Below are positions 1 through 42,728 of a DNA stretch of 42,728 bases, one piece after another (the stretch's first letter is position 1; every line of letters begins with the position of its first letter). Origin of the DNA: Saprospiraceae bacterium (lineage in GTDB: Bacteria > Bacteroidota > Bacteroidia > Chitinophagales > Saprospiraceae); NCBI GenBank assembly GCA_022844565.1, contig JALHLK010000042.1, positions 1-42,728 on the forward strand, given 5' to 3'. Under the pieces are notes generated by a model. The model had not been told where the DNA came from and did not search any database. It was given only the letters and a program-made list of their open reading frames with translations. Position numbers and translations under genes: made by a program.

Positions 1-135
1 TCCTCGAACATAAGTCTAATATTTGTTATTATTTAATGATTTTGAACCACTAATATATACAATATTTTTCTTATGTTCGCTTTTTTATGCTATTTTTTTA
101 TCCATTATTCACGTTAATTTAAGAGAAGCAAAATC

Positions 136-453
136 CTAATCAAAAGCATCCATATAAATTTCAGCAATTAGCAGCTCTTCTTGGATTGTTTCTATTGAAA
201 ATTTTTCATGGGTAGATTTATAATCCCTGAAGATCCAACTTTCATCTTGATTTCGGACGTATTTTTCAATCCTTATGGATTCTGAATCAATGAGTATATA
301 TTCTTGCAAAGAATCAATGTCTCGATAAAGTGTAAACTTCTGGCCTTTGTCATAGTCTCTAGTAGACTTTGACAAAATCTCAATGATGACAGATGGATTG
401 GTAGCGGTATCAAATTTATCATCAAGCAAATCAGGCTTACCACAAATTATAGA
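136..453 (-). pseudogene. Uma2-family (DUF820) nuclease, N-terminally truncated remnant
   Basis: The reading frame carries the C-terminal half of the Uma2/DUF820 restriction-endonuclease-like fold. Visible family blocks are ICGKPDLLDDKFD, then NPSVIIEILSKSTRDYDKGQ and the following KFTLYRDIDSLQEYILID. An annotation from the TTG at 429 gives 97 residues, but the frame stays homologous upstream (SIICGKPD) until a TGA at 454-456. The coding similarity therefore does not begin at a start codon, and roughly the first half of a normal ~190-residue protein is missing. No matching N-terminal half was seen beyond the stop. It lies next to other gene remnants, so I read it as decayed. Uma2 proteins are of uncertain function. 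Confidence 0.75.
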
Positions 454-456
454 TCA

Positions 457-687
457 AAACCCTAAAGCGCAACACCAATGCTTATGGTCCGCCAAATTCA
501 TTTGGAGAATTATTCTTGAATATTTTATTGTTAAAAATAATTTAGGATTTTTAGCAGTAGAAAAAATAATGTGTCGCTTCACTAGGTTGCATTCAAAGAA
601 TACAACGCCAATAAAAAGGCCCATGTTAATGGCCTTGTAATCTCCGATTGCAAGAAACCGCAATACTAAGCTAGAAGTTAATATAAA
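457..687. other. Gap without a recognisable gene
   Basis: Open frames cover parts of this interval on both strands, but none resembles a known family and their composition looks random. It separates the broken Uma2 frame from the transposase stub and is probably eroded DNA. Confidence 0.4.
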
Positions 688-798
688 ATGAAAACAGAAT
701 ATAAGCAACGATTACCGCATATACAGCCTGTTGGAGCAGTTTTTTTTGTGACATTTAGACTTTATGGTAGTTTATGTAATTTTGAAAAGTGCTTTTAA
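688..798 (+). pseudogene. N-terminal fragment of a RAYT/IS200-like (Y1) transposase
   Basis: A 36-codon open frame begins ATG-AAA and reads MKTEYKQRLPHIQPVGAVFF, continuing VTFRLYGS before it diverges and stops. RLPHIQP...(F/Y)F(V/I)TFRL.GS is the usual N-terminus of REP-associated tyrosine transposases (Y1_Tnp, IS200-like). The HUH motif and the catalytic tyrosine region are absent, so only a stub of the ~180-230 residue protein remains. The identification rests on a short but characteristic block. The surrounding 460-850 interval otherwise has no convincing gene. Confidence 0.6.
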
Positions 799-852
799 AC
801 TGATTTTAAACCACAATTCAAACCTTAAGGATATAGTTTTTGATGTGAGTTT

Positions 853-1438
853 TCAAAGTTTTTTTCCTCTTTTTACCCTCACTTTAGCTTGACAATAAGG
901 ACACACTATCCACAGTCGCTCTAATCTACTAAAACATTTGTGGCACGTGATCACTTCCTCGACCATTGATTTTATGGGTGTACTTGTTTTGACTGTGAAT
1001 GTATCAGGTATCTCTTGCAAAAAACTTGACTCATTGCCTTTTTCTTTTATCAAATAAAGTTTGTCTTTAAGCATGAAAAGTTTTGACAGTAAGACCACTT
1101 ATCCATTTAAATTTGCGTTGCCACACGATACGCTCCCTATCTTTTTGAGCAGCTGTCAATCTTTTATCAGTAAGGAGAGATTCATAGACACCAGAAGTAT
1201 CCGCAGCAATGATTAGCCTGTCTACCATTTCATTGGCAGCATTTTTAGTAAAAGTAATGGCTAAAATTTGTGTAGGTTTTACATGTTTTTCCTCTATGAG
1301 ATAAGATATTTTTTGAAGCAGGGTCTTCGTTTTTCCCGATCCTGCACCAGCAAGCACTAAAATCCTTTTGGCTTCACTTTTTACCGCTTCTTGCTGTTTT
1401 GCATTGAGATTTTGAAGAATGCTTGACGCTTTTTTCAC
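853..1438 (-). pseudogene. UvrD/Rep-type helicase with internal deletion and frameshift
   Basis: The upstream frame (1067-1438) has the N-terminus of a superfamily 1A helicase: the Q-motif region LNAKQQEAV, Walker A GAGSGKT, motif Ia AITFTKNAANEM and motif Ib VKTFHA, then a stop directly after TFHA. A second frame (853-1098, overlapping out of phase) continues with KDKLYLIKEKGNESSFLQEI, which looks like the end of a UvrD-type protein just after motif VI, followed by a tail with two CxxC pairs (CHKC, CPYC) forming a probable zinc ribbon. Motifs II to VI, several hundred residues, are missing. The join lies near 1066-1070. This is a deletion that also shifted the frame, so no active helicase can be made. 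Confidence 0.8.
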
Positions 1439-1597
1439 TTAATATGTTGATCCTTACTTGAAATACTTTGTAAATATAGCAATATTTATTCCAAAAAAGA
1501 TAGCCACGTCGTATAAAGATAGTTCTTCTGAAACCATTGGGTAAACTGAACCCGAGATTAGAAACGGGTTAAACAAAACACACACATTCTTGAAAGG
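1439..1597. other. Short gap, no gene seen
   Basis: About 160 bases between the helicase remnant and the YoeB-like toxin gene. I see no reading frame, strong hairpin or promoter worth naming. Confidence 0.4.
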
Positions 1598-1876
1598 CTA
1601 CTCATAATGCCCAAGTGCTGAAATAATTACTACCAATTGCTCAGGCTCTTCAATGATTTCATAAATAATTCTATCCTTTTTGTTGATTCTTCGACTCCAG
1701 TAACCAGAAAGTTCATATTTTAATAACTCGGGTTTTCCAACTCCTTCTTTTGGATGTTCAGCTAATTCTAAGATTATTTTTTGTATTTTATATAAAGAAA
1801 CTTTATCACCTGATCTTTTTATCTTTGAAAGATCTCGCAAGGCCGTTTCTTTAAAATCTAAGGAATATTTTGCCAT
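1598..1876 (-). CDS. Txe/YoeB-family toxin (type II TA)
   Basis: This 92-residue protein is a close match to the YoeB family of ribosome-dependent mRNA interferases. The diagnostic blocks are KPELLKYELSGYWSRRINKK, then DRIIYEI, and the C-terminal ISALGHYE, which contains the catalytic-type His-Tyr end found in YoeB. Length is typical (85-92). Its start ATG lies inside the end of the upstream antitoxin gene (19-base overlap), the usual arrangement of antitoxin first, toxin second. Expression is expected to be autorepressed by the complex (family knowledge). The toxin appears intact. Confidence 0.9.
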   Translation of the reverse strand: MAKYSLDFKETALRDLSKIKRSGDKVSLYKIQKIILELAEHPKEGVGKPELLKYELSGYWSRRINKKDRIIYEIIEEPEQLVVIISALGHYE

Positions 1877-2067
1877 ATATTTTCAGGTTCAAGTCTTATG
1901 GTCTTTTCATTTTTTGTATCCAATACTTTCTTTACAAAATCTGGATTATAAGGCTTATCTTTTTTCACTTTACCTTTATTAATTTCATATGATACTTTTA
2001 TCGACTTCAAGAAATCAATAACCTTATCAAGTTTGTCTTGTTCGGCATGGATGATGAGTGTTTCCAT
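1858..2067 (-). CDS. Antitoxin partner of the YoeB-like toxin (DUF2683-like)
   Basis: A 69-residue protein encoded directly upstream of and overlapping the YoeB-like gene. It starts METLIIHAEQDKLDKVIDFL and has a central KVSYEI strand and the block YNPDFVKKVLD, resembling the small DUF2683-type antitoxins often paired with Txe/YoeB toxins rather than the classical YefM. The N-terminal part would form a beta-alpha unit and the C-terminal part would wrap the toxin. Family assignment is from pattern memory; the role as antitoxin follows mainly from gene order and overlap. Confidence 0.75.
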   Translation of the reverse strand: METLIIHAEQDKLDKVIDFLKSIKVSYEINKGKVKKDKPYNPDFVKKVLDTKNEKTIRLEPENIWQNIP

Positions 2068-2169
2068 TTTTGTTTGCTATTTAGGACAAAGATATAGTTA
2101 ATGGAAATAATTTGCAAGTTTTTTTCGAATGGTTCTCCTCCTCACCTAATAAGGTCAATTTTCAATTTG

Positions 2170-2442
2170 TCAATATAAACCATCATGATCACCTATGTTG
2201 ATAAGAATGATCTGATCATCTTTAATGATAAAATCCAGCAATATCCTGTATTTCATATTTAAAGAAACAGAATACAAATCAGATAAACTACCTTTTAGCT
2301 TGTGAAGTCTAAGCGAAGGATGATATGGGTTAGCACCGAGTAATTTTATAGTTTTTATATATTTTTCTTTAAGCTCAGGATGTTTTTCTTGAAAGCTTTT
2401 AAGCCGTTTTTCATAATATAAAGTTGTTAAAATTGTTGGCAT
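2170..2442 (-). CDS. RelE/YafQ-like mRNA interferase toxin
   Basis: A 90-residue protein of the RelE/ParE superfamily. It has an N-terminal helical region (YYEKRLKSFQEKHPELKEKY), the HKLKGSLSDLYSVSLNMKYR segment typical of YafQ/RelE folds, and a C-terminal IILINIGDHDGLY where the conserved strand is followed by GxHD.xY. It lies 17 bases downstream of a Phd/YefM-like antitoxin gene. It would cleave mRNA on the ribosome (family knowledge). Length and key C-terminal residues look intact. The exact RelE subfamily is not certain. Confidence 0.85.
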   Translation of the reverse strand: MPTILTTLYYEKRLKSFQEKHPELKEKYIKTIKLLGANPYHPSLRLHKLKGSLSDLYSVSLNMKYRILLDFIIKDDQIILINIGDHDGLY

Positions 2443-2459
2443 AGAACACTAGTTTTAGC

Positions 2460-2705
2460 TTATTTCCATAATCTTTCTATATGTTCTTCGGCAGTTTCAA
2501 TCGTATAATTACCTTCTTCTATGTCTTTTTTGCATAGCATATAAGCTACTTCTAACTCTGCAAGTCGCATTTTATCGAATTGCTCTACAGTCATAGCTAC
2601 ATATTTTACTTTTCCGTGTACAGTAATGGCTGCTTCAGGAGTTTGGGCCAATTGCTGTTCTATGGCTTTGATGCCTTTAGTTTTGAGTTCATTTGCTGTG
2701 ATCAT
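2460..2705 (-). CDS. Phd/YefM-family antitoxin
   Basis: This 81-residue protein has the Phd/YefM N-terminal DNA-binding pattern: MITANELKTKGIKAIEQQL, then AAITVHGKVKYVAMTVEQFD, where the strand-turn-strand and the VAMTVEQFDK helix start are typical. The C-terminal acidic helical part (ELEVAYMLCKKDIEEGNYTI) would neutralise the RelE/YafQ-like toxin encoded just downstream. It probably binds its own promoter in the gap above 2705 to repress the pair (family knowledge). Antitoxin first, toxin second, 17 bases apart. Confidence 0.85.
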   Translation of the reverse strand: MITANELKTKGIKAIEQQLAQTPEAAITVHGKVKYVAMTVEQFDKMRLAELEVAYMLCKKDIEEGNYTIETAEEHIERLWK

Positions 2706-2940
2706 CTAATAGTATTAAATTTAGTGCTATAAATAATACTAACAAAGGTACGAATATTTTCAATTAAAGTGTTGTAATTAGAATTAGGTGTATATTACAA
2801 CTTATACTAAGTAGCCTAATTAACAATTTAATAGTATTGATTTGCGCTAAAGTCTTTTTAGTAGCTGCACCCAAGGATTGGATGTTTGAATGTAAATTCA
2901 ATTTTTAGAATTGTCAGAAGAGTATATTACCAGAATTCTT

Positions 2941-3182
2941 AACCCAGATTACGCATTGGAAATTAACTGCAAGAAAATTATGCTTCATATTAGTTTCAGT
3001 ACTCAATTTTCCGTCCTCAATGCAGCTAAGGCTGCAAAAATTATTGGAGAAGCTAAAATCCAGTTGGTTTTAGTTCGCTGCTAAATTGATATTTCGGATA
3101 TCAATTTTTTACGCAGCTCATGTGCTTCACTACTATTTTGCCTAATTTCCTTTCGAATAAAGTCCAATGCGTAATCTGGGTT
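2941..3182. repeat. 20-bp perfect inverted repeat pair
   Basis: AACCCAGATTACGCATTGGA at 2941-2960 recurs as its exact reverse complement at 3163-3182, 202 bases apart. The flanks do not extend the match. In both copies the same codon phase gives NPDYAL, so this may be shared coding ancestry rather than a transposon end. Confidence 0.8.
3083..3110 (+). terminator. Perfect 10-bp hairpin followed by T run
   Basis: AAATTGATAT (3083-3092) and ATATCAATTT (3098-3107) form a perfect stem with the 5-base loop TTCGG, followed by more T. It overlaps the stop codons of both decayed frames (TAA near 3082 on plus, TAG near 3083 on minus). The shape fits an intrinsic terminator, though the stem is almost pure A/T. 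Confidence 0.5.
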
Positions 3183-3199
3183 TAATGAAAATGGCAAAC

Positions 3200-3290
3200 A
3201 AAAAAAAATAGTATTTGAAAGTCTTTCCTTTTTAGGTGTTCATTAATTATTTTGCAATAAACACGCCTAGAGAACTTTCAAATACTATTT
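3200..3290 (-). terminator. Long-stem terminator after the 917-residue receptor gene
   Basis: A 17-bp perfect inverted repeat (3206-3222 with 3274-3290) flanks a second inner pairing (around TAGG 3233 and CCTA 3266). On the minus strand it is followed by a U tract from the nine A bases at 3200-3208. It starts 30 bases past the stop codon of the upstream gene, so it is well placed to end the GLPGLI-receptor transcript. Confidence 0.8.
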
Positions 3291-3319
3291 CTACATACAA
3301 GTTTATGTTAAAACTATTT

Positions 3320-6073
3320 CTACCTTCCCATTCTCATACCACCCATCATTCCTGATCCTTGATTAGGATTGAAATTATTGAGTCTGTAATTTAAGGTAAG
3401 CATAAAGTACTGTTGAATAGAATTGGTAGAAACCTCTTCGATATATGTGTCTCCAGCATTGATAGCTATACCTCGATTTTGATTAAGAATGTCAAAAGCA
3501 GATAATTTTGCTGTGAGTCTGTTATTGTAGAGTCTTTTCATGATACTGCCATTCATTAAAGCGAGGGTATTGTTATCTCCATATCTAGCTTTGTCAAAAA
3601 TATCATAATTTATGGACGCATCTATTACCCATCCTTTACCCAAGTTTAGGATTGTTGTTCCTGTGTATGTCTGATTTAAGAAGCCTGCATTGAGAGCCTT
3701 GTCATTAGAGTAAGCGTTGTAGCTATACGAATATCGAGAACCAATCGTTACTTGAACGTTTTGAGTTTTTAAGTTTTCTAGCTCAAATCTTACATTTGGA
3801 CCATAAGTATTCACTGTATTTTCTGCATTATTTACAAAATTTATACTTTCTCTCCAAGTACCTGCCAAAGTTACCCTAGTTCTTATTTTGATAGGTCTGA
3901 TTGGGCTATTAAAATTAAGACTTGTAGTGAATCTTTGAGCATTTGCTACATTTATTGGAGATGTTGTTCTGATCAAATCATTGTCAATCTGTACCTGATT
4001 TACGATATTATCTTGTGTAAGTCTATAGCTCATATTGGCAAAAAAGCCCAATAATTTGAAAGCATCAAAAAAGCTATATCTTGCGCTAATGTCATGATTG
4101 TATTCTGGAGACAAACTTGGGTTACCCTTATAAATGTTCAAAGGATTAGAGTTGTCTACGATAGGTTGAATTTGAGTAACACTTGGCTCATTGATTGAAG
4201 TGCTATACCTTAAATTTAATCTTGTCTTTACAAAATTGATATTTGCACCTGGTAACCAATAATAAAAAGGTTTGTCAAATTGTAATTTCTCTTTTTCTCT
4301 ACTCTGTATGGTAGATATTTGATATACAAGTTCTCCAGTCATATTGATATTTGGTGTAATCTTAGACAAACTTGTACCAAACCTATCATATAAAATTGAG
4401 TTGTCAACAGCTGTAGATAATGCTTGATTAAGCGTTTCCAATCTTCTATCAACTGGATCTAAATCATAAAAATCTTTTAATCTATCCGTACTATAATTTC
4501 TTCTCGTATAGTTGAAATCCGCATAAAAGTTCTTACCTAAAGGTTCCTTATAGTTGGTATTGATTCTAAAGTTGTTGTTATCATTGTTGGACAATTGTCT
4601 TTGAATGATATTGTTTATTATCGGTACGTTATTTCGATTTATCAATCTTTCTTGATCAAAATTTGATTCATTTTCAACTACCGTATTTGCTACATTGATT
4701 GTAGTTGATGCAATTCTACCTGGTTTTCCTAATCTGATAGAGTAGTCAAATGTCAAAGATAAGTCTCTGTTATATCCACCTGAGCTATCCAAATTATTGG
4801 TAGAGTTTTGTAAAATATTACTTGTAGTGATAGACTGAGTAAATGCGTCAACATTTTGCCTTGAATCTGTGAGACGATAAGATGCGTCCAAAACTATTCT
4901 TTGAATACTATCTGGTCTAGCCTCTAATCTTGTGCTGATATTATGCCCTAAAGAGTATGAATCTGTGAATGATGTATCTTTTACGGTGAAAGAACTCTCA
5001 CCCAATACGTTGTCTCTATTTCTAAATTCAAACTGTGTTCTGTCTACATAGGTAAGGAAATAACTAGTCGTCCAAAGTGTTTTAGGCGAAAAGTTGTAAT
5101 TAAAGTTAAGACCACTGGTCAAACTTTTTGTATCACCATTACCCATACCACCAAAATTTACTGGGCCCCCTCTTGAGTTACCCCCAAAAGCTGCCGAAGC
5201 ATTACCCATTAAGGTGCCAAAATCTTGAAATGAAAAGCCTTGTTGGTTGATATTATTAAAAGTAGCTAACCCAGATGCTTGAAACTTACTGCCAAACTTA
5301 TTGAGCATCACTTTACTTTCAAAACGGTTGTCCGTACCAAATCCGCCTACCAATTCTCCAAAGACTCCAACTTTAGCATTTGCCTTCAACTCTAAATTAA
5401 TTACCTTTTCTGTCACCCCATCATCAATACCCGAAAATTGAGTCCTTTCAGATTTTTGATCGATTACTTGTACTTTGCCCACCATATTGGCAGGAAGGTT
5501 TTTTGTAGCCATTTTTGGATCATTACCAAAGAATTTTTTTCCATCTACCAATACCTTTGTGACCTCTTCACCACCTGCAGTAATTTTACCATCACTATCT
5601 ACTTCTAACCCAGGTAATCTTTTAAGTAATTCTTCGACATTTGCATTAGGTTGTACCCTAAAAGCATCGGCATTATATTCAACAGTATCTTTTTTTATAA
5701 CAATAGGAATATAGTCTGCTTCAATCTTTACCTCGTTAAGTAAGTTGGTACTTTGATAAATGATAATATCGCCGAGATCAACTTCCTTACCTGTGCCTCC
5801 TATTGTGTGTATTTTTTCAAAAGTTCCATAACCAATATAAGTTATTTGTAATTTTAGATCACCCTTAGGCACACCTGGAAGCTCGAATTTGCCATCTACA
5901 TCCGTTGTCGCAAATGCCAACATGACACTATCTTTAGGATTGATCATGATACAAGTTGCGGCTATTAATGAATTTTTTTCATTATCCAAAACCCTACCTT
6001 TGACAGTGTAGGTTTGAGCTGATATGACAAAAGAAGTAAAAGTAAAAAAGAAAAGTAAAAGTAAATTTTTCAT
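3320..6073 (-). CDS. Outer-membrane beta-barrel protein, TonB-dependent receptor-like (917 aa)
   Basis: Residues 1-19 are a signal peptide ending FVISAQ. Residues about 22-110 form a carboxypeptidase-regulatory-like beta-sandwich (KGRVLDNEKNSLIAATCIMI ... FELPGVPKG ... ITYIGYGTFEK). A plug-like domain follows (VEELLKRLPGLEVDSDGKIT, KVLVDGKKFFGNDP), then a long beta-barrel of the OMP_b-brl_3 type found in Bacteroidota. Length is normal. No clear TonB box was seen. The protein ends in a Met/Gly/Arg tail (GSGMMGGMRMGR). It is 60 bases downstream of a GLPGLI gene on the same strand, so the two are probably co-transcribed. The substrate is unknown; export or uptake of a peptide or metal-linked compound is only a guess. 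Confidence 0.88.
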   Translation of the reverse strand: MKNLLLLFFFTFTSFVISAQTYTVKGRVLDNEKNSLIAATCIMINPKDSVMLAFATTDVDGKFELPGVPKGDLKLQITYIGYGTFEKIHTIGGTGKEVDLGDIIIYQSTNLLNEVKIEADYIPIVIKKDTVEYNADAFRVQPNANVEELLKRLPGLEVDSDGKITAGGEEVTKVLVDGKKFFGNDPKMATKNLPANMVGKVQVIDQKSERTQFSGIDDGVTEKVINLELKANAKVGVFGELVGGFGTDNRFESKVMLNKFGSKFQASGLATFNNINQQGFSFQDFGTLMGNASAAFGGNSRGGPVNFGGMGNGDTKSLTSGLNFNYNFSPKTLWTTSYFLTYVDRTQFEFRNRDNVLGESSFTVKDTSFTDSYSLGHNISTRLEARPDSIQRIVLDASYRLTDSRQNVDAFTQSITTSNILQNSTNNLDSSGGYNRDLSLTFDYSIRLGKPGRIASTTINVANTVVENESNFDQERLINRNNVPIINNIIQRQLSNNDNNNFRINTNYKEPLGKNFYADFNYTRRNYSTDRLKDFYDLDPVDRRLETLNQALSTAVDNSILYDRFGTSLSKITPNINMTGELVYQISTIQSREKEKLQFDKPFYYWLPGANINFVKTRLNLRYSTSINEPSVTQIQPIVDNSNPLNIYKGNPSLSPEYNHDISARYSFFDAFKLLGFFANMSYRLTQDNIVNQVQIDNDLIRTTSPINVANAQRFTTSLNFNSPIRPIKIRTRVTLAGTWRESINFVNNAENTVNTYGPNVRFELENLKTQNVQVTIGSRYSYSYNAYSNDKALNAGFLNQTYTGTTILNLGKGWVIDASINYDIFDKARYGDNNTLALMNGSIMKRLYNNRLTAKLSAFDILNQNRGIAINAGDTYIEEVSTNSIQQYFMLTLNYRLNNFNPNQGSGMMGGMRMGR

Positions 6074-6133
6074 TGTTTGATTTTAAAAATATATAGAGTG
6101 GAAATAATTATTTTAACTTAAAAAAGAAAACAA

Positions 6134-6889
6134 CTATCCTCCAGGTCTTCTTGATCCCATCATAGATCTCATTTCTTCCATTCTTTCCTTGATCATTTTA
6201 TTATAAGCTTCCCGAGTCATTGAGCCTTTTTTGTCTTCAATTGCTGTAATAGTCACGTTCTCATCTTTTAGGTTTATTGTTTTTGCTAGCAAAATTCTAT
6301 TTTCTCCTACTGATGCTGCAAGGATTAGTCCAGGCAGGCCGTGTAAACCAAATGGCCCATGATGAAGTTGTATCTGCGGTGTAAACCAAACTGTTACTGT
6401 ACTAACGCTATCTCTGTATTCTGCTTTCATGCATGTATACCCAAGGATATCTCTTTGTTCTGCAGCGATTACTCTCCACTTATATTTATCGAAATTTTCT
6501 TTTAAGATAAAGTCTTTATTGAAAAAATTAGCTTTAACCAATTGAGTTTTGTTAGTTAAATCAGTATATATTTCCTCATTACCACCTGCCATTCTACTCA
6601 TAAATCTCATACCTCCACCTCTATTACCGTCACGATTTTCAAGGTTGGGAGTCAAGTCTTCTTTTACAGGTGCATTCTTAAAGTAAGACTGCTTGTCTAC
6701 AATTTCCAAAATTTTGACAGCTTCTGCTTTTGTAGGCGAATTTGCAGGCATTCTAGCCTTAAATTCTTCTGGTATCTCAAAGTGATAGGTTTCTTCGTAA
6801 GTGACGGTGGCTTTGACTTGAGCAAAAACAGCCGCACTTGAACCTAACAACACAACTACTAATAGCGTAGAAAAAATGTTTTTTTGCAT
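6134..6889 (-). CDS. GLPGLI family protein
   Basis: 251 residues with a signal peptide (residues 1-23, ending AAVFAQ). The family signature HHGPFGLHGLPGLILAAS sits about two thirds along, preceded by WRVIAAEQRDILGYTCMKAE and a VTVWFTPQI strand, the usual order in this family. Function is not established; such proteins are found in Bacteroidota next to outer-membrane receptors, as here. Two low-complexity Met/Gly/Arg segments (GNRGGGMRFMSRMAGG and the C-terminal MRSMMGSRRPGG) echo the tail of the receptor encoded 60 bases downstream. Likely secreted to the periplasm or the outer membrane. Confidence 0.92.
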   Translation of the reverse strand: MQKNIFSTLLVVVLLGSSAAVFAQVKATVTYEETYHFEIPEEFKARMPANSPTKAEAVKILEIVDKQSYFKNAPVKEDLTPNLENRDGNRGGGMRFMSRMAGGNEEIYTDLTNKTQLVKANFFNKDFILKENFDKYKWRVIAAEQRDILGYTCMKAEYRDSVSTVTVWFTPQIQLHHGPFGLHGLPGLILAASVGENRILLAKTINLKDENVTITAIEDKKGSMTREAYNKMIKERMEEMRSMMGSRRPGG

Positions 6890-7060
6890 TGATAAAACGT
6901 TTAATTTTTTAATTTAAATTTAGACTTACATTTGTTTGGTTGGTTTAATCACCTTTCTATTTCTTTTTGATTTTTAAGGATATTTTAACTTTAGGCTTCT
7001 TATTGTGTTTGATTTTAGGAAATTATTAGGATTGATACTCTTATATTTTCTCTTGGCTCA

Positions 7061-7108
7061 AAAACAAAGTATCCTAACCGAATGACTGCGATTAGGATAC
7101 TTTTGTCT
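7061..7108 (-). terminator. Bidirectional-looking hairpin terminator
   Basis: AAAGTATCCTAA (7066-7077) pairs perfectly with TTAGGATACTTT (7092-7103), with a 14-base loop. On the minus strand it is followed by TTTGTTTTT, 25 bases past the stop of the 821-residue receptor gene; on the plus strand TTTTGTCT also follows. It should separate that gene from the GLPGLI unit. Confidence 0.82.
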
Positions 7109-7128
7109 ATTTATCAAATATTTTCATT

Positions 7129-9594
7129 TTATTGTCTAGTCGTGGTCGAACCAGTACCACCACCTTGTTGACCAGCGCCTCCATCTCCAGTTTTTAAGTC
7201 TGAATTTTTGATCTTAGCTTGTCTCTCTTTGAAGTCTACTTTTCCAAATTTATATCTAAAATTGATACCTATAGATCTAAATGGTATTTCGAATGAAGAT
7301 GTTTGTCTAAAGCCTCCGGCATTGAGATCACTTGCAAATACTAAACTTCTAGTATGTGGCTGAATAATTCGAATACCTAAAGAAGAGTTCTTCCACTCTT
7401 TTCTTACGCCTACACCATATATCTGAAATCTAGGATTATCACCCTGCAATGTTCTTGTTGGAGATTTAAAAAATCCAAAGAAATCCGCTTTAATAGTGCC
7501 TGAAAAACTGTAGTCTGCATTTGCAAAGATGTTGTATTCATATGAATTTCTAGAAAGTTCTTTACCGTTGATTATACCTTCTGCACCATATGAAAATAGG
7601 TTACCACCTGTTCGTAAGGTAAACTTGTTGATGGTTTTTGATATAAAGGTATTTAAACCAAAAGATCTATTTAAACCAATATTTTGAAATTGTGTAACGG
7701 ATCTACCTTCTGCATCTTGACTCAAGACTGATTCTATGATTCCATCCGTATATTTGTAGTATACAGAGCTAAATGTAGTAAAACCATAAAAATTGGTATT
7801 GTATGATAAGTCTGTTTGATGTGTCAACTCAGGATTTAACATTGGGTTACCTGTATTTAAGTTGAACTGATCGACATTGTTATTGAATGGGTTAATAAAC
7901 TGTAAACTTGGTCTTTGAATACGCTGTGTATAACTTAATTTCAAACTTCTGAATTTTGGTAAAGTCCTACTATATGTTAAACTTGGTAAAAAATTATTAT
8001 AACCATCTGCAAATGCACGAGGCTCACCAGTTTGGTATTTTCCTGCAATATCTGTTCTTTCATATCGACCACCAATGATAAAATTATTCTTCTTTGCTAG
8101 AATAAAACTCAAAGATCCATATCCAGCAACCACGTCCTGATCATACTTAAAGATCTCATCATTGTTTCTAGTACCAGAAGTAAGATTTTCATTATAAAAA
8201 TCACTGATGATTTCTCTTAATACACCTTTGGCACCAACTTCTAGTTTTGTAGATTTAGTAAAAGGATGTGTATAATCTGTTTGGAAAGTATATTCTGTGT
8301 TATCTCCGTCATTAAAAATTCTAAGGTCTCTATTTAATGCGGTTACTACAGCATATCTTTCAGCTACGGTAAAATCTTGATCATTGTTATCTTTATTCAA
8401 CTGAAAACCCAATGAAAATTCTCTACCTTCTTGATTTTCAAACTTCTTGGTATAATCTGTACTCCAATCGAATCCTCCAGCTAACGTATTACCTTCATTG
8501 GTTCTGGTAAACTTGTCACCAATTCCTCTTGCTAAGATTTCTGCATCATTTGTACCATCTACATTGAAGCCGAAACCTCTTAAATTGATGGTAGAATTAA
8601 TGCTATTATATCCATTAATATCATAAAATGCATTTGCACTCCCATTTACTCCTAAACGAGATGTTTTTTGAGTTCCATTTTGTATGTACGAACTACTCAA
8701 GTCATTTGCAATTCTAGAAAAGCTGGAAGCACCTTCTACGGGTATACTGTAAAAGGTAGATGCGTTGGTATTCAAACCAAATCTTCCTTTTCCTACATTT
8801 AAACTTACAATAGCATTATTTTGAATGTTTCCAACTGAAGTATTGATCGATCCAGCCACACCTTCTACATTCTTCTTGGTAGTAATGATGTTGATAATAC
8901 CAGCACTACCTTCTCCATCATATTTGGCAGATGGTGCAGTGATAACTTCTACTTTCTTTATCTGATCTGCTGGAAACATTTTCAACGCATCTGCTACATT
9001 AGTAGAAAACATACCGGAAGGCTTGCCATTGATCAATATTCTTACATTGTTAGATCCTCTTAAAGATACATTACCATTTAAGTCTACACTCAAAAGTGGC
9101 ACTTTTCTTAATACATCCGTAGCGTCTCCACCAGCTATCGAAGCATCATTTTCCGCATTAAATACCAATCGGTCTACTTTATTTTCTATTAATGAGCGCT
9201 CACCAGCAACTTCCACTGTCTCCAATAGAATAGCATCTTGATTCATATTGATTTTACCAAGATTGTTGTCTGGGTTTTTTAGTGTAGTCTCTACAAACAC
9301 TTTCTTTTCAGTAAATCCTATGAATGACAAGTATAAGTCATACTTTCCCGTACGAGTCTCCAAACTAAAGTTACCCGCATCATCAGTAACCGTACCATCT
9401 AACAACGCAGAAGTACCTGCCTTTTTGATAGATACAGTCGCATATGCAACTGGCTCTTTTGTTATACTATCGATTAAGGTTCCTGATATTTTTCCTTTAA
9501 TGACAGGGCCTTGATTTCCACCAGCACCAGGAAATTGGGCAAAAATGCTACTATGCAAAATGAGGGCTAAACAAACAACTAGATATTTTTTCAT
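7129..9594 (-). CDS. TonB-dependent receptor-like outer-membrane protein (821 aa)
   Basis: Signal peptide at residues 1-19 (ILHSSIFAQ). A carboxypeptidase-regulatory-like domain spans about 33-120 (KISGTLIDSITKEPVAYATV ... LYLSFIGFTEKKVFVET). A plug domain follows (DVLRKVPLLSVDLNGNVSLR, then VRILINGKPSGMF and VEVITAPSAKYDGEGSAGII), then a barrel ending near FRYKFGKVDF. The plug sequence is typical of the outer-membrane beta-barrel family 3 group of Bacteroidota TonB-dependent receptors. A Gly/Gln/Thr-rich tail (GDGGAGQQGGGTGSTTTRQ) follows the last strand. It has its own terminator and a candidate promoter near 9630. It is related in layout to the 917-residue protein nearby but only distantly in sequence. 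The substrate is unknown. Confidence 0.9.
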   Translation of the reverse strand: MKKYLVVCLALILHSSIFAQFPGAGGNQGPVIKGKISGTLIDSITKEPVAYATVSIKKAGTSALLDGTVTDDAGNFSLETRTGKYDLYLSFIGFTEKKVFVETTLKNPDNNLGKINMNQDAILLETVEVAGERSLIENKVDRLVFNAENDASIAGGDATDVLRKVPLLSVDLNGNVSLRGSNNVRILINGKPSGMFSTNVADALKMFPADQIKKVEVITAPSAKYDGEGSAGIINIITTKKNVEGVAGSINTSVGNIQNNAIVSLNVGKGRFGLNTNASTFYSIPVEGASSFSRIANDLSSSYIQNGTQKTSRLGVNGSANAFYDINGYNSINSTINLRGFGFNVDGTNDAEILARGIGDKFTRTNEGNTLAGGFDWSTDYTKKFENQEGREFSLGFQLNKDNNDQDFTVAERYAVVTALNRDLRIFNDGDNTEYTFQTDYTHPFTKSTKLEVGAKGVLREIISDFYNENLTSGTRNNDEIFKYDQDVVAGYGSLSFILAKKNNFIIGGRYERTDIAGKYQTGEPRAFADGYNNFLPSLTYSRTLPKFRSLKLSYTQRIQRPSLQFINPFNNNVDQFNLNTGNPMLNPELTHQTDLSYNTNFYGFTTFSSVYYKYTDGIIESVLSQDAEGRSVTQFQNIGLNRSFGLNTFISKTINKFTLRTGGNLFSYGAEGIINGKELSRNSYEYNIFANADYSFSGTIKADFFGFFKSPTRTLQGDNPRFQIYGVGVRKEWKNSSLGIRIIQPHTRSLVFASDLNAGGFRQTSSFEIPFRSIGINFRYKFGKVDFKERQAKIKNSDLKTGDGGAGQQGGGTGSTTTRQ

Positions 9595-9626
9595 ATATTT
9601 TTGATAAAAATTTTACAATTCTGTGA

Positions 9627-9634
9627 CAAAGATA
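9627..9634 (-). promoter_or_regulatory. Candidate -7 element for the 821-aa receptor
   Basis: On the minus strand this reads TATCTTTG, matching the Bacteroidota -7 consensus TAnnTTTG, 33 bases before the ATG. The -33 position shows TTTC rather than TTTG, so the match is only partial. Confidence 0.4.
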
Positions 9635-9772
9635 GATTCAAATATAAAATCGGAAGAAATTGTTCGACGAAGTGGCATAAATTTCGGCTTATTTATGAGA
9701 ATTTTAACCATTGGTCTAAAAAAACTGCATACTAAAATAAAGTTTTTATACTTTTAACCAAATTTCTGAATA

Positions 9773-10699
9773 TTGAAACACTATTTCCACCTCCAATTCA
9801 AAATTATCAATCGTAAGATAGAAGAAGCGGGTATTATACCTGTGATTGGATACATTTTAGGAGTTGTTGGTTTAATCCTTGTCACAGAACTATTATTCTA
9901 TAAAACAGAATTTGCAAAATATATTGTGGTTTTAGGAGTTGTGGGGTTGATGTCAAAATTTCAAACAAAAGATCGAGAGGATTTTCTATTGGCTACTTAC
10001 GGAGATGTTGAGAAAAGAAAGATTAGGATGGTAGAGAATTTGCTTATCTCTGTACCTTTTATGATCGTACTACTGTTCAAAGGTTGTTTTTTGGAAGCTT
10101 TTATTTTGCTTGTTTTGTCATGTGTTTTAGCTGTGGCGACCTACAAAACGAATGTCAACTTTGTCATCCCTACTCCATTTACAAAGCACCCATATGAATT
10201 TACTGTAGGATTTAGGAATACATTTTTTGTTTTTCCAATAGCTTATACTTTGACTATTATAGGTGTCAATGTTGGTAATTTTAACCTTGTGATTTTTGCC
10301 ATGTTGTTGGTGTTTTTGATATCGTTGGGCTATCACAGCGCTCCAGAAAAAGAGTATTATGTTTGGATTTTTAAGGATTCACCCCCTACATTTTTGTTCA
10401 AAAAACTTTGGGCAGCTTGCAGGAATATTTTCATATTGAATTTTCCAATCTTATTGATGCTACTATATTTTTATTCTGAAGAATATCGTACCATCATTTT
10501 GCTTTATTTGATAGGTATGTTGTTTCTTTGGACCATCATTTTAGCCAAATATTCAGTTTATCCAAATGAAATGAACATACCCGAAGGCATTTTAATTTCT
10601 TTAAGTGTAGTATTTCCGCCATTGTTGTTGTTTTTAATACCCTATTATTTTAAAAAATCTGTAAACAATTTAAAAATAAGGCTGCATGATCGTTATTAA
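9773..10699 (+). CDS. Multi-spanning membrane protein, ABC-transporter permease-like
   Basis: 308 residues with about eight hydrophobic segments (for example PVIGYILGVVGLILVTELLF, NVNFVIPTPF preceded by a hydrophobic stretch, and ISLSVVFPPLLLFLIPYYF near the C-terminus). It has no motif I can place in a named permease family. The start is TTG at 9773; an in-frame TGA lies two codons upstream and the N-terminal MKHYFHLQFKIINRKI is a plausible cytoplasmic start, so no longer version exists. The next gene, an ABC ATPase, overlaps it by 14 bases. The pair therefore probably forms a two-gene ABC exporter. The substrate is unknown. Confidence 0.7.
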   Translation: MKHYFHLQFKIINRKIEEAGIIPVIGYILGVVGLILVTELLFYKTEFAKYIVVLGVVGLMSKFQTKDREDFLLATYGDVEKRKIRMVENLLISVPFMIVLLFKGCFLEAFILLVLSCVLAVATYKTNVNFVIPTPFTKHPYEFTVGFRNTFFVFPIAYTLTIIGVNVGNFNLVIFAMLLVFLISLGYHSAPEKEYYVWIFKDSPPTFLFKKLWAACRNIFILNFPILLMLLYFYSEEYRTIILLYLIGMLFLWTIILAKYSVYPNEMNIPEGILISLSVVFPPLLLFLIPYYFKKSVNNLKIRLHDRY

Positions 10700-11366
10700 G
10701 GGACTTTCCAAAAGTTTTGGTACAAAAGAGGTATTAAGAAATATTAATCTTGAGTTTTCAAAAGGTCATATTTACGGTATAGTGGGTGAAAATGGAGCGG
10801 GGAAAACCACTTTATTTAGATGCATAGCAGGTTTAGAAGACTATTCTGGTGAAATTACCGCTGATATATTGCCTCTAAAAAACCACTTGGGACTATTGTT
10901 TTCAGATCCGTATTTTTTTGAAAAAATTACTGGCAAAGAGTATATTCAGTTACTGTGTAATGCCCGAAAAAAGGAAATCACCGACATAGAAAGTAGAAAT
11001 ATTTTTGATCTGCCCTTGAATGAATATGCTGCAAATTATTCTACTGGGATGAAAAAGAAGTTGGCCCTTACCGCCATATTTCTTCAAGAAAATGACTACT
11101 TCATCCTCGACGAACCCTTTAATGGAGTAGATATACAGAGTAATATGGTTCTAACAGAAATCATATTAAAGCTCAAGGAACTCAATAAAATTGTATTAAT
11201 TTCTTCACATATTTTTTCCACTTTGAGTGATATCTGTGATGAAATAATTTTGCTCCGAAATAGCCAAATATTAAAACATGTAGAAAAATCCGCATTCAAA
11301 AGTTTGGAAGACGAGATGAAAGCTATAGTTTTGGGCAATCGAGTCGAAAAATTAGGACTTAAATAA
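10686..11366 (+). CDS. ABC transporter ATP-binding protein
   Basis: 226 residues, a single nucleotide-binding domain. Walker A GENGAGKTT is at residues 34-42, the signature loop is YSTGMKKK near 118-125 (a variant of LSGGQ), Walker B is YFILDEPFNGVD near 137-148, and the switch His is in ISSH further on. The short helical domain and the reduced signature are common in small ABC-2-type exporters. It overlaps the upstream membrane-protein gene by 14 bases, indicating translational coupling and a shared complex at the inner membrane. No substrate can be deduced. Confidence 0.9.
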   Translation: MIVIKGLSKSFGTKEVLRNINLEFSKGHIYGIVGENGAGKTTLFRCIAGLEDYSGEITADILPLKNHLGLLFSDPYFFEKITGKEYIQLLCNARKKEITDIESRNIFDLPLNEYAANYSTGMKKKLALTAIFLQENDYFILDEPFNGVDIQSNMVLTEIILKLKELNKIVLISSHIFSTLSDICDEIILLRNSQILKHVEKSAFKSLEDEMKAIVLGNRVEKLGLK

Positions 11367-11812
11367 TTATGTTTTAGGTAAACTATTAACTTGAGTTTCG
11401 GACATGCTTTCAATGTTCAAATTTTCAAATGTTGGAAATTTTCAAATGTTGAGAATCATGACTTGTAAAAAGAAATATCCCTTGTTTTAAAAGAGCGCAG
11501 CCTTATAATTAGGGGTGTTGCACTTTAATATTAAGTGATTCATGTATATAAGATTATAGGATTACGTCCATAAACATTAGGGCTGTGTAGTATGGTTACG
11601 AAAATTCTAGGGTTGCGCTTCCTTTTTAATAAAATTCTTTGGTAAAAAATATTTTAAATAGCTCCGGGTTTCAACCCGCGGGATTTTAAAAAATTAATGG
11701 TTATTTTGGCGAGATTTTTGCACCTAATTGCAAAAATCATGACAAAATCCCACTCACAAAGCCAGAATAATTTATTTTAAAAAATACAACTCAATTATTA
11801 CAATTACATTTC
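11367..11812. repeat. Intergenic region with degenerate palindromic elements
   Basis: No gene is seen in 446 bases. It holds a doubled TTTCAAATGTTG (around 11420-11450), an imperfect inverted pair AGCGCAGCCT (11494-11503) and AGGGTTGCGCT (11609-11619), the palindrome CGGGTTTCAACCCG (11665-11678) followed by CCCGCGGG, and a perfect 10-bp hairpin GATTTTTGCA/TGCAAAAATC (11713-11738) nested inside TTATTTTGGC/GCCAGAATAA. The look is that of REP/BIME-like interspersed repeats. Confidence 0.55.
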
Positions 11813-13174
11813 ATGAAAAGAAGAAATTACATTAAAAATACACTTTTAGGCATACCATTGGTCCTATTAAGCCCTGCAGTGTTGTCAAGTTCTTGTCATG
11901 AAGACGAAAATATAATGCCTAATGGTAAAAAGGTCATTATCATAGGTGCTGGTCTAGCTGGCCTCACTGCTGCCAAAATGTTAAAGGCAAGGGGATTTGA
12001 TGTAGTCGTATTAGAAGCTCAAAATAAAGTAGGTGGACGATTAAGAACAGATAGAAGTTTAGGGGTCGCTTTTGATGAGGGGGCTAGTTGGATACATGGC
12101 ATAGACAAAAATCCGATAACACGTTTAGCCAATGAATCGGGTATGCAAACTTTTCATACCAAAGATGAAGATTGGAAAGCTTATGATATTAAAGGTGCAC
12201 TTATTGATAGTGCGAAATTTGATCAAGTAGAAAAAGAATACGAAAAAATCTTAAATACTTTGATGAAAAGTGGTAAGGCCAATCAAAGTTTTGAAACGGT
12301 TTTTAATCAATTACATCCTACCAAAGTGAACGATCGGCTTTGGAAGTTTATACTTTCGGCCTATCTTACATTTGATACTGGAGATTTGAATAAGCTTTCG
12401 TCTTTGTATTATAATGAAGGTGAAGAATTTGGCGGAATTGAAAAAATAGCCACTAATGGATACGATACCATCCCCAACTATTTGGCAAAAAACATAAACA
12501 TCCAGCTCAATCAACGGGTGACTAAAATAGATTATTCGACCAAAAAAGCTAAAGTATCCCACAATGGCACAACAAGTGAAGCCGATTTTGTAATCGTGAC
12601 CGTACCATTGGGCGTTTTAAAGGCTGGTAAGATTGAATTTTTACCTACCCTTCCTTCTACAAAAAAAGAGGCCATTCAAAAAGTGGGTATGAGTTGTGTT
12701 AATAAGTTTTTGTTGACATGGGATAAAGCATTTTGGGATGATGTGCAATACATAGCCTACACACCTGAGACGCGCGACAAATTCAATTACTTCGTAAATG
12801 TCAAAAAATTTCATCCAAGCGTCAATGCACTAATCACTTTTGCTTATGCAGATTACGCAAGAAAAACTGAGACCATGACAGATACCCAAATCATAGATGA
12901 AATCATGACGCACTTACGCGACATTTATGGCAACAATATCCCTATGCCTACCAAAATGTTAAGGACCAAATGGCAAAGCAATGAAAATGCGTATGGTGCC
13001 TATTCCTATACGGCTGTTGGTACAGAAATGGAACATTTTGAAGAATTGGCAGAAGCCGTCAACAATCAAATATTTTTTGCAGGCGAACATACCGAAGTTG
13101 ATTATTTTTCCACAGCTCATGGGGCTTATTTAAGTGGTGTGAGAGAGGCGGAGAAGATTATAGATTTGCAGTAA
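11813..13174 (+). CDS. Flavin-containing monoamine oxidase family protein
   Basis: 453 residues. The N-terminus has a twin-arginine-like start (KRRNYIKN, residues 2-9), a hydrophobic segment and Cys28 after LSSS, suggesting a Tat-exported lipoprotein. The FAD-binding dinucleotide fold begins VIIIGAGLAGLTAA (Gly45, Gly47, Gly50), followed by VVVLEAQNKVGGRLRTD, the usual GG-R-rich block. The C-terminal IFFAGEHTEVDYFSTAHGAY matches the second FAD-contact region of the amine oxidase family. It would oxidise an amine (polyamine or similar) with oxygen in the periplasm; the substrate is not predictable. It stands alone after a repeat-rich gap. Confidence 0.9.
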   Translation: MKRRNYIKNTLLGIPLVLLSPAVLSSSCHEDENIMPNGKKVIIIGAGLAGLTAAKMLKARGFDVVVLEAQNKVGGRLRTDRSLGVAFDEGASWIHGIDKNPITRLANESGMQTFHTKDEDWKAYDIKGALIDSAKFDQVEKEYEKILNTLMKSGKANQSFETVFNQLHPTKVNDRLWKFILSAYLTFDTGDLNKLSSLYYNEGEEFGGIEKIATNGYDTIPNYLAKNINIQLNQRVTKIDYSTKKAKVSHNGTTSEADFVIVTVPLGVLKAGKIEFLPTLPSTKKEAIQKVGMSCVNKFLLTWDKAFWDDVQYIAYTPETRDKFNYFVNVKKFHPSVNALITFAYADYARKTETMTDTQIIDEIMTHLRDIYGNNIPMPTKMLRTKWQSNENAYGAYSYTAVGTEMEHFEELAEAVNNQIFFAGEHTEVDYFSTAHGAYLSGVREAEKIIDLQ

Positions 13175-13285
13175 TAAGAGAGGATTAGTAATTACATAAA
13201 AACATCCCCATAATATCAAAAAAAGATCGTAGCTTTGTTGTATACAGGTTGTTATAATTATTCAAACCAATTAAAATTTTTCAGA

Positions 13286-13708
13286 ATGAGAATAAAACTA
13301 AAAATCTATACATTTGTATTTGTCTGTTTGACGTCATTTGCTTTTACAGGCGCGCTTTTTTCTCAAGAAAAACATGATAAGAAACATTCTGATTTTTTAA
13401 TTGTGGTGGAGAACACGGAAGAAGGAATTACCCTTGCTGGAATAAATGGGACTGCATGGACGAAGCTATCTTTTACTTCCAAAAAATATCAACCAAAAAT
13501 GATAGATGAATATGGTTCTACTTCTTTAGCCAATATAAATAAAGAAGAGGACCGAAATCTGGCAAATTTTTTATTTACCATTGAAAAAACTGAAAATGGT
13601 ATATCGCTTGTGGGTATGGATGGTACCTCATGGAAAACATTAGGTTTCTCACTAGCTAAAAACGCAAGACAAGCTTTCGATCAAAACGGCATGACTATAG
13701 TAGATTAA
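13286..13708 (+). CDS. Small secreted protein with two tandem ~45-residue repeats
   Basis: 140 residues from ATG 13286; an open frame begins earlier at a TTG (13235) but MRIKLKIYTFVFVCLTSFAF followed by ALFSQ is a clear signal peptide, so the internal ATG is preferred. The mature part has two copies of one unit: FLIVVENTEEGITLAGINGT then AWTKLSFT, and FLFTIEKTENGISLVGMDGT then SWKTLGFS, each ending in a D-(E/Q)-x-G-(S/M)-T turn. Similar two-repeat proteins occur in Bacteroidota but I know of no assigned function. The conserved G-T-x-W-x-x-L-x-F core suggests a small beta-sheet unit. Confidence 0.7.
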   Translation: MRIKLKIYTFVFVCLTSFAFTGALFSQEKHDKKHSDFLIVVENTEEGITLAGINGTAWTKLSFTSKKYQPKMIDEYGSTSLANINKEEDRNLANFLFTIEKTENGISLVGMDGTSWKTLGFSLAKNARQAFDQNGMTIVD

Positions 13709-13978
13709 GGTCTCCGATCGTATATAATTTTTATTGTTTAATTTTTCTGGAATAAAAGCTTGTGTTTAAATTTTTGATATCTAATAGGCCGCCAAATATA
13801 AAAAAAATATTTTTGCTGATTTTTAGACGTGTCAAGAACTCTAAAAAACCCAAATAAAAAGATGTAATAATCAAATCAAATTTTGTAACACTCGTTTAAG
13901 TTGAAATAATCATCTTTGACTTGTGTTTTCAAAAGCAAATGATGCATTATAAAATCGTAATTACATAAAAAATGGTAA
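13709..13978. other. Intergenic region upstream of the cbpA operon
   Basis: About 270 AT-rich bases without a gene. It must contain the promoter of the cbpA-cbpM-ATPase operon. The stretch near 13870-13925 has TTTG and CATCTTTG, close to the Bacteroidota elements, but the spacing is not right, so I make no firm call. Confidence 0.35.
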
Positions 13979-14869
13979 ATGGAGTTTGTAGATTACTATA
14001 AGACATTAGGGATAGCCAAGGAGGCCAGTGAAAAAGAAATTAAAGCTGCTTACCGAAAATTTGCGCGGAAATATCATCCCGATCTAAATCCCAACAACAA
14101 AGAGGCAGAAAAGAAATTTAAAGAAATTAACGAAGCCAACGAAGTATTAAGTGATCCTGAAAAACGTAAGAAATACGATGAGTTTGGTAAAGATTGGCAA
14201 CATGCCGACGAAATTAAAAAAGCCCGAAGCCAACAATCTTCAAGATCTAATACTCAACAAGGCTATGAAGAATTTACGGGAGATTTTTCTGATTTTTTTG
14301 AATCTATGTATGGCAACAGTGGCAATCGAGGTAGACAGACAAAATTCAGAGGGCAAGATTTAAATGCAGAATTGCACTTGACTTTACGAGATGTCTACAA
14401 GGCTCAAAAGCAAACTTTGACCGTGAATGGAAAAAATATTCGACTGTCTTTTCCAGCAGGTATTGAGCATGGTCAAGTGATCAAGATAAGCGGGTATGGT
14501 GCACAAGGGGTAAATGGAGGACCAAATGGCGATCTATATATTGCTTTCTCTATTACCAATGATACAAAATTTAAAAGAGAAGGCAGCAATTTATTTACAA
14601 CGATTGATGTAGATCTTTACACAGCCTTACTTGGAGGGGAGGTTTTGATTGATACTTTTGATGGTCAAGTCAAACTCAAAATTATCGCTGGCACCCAACC
14701 TGGCACAAAAGTCAAGTTGAAAGGTAAAGGTTTTCCGATATATAAAAAAGAAAATGAGTTTGGAGATTTGTTCGTGACGTATCAAGTCAAGTTGCCTACA
14801 ACATTATCTGATGAGGAAAAAGAATTATTCACGCAACTACAAAAAATAAGAGAAAATGGAAGCAAATAA
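13979..14869 (+). CDS. cbpA: CbpA-type DnaJ co-chaperone
   Basis: 296 residues. The J domain occupies about 5-70 with the HPD triad at residues 33-35 (KYHPDLNP), which stimulates DnaK ATPase. A Ser/Gln/Gly-rich linker (about 80-115) follows, then the two C-terminal client-binding beta domains ([20 protein letters not shown] ... [20 protein letters not shown] ... [19 protein letters not shown]). The cysteine-rich zinc finger of true DnaJ is absent, so this is a class B, CbpA-like protein. The gene overlaps cbpM by 14 bases, which is typical of cbpAM operons, and then a metal ATPase. Confidence 0.93.
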
Positions 14870-15176
14870 TTTGGTACTTATTGATGAATTTTGTTTATAT
14901 TGTGACGTAGATTTTTCATTTATTAAATCTTTGGGTGACCTTGGCCTCATTGAGATATTAGTTTTGGAAAATAGACAATACATTACTATTCAACATTTAA
15001 AAGACGTGGAAAAAGCCAGCCGGATTCACTATGAATTGGATATTAATGTGGAGGGAATAGATGTTGTATTCAATTTACTAGATCAAATAAATGATTTAAA
15101 AAAAGAATTAAGTGTAACAAAAGCCAAATTGTATAAATATGAATTAGAAAATCAATATGGAGAAACTTCACATTAA
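14856..15176 (+). CDS. cbpM: CbpM-like chaperone modulator
   Basis: 106 residues, beginning [19 protein letters not shown]. It has the MerR-like short helical fold of CbpM/DafA: an N-terminal strand, two helices ([34 protein letters not shown]), a middle [16 protein letters not shown] helix and a C-terminal coiled segment. CbpM binds the J domain of CbpA and inhibits it (known for E. coli). Placement directly after and overlapping cbpA supports the call, and it in turn overlaps the P-type ATPase gene by 20 bases, so all three should be translated together. Confidence 0.85.
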
Positions 15177-17577
15177 AATACCTATTATTCTTCCAAAACT
15201 GCATGACGAAAAGGATCCGTGTGTCCAAAGATTGATTGATGCATTAAAACATGAAAAAGGAATTGAAAAAATTCATGTTTCTAACCATAAAAATGGAGAA
15301 GAACCTGAACTTTGCTTTCATTACGCACCGGATATTATTTCTATTGATAGAATTACATTTTTGGCCAAGCAAACTGGGGCTGTATTAACTGAAAAAATAG
15401 GTCATCATTTATATAAGGTTTCTGGGATAAGACACGCTCGTCATGCCAAACAAATAGAGCAATCTTTAAGGCATAAAAAAGGAATTTTGGAAGTTGCCGT
15501 AACCGAAACTGGTATCATCCGGGTAGAGTATGACAATGATAATACAAGCGAAAGTAATATTTCAGCAATCATTGAAAGACAACATCTGCATATAGAAAGA
15601 CCCCCAGCAGTAGTTATCGATGAAGTAAAAGTAAAAAGTGGCATATTTGGAACAAGAACGGAACTATTTTTAGCGATAGGATGTGGCATATTTTTAGCCA
15701 TTGGATTTGGGTTGTCCTATTTAAGTACTATTCCATCATATGTGAGCATCATACTTTACTGTATTTCGTATTTGTTAGGAGGGTATTACACGGCAGAGGC
15801 AGCCTTAAAAACCATTTTAAAAGGAGGGTTTGAAATAGATTTCTTGATGCTCGTTGCTGCCATTGGAGCAGCTGTATTGGGGAATTGGGCAGAAGGTGCC
15901 TTGCTTTTATTCCTATTCAGTATTGGACATTCTCTTGAGCACTATGCTATGGGCAAAGCTCAAAAATCAATTGCCGCCTTAGTAGATCTATCACCAAAGA
16001 CCGCTTTGCTTAAACGTAAAGATACCGTAGAAGAAGTTAGTATTGAAAGTCTGCAAATTGGGGATGTAATCGTCATAAAGCCAGATACAAAAATTTCAGC
16101 TGATGGATTGGTCGTAAAAGGCCAAAGTAGTGTAAATCAAGCCTCTATTACAGGTGAAAGTATACCCGTAGAAAAGTTTGCAGTTGCCGAAAATAAATCA
16201 GGTACTTTAGATGTAAAAAATAGTACACCCGAAAACCATGTATTCGCAGGTACACTCAATGGTAATAACTTATTGGAAGTGAAAGTCACCAAATTGTCTA
16301 AGGACTCTACCCTGGCTAGACTGGTAAGATTGGTCAATGAAGCACAAGCTCAAAAATCTCCAACACAGTTATTTACCGATAAATTTGAAAAATATTTTGT
16401 GCCTATCGTTTTGGTTTTAGTTGCCGTTCTCAACTTTGCCTTCCTGATTATTGACGAACCATTCAGTGCAAGCTTTTACAGATCTATGGCGGTTTTGGTT
16501 GCTGCAAGTCCTTGTGCATTGGCAATTTCTACGCCTAGTGCTGTTTTAAGTGCCATCGCAAGAGCAGCTCGAGGGGGCGTACTTATCAAAGGAGGTAGAC
16601 CACTGGAGGATCTTGGAGCTTTAACCGCCATCGCATTTGATAAGACGGGTACTTTGACCGAGGGCAAACCAAAACTTACAGAGGTGATTGCCTTAAATGA
16701 TTTTGAAGAAGATCGTCTATTAGACATTTTGATAGCAGCCGAAAGTCTGAGCGATCACCCCCTTGCCAAAGCAATTGTCATAGGTGCAACACAACGAATT
16801 CAAAAACAATCAACCTCAAAAGCCGAAAATATAAAATCAATTCTAGGTCGAGGCATAAGGGCAACCATCAATCAAAAGGAAATTGTGATTGGCAATTTGA
16901 ATCTATTTGATGAACTGGATGAAAACAAGCCTTCATCAACGATAAAAGATACGGTAAAATCACTTGAAAACGCTGGTAATACGACCATGATCGTAAGACA
17001 AGAAAATCTCTACATTGGTATCATCGCCTTGATGGATACACCTCGTAAGGAAGCTAAGCTTGCATTAGAAAAACTAAAAAAGGTCGGTATAAAACGAATG
17101 ATCATGCTCACTGGTGATAATCAACAAGTAGCCGATGCTGTGGCCAGAGAAATTGGGCTTACAGAAGCTTGGGGCAGCTTACTACCAGAAGCCAAAGTAG
17201 AAGCCATAAAAAAATTGATTACCGAAGAAAATAAAGTCGCTATGGTTGGGGATGGTGTAAATGATGCCCCCGCCATGGCCAATAGTACCGTAGGCATCGC
17301 GATGGGTGCCGCTGGTTCTGATGTGGCTCTAGAGACTGCCGACGTTGCTCTAATGTCTGATAAGCTAGAAAACCTTGCTTTTGCTATTGGTTTAAGTAGA
17401 AAGTCTAAAAACATCATTATTCAAAACATTTGGATAAGTCTGGGTGTAGTTACACTTCTCATCCCGATTACTATGTTTGGAATTGCAAATCTTGGTATCG
17501 CCGTAGTCATACACGAAGGATCAACTTTGGTAGTTGTGCTTAATGCGCTACGACTTTTGGCTTATGAAAAGATATAG
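15157..17577 (+). CDS. P1B-type heavy-metal translocating ATPase (P1B-4-like)
   Basis: 806 residues. The cytoplasmic N-terminus (about 1-160) has two ferredoxin-like metal-domain folds without CxxC; only one Cys, in DPCVQRL, is left. Transmembrane helices follow (from about residue 170), the A domain with TGES, the ion-site SPC (S451-P452-C453) in place of CPC, the phosphorylation site D495 in DKTGTLTEG, the SDHPLAKA nucleotide block, TGDN and GDGVNDAPAM, and HEGST at about 786-790 in the last helix. SPC plus HEG(S/G)T marks the P1B-4 group, which exports Co, Zn or Fe ions depending on the member. It is the third gene of a cbpA-cbpM operon and precedes a NikK/HupE-like pair. Confidence 0.92.
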   Translation: MEKLHIKIPIILPKLHDEKDPCVQRLIDALKHEKGIEKIHVSNHKNGEEPELCFHYAPDIISIDRITFLAKQTGAVLTEKIGHHLYKVSGIRHARHAKQIEQSLRHKKGILEVAVTETGIIRVEYDNDNTSESNISAIIERQHLHIERPPAVVIDEVKVKSGIFGTRTELFLAIGCGIFLAIGFGLSYLSTIPSYVSIILYCISYLLGGYYTAEAALKTILKGGFEIDFLMLVAAIGAAVLGNWAEGALLLFLFSIGHSLEHYAMGKAQKSIAALVDLSPKTALLKRKDTVEEVSIESLQIGDVIVIKPDTKISADGLVVKGQSSVNQASITGESIPVEKFAVAENKSGTLDVKNSTPENHVFAGTLNGNNLLEVKVTKLSKDSTLARLVRLVNEAQAQKSPTQLFTDKFEKYFVPIVLVLVAVLNFAFLIIDEPFSASFYRSMAVLVAASPCALAISTPSAVLSAIARAARGGVLIKGGRPLEDLGALTAIAFDKTGTLTEGKPKLTEVIALNDFEEDRLLDILIAAESLSDHPLAKAIVIGATQRIQKQSTSKAENIKSILGRGIRATINQKEIVIGNLNLFDELDENKPSSTIKDTVKSLENAGNTTMIVRQENLYIGIIALMDTPRKEAKLALEKLKKVGIKRMIMLTGDNQQVADAVAREIGLTEAWGSLLPEAKVEAIKKLITEENKVAMVGDGVNDAPAMANSTVGIAMGAAGSDVALETADVALMSDKLENLAFAIGLSRKSKNIIIQNIWISLGVVTLLIPITMFGIANLGIAVVIHEGSTLVVVLNALRLLAYEKI

Positions 17578-17718
17578 AGAAGTTCTAAAAACTCCAATTA
17601 ATTCTTAAGACCACACCAAAAAGCGATTTCAAAATTTGTGAATTTTAGACTTTTTGAAGTAGACTCATTTTTAATAACTTAAAATTCAAGTTAACTCTTT
17701 TGTAATCCAAACTTATAT

Positions 17719-17749
17719 TGCGACTTTTGCAATTTATTAAAAAGTCGTA
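17719..17749 (+). promoter_or_regulatory. Dyad just upstream of the NikK-like gene
   Basis: CGACTTTT (17721-17728) and AAAAGTCG (17740-17747) form a perfect 8-bp inverted repeat with an 11-base spacer, extendable by a G-T and a T-A pair, ending two bases before the ATG at 17751. It could be an operator for a metal regulator or an RNA hairpin covering the start codon. Confidence 0.5.
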
Positions 17750-17750
17750 G

Positions 17751-18746
17751 ATGAAAAAATTACTTTTGGTGATAATAGCGTATTGTGCCTTAACAAGCCA
17801 TGATATGTTTCTTAAGTTAAGCACCTATTTTCTTGAGCCAAACAAACCTGCTGTGATCAGTCTTTACAATGGGACTTTTGAGAAAAGTGACAATGTAATC
17901 TCAAGGGATCGAATGGCCGATGTGAGCCTGCAAGGACAAGGTGTGCGCACAGCTGTAGATACATCGCAGTGGAGTGGAAAGGACAGTATTACCCTTCTGA
18001 ACTTTACAACAGGTACTGCTGGGACATGGGTAGCTGGAGTGTCAATCAAGCCAAGACTGATAGAAATGAAGGCCCAAGCTTTTAACGATTACCTCGTACA
18101 TGATGGCGTCTTGGAAATGCTACAATGGCGAAAGGATAATAATGCTACGGAAAAAGACGCAATCGAGCAGTACGCTAAGCACGTAAAGACCATATTTCAA
18201 GTTGGTGATAAAACCAGCGAAGATTACAAAACAATTTTTGGTTATCCAATTGAGTTTATTCCTTTAGAAAATCCTTACGATCTTCATCCTGGACATGATT
18301 TAAAAGTACAGCTACTATGGCAAGGAAAACCACTTCCAAATCATTTAGTTTATATTGGTAAAAGTGTTAGAGATCACGATCATTCTCATGATCATGCCCA
18401 TGATCACGCACATACACACGACCATAATCACGAAGGTCATACTCATGACAATGTCAATGGTCTTCGCACGGATAGCTTAGGGATAGTCAAAGTAACAATA
18501 GACCAAACAGGAGTTTATTACCTTCGGACCATTCATCTCATCAATTCTGAAAAGGAAGGTTTAACCCATGAATCAAATTGGGCGACGCTTACTTTTGAGG
18601 TGGGAGATGGGCACACACATAGCCATAGCCATCACACCCATGATCATTCTATTGATAGTGAAGGTGGCATCCCGTTGTATATATTTGGAATTGTTAGTTT
18701 GATTTTGGTGATCGGTTTATATTTTTGGTTTAACAAAAAGAAGTAA
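17751..18746 (+). CDS. DUF4198/NikK-like periplasmic protein with His-rich loop and C-terminal membrane anchor
   Basis: 331 residues. The signal segment (1-16) ends so that the mature chain would start near HDMFLKLSTYFLEPNKPAV, the N-terminal His-Asp block seen in DUF4198 and NikK-type metal proteins. The middle is beta-rich, and residues about 205-232 form a His/Asp cluster (HDHSHDHAHDHAHTHDHNHE) with a second cluster HTHSHSHHTHDHS near 288-300. A single C-terminal helix (IFGIVSLILVIGLYFWF) anchors it. The TAATG junction joins it to the HupE-like gene (one-base overlap). I infer periplasmic binding of Ni, Co or Zn for the permease; the metal is not shown by sequence. Confidence 0.82.
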   Translation: MKKLLLVIIAYCALTSHDMFLKLSTYFLEPNKPAVISLYNGTFEKSDNVISRDRMADVSLQGQGVRTAVDTSQWSGKDSITLLNFTTGTAGTWVAGVSIKPRLIEMKAQAFNDYLVHDGVLEMLQWRKDNNATEKDAIEQYAKHVKTIFQVGDKTSEDYKTIFGYPIEFIPLENPYDLHPGHDLKVQLLWQGKPLPNHLVYIGKSVRDHDHSHDHAHDHAHTHDHNHEGHTHDNVNGLRTDSLGIVKVTIDQTGVYYLRTIHLINSEKEGLTHESNWATLTFEVGDGHTHSHSHHTHDHSIDSEGGIPLYIFGIVSLILVIGLYFWFNKKK

Positions 18747-19420
18747 TGCAACTAAAAACTAAGATTTTGTTATTTGTGCTGATCATTCCGATTGTATTGT
18801 TGGCTCATGGAGTTAGTCCCGAAGACCAAGCCATATTAAATAATGGAGGTTTGATATCTTACATCCTTGTCGGTGCAAAACACATGGTTACAGGGTATGA
18901 TCACTTGCTTTTTTTAGCTGGAGTGATTTTTTATATCAAAGGATTTAGAGATATTATCACATTTATTACAGCATTTACCATAGGTCACAGTATCACTTTG
19001 ATTGGAGCGACATATTTGGGCATCAAAGCAGATGAACACCTCATCGATGCCGTCATCGCATTAAGTGTGCTATACAAGGGATTCGAAAATCTTGGTGGCT
19101 TCGAAAAATTGTTTAAATCATCTTCTCCAAATCTGTTGATGATGGTATTTATATTTGGGCTAATTCATGGATTTGGTCTTTCTACAAGACTTCAATCGTT
19201 TGACTTGGGGCAAAATCAATTTCTAGCAAAAATCATTTGCTTTAACATTGGAGTGGAATTGGGTCAAATCGTGGCATTAATACCAATTATTTTCGTGATT
19301 ATCAAGTGGCAAAAAATGAAAAGCTACGATGCGTTTTATAAAGCTGTAAATACCTATCTAGTTATAGCTGGTATTGGCTTATTCATCTTCCAAATTTATT
19401 CTTTTTTCAATGGACATTGA
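18746..19420 (+). CDS. HupE/UreJ-family metal permease
   Basis: 224 residues with a cleavable-looking N-terminus (LLFVLIIPIVLLAHGVSPED) and six or seven membrane segments. The HupE/UreJ signatures are clear: GAKHMVTGYDHLLFLAGVIF, the second block TAFTIGHSITLIGATYLG, and FIFGLIHGFGLSTRLQSFDL. These conserved His and Asp residues line the metal path in nickel/cobalt permeases of this group. It follows the NikK-like gene with a one-base stop-start overlap, so the two are translationally coupled and probably form an uptake module. Which metal it carries is unknown. Confidence 0.88.
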   Translation: MQLKTKILLFVLIIPIVLLAHGVSPEDQAILNNGGLISYILVGAKHMVTGYDHLLFLAGVIFYIKGFRDIITFITAFTIGHSITLIGATYLGIKADEHLIDAVIALSVLYKGFENLGGFEKLFKSSSPNLLMMVFIFGLIHGFGLSTRLQSFDLGQNQFLAKIICFNIGVELGQIVALIPIIFVIIKWQKMKSYDAFYKAVNTYLVIAGIGLFIFQIYSFFNGH

Positions 19421-19493
19421 GGTTTTTTAGAATATTAGGAGCTTATTTTCTTTTATACCTATTCACATAACTTTAGAGCTGTATCTGTTTTGC

Positions 19494-21053
19494 TTATTCT
19501 AAAATCCTTCCATCTTTATCCATCACTATACTCTTTATATCCTCTCCTTTCTTCAACTGCACACGATACCTAAACTGCCCATTTTCTTTGACGAAAGTAA
19601 CTCTGCCCATGGTGTAACCGATGTGAAGGTCTAAGAGCTTCTTTTGTAAAGGTTCGGGAAGTTGATCTTCATAGGGGATCGTATTCGTAAATTTAAGGCT
19701 TGCGATACCTTCATCTTTTCTTTCCACGAAAGTGTTAGGTGCATTACGTTTTTTGATGAGGTCAAAAGCGTCATAAAGTTCTCCGATTGCTGTGAAGGAT
19801 TGGTAGGTGAGTTTGTCACCTGCAATGTTGATCACTTGGAACAATTGGGTATTTTCGGCAGCTTTATCCCTTTTAGCACCCAGATCATCCCACCCTTTTG
19901 CATTCATATTGTACATCTTGCCACCACTGACAGAGACCACGTAAACGGTGCCTGTTTGGTCTCTTAGGTTGACACCTTTGAGGGTATTTATACCTGGAGA
20001 GACCCGTCCTCTAGCATAAGCATGATCGTGACCTTGCAGTACGAGATCTACCTTGTACTTATCAAAGATGGGTTTCCAGAGATTCCTTAATTCAGTATTG
20101 TCACGCCCATCAGATGCAGAAAACAAGGGATGGTGAAAAGTGACAACTTTCCATTTTTGAGTAGTTTTAGAAAGTACTTCTTCGAGCCAAATTGCTTGCT
20201 TTTGTGTCTCTTCGTTGCTATTAAGGCCAATGATTCGAGTATTTTGATAATCCATATAGTATACCGTCTCTTCCAATCCTTGGGGACCATTAGCAGGAAG
20301 GGTAAACTGCGGTCTCCACTGTGCGGATAAGCTGCGTTTATTGGCTTTTTGTTCCACTTCATTTACAGCTCTGTACTCATGATTGCCGGGTACGGGAAAA
20401 GAAGGTAGGTTGCTGTGTATCCAACCACCAGCATCAAACCATTCCTGCCATTCTTGCTCACGGTGGGCACTGTTGACCAAGTCGCCAGCATGGATAATAA
20501 AGCCTGCATTAGGTGCTTTTTTGTAACCCTCGCGAATGAGCCTAGACCACAATTCGAGGATGTAGTTTTGGGCATCGCCGAGGTATAAGAAGGAAAATGG
20601 TTTTTCTGGATCTTTATTTGCTGTTTTAAATTGTATCCATTCACTCCATCTTTGGCCGTCTCCCACGCGATACGCATACGTCGTACTTGGAAGGAGCTTT
20701 TCAAAAACAACGGAATGATAGTTTGCTATTACCTCAGCCGAAGCAATATTTGACGCATCAAATAGTGTCGTCTTGGCTTGAAAAGTCTGTGCATTTCTCC
20801 AAAACTTAGGAGCACCTGTTGCCACTGCTATTTCAGCGAAAGCTGTATCAATATCAGCATTGGTACGCCATGTTACACTTGCCGTGCTCTTAGCATCTGC
20901 TCCTAAACCCAACACTTTTCTATCAGGGTATTGACTTGGCTTACTCCATTCGGCATCAAATACAGGTGCTTGATACACGCGCTGTTCTTGCGCCTTAGAA
21001 ACTATTTGAAACAGTAATATGAAAACCAACGATAAAATAAACCCTCTAGCCAT
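19494..21053 (-). CDS. Secreted purple-acid-phosphatase-like metallophosphoesterase
   Basis: 519 residues from ATG 21053. The frame is open further upstream but MARGFILSLVFILLFQIVSK then AQEQ is a signal peptide and the longer start would add 24 residues of repeat-derived sequence. An N-terminal fibronectin-III-like domain (ASVTWRTNADIDTAFAEIAV ... YAYRVGDG) precedes the calcineurin-like catalytic domain with LYLGDAQNY, HAGDLVNSAHR, VPGNHEY, VTFHHPLFS and LQGHDHAYAR, the full set of metal ligands. The order and the FN3 domain match purple acid phosphatases. It would hydrolyse phosphate esters outside the cytoplasm. It is convergent with the HupE-like gene. Confidence 0.9.
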   Translation of the reverse strand: MARGFILSLVFILLFQIVSKAQEQRVYQAPVFDAEWSKPSQYPDRKVLGLGADAKSTASVTWRTNADIDTAFAEIAVATGAPKFWRNAQTFQAKTTLFDASNIASAEVIANYHSVVFEKLLPSTTYAYRVGDGQRWSEWIQFKTANKDPEKPFSFLYLGDAQNYILELWSRLIREGYKKAPNAGFIIHAGDLVNSAHREQEWQEWFDAGGWIHSNLPSFPVPGNHEYRAVNEVEQKANKRSLSAQWRPQFTLPANGPQGLEETVYYMDYQNTRIIGLNSNEETQKQAIWLEEVLSKTTQKWKVVTFHHPLFSASDGRDNTELRNLWKPIFDKYKVDLVLQGHDHAYARGRVSPGINTLKGVNLRDQTGTVYVVSVSGGKMYNMNAKGWDDLGAKRDKAAENTQLFQVINIAGDKLTYQSFTAIGELYDAFDLIKKRNAPNTFVERKDEGIASLKFTNTIPYEDQLPEPLQKKLLDLHIGYTMGRVTFVKENGQFRYRVQLKKGEDIKSIVMDKDGRILE

Positions 21054-21102
21054 GTTCTTCCTTTTGTTTAATAACGCTTTTTGAGCACATAGATTGTAAA
21101 TG

Positions 21103-21190
21103 AATGCAAGAATGTGTGAAAGCAAGAATGCGAGAATGTGAAAATGCGAGAATGTGAAAATGCGAGAATGCGAAAATGTGAAAATTCAAG
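21103..21190. repeat. Octanucleotide tandem repeat
   Basis: Eleven units of 8 bp run without interruption, mostly AATGCGAG alternating with AATGTGAA, the middle six units being closest to each other. The array sits about 50 bases upstream of the metallophosphoesterase start on the opposite strand and 170 bases before the first POT gene. The clean 8-bp period suggests slipped-strand variation. Confidence 0.85.
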
Positions 21191-21361
21191 ATTGAAGATA
21201 TGATAAGTCATTTTCATCTAAAAGCTTATCGCTAGTCGCTACCAGCTGATAAATGAAATTTTGGCCTACATTCGCTAAAAAATTTGATTCTCTTTATAAT
21301 TTTTACGCATAATCTACCCATTTGATCAAAAAATTCTATATTTAGCACGAAATTCAATTAT

Positions 21362-22888
21362 ATGGAGAATACGGAACGTAGAATATTTGGGCATAGTCCC
21401 GGTTTGTTTGTGCTTTTTGCTACCGAAATGTGGGAGCGCTTTTCTTTTTATGGGATGAAAGCTTTGCTCATTTTTTACCTTACGAAGTACCACCTTTTTA
21501 CAGATGATGCTGGTAATATATTGGTAGGGAGTTATGCTGCCATGGTATATGCTTTTCCAGTGATTGGTGGATATGTAGCGGATAAATATTTAGGATTTAG
21601 GAAGGCTGTGCTTTTAGGCGGTATTTTACTGGTATTAGGTCATCTTGGGATGGCTTTTGAGGGGAGTGCTGCGAGTAGGGATACGGCTGGAGTTGTGACG
21701 CAGGATAATTTTGCTTTGCAGGTTTTTTACTTTTCGATGGCATTAATAATTGTAGGTGTAGGTTTTTTGAAAGGTAATATATCGTCTATCGTTGGATCTT
21801 TGTATGAAGAAGGAGATGATAGAAGGGATTCGGGCTTTACCATTTTTTATATGGGCATCAATATGGGGTCGTTTTTTGCTACTTTATTATGTGGGTGGTT
21901 AGGTGAAAATTATGGGTGGAATTATGGATTTGGGGCAGCTGGTATTGGTATGTTCTTCGGACTTTTGGTATTTATGTGGGGACAAAAGTACTTCAAAGGC
22001 AAGGCTGAGCCTCCTGATTTAGCATATTTGCAAACGTCTATATTTGGAGGAATCAGTCGAGAGTGGGTGATTTATATTTTGGCCATTTTATTTGTATTCG
22101 TATCGTGGGGTATCGTACAAAACCACACCATTGTAGAAATGATATTGATTGCCGCAAGTATCGCAGCATTGGTGCGCATCATTTATTTTGCGATCAATAA
22201 AGCCACTAAAATAGAGCGTGATCGATTGTTCGTTTTGACCATTTTGATCATATTTTCCGTCATATTCTGGGCGCTTTTTGAGCAGGCTTATACGTCAATG
22301 AATCTGTTTGCTGACCGAGTGATAGATAGAACGGTGTTTGGGAAGGAGTTACCAGCATCGTGGTTTTTATCGTTGAATGCATTATTTATAATACTATTTG
22401 CACCTGTTTTTGCATGGATATGGGTCGAGCTAGAGAAGTTCAACAAAAATCCTAATGCTTTGAATAAGTTTGGTTTAGGCATCGTGTTGGCTGGTATCGG
22501 GTTTGGATTCCTAGTATTGGGTTGTAAAGGAGTAAGTGAAGGAGGTCAGGTAGCACCGATTTATTTGGTATTGGCATATGCTTTTCATTCATGGGGAGAG
22601 TTGTGTGTATCTCCTGTGGGATTATCATCCGTTACGAGATACTCTCCAGTTAGAATAGTAGGGTTTATGATGGGCGTTTGGTTTTTAGCTACAGCAGGAG
22701 CAGAGTATATTGCAGGTTTGTTGGCTAAAATAGCAAGTGTGGATACGAGTGCTCCAGATAGTGCAAATGGGGCTGTGGGAGCCTATGAAAACTTGTTTTC
22801 CATCTTATTTTATATGGGATTAATTTTTGGAGGTGTATTATTAGCTATCACACCTTTCCTTAAGCGATTCCTTCACGATAAAGAATAA
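21362..22888 (+). CDS. POT-family proton-coupled oligopeptide transporter (508 aa)
   Basis: 508 residues, about 12-14 membrane helices. The N-terminal POT signature E22-x-x-E25-R26 is in TEMWERFSFYGMKALLIFYL, followed by the GYVADKYLGFRKAV loop and FLKGNISSIVGSLYEEGDDR, matching the PTR2 pattern, with FTIFYMGINMGSFFATLLCG after it. In the second half FEQAYTSMNLFADRVID and GELCVSPVGLSSVTRYSP (the conserved ExxxSPxGL loop) are present. It would import di- or tripeptides with protons across the inner membrane. A second POT gene follows after 32 bases, so the two are a likely operon. Confidence 0.93.
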   Translation: MENTERRIFGHSPGLFVLFATEMWERFSFYGMKALLIFYLTKYHLFTDDAGNILVGSYAAMVYAFPVIGGYVADKYLGFRKAVLLGGILLVLGHLGMAFEGSAASRDTAGVVTQDNFALQVFYFSMALIIVGVGFLKGNISSIVGSLYEEGDDRRDSGFTIFYMGINMGSFFATLLCGWLGENYGWNYGFGAAGIGMFFGLLVFMWGQKYFKGKAEPPDLAYLQTSIFGGISREWVIYILAILFVFVSWGIVQNHTIVEMILIAASIAALVRIIYFAINKATKIERDRLFVLTILIIFSVIFWALFEQAYTSMNLFADRVIDRTVFGKELPASWFLSLNALFIILFAPVFAWIWVELEKFNKNPNALNKFGLGIVLAGIGFGFLVLGCKGVSEGGQVAPIYLVLAYAFHSWGELCVSPVGLSSVTRYSPVRIVGFMMGVWFLATAGAEYIAGLLAKIASVDTSAPDSANGAVGAYENLFSILFYMGLIFGGVLLAITPFLKRFLHDKE

Positions 22889-22920
22889 TTTTTAACATCA
22901 ATAAGTAACACTAATTTATT

Positions 22921-24660
22921 ATGGCAAATACAGATCATTTATTTAAGTCGCCCGTCTTAGGGCACCCTGCAGGACTATTCGTTATCTTTTTTACGGAGAT
23001 GTGGGAAAGATTTTCATACTATGGTATGCGGGCAATACTCGTGTTATTCCTCACATCGTCACTTATGGATGAAGGATGGGCATGGCCAAGAGCACATGCG
23101 TTGGCCTTATATGGTACGTATACTTCAATGGTATATTTGACACCTATATTAGGAGGTTTCATTGCGGACAAATATTTAGGATATAAAAAGGCAGTGGTTT
23201 TAGGAGCGTTATTGATGACGCTAGGTCATGCTTCTATGGCTTTTGAGACAGAGCCAACACTGTATATAGGCTTGCTAGGCCTAATCTTTGGCAATGGTTT
23301 TTTTAAGCCGAATATGACCTCGATTTTATCACATATTTACGTTAATCACCCAGAAAAAAAGGATGGAGCATATACGATCTTCTACATGGGAGTGAATGCT
23401 GGGGCTTTTCTAGGAATTATGTTGTGTGGTTATCTAGGTGAAAATGTAGGTTGGTCGTGGGGTTTTGGTTTGGCTGGCATATTCATGTTCTTAGGAATGA
23501 TCGCATTTCATTTGAGTGGTAACATCTTTGGTGAAATCGGTGATCAACCTGCTGGGGAAAGTTCTGTAGCTCAAGTTGCAGAACTTGAAAAAGAAGAAAA
23601 CGGCGGTAAGCTTAATCCATTTACGCTTTTTGATAAATCGTTAATTACTATTTCTGCAGGTTTAGCTCTGATATGGGTGATCAATGACCCTATGTCAAAG
23701 ATATACGGCAATAATATTTTTGGAAATCCAGAAAATGCTAATTATGTGATCTTAGGATCGTTTTTGCTTTTTCTTTTTATCCTAGGCTCGAGGATAGTAC
23801 GCTATTTTCACATTACAAGAGATCGAATGATAGCTGTCTTTTCTATTGCGATTTTTTATATGTTTTTCTGGGCTTGTTTTGAGCAAGCAGGAGGTTCGAT
23901 GACGATCTTTGCAGATGCTTATACAGCAAGAAACTTGGCAGGCACAGCAGCCAAGGTGTTTAAAATATCCAACAGTTTATTGACCATCGTGCCTATGGGC
24001 ATTTTGACATATGTCTTATACTCTTTATTTAAAAACACATTTAAGAATTATGCTGCTGCCAATATAACCTTAGCTTCGTCTTTTATCATCATATGGGGTA
24101 TTGTCATGTGGTACATTTATCGTGAATTCAAAAAAGAAGAAACGGAGATAGCTGCAAGTTGGTTTAGTATTTTAAATTCATTTTATATCATCGTCTTTGG
24201 GTCTTTATTTGCTAAAATTTGGGAAAGTAAATATAATCCAAGCGTCTCTGTAAAATATGCCATAGGTCTGATACTGTTGGGTACCGGCTTTTTGGCTTTA
24301 GCGTTTGGATCTTCAAGCATTCCCAATGGTGCTCAAACTGCACAAGTGAGTATTATTTGGTTGATCTTGGCTTATCTATTTCACACACTTGGTGAGTTGT
24401 GTATATCACCTGTTGGGCTTTCTTATGTGAGTAAATTAGTACCTGGTAGGATGATCGGTATTATGTTTGGTATTTGGTATCTCTCTATCGCAGTAGGTAA
24501 TAAGCTCGCTGGTAGCATAGGCGAACAAATTGACACCATATCAGCAACATATGGATTGAGCAAGTTTTTCTTGATTTTTACAGCTATACCATTTGGAGGA
24601 GCATTGGTAGTATTTTTGATAGGTCCTTGGTTGAGAAAAATGATGCATGGGTATAGGTAG
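22921..24660 (+). CDS. POT-family proton-coupled oligopeptide transporter (579 aa)
   Basis: 579 residues, the second of two tandem POT genes. The signature E26-x-x-E29-R30 lies in TEMWERFSYYGMRAILVLFL. GGFIADKYLGYKKAVVLGAL, NGFFKPNMTSILSHIY and YTIFYMGVNAGAFLGIMLCG follow as in other POT proteins; the later FEQAGGSMTIFADAYTARNL and GELCISPVGLSYVSKLVPGR are also conserved. It is about 70 residues longer than its neighbour, the difference lying in the charged central cytoplasmic loop (about 205-230) and extra hydrophobic stretches. The pair looks like an old duplication that diverged in substrate range (inference). Confidence 0.93.
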   Translation: MANTDHLFKSPVLGHPAGLFVIFFTEMWERFSYYGMRAILVLFLTSSLMDEGWAWPRAHALALYGTYTSMVYLTPILGGFIADKYLGYKKAVVLGALLMTLGHASMAFETEPTLYIGLLGLIFGNGFFKPNMTSILSHIYVNHPEKKDGAYTIFYMGVNAGAFLGIMLCGYLGENVGWSWGFGLAGIFMFLGMIAFHLSGNIFGEIGDQPAGESSVAQVAELEKEENGGKLNPFTLFDKSLITISAGLALIWVINDPMSKIYGNNIFGNPENANYVILGSFLLFLFILGSRIVRYFHITRDRMIAVFSIAIFYMFFWACFEQAGGSMTIFADAYTARNLAGTAAKVFKISNSLLTIVPMGILTYVLYSLFKNTFKNYAAANITLASSFIIIWGIVMWYIYREFKKEETEIAASWFSILNSFYIIVFGSLFAKIWESKYNPSVSVKYAIGLILLGTGFLALAFGSSSIPNGAQTAQVSIIWLILAYLFHTLGELCISPVGLSYVSKLVPGRMIGIMFGIWYLSIAVGNKLAGSIGEQIDTISATYGLSKFFLIFTAIPFGGALVVFLIGPWLRKMMHGYR

Positions 24661-24903
24661 GTCATTTGTGGGTGGTCTATAGCTTTTGGTCTTCAGCTTT
24701 TTTGGTCTTTAGTCTTTAGCTTTTTATGTCTTTGGCTAGTTGGTCTTTGGCTTGATTTATTTGCCAAATTGGTCATTAGCTAGTTGGTCTTTGGTCTTTG
24801 GCTTGAAAAATGGGAAGCTAAACCTTAAACACTGCCAATTGAACTCATTGCCCCTTGAATTCATTGAACTCATTGCCAATTGAACTCATTGCGAAATTAA
24901 AAT
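24661..24903. repeat. Degenerate short-repeat intergenic region
   Basis: The first part is built of variants of TTGGTCTTTRGC. The second part contains TGCCAATTGAACTCATTGC twice (24833-24851 and 24874-24892) with partial copies between. No gene is seen. Such word-like degenerate arrays are common between Bacteroidota genes. Confidence 0.7.
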
Positions 24904-25434
24904 CTACCAACTTTGTGGTTCGTTTTGGTCTATCCACCAATTTAATCCGCTGATTCCTTTTGCTTTTAATCTTTCGATCATTTGAGCTGTGTGGTGCTGT
25001 ATATGTCTAATATTGTTTATGTGTAATTCAAACCTCGTATATGGATACCAATCAAAGCCAGAATAATCTTCAAAAGGTAGTTCTTCGATGGAATAATGTA
25101 AGTTTGTGATAATTTCATTTAAGAAAGATATAAGATCCTCTTTTTTAGCAAATGCTCCAGATTTTACAGCATTGGTTGGATTTTCCCAATCACGTGTACC
25201 TCCAAGACTTTCTCCTCCTTCTATTGCTCCTTTAAAAGACACATGATAATCAGAGTCTTTTGCTAAATAAAACTTAGTAGCCCATAATGTGTGGTATATA
25301 ATTTGCCAATTTGGATTTGAATATTCATTCGTATTCCAAAGGTCCTCTGGAATTCTTTTTAAGACGTCAGAAAACATGCCTAAGCTCGCTCTATACTGTG
25401 AGTGGAGAATGTTTATCAATAATTCTCTTTCCAT
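24904..25434 (-). CDS. DinB-superfamily protein
   Basis: 176 residues of four-helix-bundle type. The metal-ligand pattern of the DinB/YfiT fold is visible: a His in helix 2 (WQIIYHTLWATKFYLA), and the pair in NNIRHIQHHTAQMIERL in the last helix. W and NWWIDQNEPQSW at the C-terminus are common in Bacteroidota members. These proteins include thiol-dependent S-transferases and stress-induced proteins of unknown reaction, so no specific activity is assigned. A candidate -7 element (TACTTTTG on the minus strand) lies in the gap upstream. The regulator gene next to it is on the same strand, 83 bases away. Confidence 0.82.
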   Translation of the reverse strand: MERELLINILHSQYRASLGMFSDVLKRIPEDLWNTNEYSNPNWQIIYHTLWATKFYLAKDSDYHVSFKGAIEGGESLGGTRDWENPTNAVKSGAFAKKEDLISFLNEIITNLHYSIEELPFEDYSGFDWYPYTRFELHINNIRHIQHHTAQMIERLKAKGISGLNWWIDQNEPQSW

Positions 25435-25517
25435 TTTGTTATTAATTTTAAGATAACAATATTTTGCTACAAAAGTAAGTCGTAAAACTCATTAAAAATT
25501 GTACAAAATAGACATTT

Positions 25518-26273
25518 TTAATAACCACAAATTTCAATAAATTGATAAGGATCGTAACCAGTAAAATCTTTAAAATCACGAATTAAATGTGATTGATCAT
25601 AATAGCCTGTAGAATATGCAGCTTGTGTGAAATTTTTAAAAGTCGCATGGTTTTTCATCAATTTTTCAAATCGTATGATTCTAGCATATAGTTTGGGATT
25701 AAATCCTGTACCTACTTTAAATCTTCTTTCAAATTGTTTTTGAGATAAGCAATAATTTTTAGCCAAATTTTTAACATTCACATTATTATTCGAATTTTTT
25801 ATTTGCACCGCAGCATTCAATACCATGGGATCTCCAAATCTTTGATTTTTTAAATTTTCTAAAAAGAAGTTAGAGAGGATCTGAATACGATCTAAAAAGT
25901 TTGTTTTAGATAAAAGCATTTCATTTAATTCATCTCCATTTTTACTAAATAATGTATTTGTAGAAATAAATTGGTCATTCAAGTCAAGCGCAGGAATATG
26001 AAAAAGGTAGGGTATTGCATATGAATAGAGTGAAACACCAAACATTTTATAAATATTGCTGTCGCAAAATTGATTTGGCTTCTTCGTTTGCCCTTGTAAA
26101 GCTGAAAACAAAAGATCATCCCCCTCAAAACCAAATACCATTTCAGCCTGGCTGCTTGCTGTGACATAATATACATCATTTTTATATCCAGCGAAAGCAT
26201 CCCATTCAGCCATCCAGAAATGACTAATATATGGCTTTAACTCATTGCAAGGATAGAAATTGGTATAATTCAC
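25518..26273 (-). CDS. AraC-family transcriptional regulator
   Basis: 251 residues. The N-terminal ~130 residues (NYTNFYPCNELKPYISHFWM) belong to the DUF6597-type sensor domain found on Bacteroidota AraC proteins. The C-terminal pair of helix-turn-helix units is typical, with the first near NVKNLAKNYCLSQKQFERRF and the second ending in GYYDQSHLIRDFKDFTGYDP. The start is GTG at 26273; an upstream stop follows about ten codons earlier with no ATG between, so GTG is the best choice. It probably regulates neighbouring genes, possibly the DinB-like gene 83 bases downstream (inference). Confidence 0.85.
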   Translation of the reverse strand: MNYTNFYPCNELKPYISHFWMAEWDAFAGYKNDVYYVTASSQAEMVFGFEGDDLLFSALQGQTKKPNQFCDSNIYKMFGVSLYSYAIPYLFHIPALDLNDQFISTNTLFSKNGDELNEMLLSKTNFLDRIQILSNFFLENLKNQRFGDPMVLNAAVQIKNSNNNVNVKNLAKNYCLSQKQFERRFKVGTGFNPKLYARIIRFEKLMKNHATFKNFTQAAYSTGYYDQSHLIRDFKDFTGYDPYQFIEICGY

Positions 26274-26351
26274 GTACTCTATTAAATGGAATGAAAAAAA
26301 TTACTTGTGTTTGAAAAAAGAAAAAGATCAAATTAAAATTCAAGAGATCGA

Positions 26352-26537
26352 TCATTTTCTGTCCTCATCAGCATTTGATTCCTGGTTTCTTTTTTTAATT
26401 ATCCGCCCCGACTTTTTTAAAGCTTGGTCAAGTATGTATTCTATTTGTCCATTAGCACTACGAAATTCATCGGCAGCCCATTTTTCAATGGCGTCATAAA
26501 GTTCTTCATCAAGCCTGAGGACAAATTTTTTCTTCAT
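26352..26537 (-). CDS. Arc-like ribbon-helix-helix protein
   Basis: 61 residues. KKKFVLRLDEELYDAIEKWA has the ribbon strand followed by the first helix of the Arc/MetJ fold, and FRSANGQIEYILDQALKKSG is the second helix with the N-cap SANGQIE typical of Arc-type proteins. The tail is charged and probably disordered. It starts six bases after the stop of the SPFH protein gene on the same strand, so they are co-transcribed. The SPFH-Arc pairing recurs in many bacteria. It may bind DNA and autoregulate the pair; its target is unknown. Confidence 0.85.
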   Translation of the reverse strand: MKKKFVLRLDEELYDAIEKWAADEFRSANGQIEYILDQALKKSGRIIKKRNQESNADEDRK

Positions 26538-26543
26538 AAAATA

Positions 26544-27395
26544 TTAATGATGTAAAGTGCCTGCATTGACCACAGGAGTTGTCTCCTTGTCGCTACAAAG
26601 TACTACAAGTAGGTTACAGACCATAGCCGCTTTTTTGTCGTCGTCTAAGTCAACGATATTATCAGCTTTGAGTTTATCTAATGCCATTTGGACCATACCC
26701 ACAGCACCTTCTACTATTTTGGCTCGGGCTGATACGATGGCTTCTGCTTGTTGCCTTTTTAGCATGGCACTAGCAATTTCTTCTGCATAGGCAAGATAGC
26801 CAATTCTCGCCTCCATAACCTCAAGTCCCGCTATTTCAAGTCGTTCGGCTAGTGCTGCCTCAAGCGAATGATTGATTTCATCCAATCCTGATCTGAGTGT
26901 TATCTCATGATGGTCATCAAAATTGTCATATGCATATTGACCTGCTAGATTTCTGACGGCTGCATCACTTTGTAACTTCACAAAATGCTCATAGTCATCT
27001 ACATCAAAAACAGCTTTGTAAGCATCTTTCACTCTCCATACAATGATTACACTTATTAATACAGGATTTCCTCTCTTGTCATTAACCTTCACTCGCTCAC
27101 TTTCGAAGTTTCGAGCACGGAGGGAAACTGCTTTTTTGGTAAAAAATGGATTAGCCCAATAAAAACCATTGTCCTTTACGGTTCCTAAATACTTGCCAAA
27201 AAGTGTCAAAACCCTCGAACCATTTGGATCCACAAAGAAGAAACCCAATGTTAGAATAAGGGTAATTACGATTAAGGTAATAAATAAAACTTTACTTGCC
27301 CCGCTTACAAAAATGAAATAACTTAAAATACCGAGCCCTAGAAAAACTAATAGTGCAAGGTATCCAGAAATAGGTTTGTACAATTTGTCTGTCAT
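26544..27395 (-). CDS. SPFH/Band 7 domain membrane protein
   Basis: 283 residues. Two adjacent hydrophobic segments (about 10-32 and 37-53) anchor the N-terminus. The SPFH domain starts near FVDPNGSRVLTLFGKYLGTV and includes NPVLISVIIVWRVKDAYKAV and DYEHFVKLQSDAAVRNLAGQ. The C-terminal helical part (SAMLKRQQAEAIVSARAKIV) favours oligomerisation as in flotillin and stomatin relatives. The gene is followed after six bases by a ribbon-helix-helix gene. A -7-like TATATTTG (minus strand, 27433-27440) lies 38 bases upstream. The cellular role is not known. Confidence 0.9.
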   Translation of the reverse strand: MTDKLYKPISGYLALLVFLGLGILSYFIFVSGASKVLFITLIVITLILTLGFFFVDPNGSRVLTLFGKYLGTVKDNGFYWANPFFTKKAVSLRARNFESERVKVNDKRGNPVLISVIIVWRVKDAYKAVFDVDDYEHFVKLQSDAAVRNLAGQYAYDNFDDHHEITLRSGLDEINHSLEAALAERLEIAGLEVMEARIGYLAYAEEIASAMLKRQQAEAIVSARAKIVEGAVGMVQMALDKLKADNIVDLDDDKKAAMVCNLLVVLCSDKETTPVVNAGTLHH

Positions 27396-27432
27396 TTGAT
27401 TACTTTTAAAATTTGATATTAAAATGATATCA

Positions 27433-27440
27433 CAAATATA
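27433..27440 (-). promoter_or_regulatory. Candidate -7 element for the SPFH operon
   Basis: On the minus strand TATATTTG matches TAnnTTTG. No TTTG is found at the expected -33 distance, so this is only a partial promoter match. Confidence 0.35.
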
Positions 27441-27645
27441 TCATAACAACATTACAAATTATGGAGATTCTCGACAAAATAGATGATAAATTCGATGAAA
27501 TAAATATTGTCTGTAAACATGCAGCAATTTTTGTCTATCACTTTGTAAAATTTAAAGATTTTAGTACTCTGGGTTATAATTCAAATGTTTATCTGGAAGT
27601 ATTAACCTCAGTAGATATTGCTCCTTTAAAAATTAACTGTATATT

Positions 27646-29382
27646 TTACAGCCCTTTCAACCAACTTTTCATTACCTCAAAAAATTCCTTATTAAATGTG
27701 GTTAGTTCTGTAAACTCATTTTTGCAAACGTCAGTGGTGTTTAATCCAATATGTTGGGCATTGGGTATTAATACTGTTTTTATTTGTTTATTTTTTAAAC
27801 CATCCACTTTTGATTTTACTACTTTTGAAGGGGTAGAGTCGTCATGTTCGCTGAAAAGCATAAACGTAGGCTTTTGATATTTACTCCAAATGGAGAGCGG
27901 ATCAAAATCAATTTCTAAAGCCATAAACCATTGATTTTTATTGGTAAGATCGATTTGATTGCTTGTGGGAAAAAGCCAATCTCTTATAAGTGTATCTTGG
28001 GCAAGACTTGCTGTAAAATTATCTAATTTTGAAGCTTTTGTTTGGTCAATTAAGTAATCAAAAAAGTATTTTTGTTGTGTTATAGCATAATCAATTTGTG
28101 GTTTTGAATAGGCCCTACATTGCATCGAGATAGCAGTATTGTAGATATTTTGTTCTATTACTGTGATTCCACTACCTGCTGCTCCAATGGTCAACACGAA
28201 TCCTACGTCTTTGCTTCTTTGCTCTATGGCTTTAGCAATAATCCATCCCGCTTGACTGCTTCCTCCTAGGCCAATTTTTGATAAGGCTAAATCTTTTCGT
28301 GTTATAAGGTAATCTATCCCCGCTAACGCATCTGTTGCCAAATCTGAAAAACTAGCATAATCACTGTTACCTTCTGATTCACCTACTCCTTGTTTGTCAT
28401 AGGTTAACACAGTGATGCCTTCTCTTGAGAAAACATCAGCAAGCAACCTAATGATAGACGCATACCCATTTCTATCTTGAGGTCCAGAACCATGAGTAAG
28501 TACTATTGCTTTTCCATTTGGCTTTTTAGGTATAAACATAGTGCCACCGAGTTTAATTCCTTTTGCATTTTTATAGGTGACTTTTTCATTTGTGTAAAAA
28601 TATTTTCTGCTAGCTTTGTTCACTATTTTACCACCATCGTATATTTCTAGGTTATTGCCAACAAATTTTATGGTTTTAGTCTTTTCATTTGAAATAATGG
28701 TGTTACCAAATTCCCAAGTAGTAGCATTGACCTTATTTAGGCCTCTATATTCATTAGTTTTTTCAAAAAAAGCATATAATCTTGATTGTGATCGACCAAT
28801 TACAATCAAATCATTACTTTCAGCAAGGTAAGTGCCTAAAAGATTGTCATAATAAGGAGGATATAGTAATTCATATCGATCAGGAATTGTTTTTACGCTG
28901 GCGTTTTCGTACTCAATAAAATCAGTATTTGTTGTAGCATCTGTTTTAAATTTCCACATACCATCTTCAATTTCAAGGACAGTTGAAAATTTGCCATAAG
29001 AAAAATAGGATGGCAAATTTGGCCTTATCGTTTGAAGAAAATAGTACCCATTATCTAGTATTATATTACCTACTTTACTTCTATTCTCAATTTTAAAAGT
29101 GAGTTGTATTCTTTGATTGTTGTCCTGGATTGATTTAAAAAATTTGGCAAAATAGTTTTCTATTTCTATTCGGCCTTTCATCGAGTTTGGCTTACTGTGA
29201 TCGTACAAGTTTAAAACTTCTGCATCTTCAATGTAAAGGTTTGCTAACTTTATAGAATTGAGTTCATCGTACGCTTTAGTAAATTTATAATAAAGCGCAT
29301 CTGGATTTTCATCTATAGTTTGGGCTCCACAGGTTATTGAAATTATACTTAATATGAAAATTAAAGTCTTCGTCATATTCAA
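27646..29382 (-). CDS. Secreted NTF2-like / alpha-beta hydrolase fusion
   Basis: 578 residues. Signal peptide (1-19, ending CGAQ). Residues about 25-140 resemble a SnoaL/NTF2-like cone domain (FTKAYDELNSIKLANLYIED ... GRIEIENYFAKFFKSI ... FKFKTDATTN-like strand). A beta-rich linker follows, then an S33-type alpha/beta hydrolase: AIVLTHGSGPQDRNGYASII, VLTYDKQGVGESEG, the nucleophile Ser in GLGGSSQAGW near residue 377, the Asp region LFSEHDDSTP and the His in NAQHIGL. All three catalytic residues are present. It is exported, probably a peptidase or esterase; the substrate is unknown. Such NTF2-hydrolase fusions occur in Bacteroidota. Confidence 0.85.
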   Translation of the reverse strand: MNMTKTLIFILSIISITCGAQTIDENPDALYYKFTKAYDELNSIKLANLYIEDAEVLNLYDHSKPNSMKGRIEIENYFAKFFKSIQDNNQRIQLTFKIENRSKVGNIILDNGYYFLQTIRPNLPSYFSYGKFSTVLEIEDGMWKFKTDATTNTDFIEYENASVKTIPDRYELLYPPYYDNLLGTYLAESNDLIVIGRSQSRLYAFFEKTNEYRGLNKVNATTWEFGNTIISNEKTKTIKFVGNNLEIYDGGKIVNKASRKYFYTNEKVTYKNAKGIKLGGTMFIPKKPNGKAIVLTHGSGPQDRNGYASIIRLLADVFSREGITVLTYDKQGVGESEGNSDYASFSDLATDALAGIDYLITRKDLALSKIGLGGSSQAGWIIAKAIEQRSKDVGFVLTIGAAGSGITVIEQNIYNTAISMQCRAYSKPQIDYAITQQKYFFDYLIDQTKASKLDNFTASLAQDTLIRDWLFPTSNQIDLTNKNQWFMALEIDFDPLSIWSKYQKPTFMLFSEHDDSTPSKVVKSKVDGLKNKQIKTVLIPNAQHIGLNTTDVCKNEFTELTTFNKEFFEVMKSWLKGL

Positions 29383-29444
29383 AATAATTTTTGATTTTAT
29401 TAAACGCTTTATAATGAAAATTCACAATCAATTTTAAAACTAAG

Positions 29445-29726
29445 TTACACCTTCAATTTATACTTTTCAGGTTTGGTCTTCGTTCGCTCGATAATATCCC
29501 TTGCTTCTAGGTCAAGTTTGACGGTTTCGCCATACCATTGTACACCACCACTGAAGTTGTCTTTCACTCTGGAGTACAATTCTTCCATAAGTTCTGTGTG
29601 GGTCAATTCAAGTTCGCTCAAGATATTAATGAGATTTTCCTTGATAAAAGTATATTTATCTAAGGTAATCCTTTTATTGGTTTTGCCTTGTATAGGATGT
29701 AGGGTTTGAATGTACGTTGACTCCAT
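29445..29726 (-). CDS. DUF6958-like small protein
   Basis: 93 residues. It starts MESTYIQTLHPIQGKTNKRI and contains YTFIKENLINILSELELTHT, then FSGGVQWYGETVKLDLEARD near the C-terminus, which is the hallmark of the DUF6958 family. The fold looks like a winged helix-turn-helix (helix, helix, then a strand pair and a basic end). No function is established. Its stop precedes the gap before the hydrolase gene and its start is 10 bases after the DinB-like gene on the same strand, so the two probably share a transcript. Confidence 0.75.
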   Translation of the reverse strand: MESTYIQTLHPIQGKTNKRITLDKYTFIKENLINILSELELTHTELMEELYSRVKDNFSGGVQWYGETVKLDLEARDIIERTKTKPEKYKLKV

Positions 29727-29736
29727 GAGTTCTTTA

Positions 29737-30180
29737 TTAATCTATTAATCTTCTATGGTAGTTGATTTGCCCAAGATGATAGGTCAAATGAGTGGCCAAA
29801 TGTATCAAGAAATATCCCGTTGTCATCTTTTCTTTAAACACCACAATTGGGTATTCCTTTTCGAGATCTTCTTGTTTGACATTTATAAGTGCATGTTTTA
29901 CAACTTTAATCGTGTCTGTGACTTTTTGTCTAAGGTCTGCTCTTGGCACATTTTTTTGAGAAAACTCGAGGTCTCTGTCTCTGACATAATTTGTTTTTCC
30001 AATTTCTTTGCCTATGAATGTGTTTATGTTACCCACTAAATGGAGAGTTAAGTTACCTGCTGAATTAGCAATATTTTTATCAACGATCCATAAGTGATCT
30101 TCGTTTTTATAAAGTTCAATTTCTACAATTAATTTGTTAAGATCTCTTTCAAAAATAGAGATTAAAGCGTTGATTAGCAT
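29737..30180 (-). CDS. DinB/DUF1572-like protein
   Basis: 147 residues from ATG 30180; an upstream in-frame start at 30225 adds 15 residues (LNPNTLVILRKNKK) without family resemblance, so the shorter form is preferred. It is a four-helix DinB-type protein: LINALISIFERDLNKLIVEI, NLTLHLVGNINTFIGKEIGK with the first ligand His, and FLIHLATHLTYHLGQINYHR with the later His cluster. A second DinB-like gene lies at 24904-25434 but is not closely related. The gene is divergent from the esterase gene at 30295. The reaction is unknown. Confidence 0.8.
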   Translation of the reverse strand: MLINALISIFERDLNKLIVEIELYKNEDHLWIVDKNIANSAGNLTLHLVGNINTFIGKEIGKTNYVRDRDLEFSQKNVPRADLRQKVTDTIKVVKHALINVKQEDLEKEYPIVVFKEKMTTGYFLIHLATHLTYHLGQINYHRRLID

Positions 30181-30294
30181 CTTCTTATTTTTTCTCAAAA
30201 TTACCAAAGTATTGGGATTTAGCAAATCCCGCAGTCATTATTGTTGTTAAATTATAATATTATTTACATTTGTCTTTTATCAATTGAATTTCAA

Positions 30295-31377
30295 ATGAGA
30301 CTGATTTTAATTCTATTCCTTTTTGCCCAACTTTTTTCTTGTCGAAATACTCCTCAAAGTATAGCTACTTTAAAATTAGATGCGATTAATGCCAAGTGGT
30401 ACGGTCGTTATGTTGCTTCAAAAGATGGAAAACAGGTTAATCTTATTTCATCAGCTGCTCATGGGGGATTTAGTCACATGGATTCCTTAACGATCAAGGT
30501 AAGCACAGCTAAGGGCAGTTTTGTGTATTTGCAAATAGAGCAAAATGGGTCGATTTTACCCAACCAATATAAAATAATTGGAGATACTATTTCAAAAATT
30601 ACACTCGCTACAAAAGGTAAAAACACGACATGGTTATACAAATCATCAGAAGCACATACTGGACCATTATATATCCATGCTCTAGAGGCGAAAGATATAC
30701 AATCCATTGATAAAGGACATTTGACCAAAATAGAGTTTATCGGTAACAGTATAACCTGTGGGGCCGCTTCTGACGAAAGTAATATGCCCTGCAACGAAGG
30801 TGAATATGCAGACCACCATAATGGATATATGTCATATGCAAGCCAAACTGCAAGAAACTTAAATATGGACGTTGTGTTGAGTAGCATAAGTGGGGCTGGC
30901 ATCTACCGCAATTGGAATAGTGAAGGACCAACCGTACCCCAATTGTACGAATATATGAATCTGATGGACAGTAGCGAAGGTCAATGGCAAGCCACAGATT
31001 ATGACCCGCACATCATTGTAGTCGCTCTCGGGACGAATGATTTGAGTGATGGTGATGGGATCAAGCCACGGTTGCCATTTGATCCTAATTTATGTATTGA
31101 AAATTATGTTTCATTTTTGCAAAAAATAATTGCGTGGCACCCCAAAGCCCAAATTTTGTTAACAGATAGTCCTATGGTCACCACAAAAAGTAGAGATTTA
31201 CAAAATTGTCTGCATGCAGTACAAAAAAAGGTTGATTCATTGACGATATCACAACATAAGATACAGGTTTTTTACTACAAACCTATGATGCCAAATGGTT
31301 GTCTAGGTCATCCAAGTGTAGAGGACCATACGATAATGGCCGATCAATTGACAGCGTTTCTTAAAGGAAAGAGATAA
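30295..31377 (+). CDS. CE2-like SGNH esterase lipoprotein
   Basis: 360 residues from ATG 30295, which gives MRLILILFLFAQLFSCRN, a lipoprotein signal with the lipid-modified Cys at position 16; the longer open frame adds 18 unlikely residues. An N-terminal beta-sandwich (about 25-135) as in carbohydrate esterase family 2 precedes the SGNH domain: block I IEFIGNSITCGAA, the Gly of block II in SISGAG, block III VVALGTNDLSDG and block V GHPSVEDH with catalytic Asp/His. It should remove acetyl groups from polysaccharide at the cell surface or in the periplasm (family knowledge). Confidence 0.87.
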   Translation: MRLILILFLFAQLFSCRNTPQSIATLKLDAINAKWYGRYVASKDGKQVNLISSAAHGGFSHMDSLTIKVSTAKGSFVYLQIEQNGSILPNQYKIIGDTISKITLATKGKNTTWLYKSSEAHTGPLYIHALEAKDIQSIDKGHLTKIEFIGNSITCGAASDESNMPCNEGEYADHHNGYMSYASQTARNLNMDVVLSSISGAGIYRNWNSEGPTVPQLYEYMNLMDSSEGQWQATDYDPHIIVVALGTNDLSDGDGIKPRLPFDPNLCIENYVSFLQKIIAWHPKAQILLTDSPMVTTKSRDLQNCLHAVQKKVDSLTISQHKIQVFYYKPMMPNGCLGHPSVEDHTIMADQLTAFLKGKR

Positions 31378-31421
31378 ATATTTGTTTGTAATCTTGAGAA
31401 CTTCTATTCATAAAATAGTAT

Positions 31422-31429
31422 TATCTTTG
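31422..31429 (+). promoter_or_regulatory. Candidate -7 element for the repeat-protein gene
   Basis: TATCTTTG matches TAnnTTTG, 38 bases before the ATG at 31468. The -33 half is not convincing. Confidence 0.35.
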
Positions 31430-31467
31430 AAAATGAAATAGAGAAGATAACAGGAAAATCAAACAGT

Positions 31468-31728
31468 ATGGGCATAGAACAATTTTTATTAGAAAGAGCG
31501 ACCAAGAAAGGAATTGACTTGGGAATTGAAAAAGGTATCGAAAAAGGAATTGACTTGGGAATTGAAAAAGGTATCGAAAAAGGTATCGACCTAGGTGTTC
31601 AAAAAAATAAAATTGAAACGGTTATTGCTGCAAGAGAGGATGGGATGGAAATACCTCGTATTGCAAGAATAGCCAAAATATCAGAAGATAAGGTCATGCA
31701 GATTTTAAAGGAGCATAATATTGCATAA
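31468..31728 (+). CDS. Small protein with GIEK/GIDL repeats (C-terminal part of Rpn-like family)
   Basis: 86 residues. After MGIEQFLLERATKKG there are tetrapeptide units GIDL-GIEK-GIEK, encoded by a 36-bp direct repeat (31507 and 31543 onward) present twice plus a partial third copy. The C-terminal part (TVIAAREDGMEIPRIARIAK, then ISEDKVMQIL) is a helix-turn-helix-like tail. Such repeats and tails end Rpn/PD-(D/E)XK-type proteins in this phylum, but here there is no nuclease domain upstream, so it is either a stand-alone small gene or a remnant. The repeat is likely to vary in copy number. Confidence 0.6.
   Translation: MGIEQFLLERATKKGIDLGIEKGIEKGIDLGIEKGIEKGIDLGVQKNKIETVIAAREDGMEIPRIARIAKISEDKVMQILKEHNIA
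31507..31602 (+). repeat. 36-bp in-frame tandem repeat
   Basis: AAAGGAATTGACTTGGGAAT begins at 31507 and again at 31543, giving a 36-bp period; within each unit the 12-bp GGTATCGAAAAA-like subunits repeat as well. A third unit starts as GGTATCGACCTAGG and diverges. Length change by multiples of 12 would keep the frame. Confidence 0.85.
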
Positions 31729-31841
31729 AAAATTGGAGTGCATTTAAGATGGATTTTGATTTACCAAATTAAAACTTAGTATTAGGAAAAACCCTTTAGA
31801 AAAAGATAAAATATTTCTAATTCATGATGATAATTTTCCCA

Positions 31842-32630
31842 TCAATCCAAAAAAATCTCCCCCACTAAATACAACCTCCCTTGACCACTAATCTCCACTC
31901 TATCACCCAAAATTTTACATTGTAAATGTCCTTTCCTTTTAGAAAGTTGTATAGCAGAGAACTCAGATTTGTTGAGTATTTGAGACCAATAAGGTGTGAG
32001 GGTAGTATGTGCAGAACCAGTCACAGGATCTTCGTCTACACCAGTCTGAGGACCAAAAAATCTTGATACAAAATCTACATGATTACCTCTAGCTGTGACG
32101 ATGACACCACGACAATCTAATTGAGCAATTTTCTGCAACACAGGCACCATATTTTGAATTTCTTCTTCTTTTTCAAACACAAAGAAGTAATCTGTTCGAC
32201 CTTTATGAGCCGAGGTCGGGGTATAATTAAAACATTGTAACATCTCATCAGTAACCTCAACAGGCTCGTATGTATCTGCTGGAAAATTGAGGGTAAGAAT
32301 TTTATCCTTTTTAGTGACGGTCAGTGCACCACTTCTCGGAGAGTGAAAATGAATGGTGTCGCCTTGATGATTTTCGCAGAAAAATAAAACATATGCCGAG
32401 GCTAAAGTAGCATGCCCACAAAGGTCTACTTCGACCGTTGGGGTAAACCATCGCAACTCATATTGATCTCCCTTTTGGACATAAAAAGCAGTCTCTGCAA
32501 GGTTGTTTTCCATGGCAATATTTTGGAGGATGGTATCATCTAGCCAATGGTCCAATGGGCAAATGGCAGCAGGATTGCCAGAAAATATTTTATCTGTGAA
32601 GGCGTCGACTTGGTATATTTTTAGTTGCAT
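31842..32630 (-). CDS. PhzF-family isomerase/epimerase
   Basis: 262 residues, the usual length. It begins LKIYQVDAFTDKIFSGNPAA, with the catalytic Glu46 in NNLAETAF, and GHATLASAYVLF for the first half. In the second half FFGPQTGVDEDPVTGSAHTT and WSQILNK are the standard diaminopimelate-epimerase-fold block with the GVDEDPVTGSAH motif. PhzF proteins perform proton shifts on small carboxylates; only one branch makes phenazines. With no phenazine genes nearby, no specific substrate is inferred. It appears to be a single-gene unit. Confidence 0.92.
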   Translation of the reverse strand: MQLKIYQVDAFTDKIFSGNPAAICPLDHWLDDTILQNIAMENNLAETAFYVQKGDQYELRWFTPTVEVDLCGHATLASAYVLFFCENHQGDTIHFHSPRSGALTVTKKDKILTLNFPADTYEPVEVTDEMLQCFNYTPTSAHKGRTDYFFVFEKEEEIQNMVPVLQKIAQLDCRGVIVTARGNHVDFVSRFFGPQTGVDEDPVTGSAHTTLTPYWSQILNKSEFSAIQLSKRKGHLQCKILGDRVEISGQGRLYLVGEIFLD

Positions 32631-32708
32631 TGAAAAAGTAGTTAGTGAAAAAGTACAAAAATATCTTTTATTCTTGAGATGAATAAAATTTTGATGAAAA
32701 TAGACTTA

Positions 32709-34364
32709 TTATTTTAAAAGGGCTGGGAGAATTTTTTCATGAAATATGGCCTCAGGCTGCTGGGTCTTGCCATTTCTAAAATTGCCCGACATGATTACAA
32801 CCACAGTTTTTAAAGTAGGGATAATAAAAATATATTGACCTCCAGCTCCTCTTGCTTCTATTGACGCGATTTTTTTTTCATCCAATTCATATGATTTATG
32901 CCACCAAAAATACCCATAACCATTTTTATCCTTGGTGTTTTCAAGTGTCCGATAGTTTTTAAATGAGAGGTTAATCCATTCTTTCGAGATAACCTGTTTA
33001 CCCTTCCATGCTCCGTTATTGAGATATAATTCACCAAATTTCATCATATCTCTAGGTGTTAAATACATGCCCCCTCCAAAATAAGGACGTTCTGTTAAAT
33101 CTGTTTGAAGAATATAGTTTGTAATATTTAGTTTTTCAAATAGGTTTTGATCTATGAATAGTTCTAAGGGCTTTTTCACTATTGAACCCATGGCCACACC
33201 CAGTAAATGAGGGTTTGCACTTCCATAGTTTGCACGTGTATTTGGTTTGTAAATCATCGGAGCTTCAAGAATGGTCTTTGTCCAATCTTCGGTCTGTTGG
33301 TACATGTCTTCTGAGGCTAAAGATGTTCTTTCAATACCAAAGTCGATAGCGTCTATGCCAGAACTCATTGTCAAAAGACTTTTGATATCAATTTTAGATT
33401 TTAGACTGTCTTTGAAGGTTTCATATTTTAATGGCAAGAGATCAAAAATAGACTGATCTACACTTGTAAACAAAGATTTATCCTTTGCAATACCAACTAT
33501 AGCAGAGCTGATACTTTTCGAAGCTGAACGGGTATCGTGAGGAATGTTGGGATTGTAACCGTCAAAATAATTTTCATAGATCAGTTTTCCATTTTTTGAT
33601 ATTAATACCGCGTGAGTATTTGGAAAAGTATCATTTACAATATCGAGTTCCATTTCTCTAAGTTGGAGTATTGTACTCTTGAGGTCAGAAGCAAAACCCC
33701 CAAATTGCCAATCGCTTTTTGATCGAGTCAAATCGATATCTGCTATCAAATGATTTCCAAAATATAACCCTAAGTGAATTTTATCAAAAAGTAACTTTCC
33801 TTTGAAATGTATTCCTGTTTTTCCATCTGTAAATGTAATTTCATTATTTTCTTTTTTAAAGTTATGGCACCATGTACCAGTAAATCGATTGTCACTAAGA
33901 AATGGGTAAGCACCAAAACTACTATCAGCATTGGTTTCAACATTTAGGAACAACTTTTGAGATTTGAGTTCATCTATGAAAAAGATATTCCATGTGCCTA
34001 GATAATTGTTTTTATTTACCTTTTGCAGGTTCAAGTGATATAGTAGCATTCCTGATCTTATGAAACCGGAGATTTCTTTTTTGTTTTTTGACAAAAGGCC
34101 TCTGAAATATTCCTTTTCTGTAAACGGTATAAATATTTGATTATGCTCATCAAGTTTAAAAGGAAATTTTGCTTTAAAATCATCGTTTGATATTTGAAAC
34201 ACAGTATTTTCTAGACCTAAGTTTTCTATTTCTACTCTGAAGTTAAATGTTTTTGAACTTCGTAATTCGCCTTCCCAGTTTCCATTATACGATGTAATGT
34301 CTTGGGATTTCAAATAAAGTGGAAGGAATAAATAAACAATTAGAACTAAAATATTGATTTTCAT
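32709..34364 (-). CDS. Exported serine hydrolase, class C beta-lactamase-like
   Basis: 551 residues with a signal peptide (about 1-19, YLFLPLYLKSQ). Residues about 25-220 form a beta-sandwich domain with no known name (NGNWEGELRSSKTFNFRVEI ... GTWCHNFKK). The C-terminal half is a beta-lactamase/transpeptidase-like serine hydrolase: the nucleophile S280 in SASK (280-283), the Tyr motif in NYGSANPHLLG, and a C-terminal GAGGQYIF in place of the KTG strand. It is not necessarily a lactamase; many act on peptides or esters. It sits alone, with 85 bases upstream of PhzF. Confidence 0.87.
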   Translation of the reverse strand: MKINILVLIVYLFLPLYLKSQDITSYNGNWEGELRSSKTFNFRVEIENLGLENTVFQISNDDFKAKFPFKLDEHNQIFIPFTEKEYFRGLLSKNKKEISGFIRSGMLLYHLNLQKVNKNNYLGTWNIFFIDELKSQKLFLNVETNADSSFGAYPFLSDNRFTGTWCHNFKKENNEITFTDGKTGIHFKGKLLFDKIHLGLYFGNHLIADIDLTRSKSDWQFGGFASDLKSTILQLREMELDIVNDTFPNTHAVLISKNGKLIYENYFDGYNPNIPHDTRSASKSISSAIVGIAKDKSLFTSVDQSIFDLLPLKYETFKDSLKSKIDIKSLLTMSSGIDAIDFGIERTSLASEDMYQQTEDWTKTILEAPMIYKPNTRANYGSANPHLLGVAMGSIVKKPLELFIDQNLFEKLNITNYILQTDLTERPYFGGGMYLTPRDMMKFGELYLNNGAWKGKQVISKEWINLSFKNYRTLENTKDKNGYGYFWWHKSYELDEKKIASIEARGAGGQYIFIIPTLKTVVVIMSGNFRNGKTQQPEAIFHEKILPALLK

Positions 34365-34476
34365 CTATTATTATGAATTGTTAATAAAGCAGTAAGTTGA
34401 GGCAATTCACATTAAACGTATACTTTGTATAGTCGGTTACCAAAAGTGACACCTTTACTACTATTTTATGTAAAAG

Positions 34477-34968
34477 TTATAGAAAAAAGAAAGCAAAAAA
34501 TAATGTGTGTAGAAGCACCTTTTGTTTTTTAATTAAGCTGAAAACTATATTGATCAAGAATAAAATTTGCATTACTACAAGCACAAAAATAGATAAATTG
34601 ATGGCCTCTTCTATGTTGTTGATAGTTTTCCTTTTAATCTCATAAACCTGTTCTATATATCTCTTTTTTGGTAAGGTATTTAAATAATAATTCCCGAAAA
34701 TGAATACAAATATCGATAAAAAGGTTCCTATAAAATGAGACCATGTGATCCACGGAATCATGGTTTTGTGCCTAAGTAACCAATAAATGAATCCGATAAA
34801 ACCTGTAAATATGGATACTAATAAAATGATGTGACTTAAAGCTATCACATAATACGTATCATGGAGCTGTATATCAATATCTCCATCAATGTTAATAATT
34901 GAAAACAGCAAAAGAATGGCAGATAAAAGCAAAAATGATAAATGTGGAGAGAGGATTGATAGCTTCAT
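34477..34968 (-). CDS. Small membrane protein resembling the C-terminal third of COX subunit I
   Basis: 163 residues with four membrane segments. The second starts IQLHDTYYVIALSHIILLVS, matching the LHDTYYVVAHFHYVLSMG helix X of heme-copper oxidase subunit I; the third, WSHFIGTFLSIFVFIFGNYY followed by LNTLPKKRYIEQ, fits helix XI and the FLGL-MPRRY loop. The low-spin-heme His is kept (SH), but the neighbouring heme a3 His is Leu and helices I to VIII with the copper ligands are absent. It therefore cannot be an oxidase. Short proteins of this type recur in Bacteroidota. Function is unknown. Confidence 0.55.
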   Translation of the reverse strand: MKLSILSPHLSFLLLSAILLLFSIINIDGDIDIQLHDTYYVIALSHIILLVSIFTGFIGFIYWLLRHKTMIPWITWSHFIGTFLSIFVFIFGNYYLNTLPKKRYIEQVYEIKRKTINNIEEAINLSIFVLVVMQILFLINIVFSLIKKQKVLLHTLFFAFFFL

Positions 34969-35040
34969 AGCTTTTTTTCCTAATTTTACTTATAATACAA
35001 TTGGATAACCGCTTTGTCTGTTCGCATAATTTTTGATTAC

Positions 35041-35421
35041 TTATTTATTATCAAATCTCTTCACTCCATTTCTATATAAATCCAAAGCAGCTTTCAAAAT
35101 TTCATGGATTGATTCAATTGGCAAATCTTGATTAGGATCAATCCGCAATATCTTCATTTTAGATCTATTTCCTTTTTCTAAAAGGTGATGATTTAGATAT
35201 TTTCCTTCTACCATTAAGATGTAAGGCTCATCTGTTTTCTTCTCCGTCCAAAGATAGCAAAACACCTTATTTTGATAGCAGAAACAAGGCATGCCATATT
35301 TTATTGTTTCATAAATTTGTGAATCTTGTTTACAAATGAAAGTTCTTAGTGCTAATAAAACGCCTCTTGTAGGTTCTTGTTTTTCTAAATAAAAATTGTC
35401 TTTGTGATCATAATCTACCAT
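35041..35421 (-). CDS. DUF1801-family (YdhG-like) protein
   Basis: 126 residues of the DUF1801 fold: TRGVLLALRTFICKQDSQIY, then ETIKYGMPCFCYQNKVFCYL, where the KYGMPCF block is diagnostic, and PYILMVEGKYLNHHLL. These small proteins resemble iron-chaperone frataxin-like folds, but the actual role is not established. The gene starts eight bases after the GyrI-like gene, so the two are an operon. Both families are frequently encoded together in Bacteroidota and Firmicutes. Confidence 0.85.
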   Translation of the reverse strand: MVDYDHKDNFYLEKQEPTRGVLLALRTFICKQDSQIYETIKYGMPCFCYQNKVFCYLWTEKKTDEPYILMVEGKYLNHHLLEKGNRSKMKILRIDPNQDLPIESIHEILKAALDLYRNGVKRFDNK

Positions 35422-35429
35422 TGTATGGG

Positions 35430-35888
35430 TTAATTTATGGCAATAAATATTTCAACTTCTGCTTCTGACGGATTTTGAGATTTTTCTCCATACACTTCAA
35501 AATCAGCGGTATATTTTCTGTTTAAATCTTTATTCCAAATCTCAACCCATTTAGAGTAAACGATACCTTTTGTCAAATCACCTTTGGCATTAAATCTTAT
35601 ATACTCCCCTCCTTCAAACGTTTTTCCAAGCATTCCATCTGGAATATTGTTTAAGCTATCAACCTTGCAGCCAAGTATTGTTGTATAAGGTTTTGTAAAG
35701 TCACTTTCATATTCTGTGTAAATAGAGTAAATGGTGTTATCTATCTTATTTGGAATTGAAGCCATAACATTTTCACCCATAAACTTACCCCAAAGATTTC
35801 CAATATCTGTTGCAGCTTGGTTATTTTCATTAGTGGTTCTAATGGCAATACCAATTATTTTGAAGGGTTCTATTATTTTATTCTCCAT
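35430..35888 (-). CDS. GyrI-like effector-binding domain protein
   Basis: 152 residues, a stand-alone AraC effector-binding (SHS2/GyrI, Cass2-like) domain: KIIGIAIRTTNENNQAATDI, then GNLWGKFMGENVMASIP, and the second half GEYIRFNAKGDLTKGIVYSK with YTADFEVYGEK and EIFIAIN. The fold binds small hydrophobic cations or ligands in related regulators and hydrolases. No DNA-binding part is fused. The downstream DUF1801 gene begins eight bases later. A role as a binding or resistance protein is only family-based inference. Confidence 0.87.
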   Translation of the reverse strand: MENKIIEPFKIIGIAIRTTNENNQAATDIGNLWGKFMGENVMASIPNKIDNTIYSIYTEYESDFTKPYTTILGCKVDSLNNIPDGMLGKTFEGGEYIRFNAKGDLTKGIVYSKWVEIWNKDLNRKYTADFEVYGEKSQNPSEAEVEIFIAIN

Positions 35889-35957
35889 GAATTATTGAAT
35901 TACTTTTTTAATTTTACTATTAATTTATGCCGATATAAATAGTAGTTTTTAATGTTT

Positions 35958-36287
35958 TTACACTAAGTCTTTAACATATTCCGAAACCGAGATTTTAAGC
36001 ATTTCTATCAATTCTTCATCCATATACTTATAATCGTCGGGTATGTCTAAGATGACGATCTCTTTTTTATTTAATTCTTTTTGAAACCTATCCATCATTC
36101 GATCCTTATGCTTCTTTTCCATCACAAAAATTAAATCTGCCCATCCGATTAATGCCGAGCTAATTCTAACTACTGCTGATGGTTCGGTACCCGCAGATTT
36201 AAAATGATGATGCTGATTTTTTTAAAAAATGGTTTCAGCTGTTTTACTTCTCCATTTATTTCTACTACATATAAATAGTATGTTCAT
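35958..36287 (-). pseudogene. Low-molecular-weight tyrosine phosphatase-like gene with one in-frame stop
   Basis: Starting at ATG 36287 the frame gives MNILFICSRNKWRSKTAETI then F, where CSRNKWRS is the CX5R(S/T) P loop. Codon 22 is TAA (36222-36224). The same frame then continues for 87 codons to TAA at 35958: KNQHHHFKSAGTEPSAVVR, SALIGWADLIFVMEKKHKDR and ILDIPDDYKYMDEELIEML, where the family DIPDDY block is intact. Without the stop it would be a normal ~109-residue protein. A single nonsense change has thus disabled it, or the stop is a sequencing error. It was missed by standard ORF calling because the stop splits it. Confidence 0.8.
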
Positions 36288-36318
36288 TGTTTTAGAATTG
36301 ATAAGATATTAACCTAAA

Positions 36319-36362
36319 AAAAAGCGACTTATCTACTGGAATAAATAAATTAGTCGCTTTTT
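36319..36362 (-). terminator. Terminator of the aromatic operon
   Basis: AAAAAGCGACT (36319-36329) pairs with AGTCGCTTTTT (36352-36362), an 11-bp stem with a 22-base loop. On the minus strand a U-rich tract follows (complement of the A run 36316-36323). It is about 40 bases past the DAHP synthase stop codon, so it closes the four-gene operon. Confidence 0.82.
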
Positions 36363-36403
36363 AACATCATATCACCATGAAATCATGAATACTATCTTCT
36401 TTC

Positions 36404-37495
36404 TTACGAATTAAGTATGTCCTCTTGCTGACTGATACTTTCGTCATGCACAGCTTTGATGATCTTGGTGATGAAGTCTTCACTTAGTTTGTTCGTTCCC
36501 GCTTTTTGAGTGAACTTTTCTAATACTTCTTTCCATCGATCAGTTTGTAAAATGGTAAGGTTATTTTCTTTTTTGTATTGACCGATTTCTCTAGCTACAT
36601 TCATTCTAGAGGCAAGGACATGGACCAACTCTTCATCAATAATGTCGATATCTTTTCTCAATTGATCTAGTTTAGTCTTCATCTCTCCTCTCACTATAGC
36701 TTCTCTTACTACGAGGCCATTTATCAGGTCAGCCAATACTTCAGGAGTGATTTGTTGCTTAGCATCGCTCCATGCTTCGTCAGGAGTGATGTGTGATTCG
36801 ATCATCAAACCATCAAAATTGAGGTCCATTGCTTTTTGAGCCACAGAAGAAAGTAGATCTCTTCTACCACAAATGTGCGAAGGGTCATTGATCAATGGGT
36901 AATGCGATAGCTCCGTTTTGAAGTCGATAGCCATCTGCCACTGTGGTCTATTTCTAAATACCTTCTCACTAGCATTGCTAAAACCTCGGTGAATACCACC
37001 CAATCTCGTGATTCCTACTTTTTCGAATCGCTCAATGGCACCAAGCCAAAGTGCAAGATCCGGATTGATAGGGTTTTTGACCAATACTGGGATGTCTACG
37101 CCTCTCAACGCATCTGCTATTTCTTGTACTGAAAAGGGATTGACCGTAGTACGAGCACCTACCCAGAGTACATCTACCCCAAACTCTAAGGCGAGCTGCA
37201 CATGTGAAGCTTTGGCAACTTCTACCGTAATAGGCAGGCCTGTCAGTTCTCGGGCTTTTTGCATCCAAGGCAATCCTTTAGCACCGATACCTTCAAACAT
37301 ACCTGGCCGCGTACGAGGTTTCCATATACCACCTCTTAGCATATCTACCTTTCCAGTAGCTTTAAGCCTTTGAGCAGTTTGAATCATTTGGTCCTCTGTC
37401 TCTACGCTACAAGGTCCAGCAATCAATACGGGCCTTCCGTCTTTGTTGAGCCAATTCATTCGGTTTTCTGTTTGTGTTTTAATTGTTGTATCCAT
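36404..37495 (-). CDS. Bifunctional DAHP synthase / chorismate mutase
   Basis: 363 residues. The first ~265 residues are a type I-beta DAHP synthase: VLIAGPCSVETEDQM, MLRGGIWKPRTRPGMFEGIG, VDVLWVGARTTVNPF, VLVKNPINPD, and the metal-binding NDPSHICGRRDLL and GLMIESHI. The C-terminal ~90 residues (KLDQLRKDIDIIDEELVHVL ... VAREIGQYKKENNLTI ... DRWKEVLEKF) are an AroQ-type chorismate mutase. It makes the first shikimate-pathway intermediate and converts chorismate to prephenate. It is the last gene of the operon, 46 bases after tyrA. A fused mutase may act as a feedback sensor, as in related enzymes. Confidence 0.95.
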   Translation of the reverse strand: MDTTIKTQTENRMNWLNKDGRPVLIAGPCSVETEDQMIQTAQRLKATGKVDMLRGGIWKPRTRPGMFEGIGAKGLPWMQKARELTGLPITVEVAKASHVQLALEFGVDVLWVGARTTVNPFSVQEIADALRGVDIPVLVKNPINPDLALWLGAIERFEKVGITRLGGIHRGFSNASEKVFRNRPQWQMAIDFKTELSHYPLINDPSHICGRRDLLSSVAQKAMDLNFDGLMIESHITPDEAWSDAKQQITPEVLADLINGLVVREAIVRGEMKTKLDQLRKDIDIIDEELVHVLASRMNVAREIGQYKKENNLTILQTDRWKEVLEKFTQKAGTNKLSEDFITKIIKAVHDESISQQEDILNS

Positions 37496-37541
37496 GATTA
37501 TAAATGTGTTTCTAGTTTTAAAATTTTAAATTTGTATTGTA

Positions 37542-38381
37542 TTATGGTAAAACTTTTTTGATTTCATTGGCTTTGATCATCATTGATTCTGCAGCATTTT
37601 TATCGCCACTTTCGATTGCTTCTTTAAATCGCTGTAGCCAAAGGATGTATTCGTCTAGGGCTCGTGAAAGGTGCTTATTGTTTTTATCAAAAATAGCAGA
37701 CCATGTTTTCGGATTACTTTTGGCAAGCCTTACCGTTGAGGCAAAACCTGTACTAGCTAAATTTAGGATTTGTTTTTCGTCTTTTTCGATTTCTAAGACG
37801 GTCATTCCCAACATAAATGAAGACACATGCGATAAGTGAGAGACATAGGCTAAGTGTTTGTCGTGCTCGGATGCACTCATAAATATGCTTTCTAAACCTA
37901 AGCTTTCAAAGATTACAAGAGCCGTCTGCAGGGCATCATTGTCTGTTTTTTCGCTTTCGCAAATAAGATTTTTCTTTCCCATAAAAAGTCCTCGAAGTGC
38001 CGCTGTTGGTCCTGAAAACTCTGTACCAGCTAAAGGATGTGCTGCAATAAATCTTCCTCTATTCGGATGGGTCTCGACACTACTGCAGATCAATTCTTTA
38101 GTAGAGCCTAGGTCGATGACGAGTTGATTGTTTTGGATTTTGTCTAAAATCTGTGGTATCAAATACTCCAAGATATCGACGGGAACGGCCAAAATGATTA
38201 CGTCACTGATTTCAATGGCATCTTCGAGCGTTATAATATTAGCGACTAGGCCTAACTCTATGGCTTGTTGACGATGGAACTCGTGATTTTCTACTCCATA
38301 CACAGTCACACCTATCTGGCTTTTGAGGTCTCTTGCAAATGAACCTCCTATCAATCCCAAGCCGACTATAGAAATTTTCAT
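37542..38381 (-). CDS. tyrA: Prephenate dehydrogenase
   Basis: 279 residues. The NAD(P)-binding fold opens MKISIVGLGLIGGSFARDLK (GLGLIGGS, residues 7-14). VIILAVPVDILEYLIPQIL, VIDLGSTKELICSSVE, RFIAAHPLAGTEFSGPTAAL and SEHDKHLAYVSHLSHVSSFM are the typical TyrA blocks, with the catalytic His and the HPLAGTE region intact. It oxidatively decarboxylates prephenate to hydroxyphenylpyruvate on the tyrosine branch. The start overlaps the stop of the aminotransferase gene by four bases (ATGA), so translation is coupled. Length is normal for the single-domain enzyme without an ACT domain. Confidence 0.93.
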   Translation of the reverse strand: MKISIVGLGLIGGSFARDLKSQIGVTVYGVENHEFHRQQAIELGLVANIITLEDAIEISDVIILAVPVDILEYLIPQILDKIQNNQLVIDLGSTKELICSSVETHPNRGRFIAAHPLAGTEFSGPTAALRGLFMGKKNLICESEKTDNDALQTALVIFESLGLESIFMSASEHDKHLAYVSHLSHVSSFMLGMTVLEIEKDEKQILNLASTGFASTVRLAKSNPKTWSAIFDKNNKHLSRALDEYILWLQRFKEAIESGDKNAAESMMIKANEIKKVLP

Positions 38382-39550
38382 ATCGATACTTTATTTAATG
38401 CTTTTACACGTTGAAGCGCATTATTTAATTGCTCCACATCGCTACACAATGAAATCCGCAAATACCGCATGCCCACATCGCCGAAGATATGTCCGGGTGT
38501 GATAAATACCTTACTTTCATACAGTATTTCATCAGCCAAAGTCTCTGCGTCTTTGATATCAGTGGGAATGGAGGCCCAAACAAACATTCCGGCACCATCC
38601 AAAAGCGGTGTGCAGCCTATGTTTTCCATAATCGTGATGGCTACTTTTTTCCGCTCTGCATAGATCCCATTCAAGTAATCAAACCAAGATTGATCTTGAC
38701 CCAATGCTTCGATAGCGGCAATTTGTATGGGCATAAACATACCCGAATCCATATTGCTTTTAAACTTCAAAATGGTATCGATGTAATATTTGTCGCCTGC
38801 TACAGCACCTACTCGCCACCCTGCCATGTTATAATTTTTGCTCAAGGAGGTTAACTCAAGCGCACAAAATTTTGCACCTTCCACCTGCATGATGGATATT
38901 GGGCTATCATTGAGTATAAAAGTATAAGGATTGTCGTGACATATCAGGATGTTGTGACGCTGACCAAAAGCAATTAATTCTTTAAAAAATTCTATCGTAG
39001 CATTGCCTCCTGTGGGCATATTTGGATAATTGACCCACATCAGTTTGACTTTAGACAAATCCAATTGCTCCAATTTATCAAGATCGGGCAACCAATTTAA
39101 GTGGCTTTCTAAGTCAAAATATACTACTTCGGCACCAGCCAATTTTGCAGTCATGGCATAGGCCGGATATCCTGGGTTAGGCACCAATACTTGATCTCCC
39201 GGATTTAAAAAACTCATAGAGATATGCATTACCCCTTCTTTAGACCCTATCAAAGGCAAGAGTTCCGTCTTAGGGTCGAGATTCACATCAAAATGGTTTT
39301 TATACCAAGCTGCGAAGGCTTCATTAAGTTCGGGAAGGCCTTTGTACGATTGATAAGCGTGTACATCAGGTCTGGTGGCATATTCTTTGAGTTTTTCAGT
39401 GACGCTTGTTGGAGGGGGTAGGTCAGGACTACCGATGCCAAGGTTGATCACTTTTATATCATTTGTTTCATTCATGGTCCGTATTTCTGCCAGTTTCTTG
39501 GCAAAATAGTACGTCTCCGCCACTTGTAATCGATCTGACTCTCTGATCAT
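38378..39550 (-). CDS. PLP-dependent class I/II aminotransferase (aromatic)
   Basis: 390 residues, fold type I. The N-terminal NLGIGSPDLPPPTSVTEKL, PNPGYPAYAMTAKLAGAEVV, LMWVNYPNMPTGGNATIEFF and the PLP Lys in LTSLSKNYNMAGWRVGAVAG are all present. In this position, between prephenate dehydratase and dehydrogenase, it most likely transaminates phenylpyruvate and hydroxyphenylpyruvate as the last step of Phe and Tyr synthesis (inference from context; the family also includes aspartate and methionine enzymes). It overlaps its upstream neighbour by four bases and its downstream neighbour by four. Confidence 0.9.
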   Translation of the reverse strand: MIRESDRLQVAETYYFAKKLAEIRTMNETNDIKVINLGIGSPDLPPPTSVTEKLKEYATRPDVHAYQSYKGLPELNEAFAAWYKNHFDVNLDPKTELLPLIGSKEGVMHISMSFLNPGDQVLVPNPGYPAYAMTAKLAGAEVVYFDLESHLNWLPDLDKLEQLDLSKVKLMWVNYPNMPTGGNATIEFFKELIAFGQRHNILICHDNPYTFILNDSPISIMQVEGAKFCALELTSLSKNYNMAGWRVGAVAGDKYYIDTILKFKSNMDSGMFMPIQIAAIEALGQDQSWFDYLNGIYAERKKVAITIMENIGCTPLLDGAGMFVWASIPTDIKDAETLADEILYESKVFITPGHIFGDVGMRYLRISLCSDVEQLNNALQRVKALNKVSI

Positions 39551-40428
39551 AATGCCTCTATTGATTGGTTTATTAAAATAAGATCTCTTAAGTCTGCTCT
39601 GTCATATACACCCAACTCTGAGAATTCAACCGTCAGTTTTCTTAAATCTTCTCTGATGGATTGATATTGCTTAATGTCGGTAAATTCTAAATCTAGATGG
39701 AAGAAATATTCTCTAAACTTACCTAAGACAGGAAAAGATTGCAATTTGCTCATATTGATATCATGACTTTCTATAGCTTGCAATACTTTTAGCAAATGCC
39801 CTTTTTCGTCGGGAATTCTTAAGTAGACCGAAGCTTTGTTGTAATGATAAATAGAGGGCTGCTTGGTGCGAGATAGGATAAAAAATCGAGTATAATTATT
39901 TTTATTGGTCTCGATACTTTCTTGCAATACTTCTAGCCCTGTTAATTCAGCTGCCTTCAGACTTGCTATACAAGCATGATGAGGATTAGGGTTTTCTGCC
40001 AATTCTATAGCGCTCAATGCCGTATCAGCATGCTCTATTAAAGCTGCTTTTGGCAGTGTATTTAGAAAATCAAGACATTGATTGAGGGCCATAGGGTGCG
40101 AAGATACTTTTTGGATATCTTCTAGTTTTGTATGAGGGTTGACCAATAGGTTGTGTTGTATCCGTAAATATGTTTCTCCTACAATCCAAAAATTATTTTC
40201 ACGTAATATCCTATAGTTTTGAAGTATAGTACCAGCTATACTGTTTTCAATAGCCATCACTGCATAATCCACATTTTGATTTGAGAGCTCTTTGGCCAAT
40301 ATATCGAAGGTATTGGCAGGTTTAAGTTCTAGGGCCTCTTCACCCATAAAAAACTTACGGGCTGCTTCGTCGTGAAAACTACCAGGATAACCTTGAATCG
40401 CAATTTTTAATATGTCGTTGTTTGCCAT
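39547..40428 (-). CDS. pheA: Prephenate dehydratase
   Basis: 293 residues. The catalytic domain (about 1-190) has IAIQGYPGSFHDEAARKFF, DYAVMAIENSIAGTILQNYR, SHPMALNQCLDFL and NNYTRFFILS, in which the T-R-F motif is the conserved dehydratase site. An ACT domain follows (VYLRIPDEKGHLLKVLQAIE, SHDINMSKLQSFPVLGKFRE); the usual ESRP motif is KLQSFP here, so Phe binding may differ. It converts prephenate to phenylpyruvate. It is the first gene of the operon. The ATG lies 24 bases after the stem of the attenuator terminator. Confidence 0.94.
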   Translation of the reverse strand: MANNDILKIAIQGYPGSFHDEAARKFFMGEEALELKPANTFDILAKELSNQNVDYAVMAIENSIAGTILQNYRILRENNFWIVGETYLRIQHNLLVNPHTKLEDIQKVSSHPMALNQCLDFLNTLPKAALIEHADTALSAIELAENPNPHHACIASLKAAELTGLEVLQESIETNKNNYTRFFILSRTKQPSIYHYNKASVYLRIPDEKGHLLKVLQAIESHDINMSKLQSFPVLGKFREYFFHLDLEFTDIKQYQSIREDLRKLTVEFSELGVYDRADLRDLILINQSIEAL

Positions 40429-40445
40429 TTTCTTTTATATTCAAC

Positions 40446-40477
40446 AAAAAAAAAGAGCCCTCGAAGGAGGACTCTTT
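40446..40477 (-). terminator. Attenuator terminator of the aromatic operon
   Basis: On the minus strand AAAGAGTCCTC (40477-40467) pairs with GAGGGCTCTTT (40462-40452), an 11-bp stem with one G-U pair and the 4-base loop CTTC, followed by a nine-base U run (A bases at 40446-40454). It lies between the leader peptide and pheA and fits an intrinsic terminator. Confidence 0.9.
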
Positions 40478-40525
40478 ATTTTTTATGTTTGCAATTTCAA
40501 ACTTTCTAAAATATCCGTCCTCCTC
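40463..40525 (-). promoter_or_regulatory. Antiterminator pairing (leader regions 2 and 3)
   Basis: On the minus strand GAGGAGGAC (40525-40517) comes directly after the leader stop codon. AGGAGGAC is the exact complement of GTCCTCCT (40472-40465), which is also the 5' arm of the terminator. The two pairings are mutually exclusive: if the ribosome stalls on the leader's Phe/Tyr codons, regions 2 and 3 pair and transcription continues; if it reaches the stop it covers region 2 and the terminator forms. Confidence 0.87.
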
Positions 40526-40582
40526 TTATTTGTGGTAAAAGAAGAAAGGCGAATAAAAAAAGTTTGAATTGTTAATTATCAT
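40526..40582 (-). CDS. Phe/Tyr-rich attenuation leader peptide
   Basis: An 18-codon reading frame, too short for ORF calling: MIINNSNFFYSPFFFYHK, TAA. Five of 18 codons are Phe and two are Tyr, in two runs (FFY and FFFY). The last run ends two codons before the stop, which is directly followed by the antiterminator segment. Its place before the pheA-aminotransferase-tyrA-DAHP synthase operon, downstream of a promoter and upstream of a terminator with an alternative pairing, is that of a phe-type attenuator. Low charged tRNA-Phe or tRNA-Tyr should let the ribosome stall and prevent termination (mechanism known in enterobacteria; inferred here). Confidence 0.88.
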   Translation of the reverse strand: MIINNSNFFYSPFFFYHK

Positions 40583-40605
40583 TTCTATTTACAATAAATT
40601 TTTTG

Positions 40606-40637
40606 CAAACATAGCGCAATCATTAGAAAACATCAAA
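40606..40637 (-). promoter_or_regulatory. Bacteroidota-type promoter of the aromatic operon
   Basis: On the minus strand TTTG (40637-40634) and TATGTTTG (40613-40606) match the -33 TTTG and -7 TAnnTTTG consensus of the Bacteroidota primary sigma factor with 20 bases between. Transcription would start near 40600, some 18 bases before the leader-peptide ATG. Confidence 0.75.
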
Positions 40638-40714
40638 CTTTATATTCATTTATTTAGAAAAAAGTTAGATTTAAAACAGAAAAAGCAAATAATCGGTGAT
40701 TTCTAAGTTATATG

Positions 40715-41476
40715 TTATACTAATTCAGGTTTATGCATGGTCTCTGCACTTGTATGCAAATAATACGTTGCCGCTATAGCACCAATAATTGTTCCTGCAA
40801 TAGATCCTAAAAATGGTATAGCAAATATTAGTTTGACAACCGTTCCTAATATAACAACTGCCGGAATATGCAGATGTATTTTTGGTTTGGCTTCCTTAAT
40901 TTTAAGATTATAAATATGAAAGTAGCTATCAAAAAATAGATACCCTACAAAAAATGCACCGATAAAAAACTTGATTACATCTTCTAACCAATCTGGGCCA
41001 AAGATACCAACCACGATAGATACCACGATACCTAAGACAAGCTCATATATCCAGTTTCGTATCGAAAGTGCAATAATCCTAATTTGAGAATCTATGAAAT
41101 CTTTAATAGTAATTTTACCTTGATATCCCGTCAAAACATCCATGGTCTTATGCATGATAAAAGTGATAAGCATAGAAAATAGGATCATTACAATATATTT
41201 ATGATATCCACTAAATGAAGACAATAAATCACTAAAAGGGATTCCACTTATTCCCATTTCTATGGCCTCGCCATCTTTTATCGTCCCTTCGATTTTTTTG
41301 TCTACAAAATTAAAAAGTGTAATGGGTATTGCCAAACCAAGTAAAATAGTCAGGTAGAGCACTGCCTTTTGGTTAAAAAAACCTTTCCATAGCTTGTTCT
41401 TCACTAAAAAAGGAATGGTCTCCTTTAATATATGAATCATTCTCAATTGGGCTTTGTCTAAAAAATTCATTGTCAT
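40715..41476 (-). CDS. EI24/CysZ-like integral membrane protein
   Basis: 253 residues with about five to six hydrophobic segments (AVLYLTILLGLAIPITLFNF, YIVMILFSMLITFIMH, LVLGIVVSIVVGIFG, FFIGAFFVGYLFFDSYFHIY, VVILGTVVKLIFAIPFLGSI). The C-terminal GYLFFDSYFHIYNLKIKEAK followed by IPFLGSIAGTIIGAIAATYY recalls the EI24/CysZ membrane family, but I cannot confirm the match and would keep it as an unknown membrane protein. It is a separate unit upstream of the aromatic operon on the same strand. Confidence 0.55.
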   Translation of the reverse strand: MTMNFLDKAQLRMIHILKETIPFLVKNKLWKGFFNQKAVLYLTILLGLAIPITLFNFVDKKIEGTIKDGEAIEMGISGIPFSDLLSSFSGYHKYIVMILFSMLITFIMHKTMDVLTGYQGKITIKDFIDSQIRIIALSIRNWIYELVLGIVVSIVVGIFGPDWLEDVIKFFIGAFFVGYLFFDSYFHIYNLKIKEAKPKIHLHIPAVVILGTVVKLIFAIPFLGSIAGTIIGAIAATYYLHTSAETMHKPELV

Positions 41477-41691
41477 AGTATTCTAATATAATATTGAAAT
41501 AACCCTTTAGTTTGTCGTAAAGTTACAGCATTATTTTTTTTGTCGACTAATTCAGGCAGAATTCTGATGAACTAATCGATTGTAAGGCTAATAAAAATTG
41601 TCTTTTAAAGTATAGAATTGTAGATTTGTAGGATAGCAAAAATTCTTTTAAGATTAAATCAATAATCAAAGGGTTTGAAACTTTATCCCTT

Positions 41692-41699
41692 TATTTTTG
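41692..41699 (+). promoter_or_regulatory. Candidate -7 element for the SDR gene
   Basis: TATTTTTG matches TAnnTTTG, 33 bases before the ATG at 41733. The TTTG upstream (41674) is 14 bases away rather than about 20, so the promoter call is weak. Confidence 0.35.
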
Positions 41700-41732
41700 T
41701 CTTTAGCCATATAAATTAATAGAAAGAACCCA

Positions 41733-42539
41733 ATGAACTTAAAAAACAAAACGATTGTCATGACAGGTGCTACATCAGGTCTAGGTCTTGTAGCTGCAAA
41801 ACATGCATTAATGCAAGGTGCTAAATTGATCGTATTATATAGAAACCCAGAACTCCTTAAAGCACTAGAAGACATTGGAGATTTAGTACCCATCCAAGCG
41901 GACTTATCTTCTACCGTCTCTATCAAAAATGCTTGTGAACAAATAAAAAGTAGCTACCCACATATTGACATTTTAGCGAACAATGCTGGCATATGGGTTT
42001 TTGGAGATAGAAAGGTCACAACAGAAGGTAAAGAGATGACTTTTATGGTCAATGTGTTAGCACCATGGATTTTAATCAAATCATTGGGACCACTATTAGA
42101 TAAAAGTACAGATCCTCGTATAATCAATACTGCCTCTGCCCTTCATCAAGGTACAATCAACTTTGAGGATATGGAATATAATAAAAGCTTTAGCGGCTTT
42201 AAGGCATATCGTCAGTCAAAACTAGCTTTGATTCTGATGACCCGATATCTTGCAGTCCAGCATCCAAAATGGGCTATCGTATCACAACATCCGGGTTTAG
42301 TGAGTACAAGTCTTGGTCGCGAAGGCGGCTTTTTTTCTAATTTTTTCTTCAAAATGTTTGGTATTTCTGCAGAAAAAGGTGCTGCAACCTTAATACATTT
42401 GATGGAATGCGATAGAGCTACGATCAAAAGTGGCGAATATTATGTCAAATCCACACTGGCTAAAACGACAACTGCGGATAGTAAGGATATGGTTCTGGCC
42501 GAGCGCGTGGTTGGGTACTTGGAGGGGGTCAATTGGTAA
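41733..42539 (+). CDS. Short-chain dehydrogenase/reductase (retinol-dehydrogenase-like)
   Basis: 268 residues. The NAD(P) fold begins IVMTGATSGLGLVAAKHALM (TGxxxGxG at residues 11-18). NNAGIWVFGD is the NNAG motif, the catalytic Ser is in INTASALHQGT, and the Y-x3-K pair is in AYRQSKLALI. PGLVSTSLGR follows as in the WW-domain/retinol dehydrogenase branch. The length fits the classical SDR family. The substrate is not predictable. It is divergent from the EI24-like gene and has no operon partner in view. Confidence 0.92.
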   Translation: MNLKNKTIVMTGATSGLGLVAAKHALMQGAKLIVLYRNPELLKALEDIGDLVPIQADLSSTVSIKNACEQIKSSYPHIDILANNAGIWVFGDRKVTTEGKEMTFMVNVLAPWILIKSLGPLLDKSTDPRIINTASALHQGTINFEDMEYNKSFSGFKAYRQSKLALILMTRYLAVQHPKWAIVSQHPGLVSTSLGREGGFFSNFFFKMFGISAEKGAATLIHLMECDRATIKSGEYYVKSTLAKTTTADSKDMVLAERVVGYLEGVNW

Positions 42540-42728
42540 GATAACAGGGGTTAGGTTTTAGGGTGTAGGTTTTAAGGATGAAAAAGCTAAGCATCTAATG
42601 CGCTAAAATCGGAATAGTTCATTAAAGTGTGTCTATTTGGTTAATAAATAATTTTTATTTTTTTTTCGACAGATTTTGGAAACTACAACTTGTAAACGAC
42701 TAGTATATTTTATGGAGAATCTGTCAAG
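42540..42728. other. Downstream edge region
   Basis: A short GT-rich repeat (TTAGGTTTTAGGGTGTAGGTTTTA, partly doubled) is followed by T-rich DNA and an inverted repeat GACAGATT (42668-42675) with AATCTGTC (42718-42725). An ATG at 42712 could begin a gene that runs off the window, but too little is visible to say. Confidence 0.4.

Follow-up and report, generated by a model that had tools for sequence, protein, structure and literature searches.

What controls the entry of RNA polymerase into the aromatic amino acid operon of a Saprospiraceae bacterium (Bacteroidota), and does the stretch before its first gene, pheA, read the supply of phenylalanine and tyrosine? We address this question for contig JALHLK010000042.1 of assembly GCA_022844565.1, whose 42,728 nucleotides are referred to as the window, and for the regions upstream of pheA in related genomes. 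Our reading, held with high confidence, is that of a four-strand ribosome-mediated transcription attenuator in front of a joint Phe/Tyr operon, which would respond to the supply of charged tRNA-Phe and tRNA-Tyr. A more surprising result than the single module of the window is given by its relatives, many of which carry two such modules in series.

Leader and Operon in the Window

The leader region occupies positions 40637-40443 of the minus strand, from promoter to T-rich tract. It opens with a Bacteroidota-type promoter (40637-40606), composed of TTTG at 40637-40634, a 20-base spacer and TATGTTTG at 40613-40606; the motif is also enriched in the family. The leader reading frame, MIINNSNFFYSPFFFYHK (40582-40526), comprises 18 codons followed by TAA at 40528-40526, and seven of the codons are aromatic, five for Phe and two for Tyr. 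Directly after the stop lies strand 2, GAGGAGGAC (40525-40517), the 5' half of an antiterminator. Its partner, strand 3, GTCCTCCT (40472-40465), is located inside the 5' arm of an intrinsic terminator (40477-40443), which consists of an 11-bp stem (40477-40467 with 40462-40452, including one G-U pair) followed by a T-rich tract; of the run of nine T at 40454-40446, three lie inside the stem. Strand 3 can pair either with strand 2 or with strand 4, and since both pairings use it, antiterminator 2:3 and terminator 3:4 exclude each other.

A first-pass annotation, made from the letters of this DNA, had proposed these elements, i.e., the promoter, the 18-codon frame, the GAGGAGGAC stretch after its stop, the 8-bp complement in the arm of the 11-bp terminator stem, the U9 tract and the mutually exclusive pairings, and we find all of them on the minus strand. 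Its account of strands 2, 3, and 4 stands, while it overlooked strand 1 with the 1:2 hairpin, the additional outer helix, and the occurrence of two modules in relatives. The 1:2 hairpin (40546-40518; 11 bp, 7-nt loop) is predicted by folding and pairs the Phe-Phe-Phe-Tyr codons (40546-40536) with the stop codon and GAGGAGGA (40528-40518); the equivalent helix of the family covaries (alignment A2). The locus thus combines a short ORF rich in codons for the product, an intrinsic terminator before the first gene, an antiterminator sharing strand 3, and a 1:2 hairpin over the sensing codons.

Downstream on the same strand, ORFs and matches to Pfam and NCBIfam delimit an operon at 40428-36404. It is composed of pheA (prephenate dehydratase, 40428-39547; Pfam PDT and NCBIfam), a class I/II aminotransferase (39550-38378; Aminotran_1_2), tyrA (prephenate dehydrogenase, 38381-37542; PDH_N/PDH_C), and a DAHP synthase-chorismate mutase (37495-36404; DAHP_synth_1 and CM_2). 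This gene order and the 4-bp overlaps at the first two junctions agree with the previous description; a gap of 46 bp precedes the DAHP synthase-chorismate mutase. The aromatic role of the aminotransferase rests on context, because its top NCBIfam match is the LL-diaminopimelate aminotransferase model and lies below the cut-off. Judged by protein family, the operon would make Phe and Tyr, the very amino acids that would be sensed, and the attenuator model suggests that the supply of both is read together.

Conservation of the Module Upstream of pheA

Our starting set comprised 206 upstream regions of pheA homologues, 121 from the family, five from the same order, and 80 from named loci chosen by similarity to PheA. 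The family regions are a non-random draw: 25 were joined by 96 from a second search that matched 206 of 298 genomes, the best-scoring matches being taken. After 14 regions had been dropped (12 sharing a 60-mer with another region, two too short), 192 were left. Stretches of upstream DNA are common to family loci and to records that bear the label Saprospiraceae (L204 and L032, L178 and L035, L013 and L058), which makes this the probable family. To be called, a module had to comprise a short ORF containing five or more F, Y, or W codons, with a terminator no more than 150 nt away.

A module is found in 107 of the 114 non-redundant family regions (one in 56, two in 51, none in seven) and in 65 of the 74 named regions, of which 57 have a single module and eight have two, with nine lacking any; among the four same-order regions, one has a single module and three have none. 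Dinucleotide shuffles gave a module in nine of 570 family and five of 370 named trials, and the reverse strands in two of 114 family and three of 74 named regions. The module of the window thus exceeds chance expectation, as judged by family regions against shuffles and reverse strands. Likewise, the motif TAnnTTTG occurs within 100 nt upstream of 41 of the 56 single-module family leaders, with 4.9 expected from shuffles. Over all 232 detected modules, aromatic codons make up 42% in the leader frame and 16% and 19% in the other two frames, an excess that is partly by construction because the detector selects for it.

To higher taxonomic levels, we drew a sample evenly across the class. A pheA match was obtained in 40 of 149 genomes, 38 of them outside the family; 36 regions were read; of the other two, G055 was part of the order set and G343 is a fragment. 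A complete module is present in 23 of these 36 (one in 22, two in L322) and absent from 13, two of which (L299 and L306) have an aromatic leader and no called terminator; for the last nine regions of the sample, L317-L325, the call was made by inspecting ORFs and T runs by eye. The attenuator module is widespread and ordinary for the phylum. Downstream context varies: of the named loci, 60 have 4.4 kb or more of downstream sequence, and among these all four genes follow in order at 21, and a DAHP synthase-mutase is seen at 48.

Three named contigs are labelled Lentisphaerae, Bdellovibrio, and Legionellaceae (L051, L065, and L086). Their PheA proteins are as near to the query as those of Bacteroidota, and the leader of L086 resembles Pedobacter leaders, which suggests misbinned contigs.

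Covariation and Pairing

From 153 family modules that passed a spacing filter, 64 were picked at random by class and, with seven left out, 57 were aligned. Helices 1:2 and 3:4 together show both-side changes at 16 of 18 pairs with 90.0% of cells paired, compared with 78.0% in shuffles and at most 65.1% when the columns were slid; 3:4 by itself shows such changes at 10 of 10 pairs. For helix 2:3 the values are five of five pairs and 91.6%, compared with 84.0% in shuffles and at most 58.9% when slid. All measures beat all 500 shuffles with one exception, the both-side pair count of 2:3, which was reached by 15 of 500; the helix columns were taken from the consensus of the same alignment, and related sequences inflate such covariation counts. 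All three helices, 1:2, 2:3, and 3:4, covary. An alignment-free comparison points the same way: the own 2:3 duplex has a mean energy of -12.5 kcal/mol versus -9.0 kcal/mol with the arms of other loci, and is the better one in 194 of 231 modules against other loci and in 201 of 231 against shuffled versions. Most pheA upstream regions thus have a leader frame dense in aromatic codons, and their alternative stems covary; these were the features that the first-pass annotation had proposed to look for in an alignment of orthologues, and its Phe/Tyr attenuator reading gains support from both.

In the hairpin of the family, a Tyr codon UAY (codon -4) has as its partners the stop codon and the base preceding the stop. 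The wobble base of this Tyr codon tracks the partner before the stop, with 53 T-A and 39 C-G against eight T-G and five C-A combinations (158 family modules). Single family modules show this register less strongly (57.5% of the five tested pairs), and in the named set it does not stand out (48.5%); there, the hairpin may occupy a different one. Many leaders end in GxP, and a peptide-level reason for this ending is not favoured: leaders ending in YAQT, YAAA, YERS, or FFRS keep the hairpin, and because the hairpin is kept while residues change, the constraint looks like RNA pairing.

The 57 aligned modules were also turned into a covariance model, R1. In the genome of the window, where 150 of 9694 first-look candidates were scored, R1 finds the pheA leader (E 1.2e-4) and one weak match (E 0.79; L222), which has no same-strand ORF longer than 61 aa downstream in the stretch examined. 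Over 41 family genomes, 29 matches were listed at E of at most 0.01, in 21 genomes. Of these, 28 are located immediately before pheA and come from 20 genomes, eight of which have two matches; seven of the 20 genomes supplied training rows and the other 13 did not, though close relatives of theirs did. The remaining match lies upstream of asnA in genome G025. Nine further genomes of the 41 possess pheA and no R1 match, and the ORF detector finds modules in four of them (G010, G014, G028, and G032); R1 thus passes over cases that look real. Because R1 recovers a part of the modules of the ORF detector (pheA, 20 of 41 genomes), we use it for specificity and not for counts.

Proposed Mechanism and Predicted Folding

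From the arrangement of the strands, we infer where a ribosome would stall, what Phe or Tyr limitation would do, and in which direction control would run. With ample Phe and Tyr, the ribosome would get to the leader stop and cover GAGGAGGAC, so that strands 3 and 4 could pair and transcription would stop before pheA. With Phe or Tyr short, it would stall on the leader codons and cover strand 1; strand 2, thereby freed, would capture strand 3 ahead of the synthesis of strand 4, and RNA polymerase would enter the operon. If the leader were not translated, the 1:2 hairpin and the outer helix would hold strand 2, and termination would be the default.

Folds were predicted for the window RNA. The untranslated leader folds into the outer helix, which in the window leader joins the leader start to the region before the terminator, together with the 1:2 hairpin and the terminator (-45.3 kcal/mol). 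With a ribosome at the stop, represented by masking the RNA up to a point 12 nt (inclusive) from the first stop-codon base, the terminator remains; the footprint size used for masking is general knowledge. With stalls at codons 13, 14, and 16 and RNA made up to strand 3, helix 2:3 forms at -20.3, -20.3, and -19.7 kcal/mol, respectively; once strand 4 is present, the equilibrium fold for the same stalls is the terminator again. Stalling at codon 8 (the first Phe) likewise allows 2:3 to form as long as strand 4 is absent, but does not cover strand 1, and the full-length RNA then folds into 1:2 and the terminator. The effective stall thus probably lies in the second Phe run. As the full-length equilibrium fold favours the terminator at every stall position tried, the mechanism would need kinetic, co-transcriptional folding, with strand 2 capturing strand 3 first. 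Such folding is a general need of attenuators of this kind.

Signal Probably Read by the Leader

Among the alternatives, the one that survives best holds that one of the two amino acids alone is sensed and that the Tyr codons are there largely because UAY pairs with the stop; we regard it as rather unlikely. Tyr at codon -4 is at least partly structural, because that codon pairs with the stop codon in the family hairpin, and it is found there in 80% of the distal (first) and 56% of the proximal (second) leaders of family regions with two modules and in 33% of the single family leaders. However, Tyr is also common away from the stop pairing, with 50% and 35% at codons -6 and -11 of the distal leaders, and at least two Tyr are present in 55 and at least three Phe in all 56 of the single family leaders. 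Single named leaders give a similar picture (at least three Phe in 55 and at least two Tyr in 56 of 57), while W is present in 22 of the 56 single family leaders as a raw count. Nearly every leader found mixes Phe and Tyr, and the earlier view that such a mix is unusual in this phylum is not supported.

A terminator with an alternative pairing could in principle answer to something other than a ribosome, such as a ligand or a protein (riboswitch, T-box, RNA-binding protein), the small ORF being incidental. We consider this highly improbable: the ORF is conserved together with its aromatic codons and with the register that it keeps to strand 2, and strand 2 starts at the stop codon, at the place that a terminating ribosome would cover. 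Moreover, a scan of the window against Rfam, whose 4227 families presumably include the T-box and, by name, a Phe leader, returned no family at gathering score and hence no attenuator, riboswitch, Phe leader, or T-box match, and a scan of 16 further sources returned a single tRNA and no attenuator or riboswitch family. Least probable of all is that the hairpin merely terminates the upstream same-strand gene, which ends at 40715, with pheA transcribed from elsewhere, since promoter motif and leader stand between that gene and the hairpin, and leader and hairpin are kept upstream of pheA across the family. The upstream gene (40715-41476) has a weak EI24/CysZ match below the cut-off, and the pheA attenuator may also end its transcript.

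Relation to Known Attenuators

On the sequence evidence, the window holds a well-supported single-module Phe/Tyr attenuator. Ribosome-mediated attenuators of amino acid operons are known from Proteobacteria, e.g., the trp, pheA, and pheST leaders of E. coli. The window shares with them a leader peptide rich in the regulated amino acid, the 1:2, 2:3, and 3:4 pairings, an intrinsic terminator, and a biosynthetic operon downstream. Unlike these, it combines Phe and Tyr codons in one leader, and the operon behind it is a joint one with tyrA and DAHP synthase-chorismate mutase; its strand 1 is formed by the sensing codons themselves, its hairpin contains the stop codon, and at gathering score it matches no Rfam family. 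Our study provides a defined attenuator model, supported by covariation, for a phylum in which no amino acid leader of the scanned sets matched Rfam.

We found little literature on Bacteroidota attenuators, on tandem leader attenuators, and on an asnA leader. A comparative study from 2010 (Lopatovskaya and others), cited in PMC4833913, may already list Bacteroidota leaders. In the same phylum and at the same gene, the part of a study of Flavobacterium psychrophilum at hand describes a structured 5' element upstream of pheA without an Rfam match, which occurs in other Flavobacteriaceae genera, and reports strong indications that operons for amino acid biosynthesis are preceded by leader peptide attenuation (PMC9723704). 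That part of the account gives no leader sequence, no amino acid sensed at pheA, and no tandem form (PMC9723704).

Tandem Modules in Relatives

Outside the window, two complete modules stand in series before pheA in 51 of the 114 family regions. The genus of the window has single modules in all five of its non-redundant members. The tandem form is present in at least one member of 29 of 55 genera, and in every examined member of 23, many of which are represented by one or two members.

The second leader starts at a median of 31 nt past the first terminator. TAnnTTTG is found within 100 nt upstream of 46 of the 51 distal leaders, where shuffles predict 4.2; the stretch between the modules contains it in none of 51 (1.3 expected, with less room). 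By itself, the absence between the modules is weak evidence because the intervening stretch is short; a motif that is frequent before the first module and missing before the second points to one transcript. In the 58 tandem regions from all sets, which may include four spurious ones, strand 2 prefers the arm of its own module in 47 distal and 43 proximal cases. The four are two-module calls in named regions (L043, L054, L088, and L107) whose first module was judged by eye to be spurious, the upstream ORF not being aromatic-dense or the hairpin being A/T-rich; the calls in L066, L091, L098, and L108 look real by eye.

It is likely, in our judgement, that in about half of the examined family relatives pheA is preceded, on a single transcript, by two complete attenuators in series for the same amino acids, and that each of these has a leader, a matched antiterminator, and a terminator to itself, so that RNA polymerase would meet two gates. 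A division of labour, with each module sensing a different amino acid, is not supported, as the Phe/Tyr fractions in the family are alike (distal 0.256/0.167, proximal 0.239/0.170). Recent duplication is not favoured either: identity between the own distal and proximal modules is 0.492, compared with 0.559 for distal modules between genera; the corresponding between-genera values are 0.452 for proximal-proximal and 0.478 for distal-proximal pairs.

If this reading is right, gates in series would multiply two readthrough probabilities and thus give low leak and a steeper response. The tandem relatives would provide a natural test of the effect of same-input stacking on leak and steepness, for which the window and other single-module relatives would serve as the comparison. 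Among open-licence full texts, we found no paper on tandem leader attenuators for the same amino acid. A partial parallel is given by tandem attenuators of the Salmonella mgtCBR operon, which encodes a virulence protein and a Mg2+ transporter and, in the part of the source at hand, has two short ORFs in one leader controlling its transcription (PMC3641672). In contrast to what that part describes, both modules of the pheA relatives are rich in Phe/Tyr codons and each has its own terminator.

Other Amino Acid Leaders in These Genomes

The genome of the window contains a Trp-rich leader, MINQNWWWHIELTYNGNR, with a terminator before its trp operon (L264 2493-2549, contig 5; genes named by eye). 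A second DAHP synthase is located at the end of this operon (L242). Because this enzyme sits in a separately led operon, the link between the pheA leader and entry into the shikimate pathway, as drawn in the first-pass annotation, holds in part.

A His-rich leader precedes hisG in the genome of the window, and a His-rich leader with a terminator is found in 19 of 24 family hisG regions (L288 and 18 others), one of the 19 having two; the hisG regions L266 and L288 match no Rfam leader family. For asnA, 19 genomes were matched among 199, and 18 regions were read, leaving out L263, which starts inside the gene at a contig end. Asn-rich modules are absent from 17 of these 18 regions. Leader-peptide attenuation looks general in these genomes, and among the loci examined the tandem form is common only before pheA. 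The single positive asnA region, which also gave the R1 match outside pheA, is that of G025 (contig 5, L241 1468-1709), where two leaders rich in Asn, MNISSNNNNINYNEYFFKRSVG and MNTNFKNRFNNNNNNNLYSRFPSGY, stand in tandem, with a terminator after each, upstream of a gene that by eye is asparagine synthetase-like; this one genome would make the tandem form a reusable design.
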